Assembly: GCF_004354085.1 (NCBI RefSeq)
Contig: NZ_SMSE01000004.1
Location: 310,001 to 374,000, forward strand
DNA from: Seongchinamella unica
GTDB taxonomy: Bacteria > Pseudomonadota > Gammaproteobacteria > Pseudomonadales > Halieaceae
Reading direction: 5' to 3'
DNA length: 64,000 nt
Positions 1 to 64,000 of the stretch are shown in pieces (within the stretch, counting starts at the first letter, position 1; each line of letters begins with the position of its first letter). The translations under genes were made by a program, and so were the position numbers. The notes beneath the pieces are model-generated. The model saw only the letters and a program-made list of their open reading frames with translations. It was not told the DNA's origin and ran no database searches.

Positions 1-443
1 AAACTGCGGGCGATGATCGCCCGGTAACCACCGCCCAGGTCCTGTCCCCGGGCGATAAAGTCCACCTCCACCGACTCACCCCATTTCAGCAATGCCAGCT
101 CGAACCCCAGCCAACCGCGCTCAAATTCCTGGTAGGAGGTACCTTCGGGTAAATCGCCGGCAACCTTATTGCCCGCCTGGTCGCTGACCAGGTAGTGGAA
201 ACGGTCCAACAGCTGCGTTTCCCGCTGATCGTTGATGTACTGGCTCACCCCGGCAAGCCCCTGGCCACGATAAACCAGCTCCAGGGTCTGCTGCTCTTCG
301 ACGATGCTGGCGGACAGTTGCCGGAAATAGTTATAACTGAACAGCAGGTAGAGCCCCGCCATCACCAGGAACACCGTGGCGCTTAGCACCAGCAGGTATT
401 TGGCAATGTACCGAAACGTCAGGCTGCTGATGACCTCGCGCAT
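1..443 (-). CDS. Two-component sensor histidine kinase, N-terminal part (cut by window edge)
   Basis: Only the first ~147 codons lie in the window; the reading frame stays open to base 1. Translation begins MREVISSLTFRYIAKYLLVL, followed by a hydrophobic membrane segment at about residues 14-37 and then a polar, presumably periplasmic sensing region. The ATG at 443 overlaps the stop of the upstream response-regulator gene by one base (TGATG), so the two are translationally coupled. No HAMP, dimerisation or ATPase domain is visible because they would lie beyond base 1; the kinase assignment rests on gene order and membrane topology. The stimulus is unknown. Confidence 0.75.
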   Translation of the reverse strand, partial: MREVISSLTFRYIAKYLLVLSATVFLVMAGLYLLFSYNYFRQLSASIVEEQQTLELVYRGQGLAGVSQYINDQRETQLLDRFHYLVSDQAGNKVAGDLPEGTSYQEFERGWLGFELALLKWGESVEVDFIARGQDLGGGYRAIIARS

Positions 444-1126
444 CAGTCTGACTCAGGACCCAGTCGATATCCGGCGCCACGCACGGTAAGCAGCAGCGGC
501 ACGTCAAAGCCCCTGTCGATTTTCTGGCGCAGGCGGGAAACGTGTACATCGATGACATTGGTCTGGGGATCGAAGTTATAACCCCAGACGTGTTCCAGCA
601 GCATGGCCCGGGTGACCACCTGGCCGGCGTGGCGCATCAGGTATTCCAGCAATTTGTATTCCCTGGGCTGGAGTGGCAACGGCTGTCCCTGCCGGGACAC
701 TTCCTGTCGCAACAGGTCCATCACCAGATCCCCGACCTGCAGCCGGGTGCTGCCATCACCACTACTGGCGGCACGCCGGGACAGCACCTGCAGGCGAGCC
801 AGCAATTCCTCCATGGCGAAGGGTTTCACCAGGTAGTCATCGGCGCCACTGCGCAGCCCCTGGACCCGGTCATCCACCTCACCCAGGGCACTCAGTATCA
901 GCGCGGGGGTCTCATTACCGCTTTCACGAAGGTCCTGAATCAGGCTGAGTCCGTCGCGAGAGGGCAGCATGCGGTCGACAATCCAGACATCAAATGCCTG
1001 GTCCCTGGCAGTGGTAAAGGCCTCGTCACCATCGACACAGTGGATGCAGGCAACACCGGCGCGCTCCAGCTCGCTGCAGATAAAGCGGGCAACGCCCTCA
1101 TCGTCTTCTACTAACAGTACGTTCAT
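443..1126 (-). CDS. OmpR/PhoB-family response regulator
   Basis: A 227-residue DNA-binding response regulator. The receiver domain starts MNVLLVEDDEG, has the acidic pocket at residues 8-9, the phospho-acceptor Asp51 in WIVDRMLP and the conserved Lys in VKPF near residue 101. A winged-helix output domain follows (REYKLLEYLMRHAGQVVTR, then VDVHVSRLRQKI). The frame is open upstream to 1177, but ATG 1126 is chosen because the receiver strand begins there. It is first in a two-gene unit with the kinase at 443-1. Closest in style to PhoB/QseB/PmrA regulators; the regulon cannot be read from the sequence. Confidence 0.93.
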   Translation of the reverse strand: MNVLLVEDDEGVARFICSELERAGVACIHCVDGDEAFTTARDQAFDVWIVDRMLPSRDGLSLIQDLRESGNETPALILSALGEVDDRVQGLRSGADDYLVKPFAMEELLARLQVLSRRAASSGDGSTRLQVGDLVMDLLRQEVSRQGQPLPLQPREYKLLEYLMRHAGQVVTRAMLLEHVWGYNFDPQTNVIDVHVSRLRQKIDRGFDVPLLLTVRGAGYRLGPESD

Positions 1127-1231
1127 ATGGGTTTCCGTATTTGGGCGCAATGTAGCACGCAGGCAGTTGCCAACCAATGCGCCCGGCCTGATGCGCAGGT
1201 ATCATTACCAATCCTTAATAGAGCCCGACAG

Positions 1232-1240
1232 TGATAGACT
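1232..1240 (+). promoter_or_regulatory. Candidate extended -10 promoter for the RDD gene
   Basis: TG-a-TAGACT fits an extended -10 element. Its predicted start site (about 1247) lies almost on the ATG at 1249, and no ribosome-binding site is visible, so the message may be leaderless. It sits in the short divergent gap between the response regulator and the RDD gene. Assigned by eye only. Confidence 0.35.
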
Positions 1241-1248
1241 CGCCGCCC

Positions 1249-1704
1249 ATGGAAGATACCCAGGTACAACATCCCTCTTTACTGCGCCACCTCGTTTCGA
1301 TGATCTACGACGCTCTGCTGGTGATTGCCCTGATATTCGTGGTAAACGGTATTGCCCTGGCAGTGATCGTCCAGCTGAGCGGCGGTGAACAGGAAGTACT
1401 GAACCCGCTTCTGGGGCAGCTGCTGATCGTTCTGTCGATTGTTGGCTTTTACAGCGCATTCTGGCTCAAGAGCGGCCAGACCCTGGGGATGCAGGCCTGG
1501 CGGATCAAGCTGGTCAGTATCGATGGCAATCCGCTGCGCTGGCCACAGGCGTTGCTGCGCTGCGCCGGAGCCGCTATTTCCGCGGGCTGCCTGGGACTGG
1601 GTTACTTATGGAAGCTGGTCGACCGCAACCAGCGTTACTGGCACGACTACATGTCGGGTACCGAGCTGGTGCTGCTGCCAAAGACCAGCCGCGGCAAGGA
1701 CTGA
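1249..1704 (+). CDS. RDD family integral membrane protein
   Basis: A 151-residue small membrane protein. It has the RDD-family layout: an N-terminal helix with an acidic residue (LVSMIYDALLVIALIF, about residues 12-34), a second helix ending FWLKSGQTLGMQAWRI, and a third (LRCAGAAISAGCLGLGYLWKL). The W-K-S-G-QTLGM-W-I signature is typical of the family. The frame can be extended to a GTG at 1231, but ATG 1249 places the first helix as in relatives. No exact function is known; some RDD proteins have been linked to cation transport. It converges on lptG with no gap between the stop codons. Confidence 0.85.
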   Translation: MEDTQVQHPSLLRHLVSMIYDALLVIALIFVVNGIALAVIVQLSGGEQEVLNPLLGQLLIVLSIVGFYSAFWLKSGQTLGMQAWRIKLVSIDGNPLRWPQALLRCAGAAISAGCLGLGYLWKLVDRNQRYWHDYMSGTELVLLPKTSRGKD

Positions 1705-2766
1705 TCAGCGCGCCCTGGCCAGCAACAGCACCCCGGCCACCGCACACAATAAAATTGGGGCCAGGGCGGCGTACAGCGGCGCAAAGCCGAACACCAGACT
1801 GGCCGGACCGAGCAGGTCCTGGCTGGTTTGGAATACAATGCCGACGATCACCCCGGCGAAGATTCGAAAACCCATCGTGCCTTCGCGCAGCGGCCCGAAA
1901 ATAAAGGAAATCGCCACCAACACCAGGGCTCCGATGGCCGCCGGCTGCAGGATCTTGCGCCACAGGGCCAGCTGGTAGTCGTCGGAATCCAGGCCCTGTG
2001 ACTGCAGGTAGCGACTGTAGCGATAGAGATCGGGTATGGGCAGGTATTCCGGTTCGACGGCGACCACCGTGAGTAGTTCCGGCGTTATACCGGTATCCCA
2101 GCGCATCGTCTGGTGCGTTTCCCGTAGCGCCTGCCAGCTACTGAGACGGGTGATGACGACCTCCTCCATGGTCCAGTAATCACCCTCGAAGGTCGCGCGC
2201 TGAGCGCGCAGGGCATATTCCATGACCAGGTCCCGGTCGAACTGGAGCATGGTAATACCGTGTACGACACCATCGGCTTCGAGGGCGTTGAAGTGAAGAA
2301 AGGTATTCCCCTCGCGATTCCAGATACCGTGACGACCGCCAAAACTTTCGCCCGGGTTCTGCGCCATGGCCCGGTTGGTTTCCGCCAGTTGCTCGGTGCG
2401 CGGGGCCACCTGCTCGCCCAGGGCAAAGCCCAGCACGGCGACCAGCAGGGCCGGTTTCATGGCGATCCAGACCAGTCGGCCGATGGACACTCCGGCGGCG
2501 CGCATCACTACCAGCTCGCTGGAAGTGGCCAGTTGGCCCAGACCCAGCATGCAACCTATCAGCGCGGCAAAGGGCACAAATTCGTAAAGCCTCCCCGGCA
2601 GCGTCAACAGGATATACAGACCCACCCTGGCAAAGGTGTAGCTCTCCGAGATATCGTCCGCTTCATCGATGAAGGCGGCAATGGCGTCCAGTCCGACGAT
2701 AATTGCCAGTACCAGCAAAATGGCGGTGAATACGGTCCACCCTACGTGGCGGTCAAGTTTTCGCAC
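1705..2766 (-). CDS. lptG: LPS export ABC transporter permease LptG
   Basis: A 353-residue inner-membrane permease of the LptB2FG complex, which extracts lipopolysaccharide and passes it to LptC-LptA. It shows the family pattern: a first TM pair (HVGWTVFTAILLVLAIIVGL), the cytoplasmic coupling region SSELVVMRAAGVS, a large periplasmic beta-jellyroll domain (about residues 130-260), then C-terminal TMs. The GTG at 2766 is chosen because the protein then begins VRKLDRHVGW as LptG does; the longer open frame upstream is out-of-frame lptF sequence. The start lies inside the end of lptF (14-base overlap), indicating coupled translation. Confidence 0.95.
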   Translation of the reverse strand: MRKLDRHVGWTVFTAILLVLAIIVGLDAIAAFIDEADDISESYTFARVGLYILLTLPGRLYEFVPFAALIGCMLGLGQLATSSELVVMRAAGVSIGRLVWIAMKPALLVAVLGFALGEQVAPRTEQLAETNRAMAQNPGESFGGRHGIWNREGNTFLHFNALEADGVVHGITMLQFDRDLVMEYALRAQRATFEGDYWTMEEVVITRLSSWQALRETHQTMRWDTGITPELLTVVAVEPEYLPIPDLYRYSRYLQSQGLDSDDYQLALWRKILQPAAIGALVLVAISFIFGPLREGTMGFRIFAGVIVGIVFQTSQDLLGPASLVFGFAPLYAALAPILLCAVAGVLLLARAR

Positions 2767-3862
2767 TGAGATACCTCCGGTGCCGGAGCCGGCCGAGCCA
2801 GGGCGGGCCCAGCAACATCGCCAGGGCAACTGCCAGGAACACCAGGTGCACCCCCCAGATATGCCAGGGGCCACCCTCTCCGGAACCAATCGCCGAGCGG
2901 CCGTTGGCAAGCAGGGTCAGGTATCCAAGATACAGCACAAAGGCCGGCGCCATCTTGATGTAGCGTCCGCGCCGGTGGTCGGTTGCGCTCATGCACATGG
3001 CGATTATCGCCACAATAGGCACCATGACCGGGATCGATAAACGCCAGTGCAGGGCGGCCATATCCTCCAGCCGATCAGATGCCAGCAGCTGCCGGGTGGA
3101 ACGGCCATCCACCGGGTCGGCGGTGCGAATGCCACCTTCCGGTTCCGGTATCAGCTCTCCGAATTGCTCGAACTGTACCACCTGGTAATCCAGCTCCCCG
3201 GGATAGCCCTCGTAACGCAGTCCATCGCGCAGTTCCAGATAGCGCGCGCCGGACTCGGGGTCGAATTTAACCTCGCCTTCTTCGGCGATAGTCAGCAGCA
3301 TGGTCAATTCACCGTCGTCATCGCGCCGCGCCTGTGACAGGAACACCGAACGCATGACCCCTTCGGCGGTCACGGACTGGGCGTAACTGACCATGTCGGA
3401 ACTGCGCCGGGTCTGGAACCGGCCGGCTGCCATGGCGTTGAGTCCCTGGGTGGATTCCGGGGCATTGAGTAGTACCTCCGAGCGGGCCGCGCCCAGGGGA
3501 GAGACCAGCAGGCTAAGGGCTCCTACCACCAGGGCTACCAGCAGCGCCGGCACCAGGGTGTAGGCTGCCAGTCGGTTGGGACTGATGCCGGTGGCGGTAA
3601 ATATCACCATCTCACTCTCGACATAGAGGCGCCCGTAGGACATCAGAATGCCGATAAAGAGGCCCAGCGGTAAAATAAGCTCGAGGAAGCCCGGCAGGCG
3701 AAAAAACAGCACTGGCAGCAGGATATCCGCGGCCAGGTCACCCACCGCCGCCTCGGCCAGGTATTTCACGAACCGGCCACTGATAATGATCACCAGAAGG
3801 ACAAAACTTACGGCGATCATGTGCAACAGCACATCCACTGCCAGGTAACGAAGTATTTTCAT
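2753..3862 (-). CDS. lptF: LPS export ABC transporter permease LptF
   Basis: A 369-residue partner permease of LptG in LPS transport. It starts MKILRYLAVDVLLHMIAVSF and carries the ESEMVIFTATGISPNRL coupling motif equivalent to that of LptG, a periplasmic domain, and C-terminal TMs ending near LRHRRYLSAKT. ATG 3862 fits the family start; the frame is open to 3922 without a better start. First gene of the lptF-lptG unit, divergent from pepA, which is the arrangement common in gammaproteobacteria. Confidence 0.96.
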   Translation of the reverse strand: MKILRYLAVDVLLHMIAVSFVLLVIIISGRFVKYLAEAAVGDLAADILLPVLFFRLPGFLELILPLGLFIGILMSYGRLYVESEMVIFTATGISPNRLAAYTLVPALLVALVVGALSLLVSPLGAARSEVLLNAPESTQGLNAMAAGRFQTRRSSDMVSYAQSVTAEGVMRSVFLSQARRDDDGELTMLLTIAEEGEVKFDPESGARYLELRDGLRYEGYPGELDYQVVQFEQFGELIPEPEGGIRTADPVDGRSTRQLLASDRLEDMAALHWRLSIPVMVPIVAIIAMCMSATDHRRGRYIKMAPAFVLYLGYLTLLANGRSAIGSGEGGPWHIWGVHLVFLAVALAMLLGPPWLGRLRHRRYLSAKT

Positions 3863-3894
3863 GCCATGCCCGGGTAGAAATCCGCCTATACCGG

Positions 3895-3923
3895 TTGGGT
3901 TTAAGAGCCCGTCATCATACACT
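3895..3923 (+). promoter_or_regulatory. Candidate promoter of pepA-holC
   Basis: TTGGGT at 3895-3900 and TACACT at 3918-3923 are separated by exactly 17 bases, a sigma-70-like arrangement ending 31 bases before the pepA ATG. The matches to consensus are partial (3/6 and 4/6). It lies in the lptF/pepA divergent gap. Confidence 0.4.
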
Positions 3924-3954
3924 AGGGCCTGCCAACTCAGCGAGGTTATTGAGC

Positions 3955-5442
3955 ATGACTGCCATCAAATTTACTGCACGCAAAGTCAGCGATGCCGCGA
4001 CCGCTACCAGCCAGTGTGCGGTTATTCCCCTATTCAGTGACGGCAAGCAAGCCGGTGCCGCCGCGGCATTGAACAAGGCGTCGGGTGGGGCCATCAAGTC
4101 CACCCTGGATCTCGGCGATTTCAGTGGCAAAAGCCGCCAGAGCTGCCTGCTGCCCGGCGCCGCCAGGTCCAAGCGCCTGCTGCTGGTCGGCTGCGGAGAC
4201 AGGAAAAAGTTCGACCGCGCCGCCGCGCGGGAATTTGCCCAGACCCTCTACAAGGCACTGAGCGCTACCACTGCCGGGGACGCCCTGCTGCACCTGGATG
4301 ACATCAAGGTGCAGGATGCGGACACCGACTGGCTGCTGGAAATGCTCGCCCGCAGCCTGGTAAGCAGCAGCTACCGCTACACCGAGACGGTGGCCAAACC
4401 AAAACCTGAATTCAAACTCTCCCGTGTCGTTGTCAGTTCCGCTGCCGGCAAGGCCAGCGCCCAGAAAGCGCTCGACCAGGGCGCAGCCACCGCCAGCGGC
4501 ATCAACACCGCGCGCAACCTGGCCAACCTGCCCGGCAATATCTGTACACCCACCTACCTGGCGGCACAGGCCCGCAAGCTGGGACGCGGTAACAAGAAAC
4601 TCGGCGTACAGGTACTGGAAGAGAAAAAAATGCGCGAGTTGGGCATGGGCTCCCTGCTGTCGGTCACTGCCGGCACTGACCAGCCAGCCAAGCTGATCGT
4701 CATGAACTACCAGGGTGGCAAGAAAAGCGACAAGCCCTATGTGCTGGTAGGAAAGGGCATCACCTTCGACAGCGGCGGCATATCGCTCAAGCCCGGCGCC
4801 AAGATGGATGAAATGAAATTTGATATGGGCGGCGCGGCCAGTGTTTTCGGCACCCTGGATGCCGTCACTCGCATGGAACTACCGCTGAACGTGATTGCGG
4901 TGGTGGCAGCAGCGGAAAACATGCCCGGTGGTAAGGCGACCAAACCCGGAGACGTGGTCACCAGCATGTCCGGGAAAACCATTGAAGTGCTCAACACCGA
5001 TGCCGAGGGTCGGCTGGTACTCTGCGACGCCCTGACCTACGTCGAGCGCTTCAAGCCCGCCGCGGTGATCGACATCGCCACCCTCACCGGCGCCTGTGTG
5101 GTCGCCCTCGGCGCCCACGCCACCGGCCTTTACGCTAACAAGGACGAACTGGCGCAACAGCTGCTGGACGCCGGTACTGAAACCCATGACCGGGCCTGGC
5201 ACATGCCGTTGTGGGAGGACTACAGCAAACAACTGAAGAGTGATTTTGCCGACCTGGCCAACCTCGGCGGTCCCGGTGGCGGCAGCGTCACCGCCGCCTG
5301 TTTCCTGGCCGAGTTTGCCGGCGCCTACGACTGGGCGCACCTGGACATCGCCGGCACCGCCTGGGACAGCTCGCCCAAGGGAGCCACGGGACGCCCGGTC
5401 AGCCTGCTCACCCGCTACCTGATGGACCGCGCCAGCAAGTGA
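3955..5442 (+). CDS. pepA: Leucyl aminopeptidase PepA (M17)
   Basis: A 495-residue cytosolic dizinc/dimanganese aminopeptidase that removes N-terminal residues from peptides. Metal-site residues are all present: Lys267 and Asp272 in VGKGITFDSGG, Asp290 in MKFDMGG, and Asp349/Glu351 in NTDAEGRL (347-354), a constant offset of three from E. coli PepA (recalled numbering). ATG 3955 starts MTAIKFTARK as in relatives; the open frame back to 3895 lacks a better start. In some bacteria PepA also binds DNA as a regulator (XerA/CarP); that role is not testable here. The stop overlaps the holC start. Confidence 0.97.
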   Translation: MTAIKFTARKVSDAATATSQCAVIPLFSDGKQAGAAAALNKASGGAIKSTLDLGDFSGKSRQSCLLPGAARSKRLLLVGCGDRKKFDRAAAREFAQTLYKALSATTAGDALLHLDDIKVQDADTDWLLEMLARSLVSSSYRYTETVAKPKPEFKLSRVVVSSAAGKASAQKALDQGAATASGINTARNLANLPGNICTPTYLAAQARKLGRGNKKLGVQVLEEKKMRELGMGSLLSVTAGTDQPAKLIVMNYQGGKKSDKPYVLVGKGITFDSGGISLKPGAKMDEMKFDMGGAASVFGTLDAVTRMELPLNVIAVVAAAENMPGGKATKPGDVVTSMSGKTIEVLNTDAEGRLVLCDALTYVERFKPAAVIDIATLTGACVVALGAHATGLYANKDELAQQLLDAGTETHDRAWHMPLWEDYSKQLKSDFADLANLGGPGGGSVTAACFLAEFAGAYDWAHLDIAGTAWDSSPKGATGRPVSLLTRYLMDRASK

Positions 5443-5858
5443 CCCGGGTCGGCTTTTATGTCGTGCAGGCCGCTGCCGCAGGCCAGCGCCTGCAGGTGGC
5501 GGCACGACTGGCCGACAAGGCTTACCGGCAGGGCCACAACATTTATATCAACGCTGCCGACAAGCCCCAGGCCCAGGCACTCGATGAACTGCTGTGGGAT
5601 TTTCGGCCAACCAGTTTCCTGCCCCACGCTCTCGCGGGCGAGCCCCACGCAGACCAGATTGCCATAGGCTGGGGCCAGGATCCGGGCCGGCACTCGGACC
5701 TGCTGATTAATCTGCAGCTGGATATCCCCGCGTTTTTCTCCCGTTTTGCCCGTGTCGCCGAGGTGGTCACCCAGGATGAAGCCAGCCTGGCCGCCCTGCG
5801 CAACTCCTGGCGATTCTACAAGGAACGCGGCTACCACCTGGAAAAGCACGACCTCTAG
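5439..5858 (+). CDS. holC: DNA polymerase III chi subunit HolC
   Basis: A 139-residue chi subunit that links the clamp loader to SSB during replication. It has the family start ([20 protein letters not shown]), the central [16 protein letters not shown] and SFLPHAL segments, and the C-terminal [20 protein letters not shown] region. It starts with GTG, whose last bases are the pepA stop (GTGA), so it is translationally coupled to pepA. The pepA-holC-valS order is widely conserved. Confidence 0.94.
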
Positions 5859-5910
5859 CCACCCTGCCCCGGACCCGGTTCAGCTCCTACCATGGGTTGG
5901 GTGCTTGGCG

Positions 5911-5916
5911 TATAAT
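5911..5916 (+). promoter_or_regulatory. Candidate -10 element of valS
   Basis: A perfect TATAAT hexamer lies 36 bases before the valS ATG, giving a leader of about 30 bases. No convincing -35 box is seen at 16-18 bases upstream. Confidence 0.4.
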
Positions 5917-5952
5917 CGCGCCCCCAACGATGACACCCGGATTCAGCAACTG

Positions 5953-8721
5953 ATGGAAAAGACGTTCCAACCCGCCGAGATCGAAACCCGCTGGTACGAC
6001 GAGTGGGAGGCCAGGGGTTATTTCGCTCCCCAGGGCGGCGAGAAAGCCTACAGCATCATGATCCCGCCGCCCAATGTCACCGGCAGCCTGCACATGGGCC
6101 ACGGCTTTCAGGAAGCGATAATGGACGCCCTCATACGCTATCACCGTATGGCCGGCTACAACACCCTCTGGCAAGTGGGCACGGACCACGCCGGAATCGC
6201 CACCCAGATGGTGGTGGAACGCCAGCTGGAGGCGCAAGGCATCAGCCGCCACGAACTTGGCCGGGAGAAATTCGTCGAGAAAGTCTGGGAGTGGAAGGAG
6301 CAGTCTGGAGGCACCATCACCCGACAGCTGCGCCGGTTGGGTTCATCCCTGGACTGGTCGCGTGAACGTTTTACCATGGACGAAGGTCTGTCCAATGCGG
6401 TACAGGAAGTGTTCATCCGGCTGTATCGGGAGGGACTGATCTACCGCGGCAAGCGGCTGGTGAACTGGGACCCGGTCCTGCACACCGCAATCTCAGATCT
6501 GGAAGTGATTTCGGAAGAGGAGCAGGGCCACCTGTGGCACTTCAACTACCCGCTGGCCGGCGGTGAGGGTCACCTTACCGTGGCCACCACGCGACCGGAG
6601 ACCATGCTTGGCGACGCCGCCGTGGCGGTGCATCCGGAGGATGAGCGATACGCCCACCTGATCGGGCGCATGGTGGAGCTGCCGCTGACCGGCAGGGAGA
6701 TCCCGGTCATCGCCGACGATTATGTGGATCGCGAGTTCGGTACCGGGTGCGTGAAAATCACCCCGGCACACGACTTCAACGACTACGAGATGGGCAAGCG
6801 TCACGGGCTGCCGATGATCAACATTCTCGACGATGACGCAGCCATCGGTGGCGAAGCGCCCGAGGCCTACCTGGGAATGGATCGTTTCGAGGCACGCAGG
6901 AAAATCGTCGCCGACCTGGACGCCCTCGGACTGCTGGAGAAGATCGAAGACCACACCCTCAAGGTGCCCCGCGGTGATCGCTCCGGGATTGTTATCGAGC
7001 CTTACCTGACCGACCAGTGGTACGTGGATGCCCGGGAGCTCGCCAAGCCCGCCATCGCAGCCGTCGAGAACGGCGATATAACATTCGTGCCCAAGCAGTG
7101 GGAAAACACCTATTTTGCCTGGATGCGCGACATTCAGGACTGGTGCATCAGTCGCCAGCTCTGGTGGGGGCACCGCATCCCCGCCTGGTATGACGACAAG
7201 GGCAATGTCTACGTGGGCGAATCGGAAGAATCGGTCCGGGCCGAGAACCACCTGGCCGACGAAATGAGCCTGCACCGTGACGAGGACGTCCTGGACACCT
7301 GGTTCTCCTCCGCCCTGTGGACCTTTTCCACCCTGGGCTGGCCGGAAGAAACCGAGGAACTGAAGATATTCCATCCGAGTTCTGTGCTGGTCACAGGGTT
7401 CGACATCATTTTCTTCTGGGTCGCCCGGATGATCATGATGACCCTGCACTTTCGCAAGGAAGTTCCCTTCCACACGGTCTACGTTCATGGCCTGGTGCGC
7501 GACGCGGAAGGACAGAAAATGTCTAAATCCAAAGGCAATGTGCTGGATCCCATAGACCTGATCGATGGCATCGAACTGGAAGAGCTGGTGCAAAAGCGCA
7601 CCGCGGGTATGATGCAGCCCCAACTCGCCGCCAAGATCGAGAAAACGACGCGCAAGCAGTTTCCCGACGGTATCGCACCTTACGGTACCGACGCCCTCCG
7701 CTTCACCTACTTTTCGCTGGCTTCCACCGGGCGGGATGTAAAATTCGACATCGGCCGCATCGAGGGTTACAGGAATTTCTGCAACAAGATCTGGAACGCC
7801 GCTCGCTACGTGATGATGAACTGCGAGGGCGAGGATTGTGGCCAGGATGAAAGCCTCCCCATTGAACGCAGCCTGGCCGACCGCTGGATTGTCAGCAAAC
7901 TGCAGGAAACCGAGGCCGACGTCGCCAGGGCTTTTGCCAGTTACCGCTTCGACCTTGCGTCACAGGCCCTGTACGAATTCATCTGGAACGAATACTGCGA
8001 CTGGTACCTGGAACTGTCCAAACCGGTACTGTGGGACGAGAATGCCAGTCCTGAGGCCAAGCGCGGCACACGCCGCACCCTGATCCGGGTGCTGGAGACA
8101 TGGTTGCGACTGCTACATCCAATGATGCCCTTCATCACCGAGGAAATCTGGCAGACGGTCGCCCCGCTGGCGGGCAAGTCAGGTGAGACGATTATGCTCC
8201 AACCCTATCCTGTGGCCGATCCCGGCGCTATGGACAGCGCTGCAAACGCAGATATAGAATGGCTCAAGGGTGTCATCGTGGGCATTCGCAATATTCGCGG
8301 GGAGATGAATATTCCCCCGGGTAAAGAGCTCACGGTGCTGATGAAGAACGGCAGTGACGAGGATCAGCGGCGACTGACAGAAAACGCGCCGTTCCTGAAA
8401 AAGCTCGCCCGGCTCAAAGAGGTGACCTGGCTGGCCGCTACGGATGAAGCTCCCGTTGCCGCGACGGCACTGGTTGGAGAGCTCGAAATCCTTGTGCCCA
8501 TGGCCGGACTGATCGACAAGGATGCTGAGCTGGCCCGCCTTGCCAAAGAGGTGGACAGGCTGGAACAAGAATTAAAGCGCGTGCAGGGCAAGCTGAGTAA
8601 CAGCGCCTTTGTCGACAAGGCTCCCGCGGCAGTCGTAGAAAAAGAACGGGAGAAAATGCAGGCCCAGGAACAGGCCCTGCAACAGTTACAGGAGCAGGAA
8701 CGGCGTATCCGGCAAATGTAA
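5953..8721 (+). CDS. valS: Valine--tRNA ligase ValS
   Basis: A 922-residue class Ia aminoacyl-tRNA synthetase. The HIGH-type signature is [15 protein letters not shown] (HMGH at 47-50), the KMSKS loop is at 522-526 ([10 protein letters not shown]), and the CP1 editing domain lies between them ([20 protein letters not shown]). The C-terminal coiled coil that grips tRNA-Val is clear (about residues 855-920, rich in E, K, Q, L). ATG 5953 starts [18 protein letters not shown] as in relatives; the frame is open to 5746 only because it runs through holC out of frame. Full length, no anomalies. Confidence 0.98.
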
Positions 8722-8775
8722 CCACCCTGGCGGGGCCAGCGGCAACGCCAACAGTAACAACGGTTTCAAGTCTGG

Positions 8776-8793
8776 GCCTCTCCCGCGAGAGGC
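8776..8793. other. Perfect hairpin between valS and the cold shock gene
   Basis: GCCTCTC-ccgc-GAGAGGC is a 7-bp perfect stem with a 4-base loop, 54 bases after the valS stop and 42 bases before the cold shock ATG. No T-run follows, so it is not a textbook terminator. It could be a valS transcript end or a structured part of the cold shock mRNA leader. Confidence 0.4.
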
Positions 8794-8835
8794 GCAGCAT
8801 AATAAAAGCAATACGCTAAAACCGAGGAAAGTGGT

Positions 8836-9048
8836 ATGAGTGATCGTGTAAGCGGCACGGTAAAGTGGTTCAATAACGCCAAGGGATTTGGCTTCATCAC
8901 CCGGGAAGAAGGGGACGCTGACGTCTTCGTACACTTCCGCTCCATCCAGGGCGACGGCTATCGCACCCTGAACGAAGGGCAGCAGGTGGAGTTCAACCTG
9001 GTGGAAGGTCCCAAGGGGCTGCAAGCGGAAGACGTCCACAAACTGTAG
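8836..9048 (+). CDS. Cold shock protein (CspA family)
   Basis: A 70-residue single-stranded nucleic-acid-binding protein, one OB-fold cold shock domain. The RNP1 motif [10 protein letters not shown] and RNP2 motif VFVHFRSI are intact, and the start [20 protein letters not shown] is canonical. A GAGGAAAG ribosome site lies upstream. A strong terminator follows, so it is probably monocistronic. Such proteins melt mRNA structure in cold or stationary phase; whether this one is cold-induced cannot be told. Confidence 0.95.
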
Positions 9049-9095
9049 TCTGGCACCGGTCGACCAGCCCCGGTAACGACTCCTTTAACAAACAC

Positions 9096-9145
9096 AACAG
9101 CAGGGGCGCACGACACGCTCCGGTGCTGCTGTTTTCAGTATTTTT
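9096..9145 (+). terminator. Rho-independent terminator of the cold shock gene
   Basis: AACAGCAG (9096-9103) pairs with CTGCTGTT (9126-9133) around a GC-rich loop that can pair further; TTTT and then TTTTT follow at 9132-9145. It lies about 48 bases after the cold shock stop. Confidence 0.8.
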
Positions 9146-9164
9146 ATCCAGCCGTTACATTCGG

Positions 9165-9173
9165 TGATAGAAT
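9165..9173 (+). promoter_or_regulatory. Extended -10 promoter of the membrane cold-shock-domain gene
   Basis: TG-a-TAGAAT is a good extended -10 element directly after the preceding terminator and 36 bases before the ATG at 9210. The -35 region is weak (TTATCC-like), as is common for extended -10 promoters. An AAGAGG ribosome site precedes the ATG. Confidence 0.5.
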
Positions 9174-9209
9174 CCCCGCCGCGAGCGGGCACTGCTAAAA
9201 GAGGTATTC

Positions 9210-9626
9210 ATGAATCTTGTTGGAAAAATCGTCATCGCCCTGCTGGTTGCCGGGGCAGCCTGGGCACTGCTTCACTTCGTCCCCGCTATTCCCACCCCAG
9301 TGGGCATACTGATTGCCACCCTGGCCACGGCCTTACTATCATCCATTTCCACTGCTCCCGTCGCCAGCACGGAGCGACAGGCACCCCGCCAGAAAACCAC
9401 CTCCACGGCCGATGTCAGCGGACCGCGGGAAGAAGGTGAGGTCAAATGGTTCAACGTGTCCAAAGGCTTTGGTTTTATCACCAAAGACGATGGCGAGGAG
9501 ATCTTCGTTCACTTCCGCTCGATTCGCGGAGACGGTCGCCGCGGCCTGCGCGATGGCCAGCGGGTCAGTTTTGTGGAAGCGCAGACAGAAAAAGGCCCCC
9601 AGGCCGAGGACGTCGAGCCACTCTAG
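9210..9626 (+). CDS. Membrane-anchored cold-shock-domain protein
   Basis: A 138-residue protein with two parts. Residues about 4-48 are hydrophobic and can form two membrane helices separated by a short PAIPTPVG turn. A polar linker (about 50-73) follows, then a complete cold shock domain from GEVKWFNVSKGFGF, with RNP1 KGFGFITKDD and RNP2 IFVHFRSI. By the hairpin topology the domain should face the cytoplasm. The domain closely resembles the free protein encoded just upstream, suggesting tandem duplication plus gain of an anchor. The gene has its own promoter. Its last four bases overlap the end of the convergent tetR gene. The role is unknown; binding mRNA at the membrane is an inference. 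Confidence 0.85.
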   Translation: MNLVGKIVIALLVAGAAWALLHFVPAIPTPVGILIATLATALLSSISTAPVASTERQAPRQKTTSTADVSGPREEGEVKWFNVSKGFGFITKDDGEEIFVHFRSIRGDGRRGLRDGQRVSFVEAQTEKGPQAEDVEPL

Positions 9627-10285
9627 GGCGTATCTACTGCCGAGCCCGGAATGGTATTCTGCCAGGCAGCGGCCAACATATCGGCCCCCTGGCGCAGTAC
9701 CAGATCAGGCGTCAGCGTCGGGTCTTCCAGCGCCATTTCAACCAGACTGTAGCCGAGATCTACCGTCAACCGGGCCTGCATCAGGGTTTCCGCACTGGTC
9801 TCCTGCTGCTGTAATTCCGCCAGATATATGGCCAGTTCATCCGCCAGCAGTCGGTGCGAGTCCAACCGCAGTTCCTGTAGCGGACCGACGGCTCGCAAGG
9901 CCTGGGATATCTCCAGCCCCCCGGTCTGCTCCAGGGTCACATCATAGGTCTTGCGCAGGACTTCATAGATATGTGAGAGCAGCCGCTCTGGCTGGCTGGC
10001 GCTGTAGTAGGTCTCAACCCATTCCCGGAAAATCTCGTTCTGGCGGTCCATCAGACCTGCGCCCAGGGCATTGATTACCGCGTACTTATTGGGGAAGTAG
10101 CGGTACAGCGCCGGCACGGTGATGCCGGCGCGCTCCGCTATCAGATTGGTTGAGATACGCTCGACGCCCACCTCAACCAGTAATTCGGCGGCTGCGGCCA
10201 GGATCGCCTCATAGGTGCGCTTCGCCCGCTCCTGACGTGGACGATTTTTTTCCAGCAGTTCTACCTGCCTTCTCGATACAGTCAT
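9623..10285 (-). CDS. TetR family transcriptional regulator
   Basis: A 220-residue repressor-type regulator. The N-terminal helix-turn-helix covers about residues 18-65 (RTYEAILAAAAELLVEVGVE, then NLIAERAGITVPALYRYFPN), followed by an all-helical ligand domain. It lies downstream of the DUF1302 and DUF1329 genes on the same strand after a 125-base gap, so it may control them or fatty-acid or steroid uptake; this is inference. The stop overlaps the convergent cold-shock-domain gene by 4 bases. Confidence 0.93.
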   Translation of the reverse strand: MTVSRRQVELLEKNRPRQERAKRTYEAILAAAAELLVEVGVERISTNLIAERAGITVPALYRYFPNKYAVINALGAGLMDRQNEIFREWVETYYSASQPERLLSHIYEVLRKTYDVTLEQTGGLEISQALRAVGPLQELRLDSHRLLADELAIYLAELQQQETSAETLMQARLTVDLGYSLVEMALEDPTLTPDLVLRQGADMLAAAWQNTIPGSAVDTP

Positions 10286-10410
10286 TGAGTCCCCTACCTG
10301 CTGTGCGCCTGTCTTGGTCCACAGTTCTTTACCGCAATCCTATCCCAGCTGATATCTTTTAACCACCGCGGCGAGGGTTGCAGGCAGGGCCCGCCGGAGC
10401 CGGAAAAACG

Positions 10411-11802
10411 CTAACGCTTGGCGAGCTTCCTCAGGTTGGCGGGCGTGAAGTAATCCTTGTCGAGATATGGCAGGTTATGAACCGCTTCCTGGCGATCAAT
10501 GGTGATGAAGTTGCTGACGTAACCGCCGGAGGGCAGGTCCATGAATACCTGCGTATGCTTCTGGTAGCAGCTGATCTGATATTCGTAGTCTGAAAGGAAG
10601 AAGCCAACGCGCCACAGGTTACCCCTGCTATCGAAGTTTTCCGAGATCACCGGGTTCCAGCTGTCTTCCTCAATATACCAGCGACGCTTTTTGTAGGCGT
10701 GACGCTTGCCCGGGGCAAGGTCCGCCTCCACCACCCAGACCCGGCGCTTTTCGAAACGCACGTAATCCGGATTGAGGAAGTTTACCGTCAGCCGGTCGTC
10801 GAGGTCCCCTGTCCTGGAGTCATTGAACTTGAAATTGTGAAAGGGAACGTAGATTTCCTTGCGACCCAGCAGAGTATAGGTAAAGCGATCGAACGCACCG
10901 TTGAACCCCTTGTGGTCATCGATAGTCTGCATCCCGCCGGGGCCATCCGGATTGTCATAGCCGATCGCCGGCGCCTTGCGAACACGCCGGGTGCCCGGGT
11001 CGTACTGCCAGGCATTGCGCTTGTCTTTCTTGAAGTCCAGAGGGTCGGTGACAACGGTAATCTGGCCCTTGGTCCGCGGCGGTGCAAGCCGCTCGGATAC
11101 GGTCCAGACAGCGTAGCTGCCGCGTTCGGCCTCAGTCACCCCGGTGTCCGGGTCGGCGGGATTGTTGTAGGGCGCCGACTGGGTAAATCTAATGGCATCG
11201 TGCGCCCGTTCCCCGTTGGCGAAGACGCCATATCCATCGTAGGAGACCTGCAGCGTATTGGTACAGCCGGAGGTGCGCATATTCCATAACACTTCCCGAT
11301 CGTTCCGCGGAATCGGGAAGGCAATGCCGCCATTGTAATTCACCAGCCCCTCCCCGTCCTCGGTCAGCTCGGTATGACGTGCGTTCCAGGCCGCTTTCTT
11401 CGCCATGCGCTCCTGGTACCCGAAATCTCGATGGGTGGGGAAAACCTGGATCTCAAATTCAGGATAACGTTCAAACAGGGCGACCTGACCCTCCGACAGG
11501 TTTTCCAGGTGCGCGGGATAATTGTCAGCGGTTATGACCAGCAGAGGCTTTTCGTTCGCATAGGGGTTGGGACGGGGAGCACCAGGGCCGGCGTACTCCA
11601 GCCCCCGCGGCACGCTGGTCCACTTGGGCTCCCAGGGAGGTATTGAACCATCGGCATTACCGGCGACCTCACCGCCGAAGGGATTCAGGTCGCCACCCTC
11701 AAGCCGCGCGGCCTCTTCCTCGGGCACCTTGGCCTGCGACACTGAAACGGCCAGCAGAATAGACAGAAGGCCCGCCTTCAACGGAGTCATACGCCTGCAC
11801 AT
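10411..11802 (-). CDS. DUF1329 domain-containing exported protein
   Basis: A 463-residue protein with a cleavable signal peptide (LLSILLAVSVSQA, cut before KVPEEE). The mature protein matches DUF1329: LEGGDLNPFGGEVAGN near the start, a DNYPAHLENLSEGQ segment, and a C-terminal half rich in beta strands (FHNFKFNDSRTGDLDD, RWYIEEDSWNPVISENFD). The family is distantly LolB-like and probably a periplasmic lipid- or hydrophobe-handling protein. ATG 11802 is chosen because AAGAGG lies 9 bases upstream. It follows the DUF1302 gene closely, the usual pairing. Substrate unknown. Confidence 0.88.
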   Translation of the reverse strand: MCRRMTPLKAGLLSILLAVSVSQAKVPEEEAARLEGGDLNPFGGEVAGNADGSIPPWEPKWTSVPRGLEYAGPGAPRPNPYANEKPLLVITADNYPAHLENLSEGQVALFERYPEFEIQVFPTHRDFGYQERMAKKAAWNARHTELTEDGEGLVNYNGGIAFPIPRNDREVLWNMRTSGCTNTLQVSYDGYGVFANGERAHDAIRFTQSAPYNNPADPDTGVTEAERGSYAVWTVSERLAPPRTKGQITVVTDPLDFKKDKRNAWQYDPGTRRVRKAPAIGYDNPDGPGGMQTIDDHKGFNGAFDRFTYTLLGRKEIYVPFHNFKFNDSRTGDLDDRLTVNFLNPDYVRFEKRRVWVVEADLAPGKRHAYKKRRWYIEEDSWNPVISENFDSRGNLWRVGFFLSDYEYQISCYQKHTQVFMDLPSGGYVSNFITIDRQEAVHNLPYLDKDYFTPANLRKLAKR

Positions 11803-11819
11803 TGGCTTACACCTCTTGG

Positions 11820-13457
11820 TTAAAACACATATTTTATGCTGAGTGACAGGTTGTCACGGTCGTCCAGGGTACGATCCGCAGGATCCTCGCCGTCCCAGTA
11901 CCAGGCGTACTTCCCACTGAACTGCCAATTAGTCAGGTAGAAGGCATCAAATCCGATAGAGGCCGTTTTCAAATCTTCCACCAGGCCATTGTTGAGACCG
12001 TTGGCATTGCCGTAGCCGTCCACGTCATGCTTGAAAGTAATGGGCACGGTAACGTCCATGCCCTGGAGCACGGAGTAATACTTAAGCTGTACACGAAACT
12101 GGTAACCCCAGGCCGAATCCGTCACCGTCAGGTTGCGCTCTGGAGGCGGCGTAATGCCCAGTGGCGGACGAAGGATTTCACTCTCACCGAGATTACTGCC
12201 CTGAAAAAGAACCTCACCCAGCACCGTGATCTGTTCGGACAACCAGGGAAACGCCGTATAAATATCAGTGAACCCGCCGGCAATCTGCCAGTAATGACCA
12301 CGGATCATTTTGCTGCGCTCGAAATTGCCATCATCGTTGAATTCAGACGTGACATCGACAAAGGGCATGTCGTCCGAATAAACGCCATCCATGTAGACCT
12401 GGGCCTCGCCCAGCAGGGTTGAAAAGCTGGCTCCCCACAGCGGGATATCCCCGGCGTACACTTCCCGGGTATAGGATTGCTGCGGGTCAGCCAGGTTGAT
12501 GACAATTTCGGCGCCGGGAATATTGTGATGGGCATTGGCGTAGTAAATTTCCAGGTTACTGCCAGCATCCGTCAGATACCGCAGCGCAGCACCCCACTGA
12601 CCACTATCATCAGGGGTATCCCGGGCGATCACCGGTGCCGCGCCCAGCGGTCCGAGTAACACTCGTTCAGCCCCGGGGCCGGTGGTGTCGCTGGTGCTGA
12701 GGAAACTGCCAACACCCGGCAGGGTTGATCGCTGCCAGTCGGTCTTGTAATACACTTCGCCGCTGAAGCTGGGGCTGAAATCCCACTTCAGGTCTACGGC
12801 CGAGGTTGGCAGGAAAATTTCACGCGTTTCAGTACCCGGCGCCAGCGCAGTGACTGCATCTATCGGGTTCTGCAGGGCGTTGATGCCGGGGTAGAAGGTC
12901 GATTCCCCCCAACTGATGACCTGCTTGCCAAAGCGCAACGCCCCGGTCTGCTCCCACAGACTGAAATTGTAGGTTATGAACGCGTCCAGCAGCCGGGTTC
13001 GGCGACCATGCTGCGCGATTGTGTCCCGGGGCAGTTCACCCGGAAACAGGGTGCCGCCTGCGGGTACCCCGTTGTTATAGCTGGGATAGGCGCGGTCGCT
13101 GAGATCGGTGCTGTTCTCGGTATAAACCCAGTCGTATAAGGCATCAGCGCGTACGAAGAAGGAAAAGTCCCGGTATTCACCGCCGACTTCGAGAATCAAC
13201 TTCAGATTGTTGGACACCAGGCCCGGATCGAAATTGCTGTTACCGTCATTAAAATTCAGTGCACCTTCATCGAAGGCGATATCCACGTTACGCGACTCGG
13301 TTCGCCACTGCCAGCCGGCGCCCAGGGTGGTGTCTATGTTGAGCAACCACTCGTCCCACTGATACTGGAGGGCATGACTGGGAGGTACAAGCGCACCCAG
13401 CAGCAGTGCGGCGGCAGTACCGCGCGACAGCATTGCAGTTTTTTGTCTGACCGTCAT
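11820..13457 (-). CDS. DUF1302 family outer-membrane protein
   Basis: A 545-residue exported protein with a signal peptide ending PPSHA and a mature part dominated by alternating beta strands, ending in an aromatic residue (SLSIKYVF), as outer-membrane barrels do. DUF1302 features include YQWDEWLLNIDTTLGAGWQW near the start, GKQVISWGESTFYPGINALQ in the middle and FDAFYLTNWQFSGKYAWYWD near the end. It forms a two-gene unit with DUF1329 (17-base gap). Known pairs are linked with growth on hydrophobic compounds; a role in their transport is inferred. Confidence 0.88.
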   Translation of the reverse strand: MTVRQKTAMLSRGTAAALLLGALVPPSHALQYQWDEWLLNIDTTLGAGWQWRTESRNVDIAFDEGALNFNDGNSNFDPGLVSNNLKLILEVGGEYRDFSFFVRADALYDWVYTENSTDLSDRAYPSYNNGVPAGGTLFPGELPRDTIAQHGRRTRLLDAFITYNFSLWEQTGALRFGKQVISWGESTFYPGINALQNPIDAVTALAPGTETREIFLPTSAVDLKWDFSPSFSGEVYYKTDWQRSTLPGVGSFLSTSDTTGPGAERVLLGPLGAAPVIARDTPDDSGQWGAALRYLTDAGSNLEIYYANAHHNIPGAEIVINLADPQQSYTREVYAGDIPLWGASFSTLLGEAQVYMDGVYSDDMPFVDVTSEFNDDGNFERSKMIRGHYWQIAGGFTDIYTAFPWLSEQITVLGEVLFQGSNLGESEILRPPLGITPPPERNLTVTDSAWGYQFRVQLKYYSVLQGMDVTVPITFKHDVDGYGNANGLNNGLVEDLKTASIGFDAFYLTNWQFSGKYAWYWDGEDPADRTLDDRDNLSLSIKYVF

Positions 13458-13756
13458 ACCGTATACCTTTGATCAGGTCATGGGGCTTTTATGTTTACAG
13501 CGCCACTCGATGCCGACAGGCAGCGTCCACCAGCGCTCGAGCACGAGGCCGTCGCCACCGGCCGCGCTGCGAAAACTATCCTGTCAAACGCTTTCGTCTG
13601 AGGCGTGTCGCCCACTATAGCGCACTGCCCCCCCTCCCTGACCTTGACCGAGATCAACTTCATATACCGCGCCGCTGCAAAGTGTTTCCCGGCAACACGG
13701 GCCCAGACCTGTAGGTTAATATGCTGGCCTCGCATTTTCGTGTTTGAGCAGACGCT
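13458..13756. other. Divergent intergenic region between DUF1302 and DUF3604 genes
   Basis: About 300 bases with no supportable gene. It must hold promoters for both directions. A TATAGT -10-like element for the minus strand is at 13614-13619, and a TTAATAT-like element for the plus strand lies about 40 bases before the DUF3604 start. No clear -35 partners or palindromic operator were found by eye. Confidence 0.45.
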
Positions 13757-15778
13757 ATGACTACCTGTAAGCCGGCCCTGACAGCAGCCCTGATTGCGCT
13801 CGCCGCCTGCATTTCCCTGTTTCCCGGCAGGGCAGACAGCTTTGAACGTACCGAGGCCCGTGAGCCCTGCGAGGATTTCACCCCCACACGAAGGCCCATG
13901 TTCGGCGATTTGCACGTCCATTCCAGCTACTCCTTCGATAGCCACGTTTCCAACCAGCGCAACGAACCGGCCGACGCCTATCGTTTCGCCAAAGGGGAGC
14001 CAATCATCCTGCCGGATGCCGATGGTGAGCAAACCTTGCGCGCCCGGATTTCACGGCCGCTGGACTTTACCGCGGTTACCGACCACGCCGAGTTTCTTGG
14101 CCCGATCAGGCTTTGCACCGGGGATTCGTCGACGCTGGCGTACTGGTTTCCCGCCTGTGTGATGGGCCGCAGCGACTGGTTCTACGGCCGCCTGCTGGCG
14201 GCGAACTACTGGGTCACCATTGGTGTGACCGGCGACGAAAACCAGAAGTCGGAGTCTTTGGTCTGCAGACTGGGCGATTGTGACGCCGCTCACCGTCAGG
14301 CCTGGCAAGACATCCAGGAGGCCGCTGAAGCGCATTATGATCGAAGCGAAGAGTGCCGCTTCACGACCTTTATCGGCTACGAGTATACCGACGCCCCCAA
14401 CCACGCGAACCTTCATCGCAACGTCATATTCCGCAACGATCAGGTCACCGACACGGCCATCTCCACCTATGACACGGGCTCGCGAAACGTACCGGAACTG
14501 TGGCGCCTGCTGCGCGCGCAATGTCTCGATGCGGACAATGACTGCGATGCCCTGTCAATCCCGCATAACTCCAACCTCAGCCGGGGGCTGATGTTCCCAG
14601 ACCCGGCCAATGACCGGGAAGTCCGGGACCGGCTGGAATTCGAACCGCTGGTGGAACTGGTCCAGCACAAGGCGGCCAGCGAGTGCCGCTTCGATCGCCT
14701 GGCGGGTCGCGGCCTGGATACTGAGGACGAGCTGTGTGATTTCGAACAGGTGGTTGCCGACAACCTCGCCATGCTGGGCACGTTACACGGCGAGGTGCAA
14801 ATCGAGGAAGCGAAGCCGGTGCCGCTGGCGGAATATGGCCGCCGAAATATGGTGCGCAACGTGCTGAAGGATGGACTGGCGCTGGAGCAACGCTCGGGCA
14901 TCAACCCGTTTAAAATGGGCTTTATCGGCAGCACCGACACCCACAGCGCCTCCCCGGGCGGCGCCGAGGAATACAACTACACCGGCCACCTCGGTCAGCG
15001 GGATGCCGGCTACCGCAACGTTCAGGATCATTTCTTCGATAATCCTGGCGGCCTGGCAGTGGTCTGGGCCGAGGAAAATTCGCGCGACGCCATTTTCGAT
15101 GGCATGCGCCGACGGGAAGCCTACGCCACCAGCGGAACCCGTCCCGTGGTGCGCTTCTTTGCCGGCAAAGACTTGCCGGATGACCTCTGCTCCGACCCGG
15201 AAATGGTGGAGAAAGCCTATGCCAGTGGCGTTCCGATGGGCGGCGAACTGGCGGCCACGGAGAACTCACCCGCCTTCCTGGTCAGTGCCGCCAAGGATCC
15301 GGGCACCTCCCGGCATCCAGGCCTTGACCTGCAGCGGGTACAAATCATCAAGGGCTGGCTGGACGCCGATGGCAGGACCCACGAGACTGTCTACGATGTG
15401 GCCGGCAACGCGGATAACAATGCCGGTGTCGACCCTGAAACCTGCGCGCCAACCGGTAGCGGACACAAAAACCTCTGCACCGTATGGCATGATCCACAGT
15501 ACAATAGCGACGAGCCGGCATTTTACTATGCCAGAGTGCTGGAGAACCCCTCCTGCCGCTGGAGTACCCGGCAGTGTCAGGCTGCCGGGGTGAATCCATT
15601 TGCACACAACTGCAGCGAACAGGCCGCCCAGCAAACGGCCAAATTACAGCAGGACGGGGCCATCGGCGATGTATTCGGCCGATGCTGCCTGGACCCGGCA
15701 CAGGAGCCGTTCTATGCACCCACTATTCAGGAACGGGCGTGGACATCGCCCATCTGGATCAATGCCCACAAGGAGTAA
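13757..15778 (+). CDS. DUF3604 domain-containing PHP-like metal-dependent enzyme
   Basis: A 673-residue exported protein. The N-terminus is hydrophobic with LAAC at residues 15-18, a possible lipobox, so it may be a lipoprotein. Metal-binding signatures resemble PHP/amidohydrolase folds: GDLHVHSSYSFDS (50-62), AVTDHAEFLG, IPHNSNLSRG, GSTDTHSASPG and the late YATSGTRPVVRFFAG. DUF3604 enzymes have no established reaction; a hydrolase is expected from the His/Asp cluster. It is divergent from the DUF1302/DUF1329 pair and directly upstream of a methyltransferase gene. A second, shorter member lies at 32.1-34 kb. Confidence 0.87.
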   Translation: MTTCKPALTAALIALAACISLFPGRADSFERTEAREPCEDFTPTRRPMFGDLHVHSSYSFDSHVSNQRNEPADAYRFAKGEPIILPDADGEQTLRARISRPLDFTAVTDHAEFLGPIRLCTGDSSTLAYWFPACVMGRSDWFYGRLLAANYWVTIGVTGDENQKSESLVCRLGDCDAAHRQAWQDIQEAAEAHYDRSEECRFTTFIGYEYTDAPNHANLHRNVIFRNDQVTDTAISTYDTGSRNVPELWRLLRAQCLDADNDCDALSIPHNSNLSRGLMFPDPANDREVRDRLEFEPLVELVQHKAASECRFDRLAGRGLDTEDELCDFEQVVADNLAMLGTLHGEVQIEEAKPVPLAEYGRRNMVRNVLKDGLALEQRSGINPFKMGFIGSTDTHSASPGGAEEYNYTGHLGQRDAGYRNVQDHFFDNPGGLAVVWAEENSRDAIFDGMRRREAYATSGTRPVVRFFAGKDLPDDLCSDPEMVEKAYASGVPMGGELAATENSPAFLVSAAKDPGTSRHPGLDLQRVQIIKGWLDADGRTHETVYDVAGNADNNAGVDPETCAPTGSGHKNLCTVWHDPQYNSDEPAFYYARVLENPSCRWSTRQCQAAGVNPFAHNCSEQAAQQTAKLQQDGAIGDVFGRCCLDPAQEPFYAPTIQERAWTSPIWINAHKE

Positions 15779-15780
15779 AC

Positions 15781-16401
15781 TTGGCCAGCAAACCGCGCAC
15801 CGAACGTCGTTTCCGCGGCGTGATCATGCCCACCGGATCTCACCCCGCCATTCGCAAAGTCAAACGGCAGGGCGCTGAGCCCTCTATCCACGGCAACAAG
15901 TTGTGGAAATCCAGCTGTCTGCTGATCGATTACCTGCAGAAAAATCCACCGGAGCACTGCCAGCGCGTACTCGATGTAGGTTGCGGTTGGGGGGTCTCGG
16001 GAATCTGGTGCGCCCGGACCTTCAACTCCCGGGTCACCTCGATGGACGCCGATCCGGACGTGTTTCCCTATCTGCAGGCAACCGCAGAGCTCAACGGCGT
16101 ACAGACCGAGCCGCTGGTCTCGCGCTTTGAAAAGCTCACGACCAGGCAACTGTCGCAATACGACATGCTGATTGCAGCCGATATCTGCTTCTGGGATGAA
16201 TTGGTCAAGCCCGTCACCAACATGGTGAACCGGGCGGTCAAAGCCGGTGTTAAACAGATACTGATTGCGGATCCCGAGCGCTCACCCTTCTTTGAAATTG
16301 CCGAGCGCTGCGCCGACAAACATTGCGCCGAGGTGGTCGAGTGGAGCACTCGCAGCCCGATCAAGGCTTCGGGCGCAATCATGGTGCTGGAAAACGCCTG
16401 A
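15781..16401 (+). CDS. Class I SAM-dependent methyltransferase
   Basis: About 206 residues. Motif I is VLDVGCGWGVSG, with the acidic ribose-binding residue in VTSMDADPD and the motif IV-like DMLIAADICFWDEL. The family resembles small protein- or metabolite-methylating enzymes; substrate unknown. TTG 15781 is proposed as the start because AAGGAG lies 5 bases before it; ATG 15826 is the alternative (191 residues) and has no ribosome site. It starts 2 bases after the DUF3604 stop, so the two are probably co-transcribed. It converges on the TPR gene with a 2-base gap. Confidence 0.85.
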   Translation: MASKPRTERRFRGVIMPTGSHPAIRKVKRQGAEPSIHGNKLWKSSCLLIDYLQKNPPEHCQRVLDVGCGWGVSGIWCARTFNSRVTSMDADPDVFPYLQATAELNGVQTEPLVSRFEKLTTRQLSQYDMLIAADICFWDELVKPVTNMVNRAVKAGVKQILIADPERSPFFEIAERCADKHCAEVVEWSTRSPIKASGAIMVLENA

Positions 16402-16403
16402 GT

Positions 16404-17696
16404 TCAGTCCAGGATTCTATAATGCCGGGCGATACTGGCGACGGCTTCCGGCTCACCCGTCACCCAGCGTGGCCTGAACAGCGTTGATAACAGCTTGCGC
16501 CGGAATCGGTACAGGCTGCGATCGTCGGTTCCGTCGGGGATACGGGTCTGTAATTCACTCACCCTGCCCAGGGCAGATACATCGTAGCGTGCCTCCACGG
16601 TAACAGTGGCAACATCGGGGGCGGTTTCCGCCTGCCAGAATACGCCGTTGTCGGGCAATTCCACCGGCTCGCCCAGCCACTGCTGCAGCAGTGCATCTTC
16701 GCCCGCGCCGTTCAGTATCTCCACCACCTGCCTGTAGGCGATTTCTGCCTGCCGCTTATTGCCAGTCCAGAAGGACCAGTCCGCCAAACTGAGCTGAACA
16801 GCCGCTTCCTCAACCGGACCCTGAATTGCCGCGGCTACAGCCAGTTCCTCGAGCATCCCGGCTATCCGGGCCGGCGCGGAGCGCAAGCGCAAGTCCAGCT
16901 TCTGATCCTCCAGACTCTGCACAGCCTGCAGGCTCCCCATGTACTCTCTGGAGGTAAGCAACTGTCTCTCGGAAACGGTCGGCTCTAACCGCTGCAGGAG
17001 CAGGTAGTGATTGAGCATCTGGCTATAACTGAAATCCCGGCGCCAATGGTAGGGAACGTCGGCCTGTAACTGTATGGCCTGCAAGATGTCCTCGTTCAGC
17101 TCAATCAATTCCAGCAGTCGCTTTTCGCTCGCGCCCTGGTTCAGGCGCACCGCCTCCCGTTGCCAGCGCATGTACTCCCGGGCTGCCCGCAGCCGCGCCG
17201 GAGTGAACGGGGGACGGCCATTACCGAACAGGTGGAAGTAATAATCGTAGCGCTCATCCAGTGCCTCCAGGTCGCCCGCTTGCCGGTAGGACAACAGCAG
17301 TTCGCGCAGCAGGGGAATTTGCCGCGCGCTGCCAAGCCCATCATTGATTCTCACCACATGCATGGCGCGTCGGTAGAGAGACACCGCCTGCTGGTAATCT
17401 CCCGACTGCCGATAGTGGCGTCCCAGGGAGGCCAGTGGTTCTGCGAGGCCATCGGCATAGGGTCCACCTGCCTGCTCCAGGGATTCCACCTGACGGACAA
17501 ACGGCTCCACATCTTGCGGTTCAGTGGTTTTGGCAGACAGCTCAAGCCAGGCCAGGCCACCCTCGTCCCACTGGGCGCCAGTCCGGACGAAGTCCTCGCC
17601 GTAGGGCGCCGGTGCTGCCTGCAATGCCAGGCCGGGTAACGCCAGCACCAGCCCCCGGAAGAGAGCCACAGACCAACTATTCAATTTACTGCACAA
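16404..17696 (-). CDS. Exported TPR-like repeat protein, unknown function
   Basis: About 430 residues, starting at TTG 17696, which has AAAGGTGA 7 bases upstream; other in-frame TTGs at 17732 and 17684 are possible. A signal peptide (WSVALFRGLVLALPGLALQA) is followed by helical repeats of TPR type, for example LASLGRHYRQSGDYQQAVSLY and LLREELLLS-like units, and a C-terminal segment (ATVTVEARYDVSALGRVSEL) resembling a TonB C-terminal-like fold. Periplasmic location is expected. It is divergent from the wax ester synthase. No specific partner can be named. Confidence 0.75.
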   Translation of the reverse strand: MCSKLNSWSVALFRGLVLALPGLALQAAPAPYGEDFVRTGAQWDEGGLAWLELSAKTTEPQDVEPFVRQVESLEQAGGPYADGLAEPLASLGRHYRQSGDYQQAVSLYRRAMHVVRINDGLGSARQIPLLRELLLSYRQAGDLEALDERYDYYFHLFGNGRPPFTPARLRAAREYMRWQREAVRLNQGASEKRLLELIELNEDILQAIQLQADVPYHWRRDFSYSQMLNHYLLLQRLEPTVSERQLLTSREYMGSLQAVQSLEDQKLDLRLRSAPARIAGMLEELAVAAAIQGPVEEAAVQLSLADWSFWTGNKRQAEIAYRQVVEILNGAGEDALLQQWLGEPVELPDNGVFWQAETAPDVATVTVEARYDVSALGRVSELQTRIPDGTDDRSLYRFRRKLLSTLFRPRWVTGEPEAVASIARHYRILD

Positions 17697-17732
17697 TCTT
17701 TGATCACCTTTCTGGTACCTGTGGGGCAACAA

Positions 17733-17741
17733 TGATATAAC
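17733..17741 (+). promoter_or_regulatory. Extended -10 promoter of the wax ester synthase gene
   Basis: TG-a-TATAAC is a near-consensus extended -10 element, 53 bases before the ATG, in the gap shared with the divergent TPR gene. The -35 region is weak. Confidence 0.5.
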
Positions 17742-17794
17742 GGCGCCACAATTTCGACGTTAGCTGACTGGCTCCGAAGGGGCCCGGAAACATT

Positions 17795-19519
17795 ATGAAA
17801 CAGTTAGGCATTCTAGACGCTGCTTTTATCAATCTCGAGCAAACCAACACGCCCCAGCACGTGGGTGGTCTGGGTATCTATGACCCCTCGACCGCCCCAG
17901 GGGGCTTTGTGCGCTTCAAAGATGTTATCTCCGGTTTCGAGCGACGGCTGTCCAAACAGCCGTTGTTCCGCACCCGGCTGGTTGAGGTTCCCGGCGGCCT
18001 GGACCGGCCCTACTGGGTCAAGGATGCCAACTTCGACGTGGAATTTCACCTGCGCCATATCGCCCTGCCGGAACCCGGTGACTGGCGCCAGTTGTGCATC
18101 CAGATAGCGCGCTTGCACGCGCGCCCGCTGGATATGTCCAGGCCGCTGTGGGAGGCCTATATTATCGAGGGGCTGGACAATATACCCGGACTACCCAAGG
18201 GCTGTTTCGCCATATACACCAAAATGCACCATGCCCTGGTGGATGGTGCCGGTGGCTCCTCGTTCATGGCACTGATCCACGACCTGGTGCCCGACCCGCC
18301 CGCGGTCGACGAAGATGCCGAGGAACCCCGCCTGGTGGATGTCGAACCAAGCATGGCCGAACTGCTCTCCAAAGCCTCCGTCAATGGCGTCAAGAACAGC
18401 GTCAGCCTCATTCGCGGGACGGTGAAAAACACCCTGCAACTGGGGCGGTATGCGCTGGATACGATTCGCGATGAAATTCCGGCGCCGGACATTTCCGCGC
18501 CCAAAACCATCCTCAACCAATCGGTGGGCCCTCACCGCGTATTCGACGCTGCCGAGTTTCCGCTGGACGGGTTCAAGGACATCAAGAACGCCGCAGACGT
18601 TTCCATTAATGACGTGGCCCTGGCCGTTGTCGGGGGAGCATTGCGCCGTTACCTGCTCGACAAGGGGGAAGCCCCCGAGGAGGGGTCTCTGGCTGCGGGC
18701 ATACCGCTGAACATGCGCACCCGCCGGGAAGTGACTGAAGACAACAACCAGGTCGGTTCGATATTCGCCTCACTGCACACGGACATCGAAGACCCGCTGG
18801 AACGCCTGCAGGCCATTGCCCAATCCACGGCAGATGCCAAGGTGGCGGGCGAAAAGAGCCCGCTGGTCGACTCGCTGAAAATTGCCGGCGCCTTCTCGCC
18901 GTTCGTGGTCAAGACCGTGGCCGGGATCTGGTCCCGAAATCATATCTCCTCCTACCTGCCGGTGAACATCTCCACGGTAGTCACCAACGTACAGGGCCCT
19001 GATTTCGATCTTTACTGTGCCGGCGCCAGGATGGTGGACTACTATGGGCTTGGCGTATTGACCCCGGGTGTGGGGTTATTCCACGCCGTGTTCAGCTACG
19101 CAGGCAAGATCACCCTGTCGGTCCTGGCCGACCGTAACATCATGCCCGACCCGGAGTTCTATCACACCTGCCTGCTGGAAGCCTACGAAGAGCTTTATGC
19201 TGCCGCCTACAAATCCAGGCCCGGCAGCAAGAATCCCAAAGCCCAGGTTGATGCGTCACGTCGCAAACGGGTAGTGAGCCCTTCGCCCAAGGCAGCAGGC
19301 GGCACCAAAGCCGCGAAAAAAAGGACAGGCGCGAAAGCCAAACCGGCCGCGGGCACCAAAGCGAAGGCCAAAGCCAAGTCCCCGGCAAAGAAAAAAGCAG
19401 TCGCGAAGGAAAAGGCAGCGGCCGCGAAAAAGAAAGCGCCGGCCAAAAAGAAAGCGCCCGCAAAGCGCAAGGCCGCGACCAAAGCACGGCCCAAGGTGAA
19501 ACCCAAACTGCAAGCGTAA
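17795..19519 (+). CDS. Wax ester synthase/diacylglycerol acyltransferase with basic C-terminal tail
   Basis: A 574-residue WS/DGAT enzyme that joins acyl-CoA to a fatty alcohol or diacylglycerol to make storage lipid. The catalytic motif HHALVDG is at 145-151, with PLWE at 117-120 and the family start MKQLGILDAAFINLEQTNTP. The catalytic fold ends near residue 480. Residues about 488-574 form a Lys/Ala/Pro-rich tail of AKKKAPAKK-type units, resembling histone H1 or AlgP/PhaF tails and absent from typical family members. The tail may bind nucleic acid or the lipid-droplet surface; this is inference. Codon use in the tail is low-complexity but in frame to the stop. Confidence 0.93.
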   Translation: MKQLGILDAAFINLEQTNTPQHVGGLGIYDPSTAPGGFVRFKDVISGFERRLSKQPLFRTRLVEVPGGLDRPYWVKDANFDVEFHLRHIALPEPGDWRQLCIQIARLHARPLDMSRPLWEAYIIEGLDNIPGLPKGCFAIYTKMHHALVDGAGGSSFMALIHDLVPDPPAVDEDAEEPRLVDVEPSMAELLSKASVNGVKNSVSLIRGTVKNTLQLGRYALDTIRDEIPAPDISAPKTILNQSVGPHRVFDAAEFPLDGFKDIKNAADVSINDVALAVVGGALRRYLLDKGEAPEEGSLAAGIPLNMRTRREVTEDNNQVGSIFASLHTDIEDPLERLQAIAQSTADAKVAGEKSPLVDSLKIAGAFSPFVVKTVAGIWSRNHISSYLPVNISTVVTNVQGPDFDLYCAGARMVDYYGLGVLTPGVGLFHAVFSYAGKITLSVLADRNIMPDPEFYHTCLLEAYEELYAAAYKSRPGSKNPKAQVDASRRKRVVSPSPKAAGGTKAAKKRTGAKAKPAAGTKAKAKAKSPAKKKAVAKEKAAAAKKKAPAKKKAPAKRKAATKARPKVKPKLQA

Positions 19520-19686
19520 TCCCGTTTGGGTTAAGCCTCCTGAGCCTGCAAGCGATGACAATAGCCGCCTGGCAGTCGCTCTACCACCGGACCGGCACCT
19601 CAGGATCATAGCCAGGCGATCACCGCCTGGCCGCTGACGCCGCCACGCCAATCGCCACGTCGCGAGCGACCATAACGGACGACCAT

Positions 19687-19713
19687 AAAAAAACCCACCA
19701 TGGCGGTGGGTTT
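19687..19713 (-). terminator. Rho-independent terminator, minus strand, with no obvious gene
   Basis: Read on the minus strand, AAACCCACC-gccat-GGTGGGTTT forms a 9-bp stem with a 5-base loop, running into seven consecutive T. On the plus strand only TTT follows the stem, so the direction is minus. No ordinary gene lies upstream on that strand, implying a short transcript beginning near 19.85 kb. It might also weakly end wax ester synthase transcripts. Confidence 0.7.
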
Positions 19714-19755
19714 GAAAATAACTCTGCGTTGGACCTGGATGGAATGCCATCGACG

Positions 19756-19824
19756 TCACCGCGGAGACGGCGCGCCAACCCCGGCATCGGGGCTCATATA
19801 TCGAGTTGGATCAATCGTAGGCAT
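19756..19824 (-). CDS. Possible 22-residue micro-ORF divergent from LysR
   Basis: ATG at 19824 opens a 22-codon frame with Pro-, Tyr- and Asp-containing sequence (MPTIDPTRYMSPD...), ending TGA at 19756. It lies between the LysR operator and the minus-strand terminator, exactly where a divergent LysR target would be expected. No good ribosome site is seen (only GGAAA 16 bases upstream), so it may equally be part of a non-coding RNA. No known peptide is recognised. Confidence 0.22.
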   Translation of the reverse strand: MPTIDPTRYMSPDAGVGAPSPR

Positions 19825-19829
19825 CACTT

Positions 19830-19883
19830 TGATATGTTTCCAATGTATTATTATTATGATCTTCATAAATTAGATTCATATCA
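19830..19883. promoter_or_regulatory. LysR-type operator with nested inverted repeats
   Basis: TTATGA-tct-TCATAA (19854-19868) is a perfect 15-base palindrome containing the T-N11-A LysR box (19855-19867). A second inverted repeat, TGATATG (19830-19836) with CATATCA (19877-19883), flanks it. The block is AT-rich against GC-rich surroundings and ends 5 bases before the LysR ATG, so auto-regulation plus a divergent promoter is likely. Confidence 0.55.
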
Positions 19884-19888
19884 GACCT

Positions 19889-20872
19889 ATGGACACCAAA
19901 GATCTCGCCAAAATCGATCTCAACTTGTTGATTTCATTGCAAGTATTGCTTGAGGAGCGAAATGTCTCGCGGGCCGCTGAACGCCTGTTCATCACCCAGC
20001 CGGCCATGTCCAAAACCCTTTCAAGACTGCGGTCCGTGTTCGACGACCAGCTTTTTACCCGCTCCAGCCACGGCATGCAGCCCACCCCGAGGGCCCTCGA
20101 ACTGGCCGGGCCACTGGCCGAGATCCTCTCCGGCATCAGCCAGCTGGTCAGCCGACAGGCCTTTGACCCGGCGGAGGTCGAAACCGAAGTTACCCTGGCG
20201 CTGTCGGAATACATTGGCGTCGCACTCCTGCCCACACTGGTGCCACGGCTGCAGGCCCAGGCACCCAGGCTTCACTTGCGGGTGGTTACCCGGGTCGAGA
20301 ACCAGCGCGAGCAACTGGCCCTGGGCAACCTGGATTTCGCCATTCACTTTCGCCAGCAACACTATGGGCCGGAGTTTCGTATCGCTGACCTGGGCGGCAG
20401 CCCGCCCGTCCTGCTATTGCGCGAGGACCATCCCCTGAGCGGGAGGGATATCTCGATCGCCGCGTTGGCCGAGTATCCGGTAATCCGGCTTTATGTCTCG
20501 GACCGGGAACAGCTGGACGCGCAAACCGGCGAGGACCTGTTCGAATACCTGGGCGGCGGCGCCCGCGGTTCCCTGGAAATCTCCCACCTGATGACCGCCA
20601 TGGAAGTCCTGCGCAGCAGTGATTACATCATGCCGGGTCCTGCGTTCCTGTTACAGAACGAGAGCATCAGCCAGGGCATTACCGCACGGACGGTGCCAGG
20701 CAGCGCCGACATGAGCGCGGATTATGTGCTGGTAGCACACCAACGGACCGAAAACTCTCCGCTGCACAACTGGCTATGGGAGCAGATCACCTGTACTATC
20801 CGCGAGCTGCGCCCGACCCAGCCCCGCAAGCTGCGCCAGCGTGTTGCGGCGGGGGCCGCAGAGCACAGGTAA
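19889..20872 (+). CDS. LysR family transcriptional regulator
   Basis: A 327-residue regulator. The N-terminal winged helix-turn-helix spans about residues 9-68 (NLLISLQVLLEERNVSRAAE, then FITQPAMSKTLSRLR), followed by a periplasmic-binding-protein-like effector domain (LALSEYIGVALLPTLVPRL). It resembles the NodD/NahR/LeuO branch, in which the helix-turn-helix reads SRAAERLFITQPAMSKTLSRL. No ribosome site is visible before the ATG. No normal divergent target gene exists; the upstream gap holds an operator and a possible short divergent transcript. The effector is unknown. Confidence 0.93.
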   Translation: MDTKDLAKIDLNLLISLQVLLEERNVSRAAERLFITQPAMSKTLSRLRSVFDDQLFTRSSHGMQPTPRALELAGPLAEILSGISQLVSRQAFDPAEVETEVTLALSEYIGVALLPTLVPRLQAQAPRLHLRVVTRVENQREQLALGNLDFAIHFRQQHYGPEFRIADLGGSPPVLLLREDHPLSGRDISIAALAEYPVIRLYVSDREQLDAQTGEDLFEYLGGGARGSLEISHLMTAMEVLRSSDYIMPGPAFLLQNESISQGITARTVPGSADMSADYVLVAHQRTENSPLHNWLWEQITCTIRELRPTQPRKLRQRVAAGAAEHR

Positions 20873-20893
20873 CAGAGGCCAAACAGGCGATCC

Positions 20894-21709
20894 ATGAGCA
20901 AGAAAAAACGGCGGGAAATCCCCCGCTTTCAAACCCCCATTATCGAGACGCACTGTCACCTGGACTATTTACAGGGCGACGAACTGGAAACCGTGCTGGC
21001 CAAATCCCGGGAGGTCGGGATAGAGAAAATCATTACCATCGCGGTCTCACCCGGCAACCTGGACACCGTCAGGGCGCTCGCCAACCAAGGTGATGACATC
21101 TGGGGCACCCAGGGCGTTCATCCCCACGAGGCGGCATCCTACAGCGATGACGTTGACGCCAGGATCCGTCAATCCCTTGAGGAAGATCCGCGATTGCTGG
21201 CGGTGGGTGAAATCGGCCTCGACTACTTTTACGACCACGCCGACCGCGGGACCCAGCGACGGGTTTTCGAGCAGCAACTGCAGATTGCCGTGGACCTGCA
21301 GCTGCCGGTCGTCATCCACACCCGTGAGGCTGACGACGATACCCGGGCGATACTCGCCAATTTCAGCGGCAAACTACCCCGCGGAGGCGTCATCCACAGT
21401 TTTACCTCGGGCATGGCCCTGGCCCAATACTGCCTGAGCGAAGGTTTTATGCTGGGCTTTAACGGAATCGCCACCTTTAACCGGGCGGACAACGTGCGTG
21501 AGGTGATCGCCACGACACCGCTCACCCAGACCCTGCTTGAAACCGACGCGCCCTACCTGACGCCGGTGCCCTACCGCGGCCGACCCAATGCTTCCTACTA
21601 TCTGCCGTTTATTGCCGAGCAGGTCGCCGCAACCATGCAGCTGGAGGTGGAAGAACTGTTGCGACAGGTCTACCGTAATAGCCAGGCTTTATTTTTCAGG
21701 GACGCTTGA
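20894..21709 (+). CDS. TatD family metal-dependent hydrolase/DNase
   Basis: A 271-residue TIM-barrel nuclease-type enzyme. Metal ligands and family motifs are present: ETHCHLDYL, GVHPHEA, GEIGLDYFYD, VIHTREADDD, IHSFTSG and ETDAPYL. Members act as 3'-5' exonucleases on DNA or RNA in quality control and oxidative damage repair. It follows LysR by 21 bases, and its stop overlaps the rapA start (TGATG), suggesting co-transcription with rapA. Which of the TatD/YcfH/YjjV sub-types it is cannot be settled by eye. Confidence 0.93.
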   Translation: MSKKKRREIPRFQTPIIETHCHLDYLQGDELETVLAKSREVGIEKIITIAVSPGNLDTVRALANQGDDIWGTQGVHPHEAASYSDDVDARIRQSLEEDPRLLAVGEIGLDYFYDHADRGTQRRVFEQQLQIAVDLQLPVVIHTREADDDTRAILANFSGKLPRGGVIHSFTSGMALAQYCLSEGFMLGFNGIATFNRADNVREVIATTPLTQTLLETDAPYLTPVPYRGRPNASYYLPFIAEQVAATMQLEVEELLRQVYRNSQALFFRDA

Positions 21710-24471
21710 TGGAATACCTCGTTGGCCAGCGCTGGGTGAGTCACGCTGATGCGCAGTTAGGACTGGGGGTGGTGGTGGAAATCGAACCCCGTCGCATCAC
21801 CCTCAGTTTTCCCGCCGTCGGCGAAGAGCGCACCTACGCAATCGATAGTGCGCCCCTCACCCGCCTCAGGTTCAAGATTGGCGACCATATCAGCACGGTG
21901 GACGGTGTCGAACTGCTGGTCACCGACATCGAGGAACACCATGGCCTGCTGATGTATACCGGTACCGACCACCACGAGGCTTCAGTCACAGTATCCGAAC
22001 TGGAACTGGATGCCTTTGTCCAGCTGACCACACCCCAGCAGCGTCTGCTCAACGGCCACTTTGACAAAAACGAGGATTTTGCCCTACGGGTGGCCACCCT
22101 GGAACACGCCAGTCGCCTGCAGGGCAGCCCTGCTCGCGGCCTGATGGGCTCGCGCACCAGCCTGTTGCACCACCAGCTCTACATCGCCAATGAAGTCGGG
22201 CAACGCTTTGCGCCCCGGGTGTTGCTGGCGGACGAGGTCGGCCTCGGCAAGACCATTGAAGCGGGCATGATCATCCATCAGCAGTTGCTCACCGGCCGGG
22301 CCAGTCGTGTCCTGATACTGGTACCGCCCAGCCTGCTGCACCAGTGGCTGGTGGAGATGCTGCGTCGCTTCAACCTGCACTTTTCCCTGTTCGACGCCGA
22401 CCGGCTGGCAGAGATGCCAGATGGCAACCCCTTTGAGGCGGAACAGCTGGTGCTCTGCAGTCGGGAACTGTTCGAGGGGCGCCAGGAGCTGCAACAGCTG
22501 GCACTGGCTGCAGGCTGGGACCTGGTGGTGATCGACGAAGCACACCACCTGCACTGGTCGGAGGATGCAGTGGGTGAGGATTACCGTTTTGTTGAGTCCC
22601 TGTCCGCCTGCAGCGCGGGTCTGCTGCTGCTCACCGCCACCCCGGAACAAATCGGCCAGGCCAGCCACTTTGCCCGGCTCAGGTTGCTGGATCCGTCACG
22701 TTTCCACGACCTGGCAACCTTCAAGGCGGAAGAACAGCAATACCGGGCCCTCAGTGCCATGGCTGACAGCCTGGAACGGGGCAAGATTCCCGCCGAACTA
22801 CCCGCCGACCTGGACCCCAACGACCCGCCGGAGGAACTGATTGAGCAGTTGCTGGACCGCCACGGGACAGGCCGTGTGTTGTTTCGCAACACCCGGGACG
22901 CGGTAGCCGGATTTCCGCAGCGCATCCTGCATCGCTACCCCCTGCCCCAGCCCGAACCCTACGCCCTGGCCCAGGTGGATCTGGCAGAGCGCCTGCATCC
23001 GGAACTGCCCTACGTGGATGACAGCTGGCTCGATTTCGACCCCCGGGTGGAATGGCTGGAGCGAACCCTGAAAACCCTGCGCCCCGCCAAGGTGCTGGTC
23101 ATCTGCGCCCACGCCGCTACCGCTGTCGCCCTGGAACACCATCTGCACATGCGCGCGGGAATACGATCCGCAGCTTTCTATGAGGGTTTGTCCATCATCG
23201 AGCGGGATCGGGCCGCTGCCTACTTCGCGGACGAGACCGGCGGCGCCCAGACCCTGGTGTGCTCGGAAATCGGCAGCGAGGGCCGCAACTTCCAGTTTGC
23301 CCATCACCTGATCCTGTTCGACCTGCCCCTCAACCCGGACCTGCTGGAACAGCGCATAGGCCGCCTGGACCGTATCGGCCAACAGCAGGATGTGGAAATC
23401 CACGTGCCCTACCTGGAGGACAGCGCCCAGGAGACACTGCTGGACTGGTACGACCGGGGCCTGGACCTGTTCCGCGACTCCTGCTCGGCGGGCTACATGA
23501 TTTTCCAGAACTTTCGCGAGCGCCTGCTGCCGGAGCTGGAACAGCGGACCGAACAATTCGAAACCCTGCTGACCGATTCTGCCGAATTCACCCTGCGTAC
23601 CCGTGACGAGCTGCGCGAGGGCCGGGATCGGCTGCTGGAACGCAACTCCTGCAAGCGGGAAGTCGCCGATAAACTGGTAGAGGAAATCCGTTCGCTGGAG
23701 TCCGGCGAAACTCTGGAGCACTATCTCGAGGCCCTGTGTGACGCTTTCGGCGTGGACCAGGAATTTCATTCCGAGCACACGCTGATCCTCAGGCCTTCGG
23801 AACATATGCTGACCGGGCACTTCCCCGGAGTTTCGGAAGAAGGCACGACCGTGACCTTTGAGCGGGAAAAAGGCCTCAGCCGCGAAGACATGGAATTCAT
23901 CACCTGGGAGCACCCCATGATCCAGGAGGCCATGGACATGGTGCTCTCAACGGAGCTCGGCAATGCAGCCCTGGGAACCCTCAAGCTCAAGGGTGTACCT
24001 CCTGGCACCATGCTGCTCGAAGCCCTGTATACGGTCAACTGCGTGGCTCCGCGGGCGCTTCAGGTCGAACGCTTCCTGCCGCTGTCACCCATCCGCCTGC
24101 TGGTGGATGCGCGCGGTAAGCAACTGGCAGACCTGGTTCCCCACGCCCGCCTCAACAGCCTGGTGGAACGGGTTAAAAAACCGACCGCGCTGGCGATCAT
24201 CAAACAGGTGCACCAGGAGGTTGATGCCAAGATGGCCATCGCCAACCAGCAGGCCGAGGCCAGGCTGGAAGAAATCCTGACTGCGGCTGAACAGGACATG
24301 CGCAATGACCTGGGCGCGGAGCTCAGCCGTCTGGAGGCATTGCGGGAACTCAACCCTGCGATCCGCGAGGAAGAACTGGAACACCTGCGCTACCGCATCG
24401 AGGAATGCGCGATCCATATCCAGCACGCCAATCTGCAGTTACAGGCCCTGCGCTTGATCATCACCACCTGA
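21709..24471 (+). CDS. rapA: RNA polymerase-associated ATPase RapA (HepA)
   Basis: A 920-residue Swi2/Snf2 ATPase that recycles RNA polymerase from stalled post-termination complexes. Walker A is DEVGLGKT (175-182), Walker B is DEAH (276-279), motif III is LLTATPEQ, and the late helicase motifs include SEIGSEGRNFQFAHHLILFD and QRIGRLDRIGQ. The N-terminal Tudor-like region begins EYLVGQRWVSHADAQLGLG. ATG 21709 is chosen over TTG 21706; it overlaps the tatD stop. Length agrees with the E. coli protein (968) with a slightly shorter C-terminus. Confidence 0.96.
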   Translation: MEYLVGQRWVSHADAQLGLGVVVEIEPRRITLSFPAVGEERTYAIDSAPLTRLRFKIGDHISTVDGVELLVTDIEEHHGLLMYTGTDHHEASVTVSELELDAFVQLTTPQQRLLNGHFDKNEDFALRVATLEHASRLQGSPARGLMGSRTSLLHHQLYIANEVGQRFAPRVLLADEVGLGKTIEAGMIIHQQLLTGRASRVLILVPPSLLHQWLVEMLRRFNLHFSLFDADRLAEMPDGNPFEAEQLVLCSRELFEGRQELQQLALAAGWDLVVIDEAHHLHWSEDAVGEDYRFVESLSACSAGLLLLTATPEQIGQASHFARLRLLDPSRFHDLATFKAEEQQYRALSAMADSLERGKIPAELPADLDPNDPPEELIEQLLDRHGTGRVLFRNTRDAVAGFPQRILHRYPLPQPEPYALAQVDLAERLHPELPYVDDSWLDFDPRVEWLERTLKTLRPAKVLVICAHAATAVALEHHLHMRAGIRSAAFYEGLSIIERDRAAAYFADETGGAQTLVCSEIGSEGRNFQFAHHLILFDLPLNPDLLEQRIGRLDRIGQQQDVEIHVPYLEDSAQETLLDWYDRGLDLFRDSCSAGYMIFQNFRERLLPELEQRTEQFETLLTDSAEFTLRTRDELREGRDRLLERNSCKREVADKLVEEIRSLESGETLEHYLEALCDAFGVDQEFHSEHTLILRPSEHMLTGHFPGVSEEGTTVTFEREKGLSREDMEFITWEHPMIQEAMDMVLSTELGNAALGTLKLKGVPPGTMLLEALYTVNCVAPRALQVERFLPLSPIRLLVDARGKQLADLVPHARLNSLVERVKKPTALAIIKQVHQEVDAKMAIANQQAEARLEEILTAAEQDMRNDLGAELSRLEALRELNPAIREEELEHLRYRIEECAIHIQHANLQLQALRLIITT

Positions 24472-24495
24472 GCGAGGCGCAATCGGGGCAGCGGG

Positions 24496-25164
24496 TCAGA
24501 TCGGCAGGGGAATAAAGACCGAGCCGGCGGTGTGGACCGCCTTGGTCAGCCGGCGGTCATCAGCATCACCGGCAATTCGCGCCATCATTTCCTGCAACAC
24601 GATGAGTTTGCCAAACAAACGCTCGAAGCTGAGGTTGTCGGTCACTCCGCGATATTCGCTGGTGACCAGCCAAGGATCGCCGTTGACCCTGCGGTTATTG
24701 CGCAATTTCCAGGCCAGCACTTCCACATTGTGGGCGCTGGCCCACAGCGGCTCTGGCCGCAGCGAGTCGAACAGGAAAGACTCCTCGTTGTAACCATAGG
24801 CGTGACGCAGCATTCCCCCCAGGCCCACCACCAGGGCGAATACCCGGTCGCCGTCGAAGTGCGGGTTGAAGACAAGTTCCAGGGCATCGGTTTCCTGCCT
24901 GCCGGCCAGCTCGACAAAATCCAGCTGTCCGCTGGCAGCCCGCAACTGAGCCAGCCGCCCCTCAATTGTCATGCCGGGGATCTTGGACAACTCCGCAGGG
25001 TTGCGTCGGTACAACTTCACGGTGAGTTCCCGCACCAGCCGCCGGGTTTCATCGATAAACTCGTCGGTGACCAGATCCACATCGGACTTGGCCAGATTCT
25101 TCAGCTCATAACCGCCACAGCCAGCGAGCAACGAACACAGCAGAAGACAACAAAGGTAACGCAT
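24496..25164 (-). CDS. Predicted lipoprotein, unknown function
   Basis: A 222-residue protein with a type II signal peptide: a hydrophobic run and the lipobox LLAGC with Cys16 as the lipid-attachment site. No Asp at +2 (GlyGly follows), so outer-membrane sorting is expected. The body is mixed alpha/beta with a conserved-looking LGGMLRHAYGYNEESFLFDS segment and ends PLPI. No domain is recognised. It lies 44 bases downstream of the DUF389-fusion gene on the same strand, so may belong to that transcript. Confidence 0.75.
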   Translation of the reverse strand: MRYLCCLLLCSLLAGCGGYELKNLAKSDVDLVTDEFIDETRRLVRELTVKLYRRNPAELSKIPGMTIEGRLAQLRAASGQLDFVELAGRQETDALELVFNPHFDGDRVFALVVGLGGMLRHAYGYNEESFLFDSLRPEPLWASAHNVEVLAWKLRNNRRVNGDPWLVTSEYRGVTDNLSFERLFGKLIVLQEMMARIAGDADDRRLTKAVHTAGSVFIPLPI

Positions 25165-25208
25165 GGCAACAGTCTAACCAATTAACCGAGATGGTCGCCA
25201 GATGACGG

Positions 25209-27086
25209 TCATCGCCGGATATTAAGCTGTGCTTCCAGCTGTATCTCGCGCCCCACCTGTTCACCGATGATGCGCTTTAGCTCGTCGATATGCCGGTTTT
25301 CCAGCCGCTCCGCGGAACTGACCACCACTGACACCAGCGGTGGCTCATCCAGGGCGACCCTGACGGTGGATACCTGCACACGCTGGTCCAGCAGCCGCAG
25401 TTCGCCCGCCGGAACCCGCTCCTCCAACCTGCCCTGTTCCACCAGATGATCGTAGGCAATGTAAAGCGGAATACTGATCACCGCCAGCGGCAACAGTGAA
25501 ATAAGCAGACCCTTGCGAGCCCGGGTTAGCGGGGCGAAGCCCAGTACCAGGAAAGTCGCACTCGCCGCCAGGGAAATACCCACCAGGTTGGTGGTCAACA
25601 GTAGCAGCGCGCCCCGCGCCATGGGCCAGTCGCCCCATCCCAGGCCTATGCCGGCAACGCTCAGCGGCGGCACCAGGGCAACGGCAATGGCAACGCCCGC
25701 CAGGCTCTTGGCGATTTCCTCCTTGGCGTGGGCGTAGGCGCCGGCTATGCCGGATATCACCGCAATGTAAAGATCCAGCAGCGTCGGCGACATCCGCGAA
25801 CGCATTTCCTCCGTAGCGATATCAAAAGGCATCACCCATGCCAGCAACACTGCACAACCCAGTCCCCAGGCAATCCCGATAGTCAGGGTTTTCAGTGATC
25901 CACGAATGAGGCCAGCATGGGAGCGCGCCAGCCCCATTGAAAAGGAGATAATAGGCGCCATCAGCGGGGCCAGGATCATGGCGCCAATGATCACCGGGGC
26001 GGAGTTGGCGTACAGACCGGCCAGGGACAGCATCACTGACAGCACCATGAGCACCTGGAAAGACGACGATGCACGAGCGTTGTCCCGCAAGGCCACAAAC
26101 AGGTCCCGGTATTCATCCTCAGTGGCGTGGTTAAACAGGGGCAGGTGTTTTCCGCTCATGGCGGTGGCTGCATCGTTCACCGGTACATGATTGAGGCGTA
26201 CGGTTTCCTTGGTACTCACGCTGGTTGTTGCTGTGCCCTGCAAGGCCGGCCCCGGAAGCAGCGACAGGGCCTGGGCCTTGACCTCGAGCTCCAGCGCCTG
26301 GGCATATACCGGCTTGTTGTCCAACAGGTACTCGAAGCCGCCAGCAGCCTCAAGATGCAGGTGTTCACTCTGGACGAGAGCCAGGGATTCGGGTAGCCGG
26401 GAAAGGCTTATCTTGCCCGGCAGCAACAAACGAAACACAAACCAGAGATAGCCGAGAATACTGCGTGGAGCCGTGGCCAGCAGCGAGACACGGCCATCGG
26501 CAATGCTGAGGTTGTCATCAAAACGGCGACTGACCAGAGAGCTGCGGGTATGCGCTACCGCGACCATGCCCAGCGCGGCGAAATCCACCGTCTGCTCCTT
26601 GGCGGTAACCAGCCGGAAACTGCGCAGGCTGAGTTTCCCGAGTCCGCGCAGCGCCCCCCGAAACAGGCTCCAGTTGGTGGAGCGTCGATTGATGTCCTGC
26701 GGCCTGAGGCTGAGGACCGAGCCAATCACCACAGAAGAAAAAACCAGCTCGCCGTTGCAACTCAGGGCGTCCGCGGCCACCGGTTCAATGTCGCGGTAGT
26801 GCGCCGCCAACTGCCCGGGCTCGCCCTTTACCCCGAGCGCGGTACAGGCTTCCCTGGCTTCGGGGTGAGCCAGCAGGCCAATTCGCCACTGGCGCTCGAC
26901 ACCCAGGGGCGCAAGATCTCTTACCTGCTCATCACCCAACCACAAAAGCACGCGCGCCCCGGAATCGACACTCTCCCGATCAGCGTAGGGTACCAGAGTG
27001 ATCTCATTGCTCTGCAGCCATTCGGCGGCGCGCTCCGGATCAAAGGTGGAGTCGTGCACCAGGTAACAGGGTTCCCGGGTAGTCAA
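25209..27086 (-). CDS. DUF389 (TIGR00341) membrane protein fused to a lipid-kinase-like domain
   Basis: A 625-residue protein. The C-terminal half is DUF389: at least six membrane helices with the hallmark NSAPVIIGAMILAPLMAPII and AVALVPPLSVAGIGL, then a soluble tail. The N-terminal half looks like a YegS/diacylglycerol-kinase C-terminal beta domain: LVFSSVVIGS, GKLSLRSFRL, SIADGRVSLL, then YLLDNKPVYAQALELEVKAQ. The last stretch mimics the family's DGE-x-V region but has LDNKPV where DGE is usual, and the ATP-binding N-domain GGDGT loop is missing, so it should bind lipid-like ligand rather than phosphorylate. It overlaps the upstream hydrolase gene by 4 bases. Confidence 0.82.
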   Translation of the reverse strand: MTTREPCYLVHDSTFDPERAAEWLQSNEITLVPYADRESVDSGARVLLWLGDEQVRDLAPLGVERQWRIGLLAHPEAREACTALGVKGEPGQLAAHYRDIEPVAADALSCNGELVFSSVVIGSVLSLRPQDINRRSTNWSLFRGALRGLGKLSLRSFRLVTAKEQTVDFAALGMVAVAHTRSSLVSRRFDDNLSIADGRVSLLATAPRSILGYLWFVFRLLLPGKISLSRLPESLALVQSEHLHLEAAGGFEYLLDNKPVYAQALELEVKAQALSLLPGPALQGTATTSVSTKETVRLNHVPVNDAATAMSGKHLPLFNHATEDEYRDLFVALRDNARASSSFQVLMVLSVMLSLAGLYANSAPVIIGAMILAPLMAPIISFSMGLARSHAGLIRGSLKTLTIGIAWGLGCAVLLAWVMPFDIATEEMRSRMSPTLLDLYIAVISGIAGAYAHAKEEIAKSLAGVAIAVALVPPLSVAGIGLGWGDWPMARGALLLLTTNLVGISLAASATFLVLGFAPLTRARKGLLISLLPLAVISIPLYIAYDHLVEQGRLEERVPAGELRLLDQRVQVSTVRVALDEPPLVSVVVSSAERLENRHIDELKRIIGEQVGREIQLEAQLNIRR

Positions 27087-27832
27087 GCGATCGACTCCAG
27101 CAGGGCAGCAATGGTGCGCTGCAGGCGCTGCAGGTCACGCGGTCGCGACAGGCGATGATCACCGTCCTTCACCAGCTGTATCTCCACGTCCTCGCTGGCC
27201 AGCTTCTCCGCCAGCAGCAGGGACCGTTCCCAGGGCACATCGTCATCACGCTGCCCGTGCAACAGCCGCACCGGTTGGGCAATGGCAATTCGATCCTGCT
27301 GTAGCAGACAATGCTGGCTGCCCTCCTCCAACAAAGCCTTGGCGATGTGATAGGGCTCGCCGTCGTCATAGCAGTTGTCAATGGCGCAAAAGCCCGAGAG
27401 TTCCAACTGTAACAGCTGCTCCGGTGACAGCCTGCCGCTGGCCAGGGCCTCGGTGAAGTCCGGCGCCGCCGCAATACCGACCAGGCCACACACCCGGTCG
27501 GGCCGCGCAAGGGCCAGGTGCAGCATGAGCCACCCCCCCATGGATGAGCCAACCAGCAGTTGTGGCCCGCTTGTCACCTCGTCCAGTATTGCCTGCGCGT
27601 CGTTGATCCAGCGCCCGATTGTGCCGTCCTCAAACCGCCCGCTGGATTCACCGTGCCCCTGGTAGTCGAACCGGGTGTACTGCCTGCCCATACCCTGACA
27701 CCAGGCTTCCAGCGCCAATGCCTTGTCGCCCTGCATGTTGGAGTTGAAGCCACTCAGAAAAAGAATCCCCGGGCCATCCCCCTCGAGGTGATGATAGGCA
27801 AGATACTCCCCACCCTCCCGCTGAAGATTCAT
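27083..27832 (-). CDS. Alpha/beta hydrolase, ABHD10-like
   Basis: A 249-residue serine hydrolase. The nucleophile elbow is GSSMGG (Ser in LLVGSSMGGWL), the oxyanion region LFLSGFNSNM, an acidic residue in RLLHGQRDDDVPW, and the catalytic His in DGDHRLSRP. The pattern matches the ABHD10/YfiP-like short hydrolases that act on acyl thioesters or carboxyl esters; the substrate is not known. It is the middle gene of a trio, overlapping both neighbours by 4 bases (ATGA), so co-translation with the MBL hydrolase and the DUF389 fusion is likely. Confidence 0.9.
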   Translation of the reverse strand: MNLQREGGEYLAYHHLEGDGPGILFLSGFNSNMQGDKALALEAWCQGMGRQYTRFDYQGHGESSGRFEDGTIGRWINDAQAILDEVTSGPQLLVGSSMGGWLMLHLALARPDRVCGLVGIAAAPDFTEALASGRLSPEQLLQLELSGFCAIDNCYDDGEPYHIAKALLEEGSQHCLLQQDRIAIAQPVRLLHGQRDDDVPWERSLLLAEKLASEDVEIQLVKDGDHRLSRPRDLQRLQRTIAALLESIA

Positions 27833-28770
27833 GCCAACTGCCTGTTGTGCCAGTACGCCAGACCCTGGGCGTTCAACTGTGCGTCATGGCGGAACCGTTC
27901 TCGCAGTTCGGCGACCTCCATGCCGGGGTTCAGTGCGCTGAAACATTCGAGGGAATAGTCGATAATGGCCTCCTCAAGCTGTGGTACCTGTCCGCCGTGT
28001 TCTGCGGCAAGGACGACATAGTGATCGATCTGCTCCTGCAGAGACTGCCGCAATCTGTCGCTATATGCCAGTTCACTGTAGTGAGTGAGGAAAATACGCT
28101 CCGGGGAAGCGGCGGCCAACAGATCAATGGACTTCTTTAAAGCCTCGGGGCGAAACTGGCTGGGTGTGGTGGTAGGCATACAATAGTCAGCCCTGGCGGT
28201 GCGGAACCACTGGTAGGAGAGTCCGAACACGTCACCACTGAACCAGCCGCGACTGACCTTGTCCCACACACACAGATGATGATCGGCATGACCGGGCGTG
28301 TGCCGCAACACCAGTTCCCTGCCGCCCAGGTCCAGGGGATGACCGTCTTCGGCGGCGATGACCCGCCCCTCCGGCACCGGGACTATATCGCCGTACAGGC
28401 GGTCGAAACGGGCCTCGCCGAAAACCTGGCGCGATGCCGACACCAGCTTTTGCGGGTCTATCAGGTGACGTGCGCCCCGCGGATGCACCACCAGCTTCGC
28501 CTCCGGGAAGTGCTGCATCATCAGCCCTGCACCTCCGGCGTGATCGAGGTGCACGTGTGTCGGGATGACATAGCGCACACGCCCCGGAGAAATTTCACGG
28601 TCCTGTAACAGGCGCAACAGGGGCGGCAGACCATGAACTGTGCCGGTGTCTATCACCGCGCACTCCGTCCCTGCTTGCAACAGGTAAAAGCTGGCGGTGC
28701 CCGGTTCAATATAACCGGCGTCTATGCGGGTAATGCCGAAGCCCAGAGACTCTGTGACTGGCGGCTCCAT
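27829..28770 (-). CDS. MBL-fold metallo-hydrolase
   Basis: A 313-residue metallo-beta-lactamase-fold hydrolase. The zinc motif THVHLDHAGG (HxHxDH), the later His in HTPGHADHHL, Asp in FSGDVFG and the final His in LTHYSEL are all present, so an active dinuclear site is expected. The C-terminal extension (about 210-313) is helical. It begins with ATG 28770, preceded by CAGGAG. First gene of the trio, divergent from the MscS-type channel gene. A glyoxalase II/hydrolase-type activity on a thioester or ester is possible; the substrate is unknown. Confidence 0.9.
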   Translation of the reverse strand: MEPPVTESLGFGITRIDAGYIEPGTASFYLLQAGTECAVIDTGTVHGLPPLLRLLQDREISPGRVRYVIPTHVHLDHAGGAGLMMQHFPEAKLVVHPRGARHLIDPQKLVSASRQVFGEARFDRLYGDIVPVPEGRVIAAEDGHPLDLGGRELVLRHTPGHADHHLCVWDKVSRGWFSGDVFGLSYQWFRTARADYCMPTTTPSQFRPEALKKSIDLLAAASPERIFLTHYSELAYSDRLRQSLQEQIDHYVVLAAEHGGQVPQLEEAIIDYSLECFSALNPGMEVAELRERFRHDAQLNAQGLAYWHNRQLA

Positions 28771-28790
28771 GTGCTAATCTCCTGCTGTAA

Positions 28791-28815
28791 GTTACCTGCG
28801 CATCATCAGGGTAAC
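28791..28815. promoter_or_regulatory. Inverted repeat in the divergent MBL/MscS promoter
   Basis: GTTACC (28791-28796) and GGTAAC (28810-28815) form an inverted repeat spaced by 13 bases inside the 87-base gap between two divergent genes. The half-site spacing suits a dimeric regulator. No regulator is identified. Confidence 0.35.
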
Positions 28816-28857
28816 CGAATTATCACCTACAGCCACCGGGAACAGAACTCAGGGCTC

Positions 28858-31800
28858 ATGAAAGATTACCCAGTACCTCCGTCTATCGTCGCCCTGCTGT
28901 GCCTGCTGGGTCTTTTGCTGGCGCATCCGGCGCTTGCCGTGACTTTGGCAGACATCGAGAACCAGCGCAACGCAGTGAGCAATGACACTACCCTGGACGA
29001 TGAGTCCCGGGCACAGCTTGACGAACAACTGGACCGCGCCCAGAGCCAGTTACAGGCCGCCGCAGAATTTCGCAGTCGCACCGCTAACCTCAAGGCCGAG
29101 ATAGAGGGCGCGCCGGGGCAGGCGGCCCGCTTCGAAGAGCAGCTGCGGCAGGCCAAGGCCAGCGACGAAGACTACAGCGATCTGGTCACTGACGACAGCA
29201 GCGTCGCTGAAGTCGAGAGCCAGATCACCCTGGAAACCGCCCAACTCAGGGCACTCACAGAGCGGCGTAACGAATTGATCCAGGCCGTCGATGAACTCCC
29301 CCAACTGCGTGCGGAGACCAGACAGCGCCTGACAACGGTCCAGAATATCATCAACAGTGAGAGCGAGGCGCAAGCCCCCGCGAGCTCATCCAGTGACCTC
29401 AATACCGCCTGGGTTCTATCCCAGGCCCGTCTGAAAGCCGCAGAAGCGGAAAAGCAATACCTGGAAACGCGGATAACGGGGGAGCCGGCCATCACCCAGG
29501 TCAACGCCGCGGAGCGGGCCTGGCTGGGCCAGGCGGTGTCTGAGGCCGAAGCCCGGCTCGAAGCACTCAGCCGGGGACTGGAAAGCGCCAGGGCGAGTGC
29601 AACCCGTGAGCAGTTGCAAGTCACCGCCGAGTTACAGCAAAAGCTGCAAAGCCAGGATCCTAAATTGCAGCAGTTCGCCGAGAAGAACCGACAACTGGCG
29701 CGCCAACTGCAGGATACCGCCAACCTGAGCGACCGCGCACGCCGCGAAGGCCACCTGACCACTGAACAACTGGAGAGCATCAGACAGGACTCACAGTTGA
29801 TGCACCGACGACTGGAGGTTGCGGGGCGCAAGGAGATTCTCGGGCAAGTGATGATCACCCGCCTCGACAGTCTTCCTGAGACCAGGACAATCAAACAGGA
29901 GATCGAACGGCGCAATGCGTTGATTGCCGATACGTCCATGGCGCAGATAGATGTTGAGGAGGACTTTCGCGCTCTCAACGAGGGCAGTGTCTACATAGAG
30001 CGCCTGATCGCTGACCTGGACCAGCGCAATGACGACACCGCCTCCCTGGTCCGGCAATTGGTGCAACAGCGCCTGGATCTGCTGGAAAAAAACCTGAACA
30101 GCCTGGGTTCGCTGCTGCGCCTGTTGCTGGACAATAATGACCGGGCTGGCGAATTGATCGCTGCCAGCGAGGAGTTTCACCGCTTCCTGCTGGGGAACCT
30201 GCTGTGGATACGCAACTTCAACCACCTGGACCTGGTCGAACTCGGAAGACAGCTCGGTATGCTTGCGAGCCCCGGGAACTGGTTGCAACTGCCCGCGCAA
30301 CTTGCCTCCGGCTATAACGAGGCCGATTGGTCGGCGTCAATTTTGGTGCTGGCACTGCTGTTGTTTATCGGCCGCCGGCTGTTGATGCCGGTGTACGATA
30401 GCCTGATCACGAGGCCGATGCTGCTGAGCACTGCAACGTTGTGGAATATTCTCGCCGCCCTGGGGCTGTCGCTGTTCCTGGTCCTGCCCTGGCCAGTGTG
30501 CCTCTATCTGTTGGGCCACTTCCTGCAACAGGCTGAAAACGGCAACCAGTTTTCCCAGTCCCTGGCTCCCGCACTTATGTTCACCTCGCGCATCCTGTAT
30601 CTGCTGCTGCTAACGAGGATGATCGCCAATCGCAAGGGCGTGGGCAGGCGCTATCTCAAATGGGACGGACGACGCCTTGACTGCCTTCGCGAAGAGCTCA
30701 ACTGGGTCGGACCGGTCATGTGCAGCGCCATTCTGCTGGACATATTCGCCTATGAACTGGACCCCTTCACCAGCGGCGGCCCCCTGGGGGCTATCAGCAC
30801 AGCCGCGGCCGCCGTTACCGTGAGTATCTTTTTTATCCGACTGCTGCGCAGGGGGATGGCCGGGGAGTCAAAAGTGGTTCGTTTCAGCCTTCGCCTGGGC
30901 GTATTTATCGCCGCAGTCACCCTCATCCTGCAGGCCATGGGGCTGATGTACGCTGCCGATATCTACATGGCAGCCCTGGCGCGCAGCATTGCCTGGATTA
31001 TCATCATCAAGACGACCGGCGACGTCATGGAACGCTGGTTGCTGATTCTGCGCGCTCGCATGGAGCGCGAAGCCAGGGAGTCAATGAAAGCGCAGCCGGA
31101 AGAGCCGGCGGAGAGCGCCCAGGAAGCGGCTCTCGACGTGATGTCACTGTCCGAGGCGCACACCAAGCTGCTTAACATGGCCCGCATTGTGGCAACACTG
31201 ACAGTCCTCTGGTGGATCTGGTCACCGAGCCTGCCAGCCCTCAACCTGTTGCAATCGATCACCCTGTGGACGGTCAGCACCAGCACCGGCACGCTGCGGG
31301 ACATCACCCTGTTCGACCTTTGCTACAGTGCACTGGTGCTGATTGTTACCGCGCTACTGACCCGGCACCTGCCCTCACTGAGCGAAGTATTCATGCGTGA
31401 GTGGTTTAACATGAGCGCCGGCGCGCGTTACGCCAGCAGCATCCTGATGCAGTACCTGGTGATCGCCATCGGCGGTTCCATTTTCCTCACCTCAATCGGC
31501 TGGGAATGGAGCAAGGTGCAGTGGCTGGTGGCCGCTATGGGGGTGGGCATCGGCTTCGGCCTGCAGGAAATCGTCGCCAACTTTATCAGCGGCATCATTA
31601 TTCTTTTCGAGAGGCCGGTGCGTGTGGGCGACATCATCAGCGCCGGTGGGGCGGAGGGCGTGGTGAAAAAAATCAATCCCCGGGCCACCATTATCGAAAC
31701 CTTTGACCGCAAGGAACACCTGATTCCCAACAAGGAACTGATTACCGGCCAGGTGGTGAACTGGACACTTTCAGACGCGGCGGTGAGAGTTATCATTCCT

Positions 31801-32121
31801 GTCGGCATCGCCTACGGATCGGACGTGCGCGAGGCCCTGGCGCTGATACTGGAGGCCGCCGGGGAAGTCGCCAACGTGCTACCTGACCCGGAACCCAGGG
31901 CCACCTTTGAAGACTTTGGCGACAACTCGCTGATACTGTGGTTGCGCTGCTATGTCAGCGAGGACCGCATCGGCACCTGGACGGAATTGCGCACCCGCAT
32001 CAACGACAAGTTCAACGATGCCGGCATTGTTATCTCCTTCCCGCAACGGGATGTACACCTGGACACGCTCGAGCCGCTGCAGCTGGAAATCCGCAACCTG
32101 GACCAGATCCGGGGCGACTGA
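28858..32121 (+). CDS. Large MscS-type mechanosensitive channel (MscK/YjeP-like)
   Basis: A 1087-residue channel of the MscK/MscM architecture. A signal peptide (LLCLLGLLLAHPALA) leads to a long periplasmic coiled coil rich in E, Q, R, L (about residues 25-450), then about ten membrane helices (about 470-880) and the MscS core: GVGIGFGLQEIVANFISG and LFERPVRVGD, followed by the cytoplasmic beta/alpha-beta cage. It opens under membrane tension to release solutes on hypo-osmotic shock. ATG 28858 is the last start before the signal peptide; the frame is open to 28633 without another good one. It is divergent from the MBL hydrolase and converges, with no gap, on the second DUF3604 gene. Confidence 0.92.
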   Translation: MKDYPVPPSIVALLCLLGLLLAHPALAVTLADIENQRNAVSNDTTLDDESRAQLDEQLDRAQSQLQAAAEFRSRTANLKAEIEGAPGQAARFEEQLRQAKASDEDYSDLVTDDSSVAEVESQITLETAQLRALTERRNELIQAVDELPQLRAETRQRLTTVQNIINSESEAQAPASSSSDLNTAWVLSQARLKAAEAEKQYLETRITGEPAITQVNAAERAWLGQAVSEAEARLEALSRGLESARASATREQLQVTAELQQKLQSQDPKLQQFAEKNRQLARQLQDTANLSDRARREGHLTTEQLESIRQDSQLMHRRLEVAGRKEILGQVMITRLDSLPETRTIKQEIERRNALIADTSMAQIDVEEDFRALNEGSVYIERLIADLDQRNDDTASLVRQLVQQRLDLLEKNLNSLGSLLRLLLDNNDRAGELIAASEEFHRFLLGNLLWIRNFNHLDLVELGRQLGMLASPGNWLQLPAQLASGYNEADWSASILVLALLLFIGRRLLMPVYDSLITRPMLLSTATLWNILAALGLSLFLVLPWPVCLYLLGHFLQQAENGNQFSQSLAPALMFTSRILYLLLLTRMIANRKGVGRRYLKWDGRRLDCLREELNWVGPVMCSAILLDIFAYELDPFTSGGPLGAISTAAAAVTVSIFFIRLLRRGMAGESKVVRFSLRLGVFIAAVTLILQAMGLMYAADIYMAALARSIAWIIIIKTTGDVMERWLLILRARMEREARESMKAQPEEPAESAQEAALDVMSLSEAHTKLLNMARIVATLTVLWWIWSPSLPALNLLQSITLWTVSTSTGTLRDITLFDLCYSALVLIVTALLTRHLPSLSEVFMREWFNMSAGARYASSILMQYLVIAIGGSIFLTSIGWEWSKVQWLVAAMGVGIGFGLQEIVANFISGIIILFERPVRVGDIISAGGAEGVVKKINPRATIIETFDRKEHLIPNKELITGQVVNWTLSDAAVRVIIPVGIAYGSDVREALALILEAAGEVANVLPDPEPRATFEDFGDNSLILWLRCYVSEDRIGTWTELRTRINDKFNDAGIVISFPQRDVHLDTLEPLQLEIRNLDQIRGD

Positions 32122-33981
32122 TCAGGGGCGATACCATATGGGAGAACTGTAGGCGCGCTCCTGGATCACGTCGGGATAGCCCTCGGCGCTATCCAGTTCC
32201 AGCGCAACCGCATCATAGAGAGAATGCCGAGGCGTCGGAATTTGCAGAACCCTCACGTAGTAAAATGCCGATTGCCGCGGATCGAAGTCCGGGTCCTGCC
32301 AGCGTACCCGGAGGGCTGGAGCACCAATGCTGTTCTGGTAACCGGCGCTGGCCCGATCCACGCTGTCACCCACCGGGGGCAGCCTGCCGGCAGCATCGGG
32401 ACTACGCTCGCCCGACCAGGCAACATCGTAGACTTTCTCCCGCGTCTGGCCGTCTTCGTCCAGCCAGCCCTTGACGATTTGGATCCTGTCGAGATTGGCG
32501 CCTCTAGCATCACGCTCCGCAATCACGAAGAATTCCGGCGAGACCGACCGGCGGCCTTCCAGGACACCGCCCATGGGAACACCACTGGCCACTGCATCCT
32601 GGTACAGGGACGCGCTGTCGAGAATGTCCTCGGGCCAGGCCTCTCCGGCGAAAAATTGAAGCGCTATCCGGGGTCCCGTGGTGGCATAGACCTCGCGCCG
32701 TTTCAGTGCGGCGAGTAGCGCCTCCCGGGTATTTTCTTCTGCCCATACCGCCGCCAGCCCGGAGGCGGACATATCCCAACCCCGAGGCGTTCTCCTGTCG
32801 CTGACATCGACCAGGCCCTGCTTGTTGGCCGGAATACTGTCGGCCGCGAACTTGCCGTGAAAATTGTCTTCTTCAGCACCGGCCAGGCCCGAGTGGGCAT
32901 CACTGGATCCAATCAGCCCAAACCGGTAGGGATTCTCGCCCTGCTGCGCCTCCAGCGCCAGCCCGGTACGCAGCGCAGAGCGGATGTAATCGCCGGCGGA
33001 CACCGTGTAGGAGCTCTCGTCTCGCTGAATGTAAAAATCGAAAGTTTCGAAATCCGCGAACTCATCCCGGGGTGAAAGCTGGGGATGAGTTTCGGAATCA
33101 CCCTTGATCTGGGTGACTTCAACGACTTTTTCCCAGCGACTGCGGGCGGCGATATATTCATCGCTGAAGGCGTTTCCTCGCAGGCTTCGGGTCCCGAACA
33201 TATAGCCCTTGGAGATATTGGAGTTGTGTGGAATTGCGATAAAATCAGCCCCGGTGCCGGCACTGGTCGCATCCAGCCAGGCCCAGAGGTCCACCGGAAA
33301 GGAACTGTCGAGAAAACTGTAAGGCAGGTACTGGCTGGCACTGGCTGCATCACCGTCGGTAATCACAATCCGGTGCAGGTTGGCACCGCCGCCGTTGGAA
33401 CTCCACTCCCAGCCGATAAATGCGGTAAATTCTCCCGGCGTGTTATAGGCGTCCGCCGCGGCAGTAATCTCTGCCCAGACCTTTCGTGAAATTTCCGGAT
33501 TTGCCGCTATCCCACCCAGTTTCAAGCCCTGTTCCGCCACCCGTTCTCCAGCGGTTTTGGGGTCCTCGGCATCAGGCAGCCGGGACGCGAAGAGCAGAGA
33601 TCCCCAGCGGCTATCGATACCGACCCTGATTGCCAGGGAGGATAGCCAGGCGTAAAGGGTGTCCACGGGGCCCAGCCCGTCGGTGGGTGCGCCCTGTTCG
33701 TAGACATAGCGTACCAGGCCGAGAAATTCCGCGTGGTCAGAAACAACGAGGAAGTCCAGCGGTGTGCCGATCTGCACCCGGGCACCGTGGTAAGGATGCA
33801 CGACCGGCAGCCCTCGCGCATAACGATAGGCCTGGGCGGGACCGATACTCTTGTTACCGATCGTTATGGCATCAAAGGAATTATTGGTATGAAGGTGGGT
33901 ATCACCCCAGAATAACTGCTTTTCTGCAGTCACGGCTGTCGACGCCGCCAGCAGAACGACCGCCAGTAGCAGCTTGCGCAT
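32122..33981 (-). CDS. DUF3604 domain-containing PHP-like enzyme, second copy
   Basis: A 619-residue exported protein with a classical signal peptide (LLLAVVLLAASTAVTA) and the same motif set as the protein at 13.8-15.8 kb: GDTHLHTNNSFDA, VVSDHAEFLGL, AIPHNSNISKG, GSSDAHSGLAG, YATTGPRIALQFFAGE and a GWLDEDGQTREKVYDVAW segment. The two differ in insertions and overall sequence, so they are old paralogs. Start ATG 33981 is preferred to 33999 because the signal peptide and a weak GAGAG site lie there. Function unknown; periplasmic hydrolase is expected. It stands alone between the channel and the acyl-CoA operon. Confidence 0.87.
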   Translation of the reverse strand: MRKLLLAVVLLAASTAVTAEKQLFWGDTHLHTNNSFDAITIGNKSIGPAQAYRYARGLPVVHPYHGARVQIGTPLDFLVVSDHAEFLGLVRYVYEQGAPTDGLGPVDTLYAWLSSLAIRVGIDSRWGSLLFASRLPDAEDPKTAGERVAEQGLKLGGIAANPEISRKVWAEITAAADAYNTPGEFTAFIGWEWSSNGGGANLHRIVITDGDAASASQYLPYSFLDSSFPVDLWAWLDATSAGTGADFIAIPHNSNISKGYMFGTRSLRGNAFSDEYIAARSRWEKVVEVTQIKGDSETHPQLSPRDEFADFETFDFYIQRDESSYTVSAGDYIRSALRTGLALEAQQGENPYRFGLIGSSDAHSGLAGAEEDNFHGKFAADSIPANKQGLVDVSDRRTPRGWDMSASGLAAVWAEENTREALLAALKRREVYATTGPRIALQFFAGEAWPEDILDSASLYQDAVASGVPMGGVLEGRRSVSPEFFVIAERDARGANLDRIQIVKGWLDEDGQTREKVYDVAWSGERSPDAAGRLPPVGDSVDRASAGYQNSIGAPALRVRWQDPDFDPRQSAFYYVRVLQIPTPRHSLYDAVALELDSAEGYPDVIQERAYSSPIWYRP

Positions 33982-34043
33982 ATCCGCTCTCTTTATCATT
34001 TTCAGCTTCAGCGGATACTAACATGCGCCCCTGCCTGCCCCAA

Positions 34044-34832
34044 CTAACGCCCTTTCCAGACCGGTGGACGCTTTTCCAGAAAGGAGGCAGTCCCCTCCGC
34101 TGCGTCTTCACTGCTGCTACAGATCCCCTGCAGTACGGCCTCGTCGGATATCGTCTGCGCCAGGTCTGCTTCACAGGCCTGGGCCACAGCCTGCTTGGCA
34201 TAACGCAGGGAAAGCGGCGCCCTTGCTGCCAGTTCCCCGGCCCAGGCCAGGGTCTCGTCCAGCAGTTGCTCGTCGGCTACCACGCGATTGCAGAGTCCCC
34301 AGTCAAGGCACTTTCTGGCAGACAGCTTTTCTCCGGTGGCGATGATCTCGTAGGCGCGCTTGCGTCCGATAGAGCGCACGAGGTGCCAGGTTGCACCGCC
34401 GTCGGGCACCAGGCCTATGGCGGCGAAGGCCTGGTAAATATAGGCGCTCTCTGCCATCACAGTGAGGTCACAAACCATGGCGAAAGCGCTGGAAACTCCC
34501 GCTGCGGGTCCATGTACCGCACTGATCCACGGCTTGGGTGCATTGTAGATCTCGAGCATTACCGGTTTGTATTCCAGATTCAGCTGGTCTTCTACACGCC
34601 AGTTAGGGTCAGCCATCGGCATTTCCGACAAATCCGCCCCGGCGCCGAAACCTCGCCCCGCCCCGGTCAGCACGACCACGCGGATGCTGTCATCGTCATT
34701 GACTTCCCTTGCAGCCAGCAGTATTTCCCGGCGCAAGGTGGCATCGAATGAGTTCAGGGCTTCGGGGCGGTTCATGGTAACGACCGCGACCGAATCGTGC
34801 CGCGTTATCTCGATACTCTGGTAGTCGGCCAT
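34044..34832 (-). CDS. Crotonase-family enoyl-CoA isomerase/hydratase, isomerase-type active site
   Basis: A 262-residue crotonase. The oxyanion-hole segment GAGRGFGAGADLSEM and the second SAVHGPAAGVSSAFAM are intact, but neither usual hydratase glutamate is present: the positions read SAF and FAA. The Asp in GLVPDGGATW matches that used by PaaG-type and dienoyl-CoA isomerases. It is therefore more likely an isomerase than a hydratase. Start ATG 34832 has GAGGAAAG upstream. Last gene in a four-gene minus operon with racemase, dehydrogenase and acyl-CoA dehydrogenase. Confidence 0.88.
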   Translation of the reverse strand: MADYQSIEITRHDSVAVVTMNRPEALNSFDATLRREILLAAREVNDDDSIRVVVLTGAGRGFGAGADLSEMPMADPNWRVEDQLNLEYKPVMLEIYNAPKPWISAVHGPAAGVSSAFAMVCDLTVMAESAYIYQAFAAIGLVPDGGATWHLVRSIGRKRAYEIIATGEKLSARKCLDWGLCNRVVADEQLLDETLAWAGELAARAPLSLRYAKQAVAQACEADLAQTISDEAVLQGICSSSEDAAEGTASFLEKRPPVWKGR

Positions 34833-34842
34833 CACTCTTTCC

Positions 34843-35976
34843 TCAGTCGATAACACCGGCACCCTGCAGTTCTTCCAGTTCCCGGGCAGCAAAACCCATA
34901 TCTGAAAGCACCTGCCGGGTGTCGGCACCCGCTTGCGAACCACCGCTAGTGACCTCTGAGGGTGTGCGTGAGAACCGCGGCGCAGGCGCAGGCTGGGTCA
35001 CTCCGTCAACCTCGATATAGGTAGCCCGGGCGACATTGGCCGGGTGCGCGGGTGCCTGGGTGAAACTCAGCACGGGTGCAAAGCAAACGTCCGTTCCCTC
35101 CATGAGTTCGCACCATTGTGCCTGTGTTTTCTGTTTGAAAATTTCAGTCAGCCGCTGCTTCATCTGCGGCCACAGGCTGGCGTTATTCTGGTCACCAAAT
35201 TCGTCGTCTGACAGACCCGCTTTCTCTTTCAGCAGCGCATAGAACTGTGGTTCGATAGAGCCGATGGAAACATATTCACCATCGGCGCATTCGTAGGTAT
35301 CGTAAAAATGGGCACCGCCGTCCAGCAGATTGGCCTCGCGCTTCGATGCGTCCCACATACCCATGGCTTCAAAGCCGTGAAACATCCACATCAGTTGGGC
35401 GGCACCATCGACCATAGCGGCATCGATCACCTGGCCCTTGCCTGAATTCGCCGTTTCCAGCAAACCCGCGAGAATACCATTCACCAGCAACATTCCGCCG
35501 CCACCCATGTCTCCCACCAGGTTGAGAGGGGGCACGGGCTTCTGGCCACTGCGCCCCATGGCATAAAGCGCACCGGTAATGGAAATGTAGTTGATGTCAT
35601 GGCCGGCCGCGTGGGCCAGCGGCCCCTCCTGTCCCCAACCGGTCATGCGAGCGAAGATAATCTTGGGGTTACGATCGAAACAGACTTCGGGGCCAATACC
35701 CAGTTTTTCACAAACCCCGGGGCGGAACGGGTCGATAATGACGTCGGCGTTCTCGACCATGCGCAATAGCGTTTCAATGCCCCCAGGGTCTTTCAGGTTC
35801 AGGGCCACGGACTTTTTACCGCGACTGCTGACATCCTTCATATGCAGCCCCGGTGCACCGCCGGTACGATCGATACGGATCACCTCGGCACCCATGTCCG
35901 CCAGAATCATCCCGCCCATGGGAGCGGGACCGATGCCCGCCAGTTCCAGCACTGTGTAACCGTTCAAAGGTCCCAT
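34843..35976 (-). CDS. Alpha-methylacyl-CoA racemase (CaiB/BaiF family)
   Basis: A 377-residue class III CoA-transferase-fold protein with the racemase pattern: LNGYTVLELAGIGPAPMGGM at the start, AGHDINYISITGAL carrying the active-site His, and VGDMGGGGMLLVNGIL carrying the partner Asp. The family interconverts R and S 2-methylacyl-CoA so that beta-oxidation of branched fatty acids or sterol side chains can proceed. ATG 35976 follows AAGGAG. Its neighbours fit such a pathway. Confidence 0.93.
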   Translation of the reverse strand: MGPLNGYTVLELAGIGPAPMGGMILADMGAEVIRIDRTGGAPGLHMKDVSSRGKKSVALNLKDPGGIETLLRMVENADVIIDPFRPGVCEKLGIGPEVCFDRNPKIIFARMTGWGQEGPLAHAAGHDINYISITGALYAMGRSGQKPVPPLNLVGDMGGGGMLLVNGILAGLLETANSGKGQVIDAAMVDGAAQLMWMFHGFEAMGMWDASKREANLLDGGAHFYDTYECADGEYVSIGSIEPQFYALLKEKAGLSDDEFGDQNNASLWPQMKQRLTEIFKQKTQAQWCELMEGTDVCFAPVLSFTQAPAHPANVARATYIEVDGVTQPAPAPRFSRTPSEVTSGGSQAGADTRQVLSDMGFAARELEELQGAGVID

Positions 35977-35987
35977 GACAAAGCTCC

Positions 35988-36761
35988 TTAGCGAGGTTGC
36001 ATCCGAATCGCACCATCCAGGCGGATACATTCCGCATTGAGATAATCATTTTCGGCGATAAATACTGACAGGTGCGCGATTTCCGCCGGCTTGCCCAGTC
36101 GCTGCGGATAGCATACGGATGCCTCCAGGGACTTGTACGCCGGCTCGGGCAGCGCCTCAAACAAAGGCGTGTGGATCAGGCCGGGTACGATGGTATTGAC
36201 GCGGATGCCATAGCTGGCCAGGTCGCGCGCCATGGGTACCGTCATGCCGATGACCCCGCCCTTGGTGGCCGAGTAGGCAACCTGGCCTACCTGGCCCTCG
36301 TAGCCGGCAACGGAGGCCGTGTTGATGATCACGCCACGGCCACCATCGTCATTGATAGGATCGTTCCTGGCCATCTGTTCGGCTCCATAGCGGGAAACAT
36401 TGAAGGTACCGGTCAGGTTAATGGCAATGACGGGATCCCACTGTTCCAGGGGGAAAACGCCCTTTTTGCCGTAGGTTTTGGCGGCGCTACCGATACCGGC
36501 AAAATTATTGACGATGTGCAGGGCACCAAATTTCTCAACCACCTCGGCCACGGCATTTTTTACGCTGTCCTCGTCGGCGACATTCACGCTCCAGAACGCG
36601 ACCTTGTCAGCGCCCAGGTCATCGATGACTGCCTGAGCCCGTTCCGCGTTAAGGTCGAAAATGGCGACCTTGACGCCCTTGGCGACGTAGGCTTCCACGG
36701 TAGCCTGACCGAGACCAGAGGCACCGCCGGTGACGATTGCTACTTTGCCTTGCAAATCCAT
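35988..36761 (-). CDS. Short-chain dehydrogenase, HSD10-like 3-hydroxyacyl-CoA dehydrogenase
   Basis: A 257-residue SDR. It has the NAD-binding TGGASGLG motif, a modified NNFAG in place of NNAG, catalytic Ser in NTASVAG and YSATKGG with the Tyr-x3-Lys pair. The long match to human HSD17B10 (EGQVGQVAYSATKGGVIGM) points to oxidation of 3-hydroxy- or 3-hydroxy-2-methylacyl-CoA. Start ATG 36761 follows AAGGAGAAC. Second gene of the operon. Confidence 0.93.
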   Translation of the reverse strand: MDLQGKVAIVTGGASGLGQATVEAYVAKGVKVAIFDLNAERAQAVIDDLGADKVAFWSVNVADEDSVKNAVAEVVEKFGALHIVNNFAGIGSAAKTYGKKGVFPLEQWDPVIAINLTGTFNVSRYGAEQMARNDPINDDGGRGVIINTASVAGYEGQVGQVAYSATKGGVIGMTVPMARDLASYGIRVNTIVPGLIHTPLFEALPEPAYKSLEASVCYPQRLGKPAEIAHLSVFIAENDYLNAECIRLDGAIRMQPR

Positions 36762-36789
36762 GAGAGTTCTCCTTGGGTTGTTTCGGGGA

Positions 36790-37965
36790 TTAAAAATTTC
36801 GGGTGTTAAAGGGGACGTAATCGTCCCCGAGGCAGTCGCGGCCGATGATCAGTTTCATGATCTCGGAACTACCCGCATAAATGGTGGATATCTTGGCGTC
36901 GGTATACTGGCGACTGATCGGGTACTCGTCCATGTAGCCGTGACCTCCGTGCAACTGTACGCCGAGCTCCGCCATCCTGACCTGCAGTTCACTGGTGTAC
37001 AGCTTGGCCTTGGCGGCATCAACGGCAGTAAAGCTGCCGGCGTTGAAGGCCCGCACGCATTGATCGATGTACACCTGGCTGATATCAAGTTCAGTGCGCA
37101 TTTCCGCAAGTTTGAACTGGGTGTTCTGGAATGCCGCCACGGGTTTCCCGAAAGCCTTGCGCTCCTTGACATAGTCCGCGGTCAGGTCCCAGGACAGCTG
37201 CGCCCCGGCCAGGTAGCCGACTGCGCCCAGCAGACGTTCCTCGGCAAGCCCTTCCATCAGGTAGTAAAAGCCCTTGCCTGGCTCACCCAGCACATTTTCC
37301 CGTGGCACCTTCACATCGTTGAAAAACAGCTCAGCGGTATCCTGCGCCTTGAGGCCCATCTTTTTCAGGTTGCGGCCCCGTTCAAACCCTTGCATGCCGC
37401 GCTCCACCAGGAACAGGGTCATGTGGTAGGGGTTGTTCTCCGGGTCAGTCTTGGCGGCAACGATCACCAGGTCGGCATTGATGCCGTTGGAAATAAATGT
37501 CTTGGAACCGTTGAGTACCCAGTGATCGTCCCGCTCCACCGCCGCAGAACGAATACCTGCCAGATCGGAGCCGGCATCGGGTTCTGTCATGGCCACCGCC
37601 AGGATACACTCGCCACTGGCGCATTGGGGCAGGAAGCGGGCACACTGCTCCTCGTTGCCAAAGCGGGTCAGGTAAGGGCCCACCAGCCGGCTGTGCAGAG
37701 TATTGAACCAGTCGGCCACCCGGGCGTAGGTGGTCTCCTCGATAATGATTTGTTCAAAGCGAAAATCATCGTCGCCCATGCCGCCATAGCGCTCCTCGGG
37801 CCAGATCATCAGAAATCCCTGCTCTCCCGCCTTGCGAAACGCCTCACGATCCACAATTCCAGCCTCACGCCATTGTTCCATATGTGGCACAATCTCCGCT
37901 GCCAGGAATTTGCGATAGGCATCGCGAAACATATTCTGCTCTTCGGTGAAGTCTCTGGGGAGCAT
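36790..37965 (-). CDS. Acyl-CoA dehydrogenase, LCAD/IVD-type active site
   Basis: A 391-residue FAD enzyme that makes the first double bond in an acyl-CoA. FAD/substrate motifs ILAVAMTEPDAGSDL and LNGSKTFISNG are intact. The loop IYAGSSEIMKLIIGR has Ala where short- and medium-chain enzymes carry the catalytic Glu; instead Glu in EGLAEERLLGAV on the G-helix matches the LCAD and isovaleryl-CoA dehydrogenase arrangement. So it is active but of the long- or branched-chain type. ATG 37965 is chosen; the open frame beyond is leader. First gene of the operon. Confidence 0.95.
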   Translation of the reverse strand: MLPRDFTEEQNMFRDAYRKFLAAEIVPHMEQWREAGIVDREAFRKAGEQGFLMIWPEERYGGMGDDDFRFEQIIIEETTYARVADWFNTLHSRLVGPYLTRFGNEEQCARFLPQCASGECILAVAMTEPDAGSDLAGIRSAAVERDDHWVLNGSKTFISNGINADLVIVAAKTDPENNPYHMTLFLVERGMQGFERGRNLKKMGLKAQDTAELFFNDVKVPRENVLGEPGKGFYYLMEGLAEERLLGAVGYLAGAQLSWDLTADYVKERKAFGKPVAAFQNTQFKLAEMRTELDISQVYIDQCVRAFNAGSFTAVDAAKAKLYTSELQVRMAELGVQLHGGHGYMDEYPISRQYTDAKISTIYAGSSEIMKLIIGRDCLGDDYVPFNTRNF

Positions 37966-38092
37966 TCTGGTGTACCTCTGGGTATAGCAACGGTAATCGG
38001 CGGACAGTATGGTTAGACGCCCCATGGGCAACAATGACCGCCCCCGACAAATTAATTGACTGGAACTGACAGCGACTTGAGCTGACACAGGC

Positions 38093-39265
38093 ATGGAACA
38101 GATTTTCCCCGAGAATTGGGCCGTATTGCACCTGGGACTGATTTTTGCCGTCACCCTGGCGCAGATGCTGGTGGTCTATGTGCTGAGTGATTCCAGCAAT
38201 CCGCCAGCGGGGCTGGGCCTGTTTACGGTCTATTTCATGGCCGCCCTGCTGGGCTGGATAGCCTTCACCCTGCAACAGGGCGCTTCCACTCCCCTGGCGG
38301 TCGATGTGCCGGCAGTAGCCGCAATACTCAACAGTTATATTCTCTTTATCGCCGCGGGCCAGCGGGCTGCTATCCACGCTGGCCGGGTGCTGCTTGGCCT
38401 GGCCTGCCTGCTGGGCTGCCTCAGCGCCTTTTTCCTCGGCACGGGCCAATTGTTTGTGACCCAGGTGTTGCTGGCCACTGTTTTTTTTGTCGCTGCGGGA
38501 GTGGTCAGCGCCGTGCGCTGCGTGCAGGAAAAAAATGTGGGCGACCTGATCATCGCCGTCGCTGCCGTGATAATGTTCATCGGCACGTCGCTGTCCATGT
38601 ACCAGTTCATCGGGCTCGACAATCGTCTGCTGGGCCAGGTCATTGCCTTCGGCGCCCACAGCTGGGCTTATGTGCTGGTGGCGGTCGGGTTTTTGGCCAG
38701 CGTATTGATTGAATACCAGCAACACCTGTCGCACCTGGCCACCGAAGACCCGCTCACCCGACTGCTCAATCGCCGTGGCCTTGAGGACGCCATGCGTGTC
38801 AGCATGGCCCATGCCAGCCGGCATGACCTGCCCACCGCCGCCATCGTCATCGACGTGGACCACTTCAAGCAAGTCAACGACAGCTTTGGCCACGACACGG
38901 GTGACCAGGTCATCCGCCGCGTGGCTGCCATGATAGAGCGCATGTGCCGCGCCAGTGACGTGCTGGCTCGCACCGGCGGCGAGGAATTCCTGGTGATTCT
39001 TACCGACACCGACCAGGTAGCAGCACGCTCACTGGCAGAACGTATCTGTCATGCCATCGGCGAACGCCCCCTGCTGGTTGACCAGCAGCGGATCCCGGTC
39101 ACCGTCAGTCTGGGGGTGGCGGCGACCGTGGGCGAAGTTGACCTCGATGCATTGACCCAGGAGGCCGACCAGGCCATGTACCTGGCCAAACGCAGCGGAC
39201 GCAACCGGGTCGCTTCGGTAGAGAGCGCTCCGGTGCATCTCAGCAATTCCGCCGCGGAGGCCTGA
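38093..39265 (+). CDS. Membrane-bound diguanylate cyclase
   Basis: A 390-residue protein with six to eight N-terminal membrane helices (residues about 10-205) and a C-terminal GGDEF domain. The active loop is GGEEF (RTGGEEFLVIL), preceded exactly five residues earlier by RASD, a complete inhibitory I-site, so product feedback is expected. The domain starts EDPLTRLLNRRGLEDAM and ends DQAMYLAKRSGRNRV. It makes cyclic-di-GMP, which controls attachment versus motility. The gene is divergent from the acyl-CoA operon and 3 bases ahead of an AraC regulator. Confidence 0.95.
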   Translation: MEQIFPENWAVLHLGLIFAVTLAQMLVVYVLSDSSNPPAGLGLFTVYFMAALLGWIAFTLQQGASTPLAVDVPAVAAILNSYILFIAAGQRAAIHAGRVLLGLACLLGCLSAFFLGTGQLFVTQVLLATVFFVAAGVVSAVRCVQEKNVGDLIIAVAAVIMFIGTSLSMYQFIGLDNRLLGQVIAFGAHSWAYVLVAVGFLASVLIEYQQHLSHLATEDPLTRLLNRRGLEDAMRVSMAHASRHDLPTAAIVIDVDHFKQVNDSFGHDTGDQVIRRVAAMIERMCRASDVLARTGGEEFLVILTDTDQVAARSLAERICHAIGERPLLVDQQRIPVTVSLGVAATVGEVDLDALTQEADQAMYLAKRSGRNRVASVESAPVHLSNSAAEA

Positions 39266-39268
39266 AGC

Positions 39269-40276
39269 ATGCCCAGCCGCGACATCTCCGTCTCCGTTTA
39301 TTTTGCCAGGGCCGTACTGAAAAACGTCGTGGCCCAGGGCCTGGACCCCATCAGCCTGCTGCGCAAAACCCGCATTTCGCCCCGCCTGCTGCTGGAGGAA
39401 GACGCCAGGATCTCCGCGGAGCGGTTCGCCGATCTGCAGGTGGAGACGATGCTGACCATGGGCGACGAAGCCCTGGGCTACGCCTCCCGGCGCATGCCGG
39501 TAGGTTGCTGGTCGATGATGTGCCATGCGGTGATGGGCTGTGAAACCCTGGGCCAGGCAATGGCCCGCTACTGCCGTTTCTACCAGTTGTTCGAGTTCGG
39601 GGTAAACCCGAAACTGCGGGTAACAGAAAACGAGGCAACACTGCGAGTGACCAATGTGGACAAAACCGTGGCACCCGATCCCTACATGATCGAGCTGCTG
39701 CTGTTTAACGCCCATCGTTACTTCAGCTGGCTGGTGCAGGAACACCTGCCGGTGCAGCAGGTGGAGCTGGCTTATGCGCCGGCGGCCCAGCTTAAAGACT
39801 ACCGGGCCATGTTCCTGGGTAACCCGGTAGCATTCGAGCAGACCCATTCACAGCTGGTGCTTTCCCCTGCCCTGCTGGACAAGCGGGTAAACCAGACAGA
39901 ACAGTCGCTGCGCCACTTTCTTCGCCATCCGGTGCTGATCATGCTGACCCAGACCTACGACCAGAACAGCTGGACTGCCCGGGTCAGGGAACTGGTACAC
40001 CAGAACCTGGTGAATATGCCCGAGTTGAATGACGTTGCCGGGATGCTGGAGGTCCACCCACAAACCCTGCGCCGCAGGCTGTCGGCGGAAGGCACCACGT
40101 TCAAGGAGGTCAAGAGCCAGGTGCGACGGGACACATCACTGCATTTCCTCGGCAAACAGGGCCTGTCTATCGAGGAGATCGCCCACCGGGCAGGATTCTC
40201 TGAATCCTCGGCGTTTATTCGCGCGTTCAAGGGCTGGACCGGGGTCACCCCCTACACCTACCGCAAAGGACTGTAA
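39269..40276 (+). CDS. AraC family transcriptional regulator
   Basis: A 335-residue regulator of the Arabinose_bd (OruR/ArgR-like) type. The N-terminal two-thirds is the ligand domain (SVYFARAVLKNVVAQGLDPI start), and the C-terminal pair of helix-turn-helices begins LNDVAGMLEVHPQTLRRRLS and ends IEEIAHRAGFSESSAFIRAF with WTGVTPYTYR. Such regulators often respond to fatty-acid or alcohol ligands. The gap after the diguanylate cyclase is 3 bases, so they share a transcript. Confidence 0.93.
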   Translation: MPSRDISVSVYFARAVLKNVVAQGLDPISLLRKTRISPRLLLEEDARISAERFADLQVETMLTMGDEALGYASRRMPVGCWSMMCHAVMGCETLGQAMARYCRFYQLFEFGVNPKLRVTENEATLRVTNVDKTVAPDPYMIELLLFNAHRYFSWLVQEHLPVQQVELAYAPAAQLKDYRAMFLGNPVAFEQTHSQLVLSPALLDKRVNQTEQSLRHFLRHPVLIMLTQTYDQNSWTARVRELVHQNLVNMPELNDVAGMLEVHPQTLRRRLSAEGTTFKEVKSQVRRDTSLHFLGKQGLSIEEIAHRAGFSESSAFIRAFKGWTGVTPYTYRKGL

Positions 40277-40385
40277 CAACGGCCAGCCACGGTTGGCGCC
40301 CGGGGTGAGGGGATTTTCATCTACGGCCCTCTGGCATCATGATTTTCAGCTATATTGAAACCATTGAGCCAAAAGGAGCATGCGG

Positions 40386-43196
40386 GTGTTGAAAATTGCG
40401 GTCCGGATACTGGTGGCGATTTATATCGCCTACGTGGCCCTTGTCACACTGATTATCATTCCCGCTGCCAACTTCATCGCCCCCTGGTATGTCGATCGGG
40501 AATACGGACGGGAGCTGAAAACCGACATCATCCTGTTCAATCCCTTTTCTCTCAGCGCCGAAGTGCGTGGAGCGCAACTGCGCGAGGTCACCGGAGAGCA
40601 CTTTGTCAGCTTCGACGGGGCCATTGCCAACCTGTCGCTGAGCAGCCTCTGGGACCAGGGGCTGGTCATGGACGAGATCAGTATCGCTGGCCTGAACGCC
40701 CACATCCGTCACCTGCATGATTCGGTTTTCAATTTTTCCGACCTACTTCCCGCTGATGACCAGAACGCCGCCGAGCCCGGCGGGGGATCACCCGCCCTTA
40801 CGATCGGGCGACTGGCATTCGGTGCAGAACTCATCACGCTGACCGACGCGGCGCGAGAAAAACCCTTCAGCACCTATTACCATGGGATCGATATTGTCGT
40901 TACCGACCTTTCCACGGTGCTCGCAGAGGGTAAACCCTACCGGATCAGGGCCCTCGCCGAGGACGGGGGGGAACTCTACCTGGAAGGCAACATTTCCCTG
41001 CCGGAAGCCAGCAGCAGCGGCAAACTGGCACTGTCCAGACTGAGCCTGCATACCTTCTGGCGATTTGCCGAACCCTGGCTCAATTTCGAACTGCATGATG
41101 GCACGGCTTCATTGGCAGGCAATTACCGGTTGTCCTGGGCTGACGCCTTCAGTTACCGACTGGAGCAGGGCTCGTTTCAGGTCAGTAAGCTGCGCATTAA
41201 CGCGCTGGACCCGAATAGCCTGCCGGACACGGGTGCGGGCCTCGGCAGCCTGCAGATCAGCGGTATCGAGATCGACGGTGACCGACAGCATGTGGAAGTT
41301 GCCCGGGTAGGGGTCGAGGGTGCCGGGATCGAAGGATGGATGGAGGATGACCGGATCAGCCTGCCGGAACTGTTTGTCATCGACCTGCCCGAAACCGGGG
41401 CGGAGCGGCCGCAGCCGCCGGCCGAACAGGAAGCCGGCTGGACGGCGCGGGTAGCGGATATCCGCCTCGACGACGGCAACATCACCTGGCGCTCCCCTTT
41501 TACCGCGCCGGCAACCGTCGTTGCTGCACCCATTGCGGCCAGAGTGCAGGCGCTCAGCTGGCCCCTGACCGGCCGCTCGCCGCTGCAACTGGCTTTAACC
41601 CTCAATGAACGTACCCGCTTGGTGCTGGACGGCGCCCTGGACCTGGGGTCGGGTGCAGGAGACATAAACTACCAGCTGGACAAGCTGTCGGTTCCGCTGT
41701 TCAACCCCAATCTACCCAGCGCCCTCAAAGCGACCATAAGCAGCGGTGACGTAGACCTGGACGGGGTTCTGACCCTGGATGAATTCCTCCCCGTAGCGGT
41801 GCAAAGCAACGGTCAGGTCAGCGATTTTTCCGGGACAATGGAAGGTAGCGAACAGGCCCTGACCCGGTGGGAAAGCGTACGCTGGGAAAATCTCCGGGTA
41901 AATCTCCAGCAGCGCGCTGTCCGGCTCGAGAAGCTGCTGATCCACGACTATGAAGGCCGGGTGCATATCGCCGAGGACGGCAGCATCAATGCATCGAAGG
42001 TTTGGCAGCAGGAGGTTGGGCAGCGCGCCGAGGAAATCGCCGAAGACATGCACCTGAATGAGCCCTGGCAGCTGGACCTGCCGGAGATATTCATTTCCGA
42101 CAGTGCCATCGATTTCATGGACGAGTCGCTACCCATCCCTTTCCGCACCGTTATTGGCGACGTCAATGGCGAGGTGCTCAATCTCAGCACCGACCAGGAT
42201 TCAGTCGCCGCGGTGGAAATAGGGGGCACGGTGGACGGCTATGCACCGGTGCAGCTAAAAGGCTCGGCGGCGCCTTTTCGCGCGCCTCCCTTTCTCGACC
42301 TCGGCCTGACTTTCACCGGTGTCGACCTGGTGCTGCTAACACCCTACTCCGGCACCTATGCGGGGTACAACATCGAACAGGGCCTGCTCAACCTCGATCT
42401 TCATTACAGCCTGGAGGATGGCTACCTCAGGGGTAAGAACGACGTTATCGTGGACCAGCTCAAGCTGGGCGACAAAGTGGAGAGCGACAAGGCGCTGGAT
42501 CTGCCGCTGGAACTGGCCCTTGCCCTGCTGACCGACCTCAACGGGATAATAGACCTCAAGGTGCCGATTGAAGGCGATGTGAACGATCCGGAATTCAGTC
42601 TCGGCAGCGTGATCGCCGGTGCCTTTATCAACCTGCTGACCAAGGCGGTGACCGCGCCCTTCAACCTGCTCGCCAGCCTGGTGGGCTCCGATGAGGACCT
42701 GCAGCGGATTGCCTTCCCCGCCGGCAGCAGCGATCTCAACGCCACAGCCGCCACCAAGCTGGACCAACTGGGCCAGGCCCTGGCCCAGCGGCCCAACCTC
42801 AGCCTGGTGATCAGTGGTCGCGCCCATCCCGACCTGGACCGCGAGCGACTGCAACGAGCGGCGCTGGAAGCACAACTTGTGGCGGAGGGGCTGGCGGCGG
42901 AAGAAATTGCCCGACGGGGCCCCGATTACATTGCGGCCATCGAAGAGCGCTACCGCGCCCTTGGGGCGTCAGGCGAGGACAACAGTTTCTCCGGGCAACT
43001 GGCGGCTGTACGCGACACCATGCCAGTGACTGATGAACAGCTTCTGCAGCTGGCCCGGGACCGGGGAGTCGCGGTGAAAGACTACCTTGTGAATCAGGCC
43101 GGTATCTCGGCGGATCGCGCAGTGATCAACCAGCAGGCCCGGTTTAACGCCGAAAGTCACACCTACAGCGGCGTCGAACTGGAACTGGACATCTGA
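40386..43196 (+). CDS. DUF748 (AsmA-like) envelope protein
   Basis: About 936 residues. A single N-terminal membrane anchor (ILVAIYIAYVALVTLIIIPAA) leads into long beta-strand repeats of the AsmA/DUF748 family, for example LKTDIILFNPFSLSAEVRG and VEIGGTVDGYAPVQLKG-type blocks, and late VDLVLLTPYSGTYAGY and GDVNDPEFSLGSVI, both typical of DUF748. A C-terminal OmpA-like fragment (LDQLGQALAQRPNLSLVISG) follows. AsmA-type proteins move phospholipid between membranes. GTG 40386 is preferred over ATG 40380 because AAAAGGAG lies only 1 base before the ATG but 7 before the GTG. Confidence 0.87.
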   Translation: MLKIAVRILVAIYIAYVALVTLIIIPAANFIAPWYVDREYGRELKTDIILFNPFSLSAEVRGAQLREVTGEHFVSFDGAIANLSLSSLWDQGLVMDEISIAGLNAHIRHLHDSVFNFSDLLPADDQNAAEPGGGSPALTIGRLAFGAELITLTDAAREKPFSTYYHGIDIVVTDLSTVLAEGKPYRIRALAEDGGELYLEGNISLPEASSSGKLALSRLSLHTFWRFAEPWLNFELHDGTASLAGNYRLSWADAFSYRLEQGSFQVSKLRINALDPNSLPDTGAGLGSLQISGIEIDGDRQHVEVARVGVEGAGIEGWMEDDRISLPELFVIDLPETGAERPQPPAEQEAGWTARVADIRLDDGNITWRSPFTAPATVVAAPIAARVQALSWPLTGRSPLQLALTLNERTRLVLDGALDLGSGAGDINYQLDKLSVPLFNPNLPSALKATISSGDVDLDGVLTLDEFLPVAVQSNGQVSDFSGTMEGSEQALTRWESVRWENLRVNLQQRAVRLEKLLIHDYEGRVHIAEDGSINASKVWQQEVGQRAEEIAEDMHLNEPWQLDLPEIFISDSAIDFMDESLPIPFRTVIGDVNGEVLNLSTDQDSVAAVEIGGTVDGYAPVQLKGSAAPFRAPPFLDLGLTFTGVDLVLLTPYSGTYAGYNIEQGLLNLDLHYSLEDGYLRGKNDVIVDQLKLGDKVESDKALDLPLELALALLTDLNGIIDLKVPIEGDVNDPEFSLGSVIAGAFINLLTKAVTAPFNLLASLVGSDEDLQRIAFPAGSSDLNATAATKLDQLGQALAQRPNLSLVISGRAHPDLDRERLQRAALEAQLVAEGLAAEEIARRGPDYIAAIEERYRALGASGEDNSFSGQLAAVRDTMPVTDEQLLQLARDRGVAVKDYLVNQAGISADRAVINQQARFNAESHTYSGVELELDI

Positions 43197-43199
43197 CAG

Positions 43200-43736
43200 T
43201 CAGCAGACGTTGTAGACCAGCCTGCCGTTACAGTAACGACACAGGTAGGTGCCGGTTCCCCTGAGTATCCGGTTGTGACGCGTGGTTGACACCTGGTGTT
43301 GGCGGCAGTCGCAGCGGTAGGGGTGCGTTCGCTGTCGTCGCTGGGGTATGCCCTCCAGGTCTGCCTTGAAGGTCACCTCGGGGGCGGCACCGAAAAAATG
43401 CATCAGCGCCTGCCATTCCTCCCCATGGGGCCTGACCTTCCCCAGTCCGTGTATCTCGTGCACGATGTAATGGGCCACCTCATGGGGTACTGTGCCCTCC
43501 AGATTGACCCGCCAGTACTTGGCGAATATCCAGGGATTGAAGCGAATCTCCCGTTGCCGCCCCTGGGCACGGAACATGCCGGCGGTCGTTCCGCTCAGGT
43601 CGAACAGCACGGGAATTCGTTCAAATGGCCGTTCCAGCACTTCTTCCGCCTGGGCGATGTAGTACTCTGTGCGCTCCAGTACCTGCTGGCACTGGCTTTC
43701 GTCTATGGGCTCAATCACCGCAAAAAATACTGACAA
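43200..43736 (-). CDS. sprT: SprT family zinc metalloprotease-like protein
   Basis: A 178-residue protein with the SprT-like fold: HEVAHYIVH zinc-peptidase motif and a C-terminal zinc ribbon with CDC and CRYC pairs. The N-terminal region is PVLFDLSGTTAGMFRAQGR. The function of bacterial SprT is not well established; its eukaryotic relatives (SPRTN) cut DNA-protein crosslinks. The start is uncertain: the frame begins at TTG 43736, with GTG 43718 as the alternative. It converges on DUF748 with a 3-base gap. Confidence 0.9.
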   Translation of the reverse strand: MSVFFAVIEPIDESQCQQVLERTEYYIAQAEEVLERPFERIPVLFDLSGTTAGMFRAQGRQREIRFNPWIFAKYWRVNLEGTVPHEVAHYIVHEIHGLGKVRPHGEEWQALMHFFGAAPEVTFKADLEGIPQRRQRTHPYRCDCRQHQVSTTRHNRILRGTGTYLCRYCNGRLVYNVC

Positions 43737-43769
43737 CCGGACATGGGCCGATCATAACAGAGCAAACGC

Positions 43770-43782
43770 TGACAGGCTGTCA
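43770..43782. promoter_or_regulatory. Perfect palindrome upstream of the acyl-CoA operon
   Basis: TGACAG-g-CTGTCA is a 13-base perfect inverted repeat in the gap between sprT (minus) and the phosphotransferase gene (plus), about 114 bases before the ATG. A dimeric regulator such as a TetR- or GntR-type fatty-acid sensor could bind it. No regulator is identified. Confidence 0.4.
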
Positions 43783-43895
43783 CCTATGGTCTACTTTTTT
43801 GTTGTTCGGCGTCATTGGCAGCCAATCGGACAGGCCACAGACTTTGCCCCGGTCCTAGACGTCCGGGGTCAACCCCAACCAAGTAAAGAGAAACC

Positions 43896-44915
43896 ATGAG
43901 CACACAAGATCTCGATACCGCCAGGCTGGGTGACTACCTGGCAGCATACCTACCGGGGCTCAACGGCCCCATTACCGCGGAAAAGTTCGCCGGCGGCCAG
44001 TCCAACCCGACATTCAGGCTGAGTGCCGGAGACCAGCACTGGGTGCTGCGCCGCAAACCCCCCGGGGAACTGCTCAAATCTGCCCACGCGGTGGACCGGG
44101 AATACCGGGTCATCTCCGCCCTTCAGGATACGCCAGTGCCCGTACCCCGAACCTATGTACTGTGCGAGGACGAGTCAGTTATCGGTTCCATGTTTTACGT
44201 GATGGAGTATCTCGAGGGAAGAATTTTCTGGGACCCGAAATTACCCGAGGCTCAGAACAATGCGGAGCGCGCCGCCATCTTCGACAGCATGAACGCCACC
44301 ATGGCCGCCCTGCACAATGTCAATGTTGATGAAGTGGGACTCGCGGACTACGGCAAACCGGGTAACTACTTTGAGCGCCAGGTGAATCGCTGGAGCAAGC
44401 AGTACCGGGCCTCGCAAACCCAGGATATTCCCGAGATGGAGCGGCTGATGGACTACCTGGTCGCCAATATGCCAGAGGACGACGGCCAGGTGAGACTGGT
44501 GCACGGTGACTATCGCCTGGACAACCTGATGTTCCACCCGACCGAACCGCGGGCCATCGCCCTGCTCGACTGGGAGCTCTCCACACTCGGGAACCCCCTG
44601 GCGGACCTGGCCAACCAGTGCATGGCCTGGATGCTTCCCGGCGGCGGCGGTATCGCCGGCATGCAGGGCGTGGACCGCAAGTCACTGGGCATTCCCAGCG
44701 ATGAAGAATACATTGCACGTTACTGTGAACGCACCGGCCGGCAAGGTATCGATAACTGGAACTTCTACATTATTTTTTCCATGTTCCGCCTTGCCGCAAT
44801 TCTCCAGGGCGTCGCCAAGCGGGCAGAATTGGGCAATGCGTCAAGCCCCGAGGCAAAGGCTCGCGGCGAAATGGTCGTGCCCCTGGCCGAGACAGCGGTA
44901 GCGCTGATCGACTGA
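43896..44915 (+). CDS. Phosphotransferase family protein (ACAD10/11-kinase-like)
   Basis: A 339-residue aminoglycoside-phosphotransferase-fold kinase. Nucleotide motif [10 protein letters not shown], the catalytic loop [12 protein letters not shown] and the metal motif [16 protein letters not shown] are intact. Homologs beside acyl-CoA genes phosphorylate 4-hydroxyacyl-CoAs to start their isomerisation (ACAD10/11 pathway) or act on small alcohols. In this operon, next to a hydratase and thiolase, a 4-hydroxyacid or related role is the best inference. Confidence 0.9.
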
Positions 44916-44969
44916 GCAGACTTTCACTCAAGCCCCGCAGCTGGGCAAGACCTCTACGGAGATAGCAAT

Positions 44970-45740
44970 ATGACTGATGAACAATCTGTACTGGTAGACG
45001 TTAACGAGGGCGTCATGACCATCACCCTCAATCGTCCCAAGGCTAAAAACGCCGTCAACCTGGCCCTTGCCAAGGGAGTCGCGGCCGCCCTCGAAGAACT
45101 GGACAGCAACGACGACATTCGCGTGGCCATCCTCACCGGCGCCGGCGGCACCTTCTGCGCGGGTATGGACCTGAAAGCCTTTGTCACCGGTGAATTGCCC
45201 GTTATCCCGGGTCGCGGTTTCGGTGGCCTGGCGGAGAGATCCCCGGAGAAACCGCTGATCGCCGCCGTGGAAGGCTACGCCCTGGCAGGCGGTCTGGAAC
45301 TGATGATTTCCTGCGACCTGATCGTGGCCGCCGAGGATGCCCAGTTCGGCATTACCGAAGTGAAGCGAGGCCTGGTCGCCGGCGCTGGCGGCCTGATGAA
45401 ACTGCCCCGCCAGATCCCACCGCGCCTGGCCATGGAGATGGCGCTACTGGGCGATTTTTCCGGTGCCCAACGGGCACTGGAAATGGGTTTGATCAACCGC
45501 GTGGTACCCGCCGGCGAGGCCCTGGAAGGCGCCCGTGAACTGGCGACAAAGATCGCGGCCAACGGTCCCCTTGCGGTGCGCGTGACCAAGCAGGTGATGA
45601 TGGAGCAGGAAGACTGGTCCACCACCGAGATGTGGGCCAAACAGCAGGCACTGGTCAATCCCGTGTTTACCAGCGAAGACGCCATCGAAGGCGCCACCGC
45701 CTTCGCCGAAAAACGCGCACCCCAGTGGAAAGGCAGGTAG
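44970..45740 (+). CDS. Enoyl-CoA hydratase
   Basis: A 256-residue crotonase that hydrates 2-enoyl-CoA. Unlike the paralog at 34 kb, both catalytic glutamates are present: GGLELMISCD and FGITEVKRG. Oxyanion-hole segments GAGGTFCAGMDLKAF and VEGYALAGG are intact. Ribosome site GGAG is 9 bases before ATG 44970. Second gene of the operon; ends 4 bases before the thiolase start. Confidence 0.94.
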   Translation: MTDEQSVLVDVNEGVMTITLNRPKAKNAVNLALAKGVAAALEELDSNDDIRVAILTGAGGTFCAGMDLKAFVTGELPVIPGRGFGGLAERSPEKPLIAAVEGYALAGGLELMISCDLIVAAEDAQFGITEVKRGLVAGAGGLMKLPRQIPPRLAMEMALLGDFSGAQRALEMGLINRVVPAGEALEGARELATKIAANGPLAVRVTKQVMMEQEDWSTTEMWAKQQALVNPVFTSEDAIEGATAFAEKRAPQWKGR

Positions 45741-45744
45741 GGAC

Positions 45745-46986
45745 ATGACAATGAAAGAAGCATGGATTATTGACGCCTGCCGCACACCCCGCGGCATCGG
45801 CAAGAAAGGCAAGGGCGCACTGGCGGACCAGCACCCGCAGCACCTCGGGGCGGTGGTGCTGGAAGCCCTGCGTGAGCGTAATGACCTCAATACCGCAGAT
45901 GTGGGCGACATCATTTTCGGTACCAGCTCCCAGCGCGGTCGCCAGTCCGGCGACCTGGCGCGTATGGCGGCGCTGGAGGCAGGCTACGACATCACGTCCT
46001 CGGGCATGACGCTGGACCGTTTCTGTGGCTCGGGCATTACCTCGGTCAACCTGGCGGCCATGAACATCATGTCCGGCAGCGAGGATGTGGTGATTGGCGG
46101 CGGCGCGGAAATGATGTCTACCTACGGTGAAGAGGGTGCCATGCCTTCGATGCTGATGGACAACGGCAACCTGAAACTGCGCGCCATGCATCCCCAGCCC
46201 CACCAGGGTGTGTGCGCCGATGCCATTGCCACCATGGAAGGGATTACCCGGGAAGAACTGGACGCGCAGGCCTTCGAAACCCAGCAAAAGGCAGCCAGGG
46301 CCATTGCCGAAGGACGCTTTGACAAGAGCCTGGTGGCGGTGAAAGACGTTGACGGCAACGTGGTGCTGGACAAGGAAGAGTTCCCTCGCCCGCAGACCAC
46401 GCTGGAAGCCCTCAGCGAGTTGCAGCCCTCCTTCGCAGCCGTCGCCGACTACCCGCTGGACGAAAGCGGCCTCACCTTCCGCAAGCTGCTCAACCAGAAG
46501 TACCCGGATGTTGAAATCCAGCATATGCACCATGCGGGCAACTCGTCCGGCGTGGTGGACGGCGCCGGCGCGATCCTGCTGTCGTCTCCCGAGTACGCCA
46601 GAGCACAGGGCTGGAAACCCCGCGCCCGCATCGTTGCCATGGCCAACCAGGGTGACTGCCCCACGCTGATGCTGAACGCCCCGGTGCCGGCAGCGCGTAA
46701 AGTGCTCGCCAAGGCTGGCCTGAGTATTGATGACATCGACGTCTGGGAAATCAATGAAGCCTTCGCGGTGGTGTCCGAAAAGTTCATGCGCGATCTGGGC
46801 ATGGACCGGGACAAGGTCAACATCAATGGCGGCGCCATGGCCCTGGGACACCCCATCGGCGCCACTGGTTCGCTGCTGATCAACACCGCGCTGGATGAAC
46901 TGGAACGCCAGGACAAGCAGTTTGGTCTGGTAACCATGTGTGCCGCCGGAGGCATGGCCCCGGCCATCATCATCGAGCGAATTTGA
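45745..46986 (+). CDS. Acetyl-CoA acyltransferase (thiolase)
   Basis: A 413-residue thiolase that cleaves 3-oxoacyl-CoA. The nucleophile Cys94 is in LDRFCGSG, His369 in GHPIGATG and the general-base Cys399 in MCAAGGMAP; NEAFAVV is also present. The start MTMKEAWIIDACRTPRG is canonical, with either ATG 45745 or 45751. The sub-type resembles FadI/AtoB-like enzymes; chain-length preference is not readable. Confidence 0.96.
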   Translation: MTMKEAWIIDACRTPRGIGKKGKGALADQHPQHLGAVVLEALRERNDLNTADVGDIIFGTSSQRGRQSGDLARMAALEAGYDITSSGMTLDRFCGSGITSVNLAAMNIMSGSEDVVIGGGAEMMSTYGEEGAMPSMLMDNGNLKLRAMHPQPHQGVCADAIATMEGITREELDAQAFETQQKAARAIAEGRFDKSLVAVKDVDGNVVLDKEEFPRPQTTLEALSELQPSFAAVADYPLDESGLTFRKLLNQKYPDVEIQHMHHAGNSSGVVDGAGAILLSSPEYARAQGWKPRARIVAMANQGDCPTLMLNAPVPAARKVLAKAGLSIDDIDVWEINEAFAVVSEKFMRDLGMDRDKVNINGGAMALGHPIGATGSLLINTALDELERQDKQFGLVTMCAAGGMAPAIIIERI

Positions 46987-46994
46987 TCCGCACA

Positions 46995-47864
46995 GTGAGC
47001 GAAACGAGGGAATATCATCTCGATATCGGAGACGTGGAACTGGCGGTCGTGGAGTGGCCGGGTGAAGGTGACCCGGTCTTGCTACTGCACGCCACCGGCT
47101 TCCACAGCCGCTGCTGGAACCAGGTCGTGTCGCGGCTTCCGGGACGCCAGATCTACGCGGTCGATCTCCGCTACCACGGCAAGAGTGACAGTATCGGCGA
47201 GGTGGACTGGCAGATCCTGAGCAGGGACATCTGCCTGCTGATAGACAAACTGGATTTGCGCAACATCGTTGCAGCCGGTCACTCCATCGGTGGCTATCTT
47301 CTGGCCCGGGCAGCTGTGGCCCGCCTGGATCGGTTCAGGCACGCCCTACTCATAGACCCCGTCATTACCTCCCGGGAAAGTTACCAACTTTCCCGTCAGG
47401 CTTTTGCCGATATTGATGCGGCAGACCACCCTGTGGCTCGACGCAAGAACAAGTGGCAGGATGCCGAGGAGATGTTTGAGCATTTCAGGGACCGCAGCCC
47501 CTTCGACAGCTGGCAACCGGAGGTCCTCAAGGATTACTGCGACTACGCGTTACATCCAAGCAACGAGGAGGGTTTCCGCCAGTTGCTGTGCGACCCGCTC
47601 AACGAGGCGTCGATCTACGCCAGCCAGGGCTACAGTGATGACATACTCGATGAGCTGCCGCGACTGCGCAAGCCGGTTACCCTGCTGCGGGCCAGATACT
47701 CCGGCATTGTTCCGGGCGACTTTACCGGTTCACCGACCTGGCCAGAACTCGCCTCGATGCTGCCCGATTGCACCGACATCTACCTGCCTGATATGAACCA
47801 CTTTATACCCATGCAGGACCCTGCTATGGTGGCCGGCCTTATTCAGCAGGCCCTGGATTCTTGA
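46995..47864 (+). CDS. Alpha/beta hydrolase
   Basis: A 289-residue hydrolase. The oxyanion motif LLLHATGFHSRCW, the nucleophile elbow AGHSIGGYLL, and a C-terminal His in MNHFIPMQDP are in place; the acidic residue falls in the segment after YSGIV. It resembles haloalkane-dehalogenase/epoxide-hydrolase-like folds or esterases; substrate unknown. GTG 46995 starts SETREYHLDIGD; a TTG at 46983 overlapping the thiolase stop is an alternative. It is tightly packed into the operon. Confidence 0.88.
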   Translation: MSETREYHLDIGDVELAVVEWPGEGDPVLLLHATGFHSRCWNQVVSRLPGRQIYAVDLRYHGKSDSIGEVDWQILSRDICLLIDKLDLRNIVAAGHSIGGYLLARAAVARLDRFRHALLIDPVITSRESYQLSRQAFADIDAADHPVARRKNKWQDAEEMFEHFRDRSPFDSWQPEVLKDYCDYALHPSNEEGFRQLLCDPLNEASIYASQGYSDDILDELPRLRKPVTLLRARYSGIVPGDFTGSPTWPELASMLPDCTDIYLPDMNHFIPMQDPAMVAGLIQQALDS

Positions 47865-49327
47865 TCGGACAGCTTCTCAAATCATTTGTCACGGTTGCCC
47901 TGACACTGCTCATCGCCGTGATTGGCTGGGGCGCCTATCACTACTTCAGCTTTGAGCAACGGGACGACGAGACCCGTTTAAAGGGCAAGCGGGACTACCT
48001 GGAACACATCGAAACCCTCGGCGCCAATCTCAACGACGCGCCAGACATTATTTTTATTCTTTACGACGATATGGGCTATGGCGATATCGGTGCCGGCGCC
48101 ACCCGCCCCGGTCCCATCGCTACACCCCATCTGGATGCGCTCGCTGAGAACGGCATGGTACTCAGCGACTTTCACTCCCCGGCACCCACCTGCACACCTT
48201 CCCGGGCGGGATATCTCACCGGGAGATTGCCACCGAGAGCGGGACTGCCCCATGTCATCTTCCCTTCGGACAGTCGGAAGGCATTTTTCCTTCACACCAT
48301 GACCGGCTCTGACAGCAATATCCGGCTGCCCGCTGAAGAAATTACCCTTGCCGAAGTGCTGCAGGCAGCCGGCTACCATACCGGGATGGTGGGCAAATGG
48401 CACCTGGGCGACCACAGCCCGTCGCTGCCCAACGACTTCGGGTTCGACTATTATTATGGCGCCCTGTACAGCAATGACATGGCGCCCTTTGAACTCTACC
48501 GCAATCGCAAAATTGACGTACCCGCCCCGGTTGACCAGCGTTACCTCAGTGAGCGTTACATCGACGCGGCACTGGGCTTTCTTGAACAGGCGGGAGCGCA
48601 GCGCTTTTTCCTCTACTTCGCCCACAACTTCCCTCACGACCCGCTGAGTGCCAGGAACGAGCGCCTCGGCAGCTCCGACGGCGGCCTCTACGGTGACGTA
48701 TTGGAAGAAATCGATGAGGGAATAGGCGCTCTGATAGCAGCCCTCAGGCAGTCGGGGCGACTCGACAACACCCTGATCATTGTCAGCTCGGATAACGGAC
48801 CCTGGTACCAGGGCAATGCGGGCGGCCAGCGGGGCCGCAAAGGCAACACCTTCGAAGGCGGAATGCGGGTGCCCTTTATCGCCCACTGGCCGGCAGCTAT
48901 CGACGGCGGCGAGCATTCCACAGCAATGGCAATGGGGACCGATCTGCTGCCAACAGTGCTGGAGATCCTGGCATTGCCGGCCCCCAATGATCGAGTCCTG
49001 GACGGGCGCAGTATGCTGCCTGTTCTGCAGCAGGGCACTGCCGCCCCTGACCGGTACCTGCACTATTACGACGGTGAAACATTGTTCGCAGTGCGGGATC
49101 AGCGCTTCAAGTACCGCGCAGCCGCCGGGGTGCATTACGCCACAGACCAGATGCCGGTTGCCTTCGCCGTCTCCCAGAAGGAATGGTTGTTCGACCTGCA
49201 GGCCGACCCGGGGGAGTCCTATGACGTATCAGCCCGTTATCCTGAAAAGCTCGAGAAATTGCGCCAGGAGTTCCAGCGCAAGCAAGCAGAGATGGCGGCC
49301 AACAAGCGCGGCTGGGTTTCCCGCTGA
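47861..49327 (+). CDS. Arylsulfatase-type sulfatase, membrane-anchored
   Basis: A 488-residue sulfatase. An N-terminal membrane segment (FVTVALTLLIAVIGWGAYHY) anchors it to the periplasmic face. The catalytic signature CTPSRAGYLTGR carries the Cys converted to formylglycine. Metal ligands are in YDDMGYGD and SSDNGPW, and GKWHLGDH is the second substrate motif. Starts at TTG 47861, overlapping the hydrolase stop (TTGA). It may release sulfate from steroid, aryl or polysaccharide sulfates. A formylglycine-generating enzyme gene is not in the window. Confidence 0.93.
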   Translation: MIGQLLKSFVTVALTLLIAVIGWGAYHYFSFEQRDDETRLKGKRDYLEHIETLGANLNDAPDIIFILYDDMGYGDIGAGATRPGPIATPHLDALAENGMVLSDFHSPAPTCTPSRAGYLTGRLPPRAGLPHVIFPSDSRKAFFLHTMTGSDSNIRLPAEEITLAEVLQAAGYHTGMVGKWHLGDHSPSLPNDFGFDYYYGALYSNDMAPFELYRNRKIDVPAPVDQRYLSERYIDAALGFLEQAGAQRFFLYFAHNFPHDPLSARNERLGSSDGGLYGDVLEEIDEGIGALIAALRQSGRLDNTLIIVSSDNGPWYQGNAGGQRGRKGNTFEGGMRVPFIAHWPAAIDGGEHSTAMAMGTDLLPTVLEILALPAPNDRVLDGRSMLPVLQQGTAAPDRYLHYYDGETLFAVRDQRFKYRAAAGVHYATDQMPVAFAVSQKEWLFDLQADPGESYDVSARYPEKLEKLRQEFQRKQAEMAANKRGWVSR

Positions 49328-49339
49328 CCCATCCCTGGG

Positions 49340-49365
49340 CGCCTGATTGTTCAGCCGCTCAGGCG
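49340..49365. terminator. Possible hairpin at the sulfatase/molybdoprotein junction
   Basis: CGCCTGA and TCAGGCG form a 7-bp inverted repeat around a 12-base loop, between two convergent genes, overlapping the last bases of the molybdoprotein gene. No T-tract on either strand, so the terminator reading is weak. Confidence 0.3.
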
Positions 49366-51404
49366 TCAACCGCCTCGATATCAACGGTACAGTCGTAGTA
49401 GCAGGCGCCACCCGCCAGGTCTGCTTTGTGCCCGGGTATCAGGCCATTGGCCGTGATTCCGGTACTGCTGTCGCGCAGCCAGGCCCCCTTGGGAAGGTAA
49501 AGGGTGCCGCTGCGAATCCGCTCACTGATCGACAGTGGCAGTTCCAGTGTCCCCTGGTCGTTGAGCAGGCGAACCTGCTGGCCATTGTCCAGGCCCCGGG
49601 CGCTGGCATCGGCGGGATTCATTGCCACCTGCAGGTCCGAATCGTGCCCCTGGACACCGCCGAAGGTAGAGTTGATACGTTTTTCCGACGCCGGCGTCAC
49701 CAGCACAAAGTCTCGCTCCTTTTGCAACGGCTGGTAGCGTGGCAGCCCCATACCGCATTCCTGCTCCAGTCGCTCGCTGAACAACTCTATCCTGCCACTG
49801 GCAGTGGAGGGGCGTTGGCCGCGCAACAGGCTGGCTGGCCGGGATACAGCCATATCAACCGCCGTTCCGGTCGGGATGGTGCTGGCTGACCCTATGCCGG
49901 GACCCAGAACATCGGGGTCAATCGCCTGGTCCATCAGTTGCGCATCGGTGTCACTGAAGCAGGGCTCGTCAAAGCCAAATCGGGCCGCGAGGCGGCGAAA
50001 GAGTTCAGTATTGGGGATAGCCTCACCCTGCGGCTGCAACACGGGCTGCGAGCGCTGCAGAAACTGATGTCCGTAGGACTTGTACAAATCGCCAATTTCC
50101 AGGTGGCTGGCCGCCGGGAGAATGACATCCGCCAGGGCCATGGTGTCTGTCATACTGATGTCCGAGCCAACCACAAACAGGGCCTCACTGCCCAGCGCAG
50201 TGCGCAATTTGCCCTGCTCGGGATTCACCGCCACCGGGTTATGGTTATAAATAAACAGGGCCTTGAGCGGCAATGCCTCCCCGGGATCGAGAATGTGCTC
50301 CGCCAGGTCCAGCGTGTTGAACTGGCGAACCGCAGTCGCGGCCAGATCAGGGCGCTGCAGTCGCTGGCGATTGATCGGGAAGTACCCCGACACGTCACAG
50401 ACACCGGCACCCGGTACACCAATATTGCCACTGAGTGCCGGCAGAGCCAGCGCGGCACGGATACCGGAGCCGCCATTGCGATTTCGCTCCGGTGCAACGC
50501 CGAGGGAAATGGCCGCTGGACTCAACTCGCACCACATGCGGGCAAATTCGCCGATAACCGCCGCTTCCAGCCCGCAAATAGCGGCGGCTTTCGCCAGTGG
50601 GTACCTGGCGGCCTCTCGCAGAAATTCATCGGCGCCGGCAACATGCCGGTCGATAAATGCCTGGTCCAGTCCACCCAGCCGCTGCATCTCGGCCGCCACC
50701 GCATAAGCCAGCACCACGTCGGTACCGGGCATCAGTCCCAGGTGCAGGTCCGCCTCGTCGGCAATGCGGATTTTCCTCGGGTCAATCACCACCAGTCTTG
50801 CACCACGCTTGCGGGCATCACGGAGTCGCTTAATCAGGTGCAGGTTGCAGGCAGTAATGTTGTTACCCCAGACCACGATCAGTTTCGAATGATCCAGTTC
50901 CTCGAAGGAGATACCGCTGGTATCGCCGTACACACTGTCCCAGGCCGCACTGGAAACCGCGGTACACAGTGGCGTGGTATCCACCCTGCTACTGCCAAGC
51001 CGGTTAAAGAAGCGCCGGTCCATTGATCCGGACGAGAGTAATCCCATCGGCCCGCCGTAAGTGAGCCCGGCAATCGCCTGGGGGCCGCACTGTTCAATGA
51101 TGGCGCTGAAACGCTCGTGGATGACGTCCAGGGCCGCGGACCAACTCACCTGGCGGTAGGACCCCGCACCCTTGGGACCGTCCCGTAGCAGGGGCGTTCG
51201 TAGTCGGTCCGGACCGTGCACCTGCTGCGGCAAGGCGCTGGCGACCTTGCTGCAGATTCTGCCACGGGTAAACGGGTTCGCCCTGCTGCCGCGAACTTTT
51301 ACCACCCTGCCCTCGGCCACCTCCACCGACAGGCTGCAGGTATCGGCGCAATCCAGTGGGCAAACAGCGTCAGCCGTATGCCGGGCAGGTTGAGGTCGGT
51401 TCAT
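49359..51404 (-). CDS. Molybdopterin-dependent oxidoreductase (formate-dehydrogenase-like)
   Basis: A 681-residue molybdopterin enzyme. The N-terminal [4Fe-4S] ligands are CPLDCADTCSLSV and RGRICSKV. Molybdopterin-binding stretches include VVWGNNITACNLHLIKRLRD and the C-terminal MNPADASARGLDNG. TTPLCTAVSS holds a Cys that could ligate molybdenum. No twin-arginine signal, so it is cytoplasmic. The substrate cannot be read; formate is plausible because purU, which releases formate, is next on the same strand (48-base gap). No electron-transfer subunits are adjacent. Confidence 0.92.
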   Translation of the reverse strand: MNRPQPARHTADAVCPLDCADTCSLSVEVAEGRVVKVRGSRANPFTRGRICSKVASALPQQVHGPDRLRTPLLRDGPKGAGSYRQVSWSAALDVIHERFSAIIEQCGPQAIAGLTYGGPMGLLSSGSMDRRFFNRLGSSRVDTTPLCTAVSSAAWDSVYGDTSGISFEELDHSKLIVVWGNNITACNLHLIKRLRDARKRGARLVVIDPRKIRIADEADLHLGLMPGTDVVLAYAVAAEMQRLGGLDQAFIDRHVAGADEFLREAARYPLAKAAAICGLEAAVIGEFARMWCELSPAAISLGVAPERNRNGGSGIRAALALPALSGNIGVPGAGVCDVSGYFPINRQRLQRPDLAATAVRQFNTLDLAEHILDPGEALPLKALFIYNHNPVAVNPEQGKLRTALGSEALFVVGSDISMTDTMALADVILPAASHLEIGDLYKSYGHQFLQRSQPVLQPQGEAIPNTELFRRLAARFGFDEPCFSDTDAQLMDQAIDPDVLGPGIGSASTIPTGTAVDMAVSRPASLLRGQRPSTASGRIELFSERLEQECGMGLPRYQPLQKERDFVLVTPASEKRINSTFGGVQGHDSDLQVAMNPADASARGLDNGQQVRLLNDQGTLELPLSISERIRSGTLYLPKGAWLRDSSTGITANGLIPGHKADLAGGACYYDCTVDIEAVDA

Positions 51405-51452
51405 ATTGGTGCCCTCACGTTCTGGAACGGGAATGAGCTGGCGGGCGGTTTC

Positions 51453-52325
51453 TCATGGCGTAAACACCACCGTCTTGTTGCCGCGAACAATCACTCTGTC
51501 CTCCAGATGGTAGCGCAGGCCACGGGACAGCGCCGAGCGCTCGACATCGCGCCCCAGGCGCACCATGTCATCCTTGTCGCAGCTGTGGCTGACACGAATC
51601 ACGTCCTGCTCGATGATGGGTCCTTCGTCCAGGTCCTCGGTCACGTAGTGGCAGGTAGCGCCAATCAATTTGACCCCGCGATCATAGGCCTTTTGATAAG
51701 GATTGGCGCCAATGAACGAAGGCAGGAAGCTGTGATGAATATTGATCAGCCGCCCTGCATAGGCCTGGCACAGGCTGGGAGGGATGATTTGCATATAGCG
51801 GGCCAGGACGATGGTATCGGCCTGGTAGTGCTCAATGAGCTCGGACGTTCTGGCGAACGCCTCGCTCTTACCCTCGCGGGGGACAGGCACGTGGTGAAAG
51901 GGAATGTCATGCCATTCGACCATGCTACGCAAATTTTCGTGATTGGAAATCACGCAGGGAATGGTGCAGTTGAGTTCCTCGCTCTTCCAGCGATGCAGCA
52001 GGTCGGCGAGGCAGTGCGAGGCCTGGCTGGCCATGATGACAACGCTGCGTGGAGTACTGTTGTCGCGCAGGTACCAATCCATGGTAAAGCGCGCAGCCAG
52101 CGGAGCAAACTCCTCGCAAAATGTTTGCTGGTCAACTGAGAGGGTGTTGCCGTCGATAACATTGCGCAGGAAAAACCACCCCTGATCGATATCTGTGTGC
52201 TGGTTGGATTCGAGCAACGAGCCACCGCGCTCGGCGATAAACTGGCAGACGGCGGCGACAATGCCGACGTCGTCCGGGCAGGACACAATCAGGGTCAGGC
52301 TGGATTTACTGGGAGTTTCACTCAT
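51453..52325 (-). CDS. purU: Formyltetrahydrofolate deformylase PurU
   Basis: A 290-residue enzyme that hydrolyses 10-formyl-THF to THF and formate. The N-terminal ACT domain (LTLIVSCPDDVGIVAAVCQF) is followed by the formyl-transferase fold with NHENLRS, the catalytic INIHHSFLPSF, and Asp in EDLDEGPII. Start ATG 52325 with AGGAAG upstream. Placed between a molybdoprotein and a GbcA-like oxygenase, matching one-carbon overflow during methylamine or glycine-betaine demethylation. Confidence 0.97.
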   Translation of the reverse strand: MSETPSKSSLTLIVSCPDDVGIVAAVCQFIAERGGSLLESNQHTDIDQGWFFLRNVIDGNTLSVDQQTFCEEFAPLAARFTMDWYLRDNSTPRSVVIMASQASHCLADLLHRWKSEELNCTIPCVISNHENLRSMVEWHDIPFHHVPVPREGKSEAFARTSELIEHYQADTIVLARYMQIIPPSLCQAYAGRLINIHHSFLPSFIGANPYQKAYDRGVKLIGATCHYVTEDLDEGPIIEQDVIRVSHSCDKDDMVRLGRDVERSALSRGLRYHLEDRVIVRGNKTVVFTP

Positions 52326-52466
52326 GTGACTTCCTGGTGGGATAACAACAATCTCGGATTGGCAGCCGGCAGCGGCCTGGCAGATCGACGCGCTGTGCCA
52401 CTCACCCGATCATGCCACCTCAGTAAATGCAAGCCAAGCGTAAAGCGCCGCTGTCCCCGGGCCGCA

Positions 52467-53756
52467 CTAGGAAGCCAGGCTGTCCTGCATGCAGTTCAGG
52501 TACCAGTCGATAAAGTGCTGCAGGGTGCGCTCGAACTCGGGATGATAAGGGCCCGGCGTAAAAAAGCGGGAATTAACCCCTTCACTGTTGCGCCTGATAA
52601 TGTACTCATCTTCCAGCGTGGTGTTGTGCCAAAGCCAGATCAACCTGTCGAGCTCATAGTCAATGCCTTCCACGGCATCGCCATTCACGAACCAGACAAT
52701 TTCCATATCGGTAGCGGTCAGCCCCCGCGGCAAAAAACGGTAGAGGACACAATGATCGGGGTAGTTGAGCATAAAGCCCAGGGGGCCCAGCTGGTGGTCG
52801 CCACATCCGCCGTCGTACCCTTTTATCTGTCCCATCAGCGGGGCTACCGGCTGGCCGTCCTCACTGCCGGTGAGATAGCCATCATAAAGCCCATAGCGGC
52901 TGGCCTGGACACAGGCACCGAAACTTTCGGCGTCGCCGTAGATGGCGCGATACTCCGCTGACATGCCCGCAATACCGGTCATAGCATCGCTCCGGTCCAG
53001 CATCTGGTGGACACGCTCCCGGGTATTGCATTCGAGATCCTTGAGCGTGTGCATACGCGCGTAGGCGCGGTGGGACGTTGCACAGTGATAACACTCGAGG
53101 TAGTTTTCCAGCACCAGCTTCCAGTTGGCATCGACTCTGTAGGTCTGCTTGTGGGCAACCCTGGCGTTGGGCAGGTCGTAGGCGCCAAGCTGCCGCTCCA
53201 GATTGCGCAGGGGGCCGAGAAAATCACCGGCGCTGGGGTCGCAGTTGATAAATACCAGGCCCTGGTAAACAACACAGAGGGCCTCCCTGAGCCCGTAATT
53301 GGCCTTATCGAAGCCCTCCTTCATTTCCATATGGCGGGCGGCACGCAACTCGCCACTGGTCTCGTAGACCCAGCCATGGTATGGGCAGACGAATGTCCTG
53401 CGGTTACCGCTGCGCTCTTCACACAGGCGTGCTCCGCGATGGCGGCAGATATTCATCAACGCGTGGATGTCGCCCGTGTCGTCGCGGCTGATAATGATCG
53501 AGTCTTCCCCGACCTCAAGTAATACATAGTCCCCCGGCTCGGGGATTTCTGAGACATGGCAGGCATACAGCCAGCTGCGGAAAATCAGGTTGTCCAGCTC
53601 CCGCTGGTAAACCAGGTGCGAACGGTAAAAATAGGCGTCGATCGCCCGCCCGCGATTGGCCATGGATTCCCGCACCCTGTCGGCCATCCTGGCGAGGGAA
53701 TCTTCAACGTCAGCGGCAATAGACTTCATGGTCATCCAGGCGACTTTCTGCGCCAT
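52467..53756 (-). CDS. Rieske aromatic-ring-hydroxylating oxygenase, GbcA-like
   Basis: A 429-residue oxygenase alpha subunit. The Rieske ligands are CRHRGARLC and CPYHGWVYE, and the mononuclear iron site is NYLECYHCATSHRAY. The C-terminal region (NGDAVEGIDYE, then EGVNSRFFTPGPYHPEF) closely resembles that of the glycine betaine monooxygenase GbcA, so demethylation of a quaternary amine is a plausible role. No reductase gene is adjacent. The start is uncertain between ATG 53756 and 53729, neither with a strong ribosome site. Confidence 0.9.
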   Translation of the reverse strand: MAQKVAWMTMKSIAADVEDSLARMADRVRESMANRGRAIDAYFYRSHLVYQRELDNLIFRSWLYACHVSEIPEPGDYVLLEVGEDSIIISRDDTGDIHALMNICRHRGARLCEERSGNRRTFVCPYHGWVYETSGELRAARHMEMKEGFDKANYGLREALCVVYQGLVFINCDPSAGDFLGPLRNLERQLGAYDLPNARVAHKQTYRVDANWKLVLENYLECYHCATSHRAYARMHTLKDLECNTRERVHQMLDRSDAMTGIAGMSAEYRAIYGDAESFGACVQASRYGLYDGYLTGSEDGQPVAPLMGQIKGYDGGCGDHQLGPLGFMLNYPDHCVLYRFLPRGLTATDMEIVWFVNGDAVEGIDYELDRLIWLWHNTTLEDEYIIRRNSEGVNSRFFTPGPYHPEFERTLQHFIDWYLNCMQDSLAS

Positions 53757-53785
53757 CCCGGCTGGGATGCTACAAGGTCCGCGGG

Positions 53786-54214
53786 CTACTTGCGGGCGTT
53801 GAACAGCTTGCGCCTGGAGTGTTCCATCAGCGCCCAGAGAATATTACTGGAACTGACCTGCCCCACCAGCTTGCCATTTTCCAGCACCGGGCGGCGGCGC
53901 TGTCGCGTGTCCAGCATAGACTGGGCCACTTCAACAATGCCATCGGTAGGCGCGCAGGTTGTGAGGTCTGTGCTCATGAAATCCCGGACCAGGGCATGCT
54001 CGGGATCACCCTCGTTATACAGGGCCGTCAACACTCCCTGGATACAATCCAGTTCGGACAGAATACCCACCGCATTGCCATCGTCATCGGTTACCGTCAG
54101 CCCGGTGAGCTTGTATTCCACAATCGTTTCAATCGCCTGGACCAGGTTGGCATCCATGTGGATCGTCAACGGATTGCGACGCATGCAGTCGCTGATCATG
54201 TTGGGTGCTGGCAT
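53786..54214 (-). CDS. CBS-domain protein
   Basis: A 142-residue protein made of two CBS motifs (about residues 5-60 and 75-135; for example MRRNPLTIHMDANLVQAIET and FMSTDLTTCAPTDGIVEVAQ). CBS pairs bind adenine nucleotides and regulate partner enzymes or transporters. ATG 54214 is chosen because AGGAG is 8 bases upstream; the open frame to 54247 starts at TTG. A TATAGT -10-like element is at 54247-54252 on the minus strand. The partner is unknown. Confidence 0.9.
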   Translation of the reverse strand: MPAPNMISDCMRRNPLTIHMDANLVQAIETIVEYKLTGLTVTDDDGNAVGILSELDCIQGVLTALYNEGDPEHALVRDFMSTDLTTCAPTDGIVEVAQSMLDTRQRRRPVLENGKLVGQVSSSNILWALMEHSRRKLFNARK

Positions 54215-54319
54215 AGCATGGGCTCCTGTTGTTGCTGCCTGCGCCAACTATAACAGACTCGCGACCGGTGTTGCCCTCCCTGAACCGGCAGACAAAACAG
54301 GCCCGCCGGCAACTGGTCG

Positions 54320-55969
54320 TCAGGCGGCCTTGCTCGGACTGGAGCCGGGCTTGCTGGCGCTGCTACCGCGTCCCGATGACTTCTTGCGCGGTGCCTTTTT
54401 GCGGGGGGTGGTTTTGCGGGCAGTGCCTGATTCCACCCGGTTTTCGCGCAGGGCCTGGCGATCCGAACGGGTGGGTGGCGGCCGGCGCCTGGATGACCTG
54501 GGACGTTTGAATTCCGTGGTATCGGGCCTTAGGTCCCCGGTTTCAAAGCGCTGCAGGATCTCTTCCATGGTGCGACTGATCCGGGTGCAAAGACGAATGG
54601 TTTCCACCTGGGGATAGGTGGTGCGCTCGCCCTCCTCCATCAGTTCCACCAGGTCGTTTTCCGACAGGTGCGACAACAGCTTGGCCGGGTTGTACCAGCG
54701 GAAATTGGGTACGATATTGATATCGCCACTGTATTCCTGGTCAATCAGGGCGTGGACCGTATTCATGGCCAGGTTAAAGCGGGGCCAGTTGTCCCCCTGC
54801 TTTTGCACCATACCGCGATATAAATTCAGCACCTCCCGGCCAACGCCCACCCCGAAACCGCTGAGAGAGCGTGCCAGCGCACCGCGCTCACCTTCGGTAT
54901 CGATAAATGGCGTGACAATGGGATTGACCATACTGACGATATAGTGGTTGGTGCTGTACAGGCGCGACAGGCGCTTCGCCGGCAGGTCATCGGCAATAGA
55001 GCCGTCTACCCATTTGCGGGTGGGCAGGTAGGGCTGCGACTCGCCATGCACGTTTTTGGCCATCAGCATCACCGGCGGAAAAACACCGGGAACAGCGCAG
55101 GACGCCATTACCGCCGAACGCACAAAGACATTGGGCGAGGTGATTGCGTTGAGCAAACGTGAACGCTGGTGGGGTTCGGCCGGGGCCACGGTAATACTGA
55201 TCTGCCGCCCGGTTTTCTCGTAGGCTTCCTGGAAGGTCATTTCCGGAATCATCCTGGCAATCAGGCTCTCCAGGTCACCGACATCAATCTGCGGGTTGGA
55301 ACCGAAGAACATGCGGGAGAGGACACTGGCTTCACGCTCGGCTTCAAAGTGCACGTTGGCAGGTTCGTAAAAATGCTCCAGTTCCTTGTCGGAGTGCGTG
55401 CCAATAACACCCGCAACCAGGGAGCCGGCGCTGGAACCGGAAATAACCCGGGGCAACAGCTCCTGTTCGAGCAGGGTCTTGACCACCCCGAGGTGATAAA
55501 AACCGAGCACCCCTCCACCGCTCAACATCAGCGCAGAACGCCCGAAACAGATATTGGCCCGATAGAAGAAATCCAGTTTATCCTGCACGTCGATGACGTC
55601 GGCGGGAAGTTCAGCCAGGTAGCGCAGGGAGTCGTCTACCTCGTCAATATACTGCTCGATCAACCGCTTGGTGCCAAAGTTGGCTTTGCGGTAGAGGGTA
55701 GAGCGCCCCATCCCACCCATATTACCGTGGATACCTTCATTGAGGGTGAACAACAGTCCCTGGTAATCGTGCCGGGCCCGCAGGCTGCGCAGCCGGTCGA
55801 GACGCAGACGAATCTGCGCGTAATCGTATTGACGGGACTGGTCGATCTCCCGCCAGCGCCTGGCGCCACTCACCTCGTCATGCTCAATCGCAGCACTCTT
55901 CCACTCGGCGTAGCTTTGTGCGTTGTCCATCTGCTTCTGCAGCTGTTTGAGCTTTCTGGATTTTCTCAC
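54320..55969 (-). CDS. Patatin-like phospholipase with DUF3336 and basic tail
   Basis: About 549 residues. A DUF3336 region (about 30-130, GLLFTLNEGIHGNMGGMG) is followed by a patatin domain: oxyanion loop MLSGGGVLGFYHLG, nucleophile ISGSSAGSLVAG and catalytic Asp in WVDGSIADD. DUF3336-patatin proteins are fungal/bacterial triacylglycerol lipase or phospholipase relatives. The last ~65 residues are Arg/Lys/Ser/Pro-rich low complexity, a tail like that on the wax ester synthase. Start GTG 55969 is preferred because AGAGAGGT lies 6 bases before it; the frame opens to 56044. Confidence 0.92.
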   Translation of the reverse strand: MRKSRKLKQLQKQMDNAQSYAEWKSAAIEHDEVSGARRWREIDQSRQYDYAQIRLRLDRLRSLRARHDYQGLLFTLNEGIHGNMGGMGRSTLYRKANFGTKRLIEQYIDEVDDSLRYLAELPADVIDVQDKLDFFYRANICFGRSALMLSGGGVLGFYHLGVVKTLLEQELLPRVISGSSAGSLVAGVIGTHSDKELEHFYEPANVHFEAEREASVLSRMFFGSNPQIDVGDLESLIARMIPEMTFQEAYEKTGRQISITVAPAEPHQRSRLLNAITSPNVFVRSAVMASCAVPGVFPPVMLMAKNVHGESQPYLPTRKWVDGSIADDLPAKRLSRLYSTNHYIVSMVNPIVTPFIDTEGERGALARSLSGFGVGVGREVLNLYRGMVQKQGDNWPRFNLAMNTVHALIDQEYSGDINIVPNFRWYNPAKLLSHLSENDLVELMEEGERTTYPQVETIRLCTRISRTMEEILQRFETGDLRPDTTEFKRPRSSRRRPPPTRSDRQALRENRVESGTARKTTPRKKAPRKKSSGRGSSASKPGSSPSKAA

Positions 55970-56153
55970 GGACTTACCTCTCTGGTACCGCGTTAACACA
56001 GTGCGTATTACACTAGGATAAAGCAATTTGTGGGCAGCGAACACATTGGAATTTGATCACCGTCAATAGCGGCGCCATTGACCGCCACCGCCCCGCTGTC
56101 ATCACAATGGCCACTGATCGGCAAACCACTGTGAACTACCCGCGAAATTAGCC

Positions 56154-56159
56154 TAGAAT
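56154..56159 (+). promoter_or_regulatory. Candidate promoter -10 of the RND efflux operon
   Basis: TAGAAT at 56154-56159 has GTGAAC at 56131-56136 with a 17-base spacer. The -10 overlaps ATG 56158, so if real, translation must start further down, at TTG 56200. Confidence 0.4.
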
Positions 56160-57273
56160 GGAGCCATTTCCGTCAAACAAGAGCAAAAACGAGGCCAACT
56201 TGCGCGCATACCTGATCGTCGCAGTCATTCTGGTAGTCCTGTTCGGCGCAATCGCCGGCTATCTGTTCAATAAATTCCAGACCCTGGCCAATACGGACTT
56301 TACACCGCCGCCCATCCTCGTCTCTGCGACCCGTGCGCAACAAGAAACCTGGCCCTCCACACTGGAAGCCGTGGGCACCATACGGGCCGCGAGAGGCGTT
56401 AACCTGGCTGCGGAAACCAGCGGAGAGATCATCGCGATCCCGGTCAACTCGGGCGATGAGGTCGCCAAGGGGCAACTGTTGCTGACCCTCAATGACCGCG
56501 TCGAACAGGCCAGCCTGAGGCGCCAGCAGGCCAATCTGGTCCTGGCCCGCCAGCTGTATGAGCGCGATGCCAGCCTGATCAGGCAGAAATCCATTCCGCA
56601 GAGCCAGTATGACCAGTCGCGGGCAAACCTCGACGCCGCCATCGCAACCCTGGCGGAGACCGAAGCGCGGCTGGATCAGAAGCGGATCGTCGCGCCCTTC
56701 GCCGGCACCCTGGGCATTATCGCGGTAAAAACCGGCGATTACATCGAATCCGGGACAGCGATTACCACCCTGCAGGACCTGAGCGAACTGGAGGTGGATT
56801 TCTCCGTTCCCGCGCGCTATTTCCCCGAGTTACGCCGGGGTCTCGACATCAGTGTGAAAACCGCGGCCACCCGTCAATCGTTTCCGGCCACCCTTGAGGC
56901 CGTCGATGCGGCGGTAGACCAGAACACACGCAATCTTGCACTGCGGGCGAGGATCCACCGGAGCGAAGGCCTGTTACCGGGCATGTTCGCCCAGCTCACT
57001 ATCGACCTGGACCGACCCCGGGAACTCGTCACACTGCCCGAAACCGCCGTCACCTACTCGCTGCAAGGCAATACAGTGTATGTGCTCGAAGAGAGCGCCG
57101 ACGGCCTCAGGGTCAATCCGCGGGTAGTGAAAACCGGGCCAGTCAGAGACAGCCGGATTGCCGTTGTTTCCGGCCTCGCCGCGGGAGAACAGGTCGTCAG
57201 CGTGGGCCAGAACAAGCTCTACCGGGGCGCCGCCGTGGTGCTTGAAGACAACCCGCCGGAGTTCACCCAGTGA
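56158..57273 (+). CDS. RND efflux periplasmic adaptor (membrane fusion protein)
   Basis: A 371-residue adaptor that bridges the inner-membrane RND pump to an outer-membrane channel. A membrane anchor (YLIVAVILVVLFGAIAGYL) is followed by the lipoyl-like halves (GSGEIIAIPVNSGDEVAKGQ and the APFAGTLGIIAVKTGDYI partner), an alpha-helical hairpin, and beta-barrel and membrane-proximal domains. ATG 56158 is the longest frame; TTG 56200 has an ACGAGG site and is the alternative given the promoter at 56154-56159. It precedes the pump gene by a GTGA overlap. Confidence 0.93.
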   Translation: MEPFPSNKSKNEANLRAYLIVAVILVVLFGAIAGYLFNKFQTLANTDFTPPPILVSATRAQQETWPSTLEAVGTIRAARGVNLAAETSGEIIAIPVNSGDEVAKGQLLLTLNDRVEQASLRRQQANLVLARQLYERDASLIRQKSIPQSQYDQSRANLDAAIATLAETEARLDQKRIVAPFAGTLGIIAVKTGDYIESGTAITTLQDLSELEVDFSVPARYFPELRRGLDISVKTAATRQSFPATLEAVDAAVDQNTRNLALRARIHRSEGLLPGMFAQLTIDLDRPRELVTLPETAVTYSLQGNTVYVLEESADGLRVNPRVVKTGPVRDSRIAVVSGLAAGEQVVSVGQNKLYRGAAVVLEDNPPEFTQ

Positions 57274-60200
57274 GGTTTACCGACGTTTTCATCCAACGGC
57301 CAGTGCTGGCGATTGTCGTCAGTTCCCTGTTGTTGCTGCTCGGCGGAGCGTCCCTGTCCAAGGTGGGCTTACGCCAGTTCCCGGCACTTGAGCGTAGCGT
57401 GATCTACATCAATACCTATTATCCCGGCGCCAGTGCACGCACGGTGCAGGGCTTCGTCACCACCCCCCTGCAGAGCCGCATTGCCGGCGCGCGAGGGGTG
57501 GAATACATGACATCGGACAGCAACCCTGGCGTGTCAAACATCACCGTGCACGTGCGATTGGGGGAAAACAGCACAGATGTTCTCAATGAAGTCATCGCCA
57601 AGGTCAGCGAGGCGAGACAGGAGTTGCCCCGCGACATCGAGGAACCCATTATTACCGCCAGTGCGGGCGGCGACAACCTGATATGGCTGGGTTTCAACAG
57701 CGAACAGATGACGCTGTACCAGGTTACTGATTTTCTCATGCGCAATGTGCAGCCCGAGATCGCCACACTACCCGGAGTAGGAAAGGCCCAGGTATACGGC
57801 TACCGGTTGTCCATGCGCATCTGGCTGGATCCGGTGAGGATGGCCGCCCTGGGTGTCACCGCTACAGACATCAACAGCGCGATTCAACGGGATAATTTCA
57901 TCTCCGCCGCCGGCGCCACCGAGGGCAACCTGGTGCGGGTTACGGTGGATGCCCACACCACCCTGCAAACCGAGGAAGAGTTCAGCAACCTGGTTGTTCG
58001 CCAGTCCGGGGATGAACGCATCCTGCTGGGCGACGTGGCGGAGATTGAACTGGGCCCAGAGACCGACCAGAAAAAGACCCTGTCCAGTGGCCGCGAAACC
58101 GTGTTTCTATCCATTGCCACCACACCCGACGCCAATCCCCTGAGCGTTTCCCGCGTGGTGCATGAGACCTTGCCAAAGATCGAGGCAATTCTACCCGCCG
58201 ACATGGAGATGCTCCTTGACTGGGACGCGAGTATCGTCATTGACGAGGCCATCAGCCAGGTGGTGACCACCCTGCTGGAGGCGGCCCTGATCGTTATTCT
58301 GGTGATCTACCTGTTCCTCGGCTCGCTGCGCGTGGTACTGATTCCCCTGATCGCCATTCCCCTGTCACTGATCGGTGTGATACTGCTCATCTTTGCCATG
58401 GGTTTCAGCCTCAATCTGCTGACGCTACTGGCCATGGTGATCGCCATTGGCCTGGTGGTCGATGACGCCATCGTGGTGGTGGAAAATGTCCATCGTCACA
58501 TCGAGGAGGGTGCCACCCCCTACGAGGCAGCCGTCGAAGGCGCCAGGGAAGTGGCCTGGCCAGTAGTCGCCATGACCCTGACCCTGGCGGCAGTGTATGC
58601 GCCTATCAGTTTCATCGGTGGCCTGACCGGGGCCCTGTTCAGCGAATTCGCCCTGGCCCTGGCGGGGGCGGTTATCGTTTCAGGTATCGTTGCACTGACC
58701 CTGAGCCCGATGATGTGCTCGCGGGTACTGTCCGATGTCGATCACCAGGGACGCTTCGCCAGCTGGCTGGACCGCCAGTTCGAAGCACTGATCAGTCGCT
58801 ACCAGAAAGTGCTGGGAGCGTGTCTCGACAATCGCGGCGCCGTGTTATTGCTGGCAGGGGTCCTGCTGCTGAGCCTGCCTGTGCTGTTTTCCCTGGGCCA
58901 GGAAGAACTGGCACCGGAAGAAGACACCGGTGGCGTTTACGTCACAGGGGACGCGCCCCGCTATGCCAACCTCGATTACAGCACCTATTACCTGAAGCAA
59001 CTTGTCGACCTGTGGAAAGAAATTCCCGAGTTCAGTCACTCCTGGCAAGTCATCCAGCCCAGCAGTAATTTTGGCGGCATCAGCCTGTACCACTGGGATG
59101 AACGCGAGCGCAAACAGCAGGACCTGCTGCTGGAACTGCAGAACAAACTGGGCCAGATCACCGGCATGGAACTGTTTGCCTTTGGTGATCCGGCACTGCC
59201 GGGGTCGGATGCGGGCCTGCCGGTCAGTTTTGTGGTCGCTTCTACCGCAGATTACCGGGAGGTCATGCGGGTGGGCGAAGAGTTGCTGGCCGCCGCCCGC
59301 GACTCCGGAAAGTTCGCCTTTGTCATGCAGACTCTGGATTTCGACCGGCCGGAGATTACCGTCGAGGTCGATCGGGACAGAGCATCCCGGCTGGGGATTT
59401 CCATGCAGGCCGTGGGCGAAACCCTGGCCGTGATGCTGGGAGAGGCAGAGGTCAACCGCTTTACCCTCGAGGGGCGTTCGTACAAGGTGATACCCCAGGC
59501 TGGCAGCAATTTCCGACTCACCCGCGACGAGCTGGAGCGCTATTATCTGCGCACCGACAGCAATCAACTGGTGCCCCTGTCGGCAGTGGTTACCCTGGAT
59601 TCCAGGATCGAACCCAACACCCTGTCCCAGTACCAGCAGTTGAACAGTACCACTGTCCAGGGCCTGATGATGCCGCCCAACAGCCTCGGTGCCGGGCTGG
59701 AATTCCTCGAGCAAACGCTCAGTGAGATCGCGCCCGCCGGTTTCCGGGTCGGTTACACCGGCACCTCCCGGCGTTTTGTCCAGGAATCGGCCTCCTTCCC
59801 CACGCTGTTCGCACTGTCACTGACCCTGATTTTTCTGGTGCTGGCGGCCCAGTTCAACAGCTTCCGGGACCCGCTGGTCGTGCTGGTCACCGTCCCCCTG
59901 TCAATTTTCGGCGCCGTGGTTCCTATCGCCCTGGGGTTCGCCACCCTGAACATTTACACCCAGGTGGGTCTGCTCACGCTCATCGGGCTGATCAGCAAGC
60001 ACGGTATTCTCATCGTGGAGTTTTCCAACAAACTGGTGGATAAAGGCATGGAGCGACGGGAGGCGGTACTGCAGGGCGCATCAAAACGCCTGCGTCCCAT
60101 TCTGATGACAACCTTTGCCACCGTTCTCGGCGTCTGGCCACTGGTGATAGCCAGTGGCGCGGGCGCCGAAAGTCATTTCAGTATCGGCCTGATGATCACC

Positions 60201-60332
60201 GCCGGCATGCTGGTTGGCACCCTGTTCACCCTGTTCGTCGTGCCGGTCTTTTACCTGCCGTTTACCCGCGCGGGCAAGAATCGCGCGGCAACACAGAGCA
60301 GCGCCGCGAACACGGGTAAGCTCCCGGCCTGA
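57270..60332 (+). CDS. RND family efflux transporter permease
   Basis: A 1020-residue proton-driven pump of the HAE-1 (AcrB/MexB-like) group. Twelve membrane helices with two large periplasmic loops. Proton-relay residues are Asp398 and Asp399 (GLVVDDAIVVVENVHRH) and Lys910 (LISKHGILIVEFSN). Starts at GTG 57270 overlapping the adaptor stop. No outer-membrane TolC-type gene is adjacent, so a distant channel is used. Likely exports hydrophobic toxins, bile acids or antibiotics; substrate unknown. Confidence 0.95.
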   Translation: MRFTDVFIQRPVLAIVVSSLLLLLGGASLSKVGLRQFPALERSVIYINTYYPGASARTVQGFVTTPLQSRIAGARGVEYMTSDSNPGVSNITVHVRLGENSTDVLNEVIAKVSEARQELPRDIEEPIITASAGGDNLIWLGFNSEQMTLYQVTDFLMRNVQPEIATLPGVGKAQVYGYRLSMRIWLDPVRMAALGVTATDINSAIQRDNFISAAGATEGNLVRVTVDAHTTLQTEEEFSNLVVRQSGDERILLGDVAEIELGPETDQKKTLSSGRETVFLSIATTPDANPLSVSRVVHETLPKIEAILPADMEMLLDWDASIVIDEAISQVVTTLLEAALIVILVIYLFLGSLRVVLIPLIAIPLSLIGVILLIFAMGFSLNLLTLLAMVIAIGLVVDDAIVVVENVHRHIEEGATPYEAAVEGAREVAWPVVAMTLTLAAVYAPISFIGGLTGALFSEFALALAGAVIVSGIVALTLSPMMCSRVLSDVDHQGRFASWLDRQFEALISRYQKVLGACLDNRGAVLLLAGVLLLSLPVLFSLGQEELAPEEDTGGVYVTGDAPRYANLDYSTYYLKQLVDLWKEIPEFSHSWQVIQPSSNFGGISLYHWDERERKQQDLLLELQNKLGQITGMELFAFGDPALPGSDAGLPVSFVVASTADYREVMRVGEELLAAARDSGKFAFVMQTLDFDRPEITVEVDRDRASRLGISMQAVGETLAVMLGEAEVNRFTLEGRSYKVIPQAGSNFRLTRDELERYYLRTDSNQLVPLSAVVTLDSRIEPNTLSQYQQLNSTTVQGLMMPPNSLGAGLEFLEQTLSEIAPAGFRVGYTGTSRRFVQESASFPTLFALSLTLIFLVLAAQFNSFRDPLVVLVTVPLSIFGAVVPIALGFATLNIYTQVGLLTLIGLISKHGILIVEFSNKLVDKGMERREAVLQGASKRLRPILMTTFATVLGVWPLVIASGAGAESHFSIGLMITAGMLVGTLFTLFVVPVFYLPFTRAGKNRAATQSSAANTGKLPA

Positions 60333-61883
60333 TTACTCAGGGCTGTCGTCGGAGCGCGTGCCGCCTTTGTATTCATCCATCAGGTTGCGCTTGTAGAGCT
60401 TGCCATTATCCGCCCGCGGCAGGCTGGGATGAAAATGCAGGGCCTTGGGAAGTTTGACGTGCGACAATCGCTCCCGGAGCCATTCCATAATCTCAATTGC
60501 GGTTTCGTCGGTGGCATCCGCCCAGTTCATCGGCTGCACCACGGCCTGCACCTCTTCCCCGAACTCTTCACAGGGCAGGCCAAAAACCGCCACGTCTGCC
60601 ACCTTGTCGTGGGTGATCAGCAGGTTTTCGATCTCCTGCGGATAAATATTGACCCCTCCGGAGATGATCATGAAATGCTTGCGGTCAGTGAGGTAAAGAA
60701 AACCATCCTCGTCCAGGTAGCCCACATCGCCGGTGGTCGCCCATCCCCGGGCGTTATAGGCGCTTGCGGTTTTCTCCTCCTCGCCATGGTAGCGAAACTT
60801 TGCCTGTGGACCGCTGAAATACACCGTGCCCGTTTCTCCCGGGGGCAGTTCCTCGCCGTCCTCGTCGAGAATATGAACTTCGCCGGAAACCGCCTGACCA
60901 ACGGAGCCCTGGTGCGACAACCAGGCGACGGAATCTATCATGGTGGCGCCGATGCCCTCACTGGCCGCGTAGTACTCGACGATCACCGGCCCCCACCAGT
61001 CAATCATTTGCTGCTTCACCTCAATCGGACAGGGCGCCGCTGCGTGAATCGCAAATTGCATGGAACTGACGTCGTAACGCTCGCGGACCTCACGGGGCAG
61101 CTTGAGCATGCGGATAAACATGATCGGCACCCACTGGCTGTGCGTGACCCGATGCTCCTCGATCAGTGCCAGGGCAGCCTCGGGATCGAATTTCTCCATA
61201 ACCACGCTGGTGCCACCCTGGTACAGGGTCATCATGTTGTAGTGCAGGGGCGCCGCGTGATAGAGCGGTGCCGGCGACAGGTAAACCGTTTCCTCACTGA
61301 ACCCGAACAGCTGACCCAGGCCACTGGCCATCGGCGGCGTGTTCACGTCGTCGTCCGCCGGTGGCACCAGTACGCCTTTGGGTTGGCCGGTAGTGCCGGA
61401 AGAGTACAGCATGGGAACGCCGTTTTTCTCATCGCTGATTGGCGTCTCGGGCTGGGCAAGCACCGCTTCTTCCCAGGACTCATAGCCGTCTGCAATGCCG
61501 CCGACCATGAAGAAATGCTCAACTCCGGCGTCATCCTCGCGAGCCTCGACGGCACTGTCCAGCAGCTTGTGGGAGCCTATAAACAGCCTTGCGCCACAAT
61601 TGGCCAGCACATAACTGATCTCCTCCCGTTTGAGATGGGTAGCGATGGGCGTAAAAATGATACCTGCACGCTGGGCGGCCCAGCAGATCTCCATGAAGCG
61701 GGCGTTGTTCTCCATCATCATCGCGATGTGATCACCGGCCTGCAGACCGAGGGAACGGAACAACTGGGCACCCTGGTTGGAGCGCTCGTCAAGCTGTCGG
61801 TAGGTGACCATTTCCCCACTGCCGCCCATGATGATAGCGGGCTTGTGGGGATAGGTTTCGGCGGTCATTCTGGGGTGCGGCAT
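60333..61883 (-). CDS. Acyl-CoA ligase (AMP-binding, FadD-like)
   Basis: A 516-residue adenylate-forming enzyme that activates a carboxylic acid to acyl-CoA. The P-loop YSSGTTGQPKGV, the EYYAASEG motif, TTGDVGYLDEDGFLYLTDR and the A10 lysine in ADNGKLYKRNL are all intact, so it should be fully active. Chain length is not readable; medium- or long-chain fatty acids or sterol side chains fit the neighbourhood. It converges on the RND gene with no gap between stops. Confidence 0.93.
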   Translation of the reverse strand: MPHPRMTAETYPHKPAIIMGGSGEMVTYRQLDERSNQGAQLFRSLGLQAGDHIAMMMENNARFMEICWAAQRAGIIFTPIATHLKREEISYVLANCGARLFIGSHKLLDSAVEAREDDAGVEHFFMVGGIADGYESWEEAVLAQPETPISDEKNGVPMLYSSGTTGQPKGVLVPPADDDVNTPPMASGLGQLFGFSEETVYLSPAPLYHAAPLHYNMMTLYQGGTSVVMEKFDPEAALALIEEHRVTHSQWVPIMFIRMLKLPREVRERYDVSSMQFAIHAAAPCPIEVKQQMIDWWGPVIVEYYAASEGIGATMIDSVAWLSHQGSVGQAVSGEVHILDEDGEELPPGETGTVYFSGPQAKFRYHGEEEKTASAYNARGWATTGDVGYLDEDGFLYLTDRKHFMIISGGVNIYPQEIENLLITHDKVADVAVFGLPCEEFGEEVQAVVQPMNWADATDETAIEIMEWLRERLSHVKLPKALHFHPSLPRADNGKLYKRNLMDEYKGGTRSDDSPE

Positions 61884-61950
61884 TGGGGGTGTCCTGAAGC
61901 TGTGATTATCACTCCGACACTAATGCGTCTTGGCGGCCAAAGCAACCGGC

Positions 61951-62790
61951 TCAGCGCTTGCGCATCAGGCCCTGTTGCATGACCGTAGCCACATGTTTAC
62001 CTTCGCGGGTATAGAAGCGGCCGCGAATCAGGGTCCTGCCGCCGCTATTGCGTTCCAGGTCGGCGCTGTGGAGCAACCACTGGTCGGCGCGGAAGTCGGC
62101 ATGAAACCAGATGGCGTGGTCCAGGCTGGCCGTCTGCAGTTCCCTGTCCCAGTAGGATCGTCCGTGCTGGACCAAACCCGCGTCAAGCAACATCGTGTCC
62201 GAAAAGTAGGTGAGCAGGCTGCGGTGCAATGCCGGATCGTCGGCGAGCGCGTCAGTGGTTTTCATCCAGCTGAAAAGCGTTCCCGATCGCGGCTCCGGGT
62301 TCCGCCAGTCGACAGGAACCACCATGCGCACGTCCAGGTCTTCCCCGGTGGTGATCATGAAGTCCTCGTTCAGGCGCCCACTCGCCAGGGCGCGTTCACG
62401 TTCTGAGAGCAGCTCTTCCGGACCACGGACCCCCGGAAGCGGCTCCTGGAAGTCAAAACTGTCGTCCGGTAACTGAAAGGAGAGAGAGCACACCAAAATG
62501 GGCCTGTTATCCTGCGAGGCGACCACCCGCCGCGAACTGAAGCTGCCCCCATCCCGGGCGCGCTCAACCTGGTACTGTATGGGCCGGTCGGTCTTGCCCT
62601 CGCGAAGAAAATAGGCGTGCTGGGAGTGCACCGCCCGTTCGGAATCAACGGTGTACTGAGCCGCTGCCAGGGCCTGGGCAAGCACCTGTCCCCCGTAGAC
62701 CCTGAATCCCTGCGGGTGCATGTTATGCCCCAGGAAGCCATCGTTGCCTGTATCTTCCAGGGTGAGCACGTCCAGTAACTGTTGCAACAT
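61951..62790 (-). CDS. tesB: Acyl-CoA thioesterase II TesB
   Basis: A 279-residue double-hotdog thioesterase that frees fatty acids from acyl-CoA. Family marks: LLDVLTLEDTGND start, RVYGGQVLAQALAAA, DWRNPEPRSGTLFSWMK and the catalytic Asp region SLDHAIWFHADFRADQW, plus GLMRKR at the end. It works opposite to the neighbouring ligase, perhaps setting free-CoA levels. It has a good promoter of its own upstream. Confidence 0.96.
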   Translation of the reverse strand: MLQQLLDVLTLEDTGNDGFLGHNMHPQGFRVYGGQVLAQALAAAQYTVDSERAVHSQHAYFLREGKTDRPIQYQVERARDGGSFSSRRVVASQDNRPILVCSLSFQLPDDSFDFQEPLPGVRGPEELLSERERALASGRLNEDFMITTGEDLDVRMVVPVDWRNPEPRSGTLFSWMKTTDALADDPALHRSLLTYFSDTMLLDAGLVQHGRSYWDRELQTASLDHAIWFHADFRADQWLLHSADLERNSGGRTLIRGRFYTREGKHVATVMQQGLMRKR

Positions 62791-62825
62791 AATACGGGTC
62801 CAAAGCGAAAATTTGGTGAGCGGCC

Positions 62826-62853
62826 ATTATCCAGAAATCTGATTCTGTGCCAA
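62826..62853 (-). promoter_or_regulatory. Sigma-70-type promoter of tesB
   Basis: On the minus strand TTGGCA (5/6 match) and GATAAT (5/6 match) are spaced by 16 bases, giving a start near 62819 and a leader of about 29 bases to the tesB ATG. Confidence 0.6.
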
Positions 62854-62887
62854 ACTTGACAAGCAAACATTTTCAGCAGGATCACTC

Positions 62888-63673
62888 ATGGACAAACACA
62901 TCACCCCGGCGGCCTTGCGCAGGGCTATTCGCAGCGGAGAATTCAGCGGCAACACCTCCGGCTACTCGCCGGGCTTTGTCCAGTGCAACCTGACCATACT
63001 CCCCGCTGACTGGGCCAGTGATTTCCTGCGCTTCTGCCAGTCCAACCCCCGGCCCTGCCCGCTCATCGCCAGTTCGAACAAACCGGGTGACACTGGCTTA
63101 CCACTTTTGGGGGATATTGACATCAGAACCGATGTGCCAAGCTACAGAGTGTTCCGCGACGGTGTATTCGTCGAGGAGGTCGCTGATATCCGCAGCCACT
63201 GGCGTGATGACCTTGTGGTATTCGCCCTGGGGTGTTCCTTCTCGTTCGAAGAAGCGCTGCTGGCCGACGGCCTCGACGTGCGCAACATCAGCGAGGGAGT
63301 GAATGTCCCCATGTACCGCACCAACATTGATTGTGCGGCGGCAGGCCCTTTCCAGGGCAAGATGGTGGTCAGCATGCGGCCGTTCAAGGCTGCTGACGCA
63401 ATACGCGCTGTGCAGATCTGCACCCGCTTCCCCTCGGTGCACGGTGCGCCCGTTCACTTGGGCGATCCTGGCCTGATCGGAATCGATAATCTGGATCTAC
63501 CGGATTACGGCGATGCTGTCACCATGGGGGAAAACGAGCTGCCCGTATTCTGGGCCTGCGGGGTCACGCCGCAGGTGGCACTGGAGAAGGCCCGGCCTCC
63601 CTTTGCCATTACCCACAGTCCCGGACACATGCTGGTGACAGATTTGCGCAACAGTCAACTGGCGGTCCTGTAA
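62888..63673 (+). CDS. DUF1445 hydro-lyase/D-glutamate cyclase-family protein
   Basis: A 261-residue member of the DUF1445 (putative hydro-lyase) family, whose relatives convert D-glutamate to 5-oxo-D-proline. Family marks: [42 protein letters not shown] and the C-terminal [13 protein letters not shown] with [12 protein letters not shown]. It ends 16 bases before pxpA, whose product hydrolyses 5-oxoproline to glutamate, so a joint glutamate/5-oxoproline salvage is inferred. Confidence 0.93.
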
Positions 63674-63689
63674 AACAGGTGAGACAAGC

Positions 63690-64000
63690 ATGCTTTTGAA
63701 TTGTGATCTGGGCGAGAGCTACGGTAGCTGGGCCATGGGTCTGGACGCCGAGGTGATGCCCCATATCGACCAGGCCAATATTGCCTGCGGCTTCCACGGT
63801 GGCGACCCTTTGACCATAGGCAACACCCTGGCCATGGCAGCCGAACACGGTGTCCAGGTGGGCGCTCATCCAGCCTACCCGGACCTGGTCGGATTCGGCC
63901 GCCGCTCAATGGCACTGAGCGCGGAAGAAATCATCTCCAGCATGCACTACCAGATTGCAGCCCTGGAGGGCATGGCCCGCACGGCAGGACTGACCCTGGC
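63690..64000 (+). CDS. pxpA: 5-oxoprolinase subunit PxpA (LamB/YcsF family), 5' part
   Basis: The first 103 codons of a gene cut by the window end. It reads [18 protein letters not shown], then [14 protein letters not shown] and [17 protein letters not shown], all hallmarks of the LamB/YcsF family, subunit A of the ATP-dependent 5-oxoprolinase (PxpABC). AGGTGAG lies upstream of ATG 63690. PxpB and PxpC are expected beyond the edge. Confidence 0.95.

Follow-up and report, generated by a model that had tools for sequence, protein, structure and literature searches.

Which transcript does a LysR-type regulator control when no ordinary gene faces it? The question arises in Seongchinamella unica, in a 64,000-nt stretch of whose DNA (hereafter the window) a LysR gene is separated from a convergent wax ester synthase gene by a gap that carries an operator block, a -10 hexamer, and a terminator on its minus strand (table 1). 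A preliminary description of this DNA held that the LysR gene lacks a normal divergent target, and we find that the only frames of at least 60 codons facing it overlap either LysR itself or the 3' end of the wax ester synthase gene. The same description proposed a LysR-controlled transcript of about 130–150 bases that would encode a micropeptide or act as a small RNA. On the comparative evidence set out below, the unit is probably a LysR-controlled, trans-acting small RNA (sRNA) of ~120 nt that was born from the mRNA of a single-helix micropeptide.

Layout of the Gap and Its Operator

The perfect palindrome described earlier, TTATGATCTTCATAA (19854-19868), is present with 6-bp arms and a T-N11-A box inside, and the inverted repeats said to flank it correspond to a dyad, TGATAT/ATATCA, that is mostly conserved in an alignment of 43 loci. 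Across these loci a conserved T-N11-A operator lies between the divergent starts. The T-N11-A box is placed upstream, and a second dyad covers the weak -35; in the general model stated in PMC8407307, LysR proteins with such geometry are repressors of their own gene and activators of a divergent one. The conserved operator block suggests LysR control of the divergent transcript, and it is likewise compatible with pure autorepression. Elsewhere at this locus, six of eight genomes (the window, upstream of 17795, and L020, L023, L024, L025, and L026) share a conserved AACAATGATATAACGGCGCC some 45–65 bases ahead of the wax ester synthase gene, of which it is likely a regulatory site.

Table 1. Features of the LysR locus in the window.
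Feature	Positions	Strand	Remarks
Wax ester synthase/DGAT gene	17795..19519	+	Convergent neighbour; conservation frequent, not universal
Predicted small RNA, ~120 nt	19687..19809	-	38 loci; covariance model 107 bits in the window, which is one of the 16 sequences behind the model; covariation
Intrinsic terminator	19687..19713	-	Run of 7 T, U-rich stretch before it
P1 closing helix, 3' arm GAGTT	19720..19724	-	Two-sided changes, 38 sequences
Core CATCCAGGTCC	19731..19741	-	CAGGTCC unpaired, candidate seed
Conserved hairpin GATGG-CATT-CCATC	19738..19751	-	Before core; alignment A1 and pair counts
22-codon ORF	19756..19824	-	Frame exists; unconserved; starts upstream of -10
P1 closing helix, 5' arm AACTC	19803..19807	-	5 of 5 P1 pairs with two-sided changes, 38 sequences
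-10 hexamer TACGAT	19814..19819	-	TAnnnT here in 43-locus consensus
Weak -35 TGGAAA	19842-19837	-	17 bp upstream of -10
Conserved operator/promoter block	19830..19883	-	Columns conserved over 43 loci, L035 being out of register
Operator block part AATACATTGGAAACATATCA	19849-19830	-	
Operator block part, T-N11-A box	19868-19854	-	
Operator block part TGATATGAAT	19883-19874	-	
LysR-type regulator gene, 327 aa	19889..20872	+	Divergent to RNA; presumed regulator; Pfam HTH_1 and LysR_substrate
TatD-family nuclease gene	20894..21709	+	Downstream of LysR; adjoins LysR in most relatives

Distribution of the Unit among Halieaceae

The preliminary description had suggested looking for conservation of the gap beside LysR in related genomes, and such conservation is seen. 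A DNA search with the gap matched 18 of 58 genomes including its own, the other 17 matches falling within ~19682-19888, and the fetched locus of every matching genome except G045 contained a LysR ortholog. With a covariance model built from 16 aligned transcripts (alignment A1), 38 of 140 family genomes scored at least 41.9 bits; of these strong matches, 36 are found where a LysR ortholog starts and the remaining two at a LysR remnant (G078 and G081). At an E value of 0.01 the family search matched 88 of the 140 genomes, most matches under 40 bits being terminator-sized; some of these in the genus labelled g12 adjoin its LysR, and g12 slots were read by position instead. Outside g12, LysR orthologs (at least 54% identity) are present in 42 family genomes, with the divergent slot filled in 41 and occupied by a run of N in G035; in G147 the protein search placed the ortholog in two contigs. 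Named records with LysR relatives include those of Seongchinamella sediminis, Pseudohalioglobus lutimaris, P. sediminis, Haliea salexigens, Halioglobus pacificus, and HTCC2148; as Seongchinamella belongs to Halieaceae, we take this to be the family concerned.

Counting the two LysR remnants, 43 loci were readable, and 38 of them carry an ORF-less RNA and five a micropeptide ORF together with the core and the terminator. Beside LysR, Halieaceae conserve the promoter block, the terminator, and a core, CCAGGTCC, that is exposed. Genus g12 often has a shorter RNA, with AGGTC retained ahead of the terminator in 12 of 49 slots. Promoter, structure, and core are intact in both genomes with a LysR remnant, which are draft assemblies: 49 codons of LysR remain as an in-frame remnant in G078 (L092), and LysR is frameshifted in G081 (L055). 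Retention of the RNA despite loss of LysR argues that it is not merely an appendage of that gene.

An order-wide model search of 244 genomes (at least 10 of them from the family), run with filters that lose weak matches, gave no convincing copy outside the family. The best out-of-family match reached 38.8 bits over 42 nt at a locus without a LysR match. One further match (G250, 33.6 bits over 53 nt), beside a LysR homolog of 40% identity (L077/L287), has a terminator and lacks both core and micropeptide, and it was rejected.

Structure of the Predicted RNA

As judged from the -10 hexamer, the RNA would begin at about 19807 +/- 3, and it would end within the T run. In alignment A1, from which L031 was left out by judgement, most transcripts share a CAACTC 5' end, the terminator is common to them, and CATCCAGGTC is unchanged in 16 of 16. 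Among the 38 RNA-type slots CCAGGTC occurs in 32 and AGGTC in 36; AGGTC occurs in 79 of 1,900 shuffled stretches.

The segment 19687-19850 folds with z = -2.67, and RNAalifold alone predicts the core hairpin and the terminator and nothing more. When the 38 ORF-less sequences were fitted to the covariance model, which favours the named structure, the resulting alignment (A3) had 92.3% of its cells paired versus 80.8 in shuffles, two-sided changes in 16 of 24 base pairs, and 90 cells changed on both sides versus 25.3 in shuffles. None of the five measures was reached by any of 500 shuffles, and sliding the partner by 1–3 columns left 14–23 two-sided cells. The unfitted alignment A1 showed a smaller excess (seven pairs versus 2.6 shuffled), with the pair-types measure within the shuffles (60 of 500) and the other four beyond them. 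A swapped-partner test of P1 on 37 sequences (L098 dropped) gave 10.3 for own partners, 8.2 for shuffled ones, and 9.3 for swapped ones, among which the highest value was 10.3; it mislocated the core in several rows, and we rely on the covariation among the 38 sequences.

The strong minus-strand terminator noticed earlier has 10 pairs and its run of seven T, of which three belong to the stem. Perfect-stem terminators on this strand occur in 38 of 38 RNA-type, 5 of 5 micropeptide, and 49 of 50 g12 slots (L145, too short, was left out of this and the ORF slot count) and in 4 of 279 shuffled sequences. One might suppose that the minus strand is silent, the conserved block serving as the LysR operator and the hairpin as the terminator of the wax ester synthase gene, which does converge on it in this genome. 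That the T run lies on the minus strand, that the hairpin is kept at six loci with no wax synthase match in the 7 kb fetched (L021, L022, L027, L032, L033, and L035), and that covariation is seen both in P1 and in the hairpins lying between the promoter and the terminator make this supposition highly improbable.

No Rfam family matched the window at its gathering cut-off, and a lax threshold yielded sub-threshold matches only (best E value 0.038, 22.1 of 41 bits). With a promoter of its own, a conserved structure, a terminator, and no conserved ORF, the unit has what is expected, at the level of sequence, of an intrinsically terminated bacterial sRNA. Comparison strongly supports a small LysR-adjacent transcript with its own promoter and terminator, of about 120 bases in place of the 130–150 envisaged; its control by LysR is suggested by the operator block.

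The 22-Codon Frame and Micropeptides in the Same Slot

That the 22-codon ORF itself is a functional micropeptide is an idea to which we give almost no credence. The frame exists, as reported; its ATG at 19824 is upstream of the -10 hexamer, so that a transcript from that promoter would not contain the ORF start. Furthermore, an ATG is found near the aligned place in five of 43 loci, the window included, and no peptide is conserved. An ORF with a Shine-Dalgarno sequence and a hydrophobic stretch is present in none of the 38 ORF-less slots, in one of 50 g12 slots, and in 11 of 279 shuffled sequences, slots having been searched up to the terminator and shuffles over 250 bases. Of the two products proposed earlier, conservation favours the sRNA in this genome.

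The micropeptide idea did hold in sister lineages. Five of the 43 loci (G015, G076, and G075 of genus g9, G013 of genus g7, and G025 of genus g19) have in the same slot a membrane micropeptide ORF of 24–26 codons, with a Shine-Dalgarno sequence and one hydrophobic helix, located between the common promoter block and CATCCAGGTCC or its variants CATTCAGATCC and AATTCAGATCC, and followed by the terminator. These peptides, exemplified by MFIAATFGLYFALLGWIAWDEIQSAR and its relatives, have dN/dS values of 0.12–0.17 in the three computable of four pairs tried.

Micropeptides also face LysR genes well beyond the orthologs. An order-wide search with LysR only, covering 293 genomes, listed 23 more distant homologs (35–46% identity), and 17 of these face a divergent one-helix micropeptide ORF, namely 11 of 17 in other families (L290 is doubtful and may be chance) and 6 of 6 same-genus paralogs, one of them in the genome of the window (G000:C3, LysR at 441699). 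The six without such an ORF are L285–L288, L296, and L297, of which L285 and L286 are near copies. In L285, L286, L287, and L296, all from other families, no clear micropeptide and no obvious core are seen in the divergent slot. The dN/dS values in this wider set are 0.11 and 0.14 (two f25 pairs), 0.18 (an f4 pair), and 0.22–0.47 (three other pairs), with one pair not computable. Ten family loci (L185–L190 and L192–L195) were fetched by the peptide search itself, and their ten out of ten is consequently no independent evidence. A profile of the five same-slot peptides, run against 24,030 small ORFs, ranked a paralog-type peptide first after them, at an E value of 2; sequence homology among the micropeptides is not proven, and none of six that we scanned matched Pfam or NCBIfam.

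Some paralogous LysR loci (L188, L192, L197, and L200) have a tandem pair of micropeptide ORFs, at G074:C160:11478 and 11594 and G073:C86:20155 and 20271. Inspection by eye also revealed, beside paralogous LysR and micropeptide genes, the apparent end of an RND/MMPL-type transporter gene and a lipoprotein-like gene (L186:1-744 and 781-1443; L192:2560-3069 and 1777-2421).

Phylogeny of LysR and Probable Origin of the RNA

In a tree of 81 LysR proteins the 47 ORF-less rows, as against 28 micropeptide rows, form one side of a branch that has support of 95/86 and a frequency of 96% among 200 bootstrap trees. Sister to the ORF-less rows (98/94 for the two together) are four rows that have both micropeptide and core, and the other micropeptide rows fall outside. 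Nine near-duplicate LysR rows, L303 (the L189 locus), and L077 (the L287 locus) were left out of this tree; L173, whose slot is masked by N, was assumed to carry the RNA, L297 was labelled micropeptide despite failing the helix test, and six outgroup rows are unlabelled. An earlier tree of 71 rows also united the ORF-less rows (94/98), but there the rows with micropeptide and core were not their sister.

On the simplest reading, the core was added to the micropeptide mRNA first, and a single loss of the ORF followed. Both trees are midpoint-rooted, so that we infer the direction of change, for the reason that micropeptide rows span several families as well as paralogs and ORF-less rows a single family. 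We incline to the view that a family-wide regulatory RNA arose once, when the LysR-controlled mRNA of a membrane micropeptide, which already had the RNA element at its 3' end, lost its reading frame, and that genera g9, g7, and g19 are living intermediates with both; the same view holds that LysR with a divergent single-helix peptide of 24–48 codons is a broad arrangement in the order. The open-licence PMC literature on WatR and smORFs and on LysR and small membrane proteins yielded no earlier description of that arrangement, nor did that on Halieaceae sRNAs, LysR-divergent sRNAs, and ORF loss from dual RNAs yield one of the RNA. The presence of a micropeptide in this slot in sister and more distant lineages would also accord with the transcript being a decaying leftover of the micropeptide mRNA with no function of its own. 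The ORF-less structure, core, and terminator, however, persist with compensatory changes across many genera, and we consider such decay very improbable.

Most arguments about how bacterial sRNAs originate rest on isolated cases. In the present case a single slot beside one regulator is occupied by forms that are coding, dual (ORF plus core), or ORF-less, and the tree orders them; if our reading of the origin is true, the step from mRNA to sRNA is visible in present-day genomes and thereby open to experiment. The findings further point to a widespread, unannotated pairing of regulator and micropeptide, and they would supply a first likely direct target for a LysR subfamily that is uncharacterised.

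The Regulator, a Proposed Mechanism, and Known Systems

The best NCBIfam models for this LysR protein are BsrA (132.7 of 480 bits) and LeuO (107.7 of 262 bits), both below cut-off; it scores 35.3 bits against the GcvA cut-off of 288 and 34.3 against the OxyR cut-off of 329. We propose that LysR, bound to the common operator, would limit its own transcription and, upon some signal, would switch on the promoter of the divergent RNA, with its weak -35. The RNA body would be a closed multi-branch structure comprising P1, one or two variable hairpins, and the conserved GATGG/CCATC hairpin, with CAGGTCC exposed as a putative pairing seed, and its end would consist of a U-rich stretch and a terminator module of the Hfq-held type. 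The genome of the window encodes Hfq (100 bits), and this gene, the U-rich stretch, and the seven-T terminator are what sequence would be expected to reveal of an Hfq-dependent sRNA; together they fit a base-pairing RNA held by Hfq. Such an RNA would derive from a single-helix micropeptide mRNA under the same LysR, to which the 3' core was added and from which the ORF later disappeared in a single event.

In the gcvA/gcvB and oxyR/oxyS pairs, too, a small RNA lies divergent to the gene of a LysR-type regulator, and neither pair is known to have a micropeptide history. The RNA described here has no Rfam match at the gathering score, and its LysR is far below the GcvA and OxyR cut-offs. Identity with SgrS was rejected on the same absence of a gathering-score match and because the partner here is of LysR type, which SgrR is not. 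The sgrR/sgrS-sgrT locus of enterobacteria is nevertheless similar in that, according to its published account (PMC4021124), a regulator gene stands beside a terminator-bearing RNA that has a small-protein ORF on its 5' side and a conserved region for pairing on its 3' side; SgrS of Yersinia is without the ORF, indicating that a regulator-paired dual RNA can lose it. SgrS differs in sequence, and in our case an entire clade lacks the ORF as a rule, coding forms being confined to a few genera.

In Methylomonas, the report on WatR/WatS (PMC10355033) describes a LysR protein that controls unannotated one-helix micropeptides via T-N11-A sites, as a repressor at rest and as an activator when acetate is present, and proposes that WatS tunes an efflux pump under acetate stress. 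Micropeptides of this kind can therefore be what a LysR protein works through. WatS peptides are unlike the unit in the window in being ~50 aa long and in that the product is a peptide, not an RNA; the likeness of WatR to our LysR is one of description. The transporter neighbour at the paralogous loci would fit a pump-tuning peptide of the WatS kind. In the BsrA/PA1112.1 system of Pseudomonas aeruginosa, BsrA, a remote homolog of our LysR (which scores below the cut-off of the BsrA model), binds and represses an sRNA promoter, and binding is lost once the portion with the T-N11-A motif is removed, as stated in PMC8407307.

Search for Targets

No target survived controls among core complements, ATG-proximal sites, wax synthase starts, micropeptide mRNAs, and cysH, which cover part of the candidate space. 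The 11-nt complement TTGGACCTGGA occurs at 22 places in eight genomes of the genus, seven of which are the RNA locus and the other 15 all within open frames; in the genome of the window it occurs at three places versus 20 for a reversed control pattern and is thus not enriched. The pattern GGACCTGG-N0-14-ATG has 137 places in that genome, and in 30 of 30 viewed the ATG frame is open for 10–506 codons upstream. GGACCTG is over-represented in the window (29 vs 11.6 expected), probably owing to Asp-Leu codons in coding sequence, and its abundance in the genome makes counts of short seeds useless. Wax synthase starts paired with fractions under 0.05 in four of eight cases, but at differing places, and the mRNAs of paralogous micropeptides of the same genomes did so in one of eight at 0.05; both were rejected.

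The failure of any mRNA partner to survive controls while the core is conserved, and the adjacency of all strong model matches to LysR or its remnant, would suit an RNA regulator that works without base pairing, by protein binding via the core or by acting in cis on LysR expression. We judge this unlikely, though worth keeping in mind, and the two loci that keep promoter, structure, and core with LysR deleted or frameshifted speak against a purely cis role. For a trans-acting, base-pairing sRNA, the reading that we prefer, one of the 15 non-locus complements was of interest as it lies at the start of cysH (identified by NCBIfam PRK02090, 156.7 of 154 bits). In eight of eight genus genomes this start pairs better with the own core than with shuffled ones (fractions 0–0.047). 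With the consensus core, 17 of 27 family genomes without the RNA are likewise below 0.05, versus 18 of 37 with it (rank test p = 0.98; not counted are G022, which lacks a match to cysH, and G035). The pairing is attributable to Leu-Asp codons, and since it is equal with and without the RNA it has no support beyond the genus, which leaves cysH rejected as a target and, at best, a lead within the genus. Strong conservation is seen across the genus (L307–L314) just ahead of cysH, whose translation apparently begins at a GTG or TTG close to the Leu-Asp repeat and not at the first ATG.
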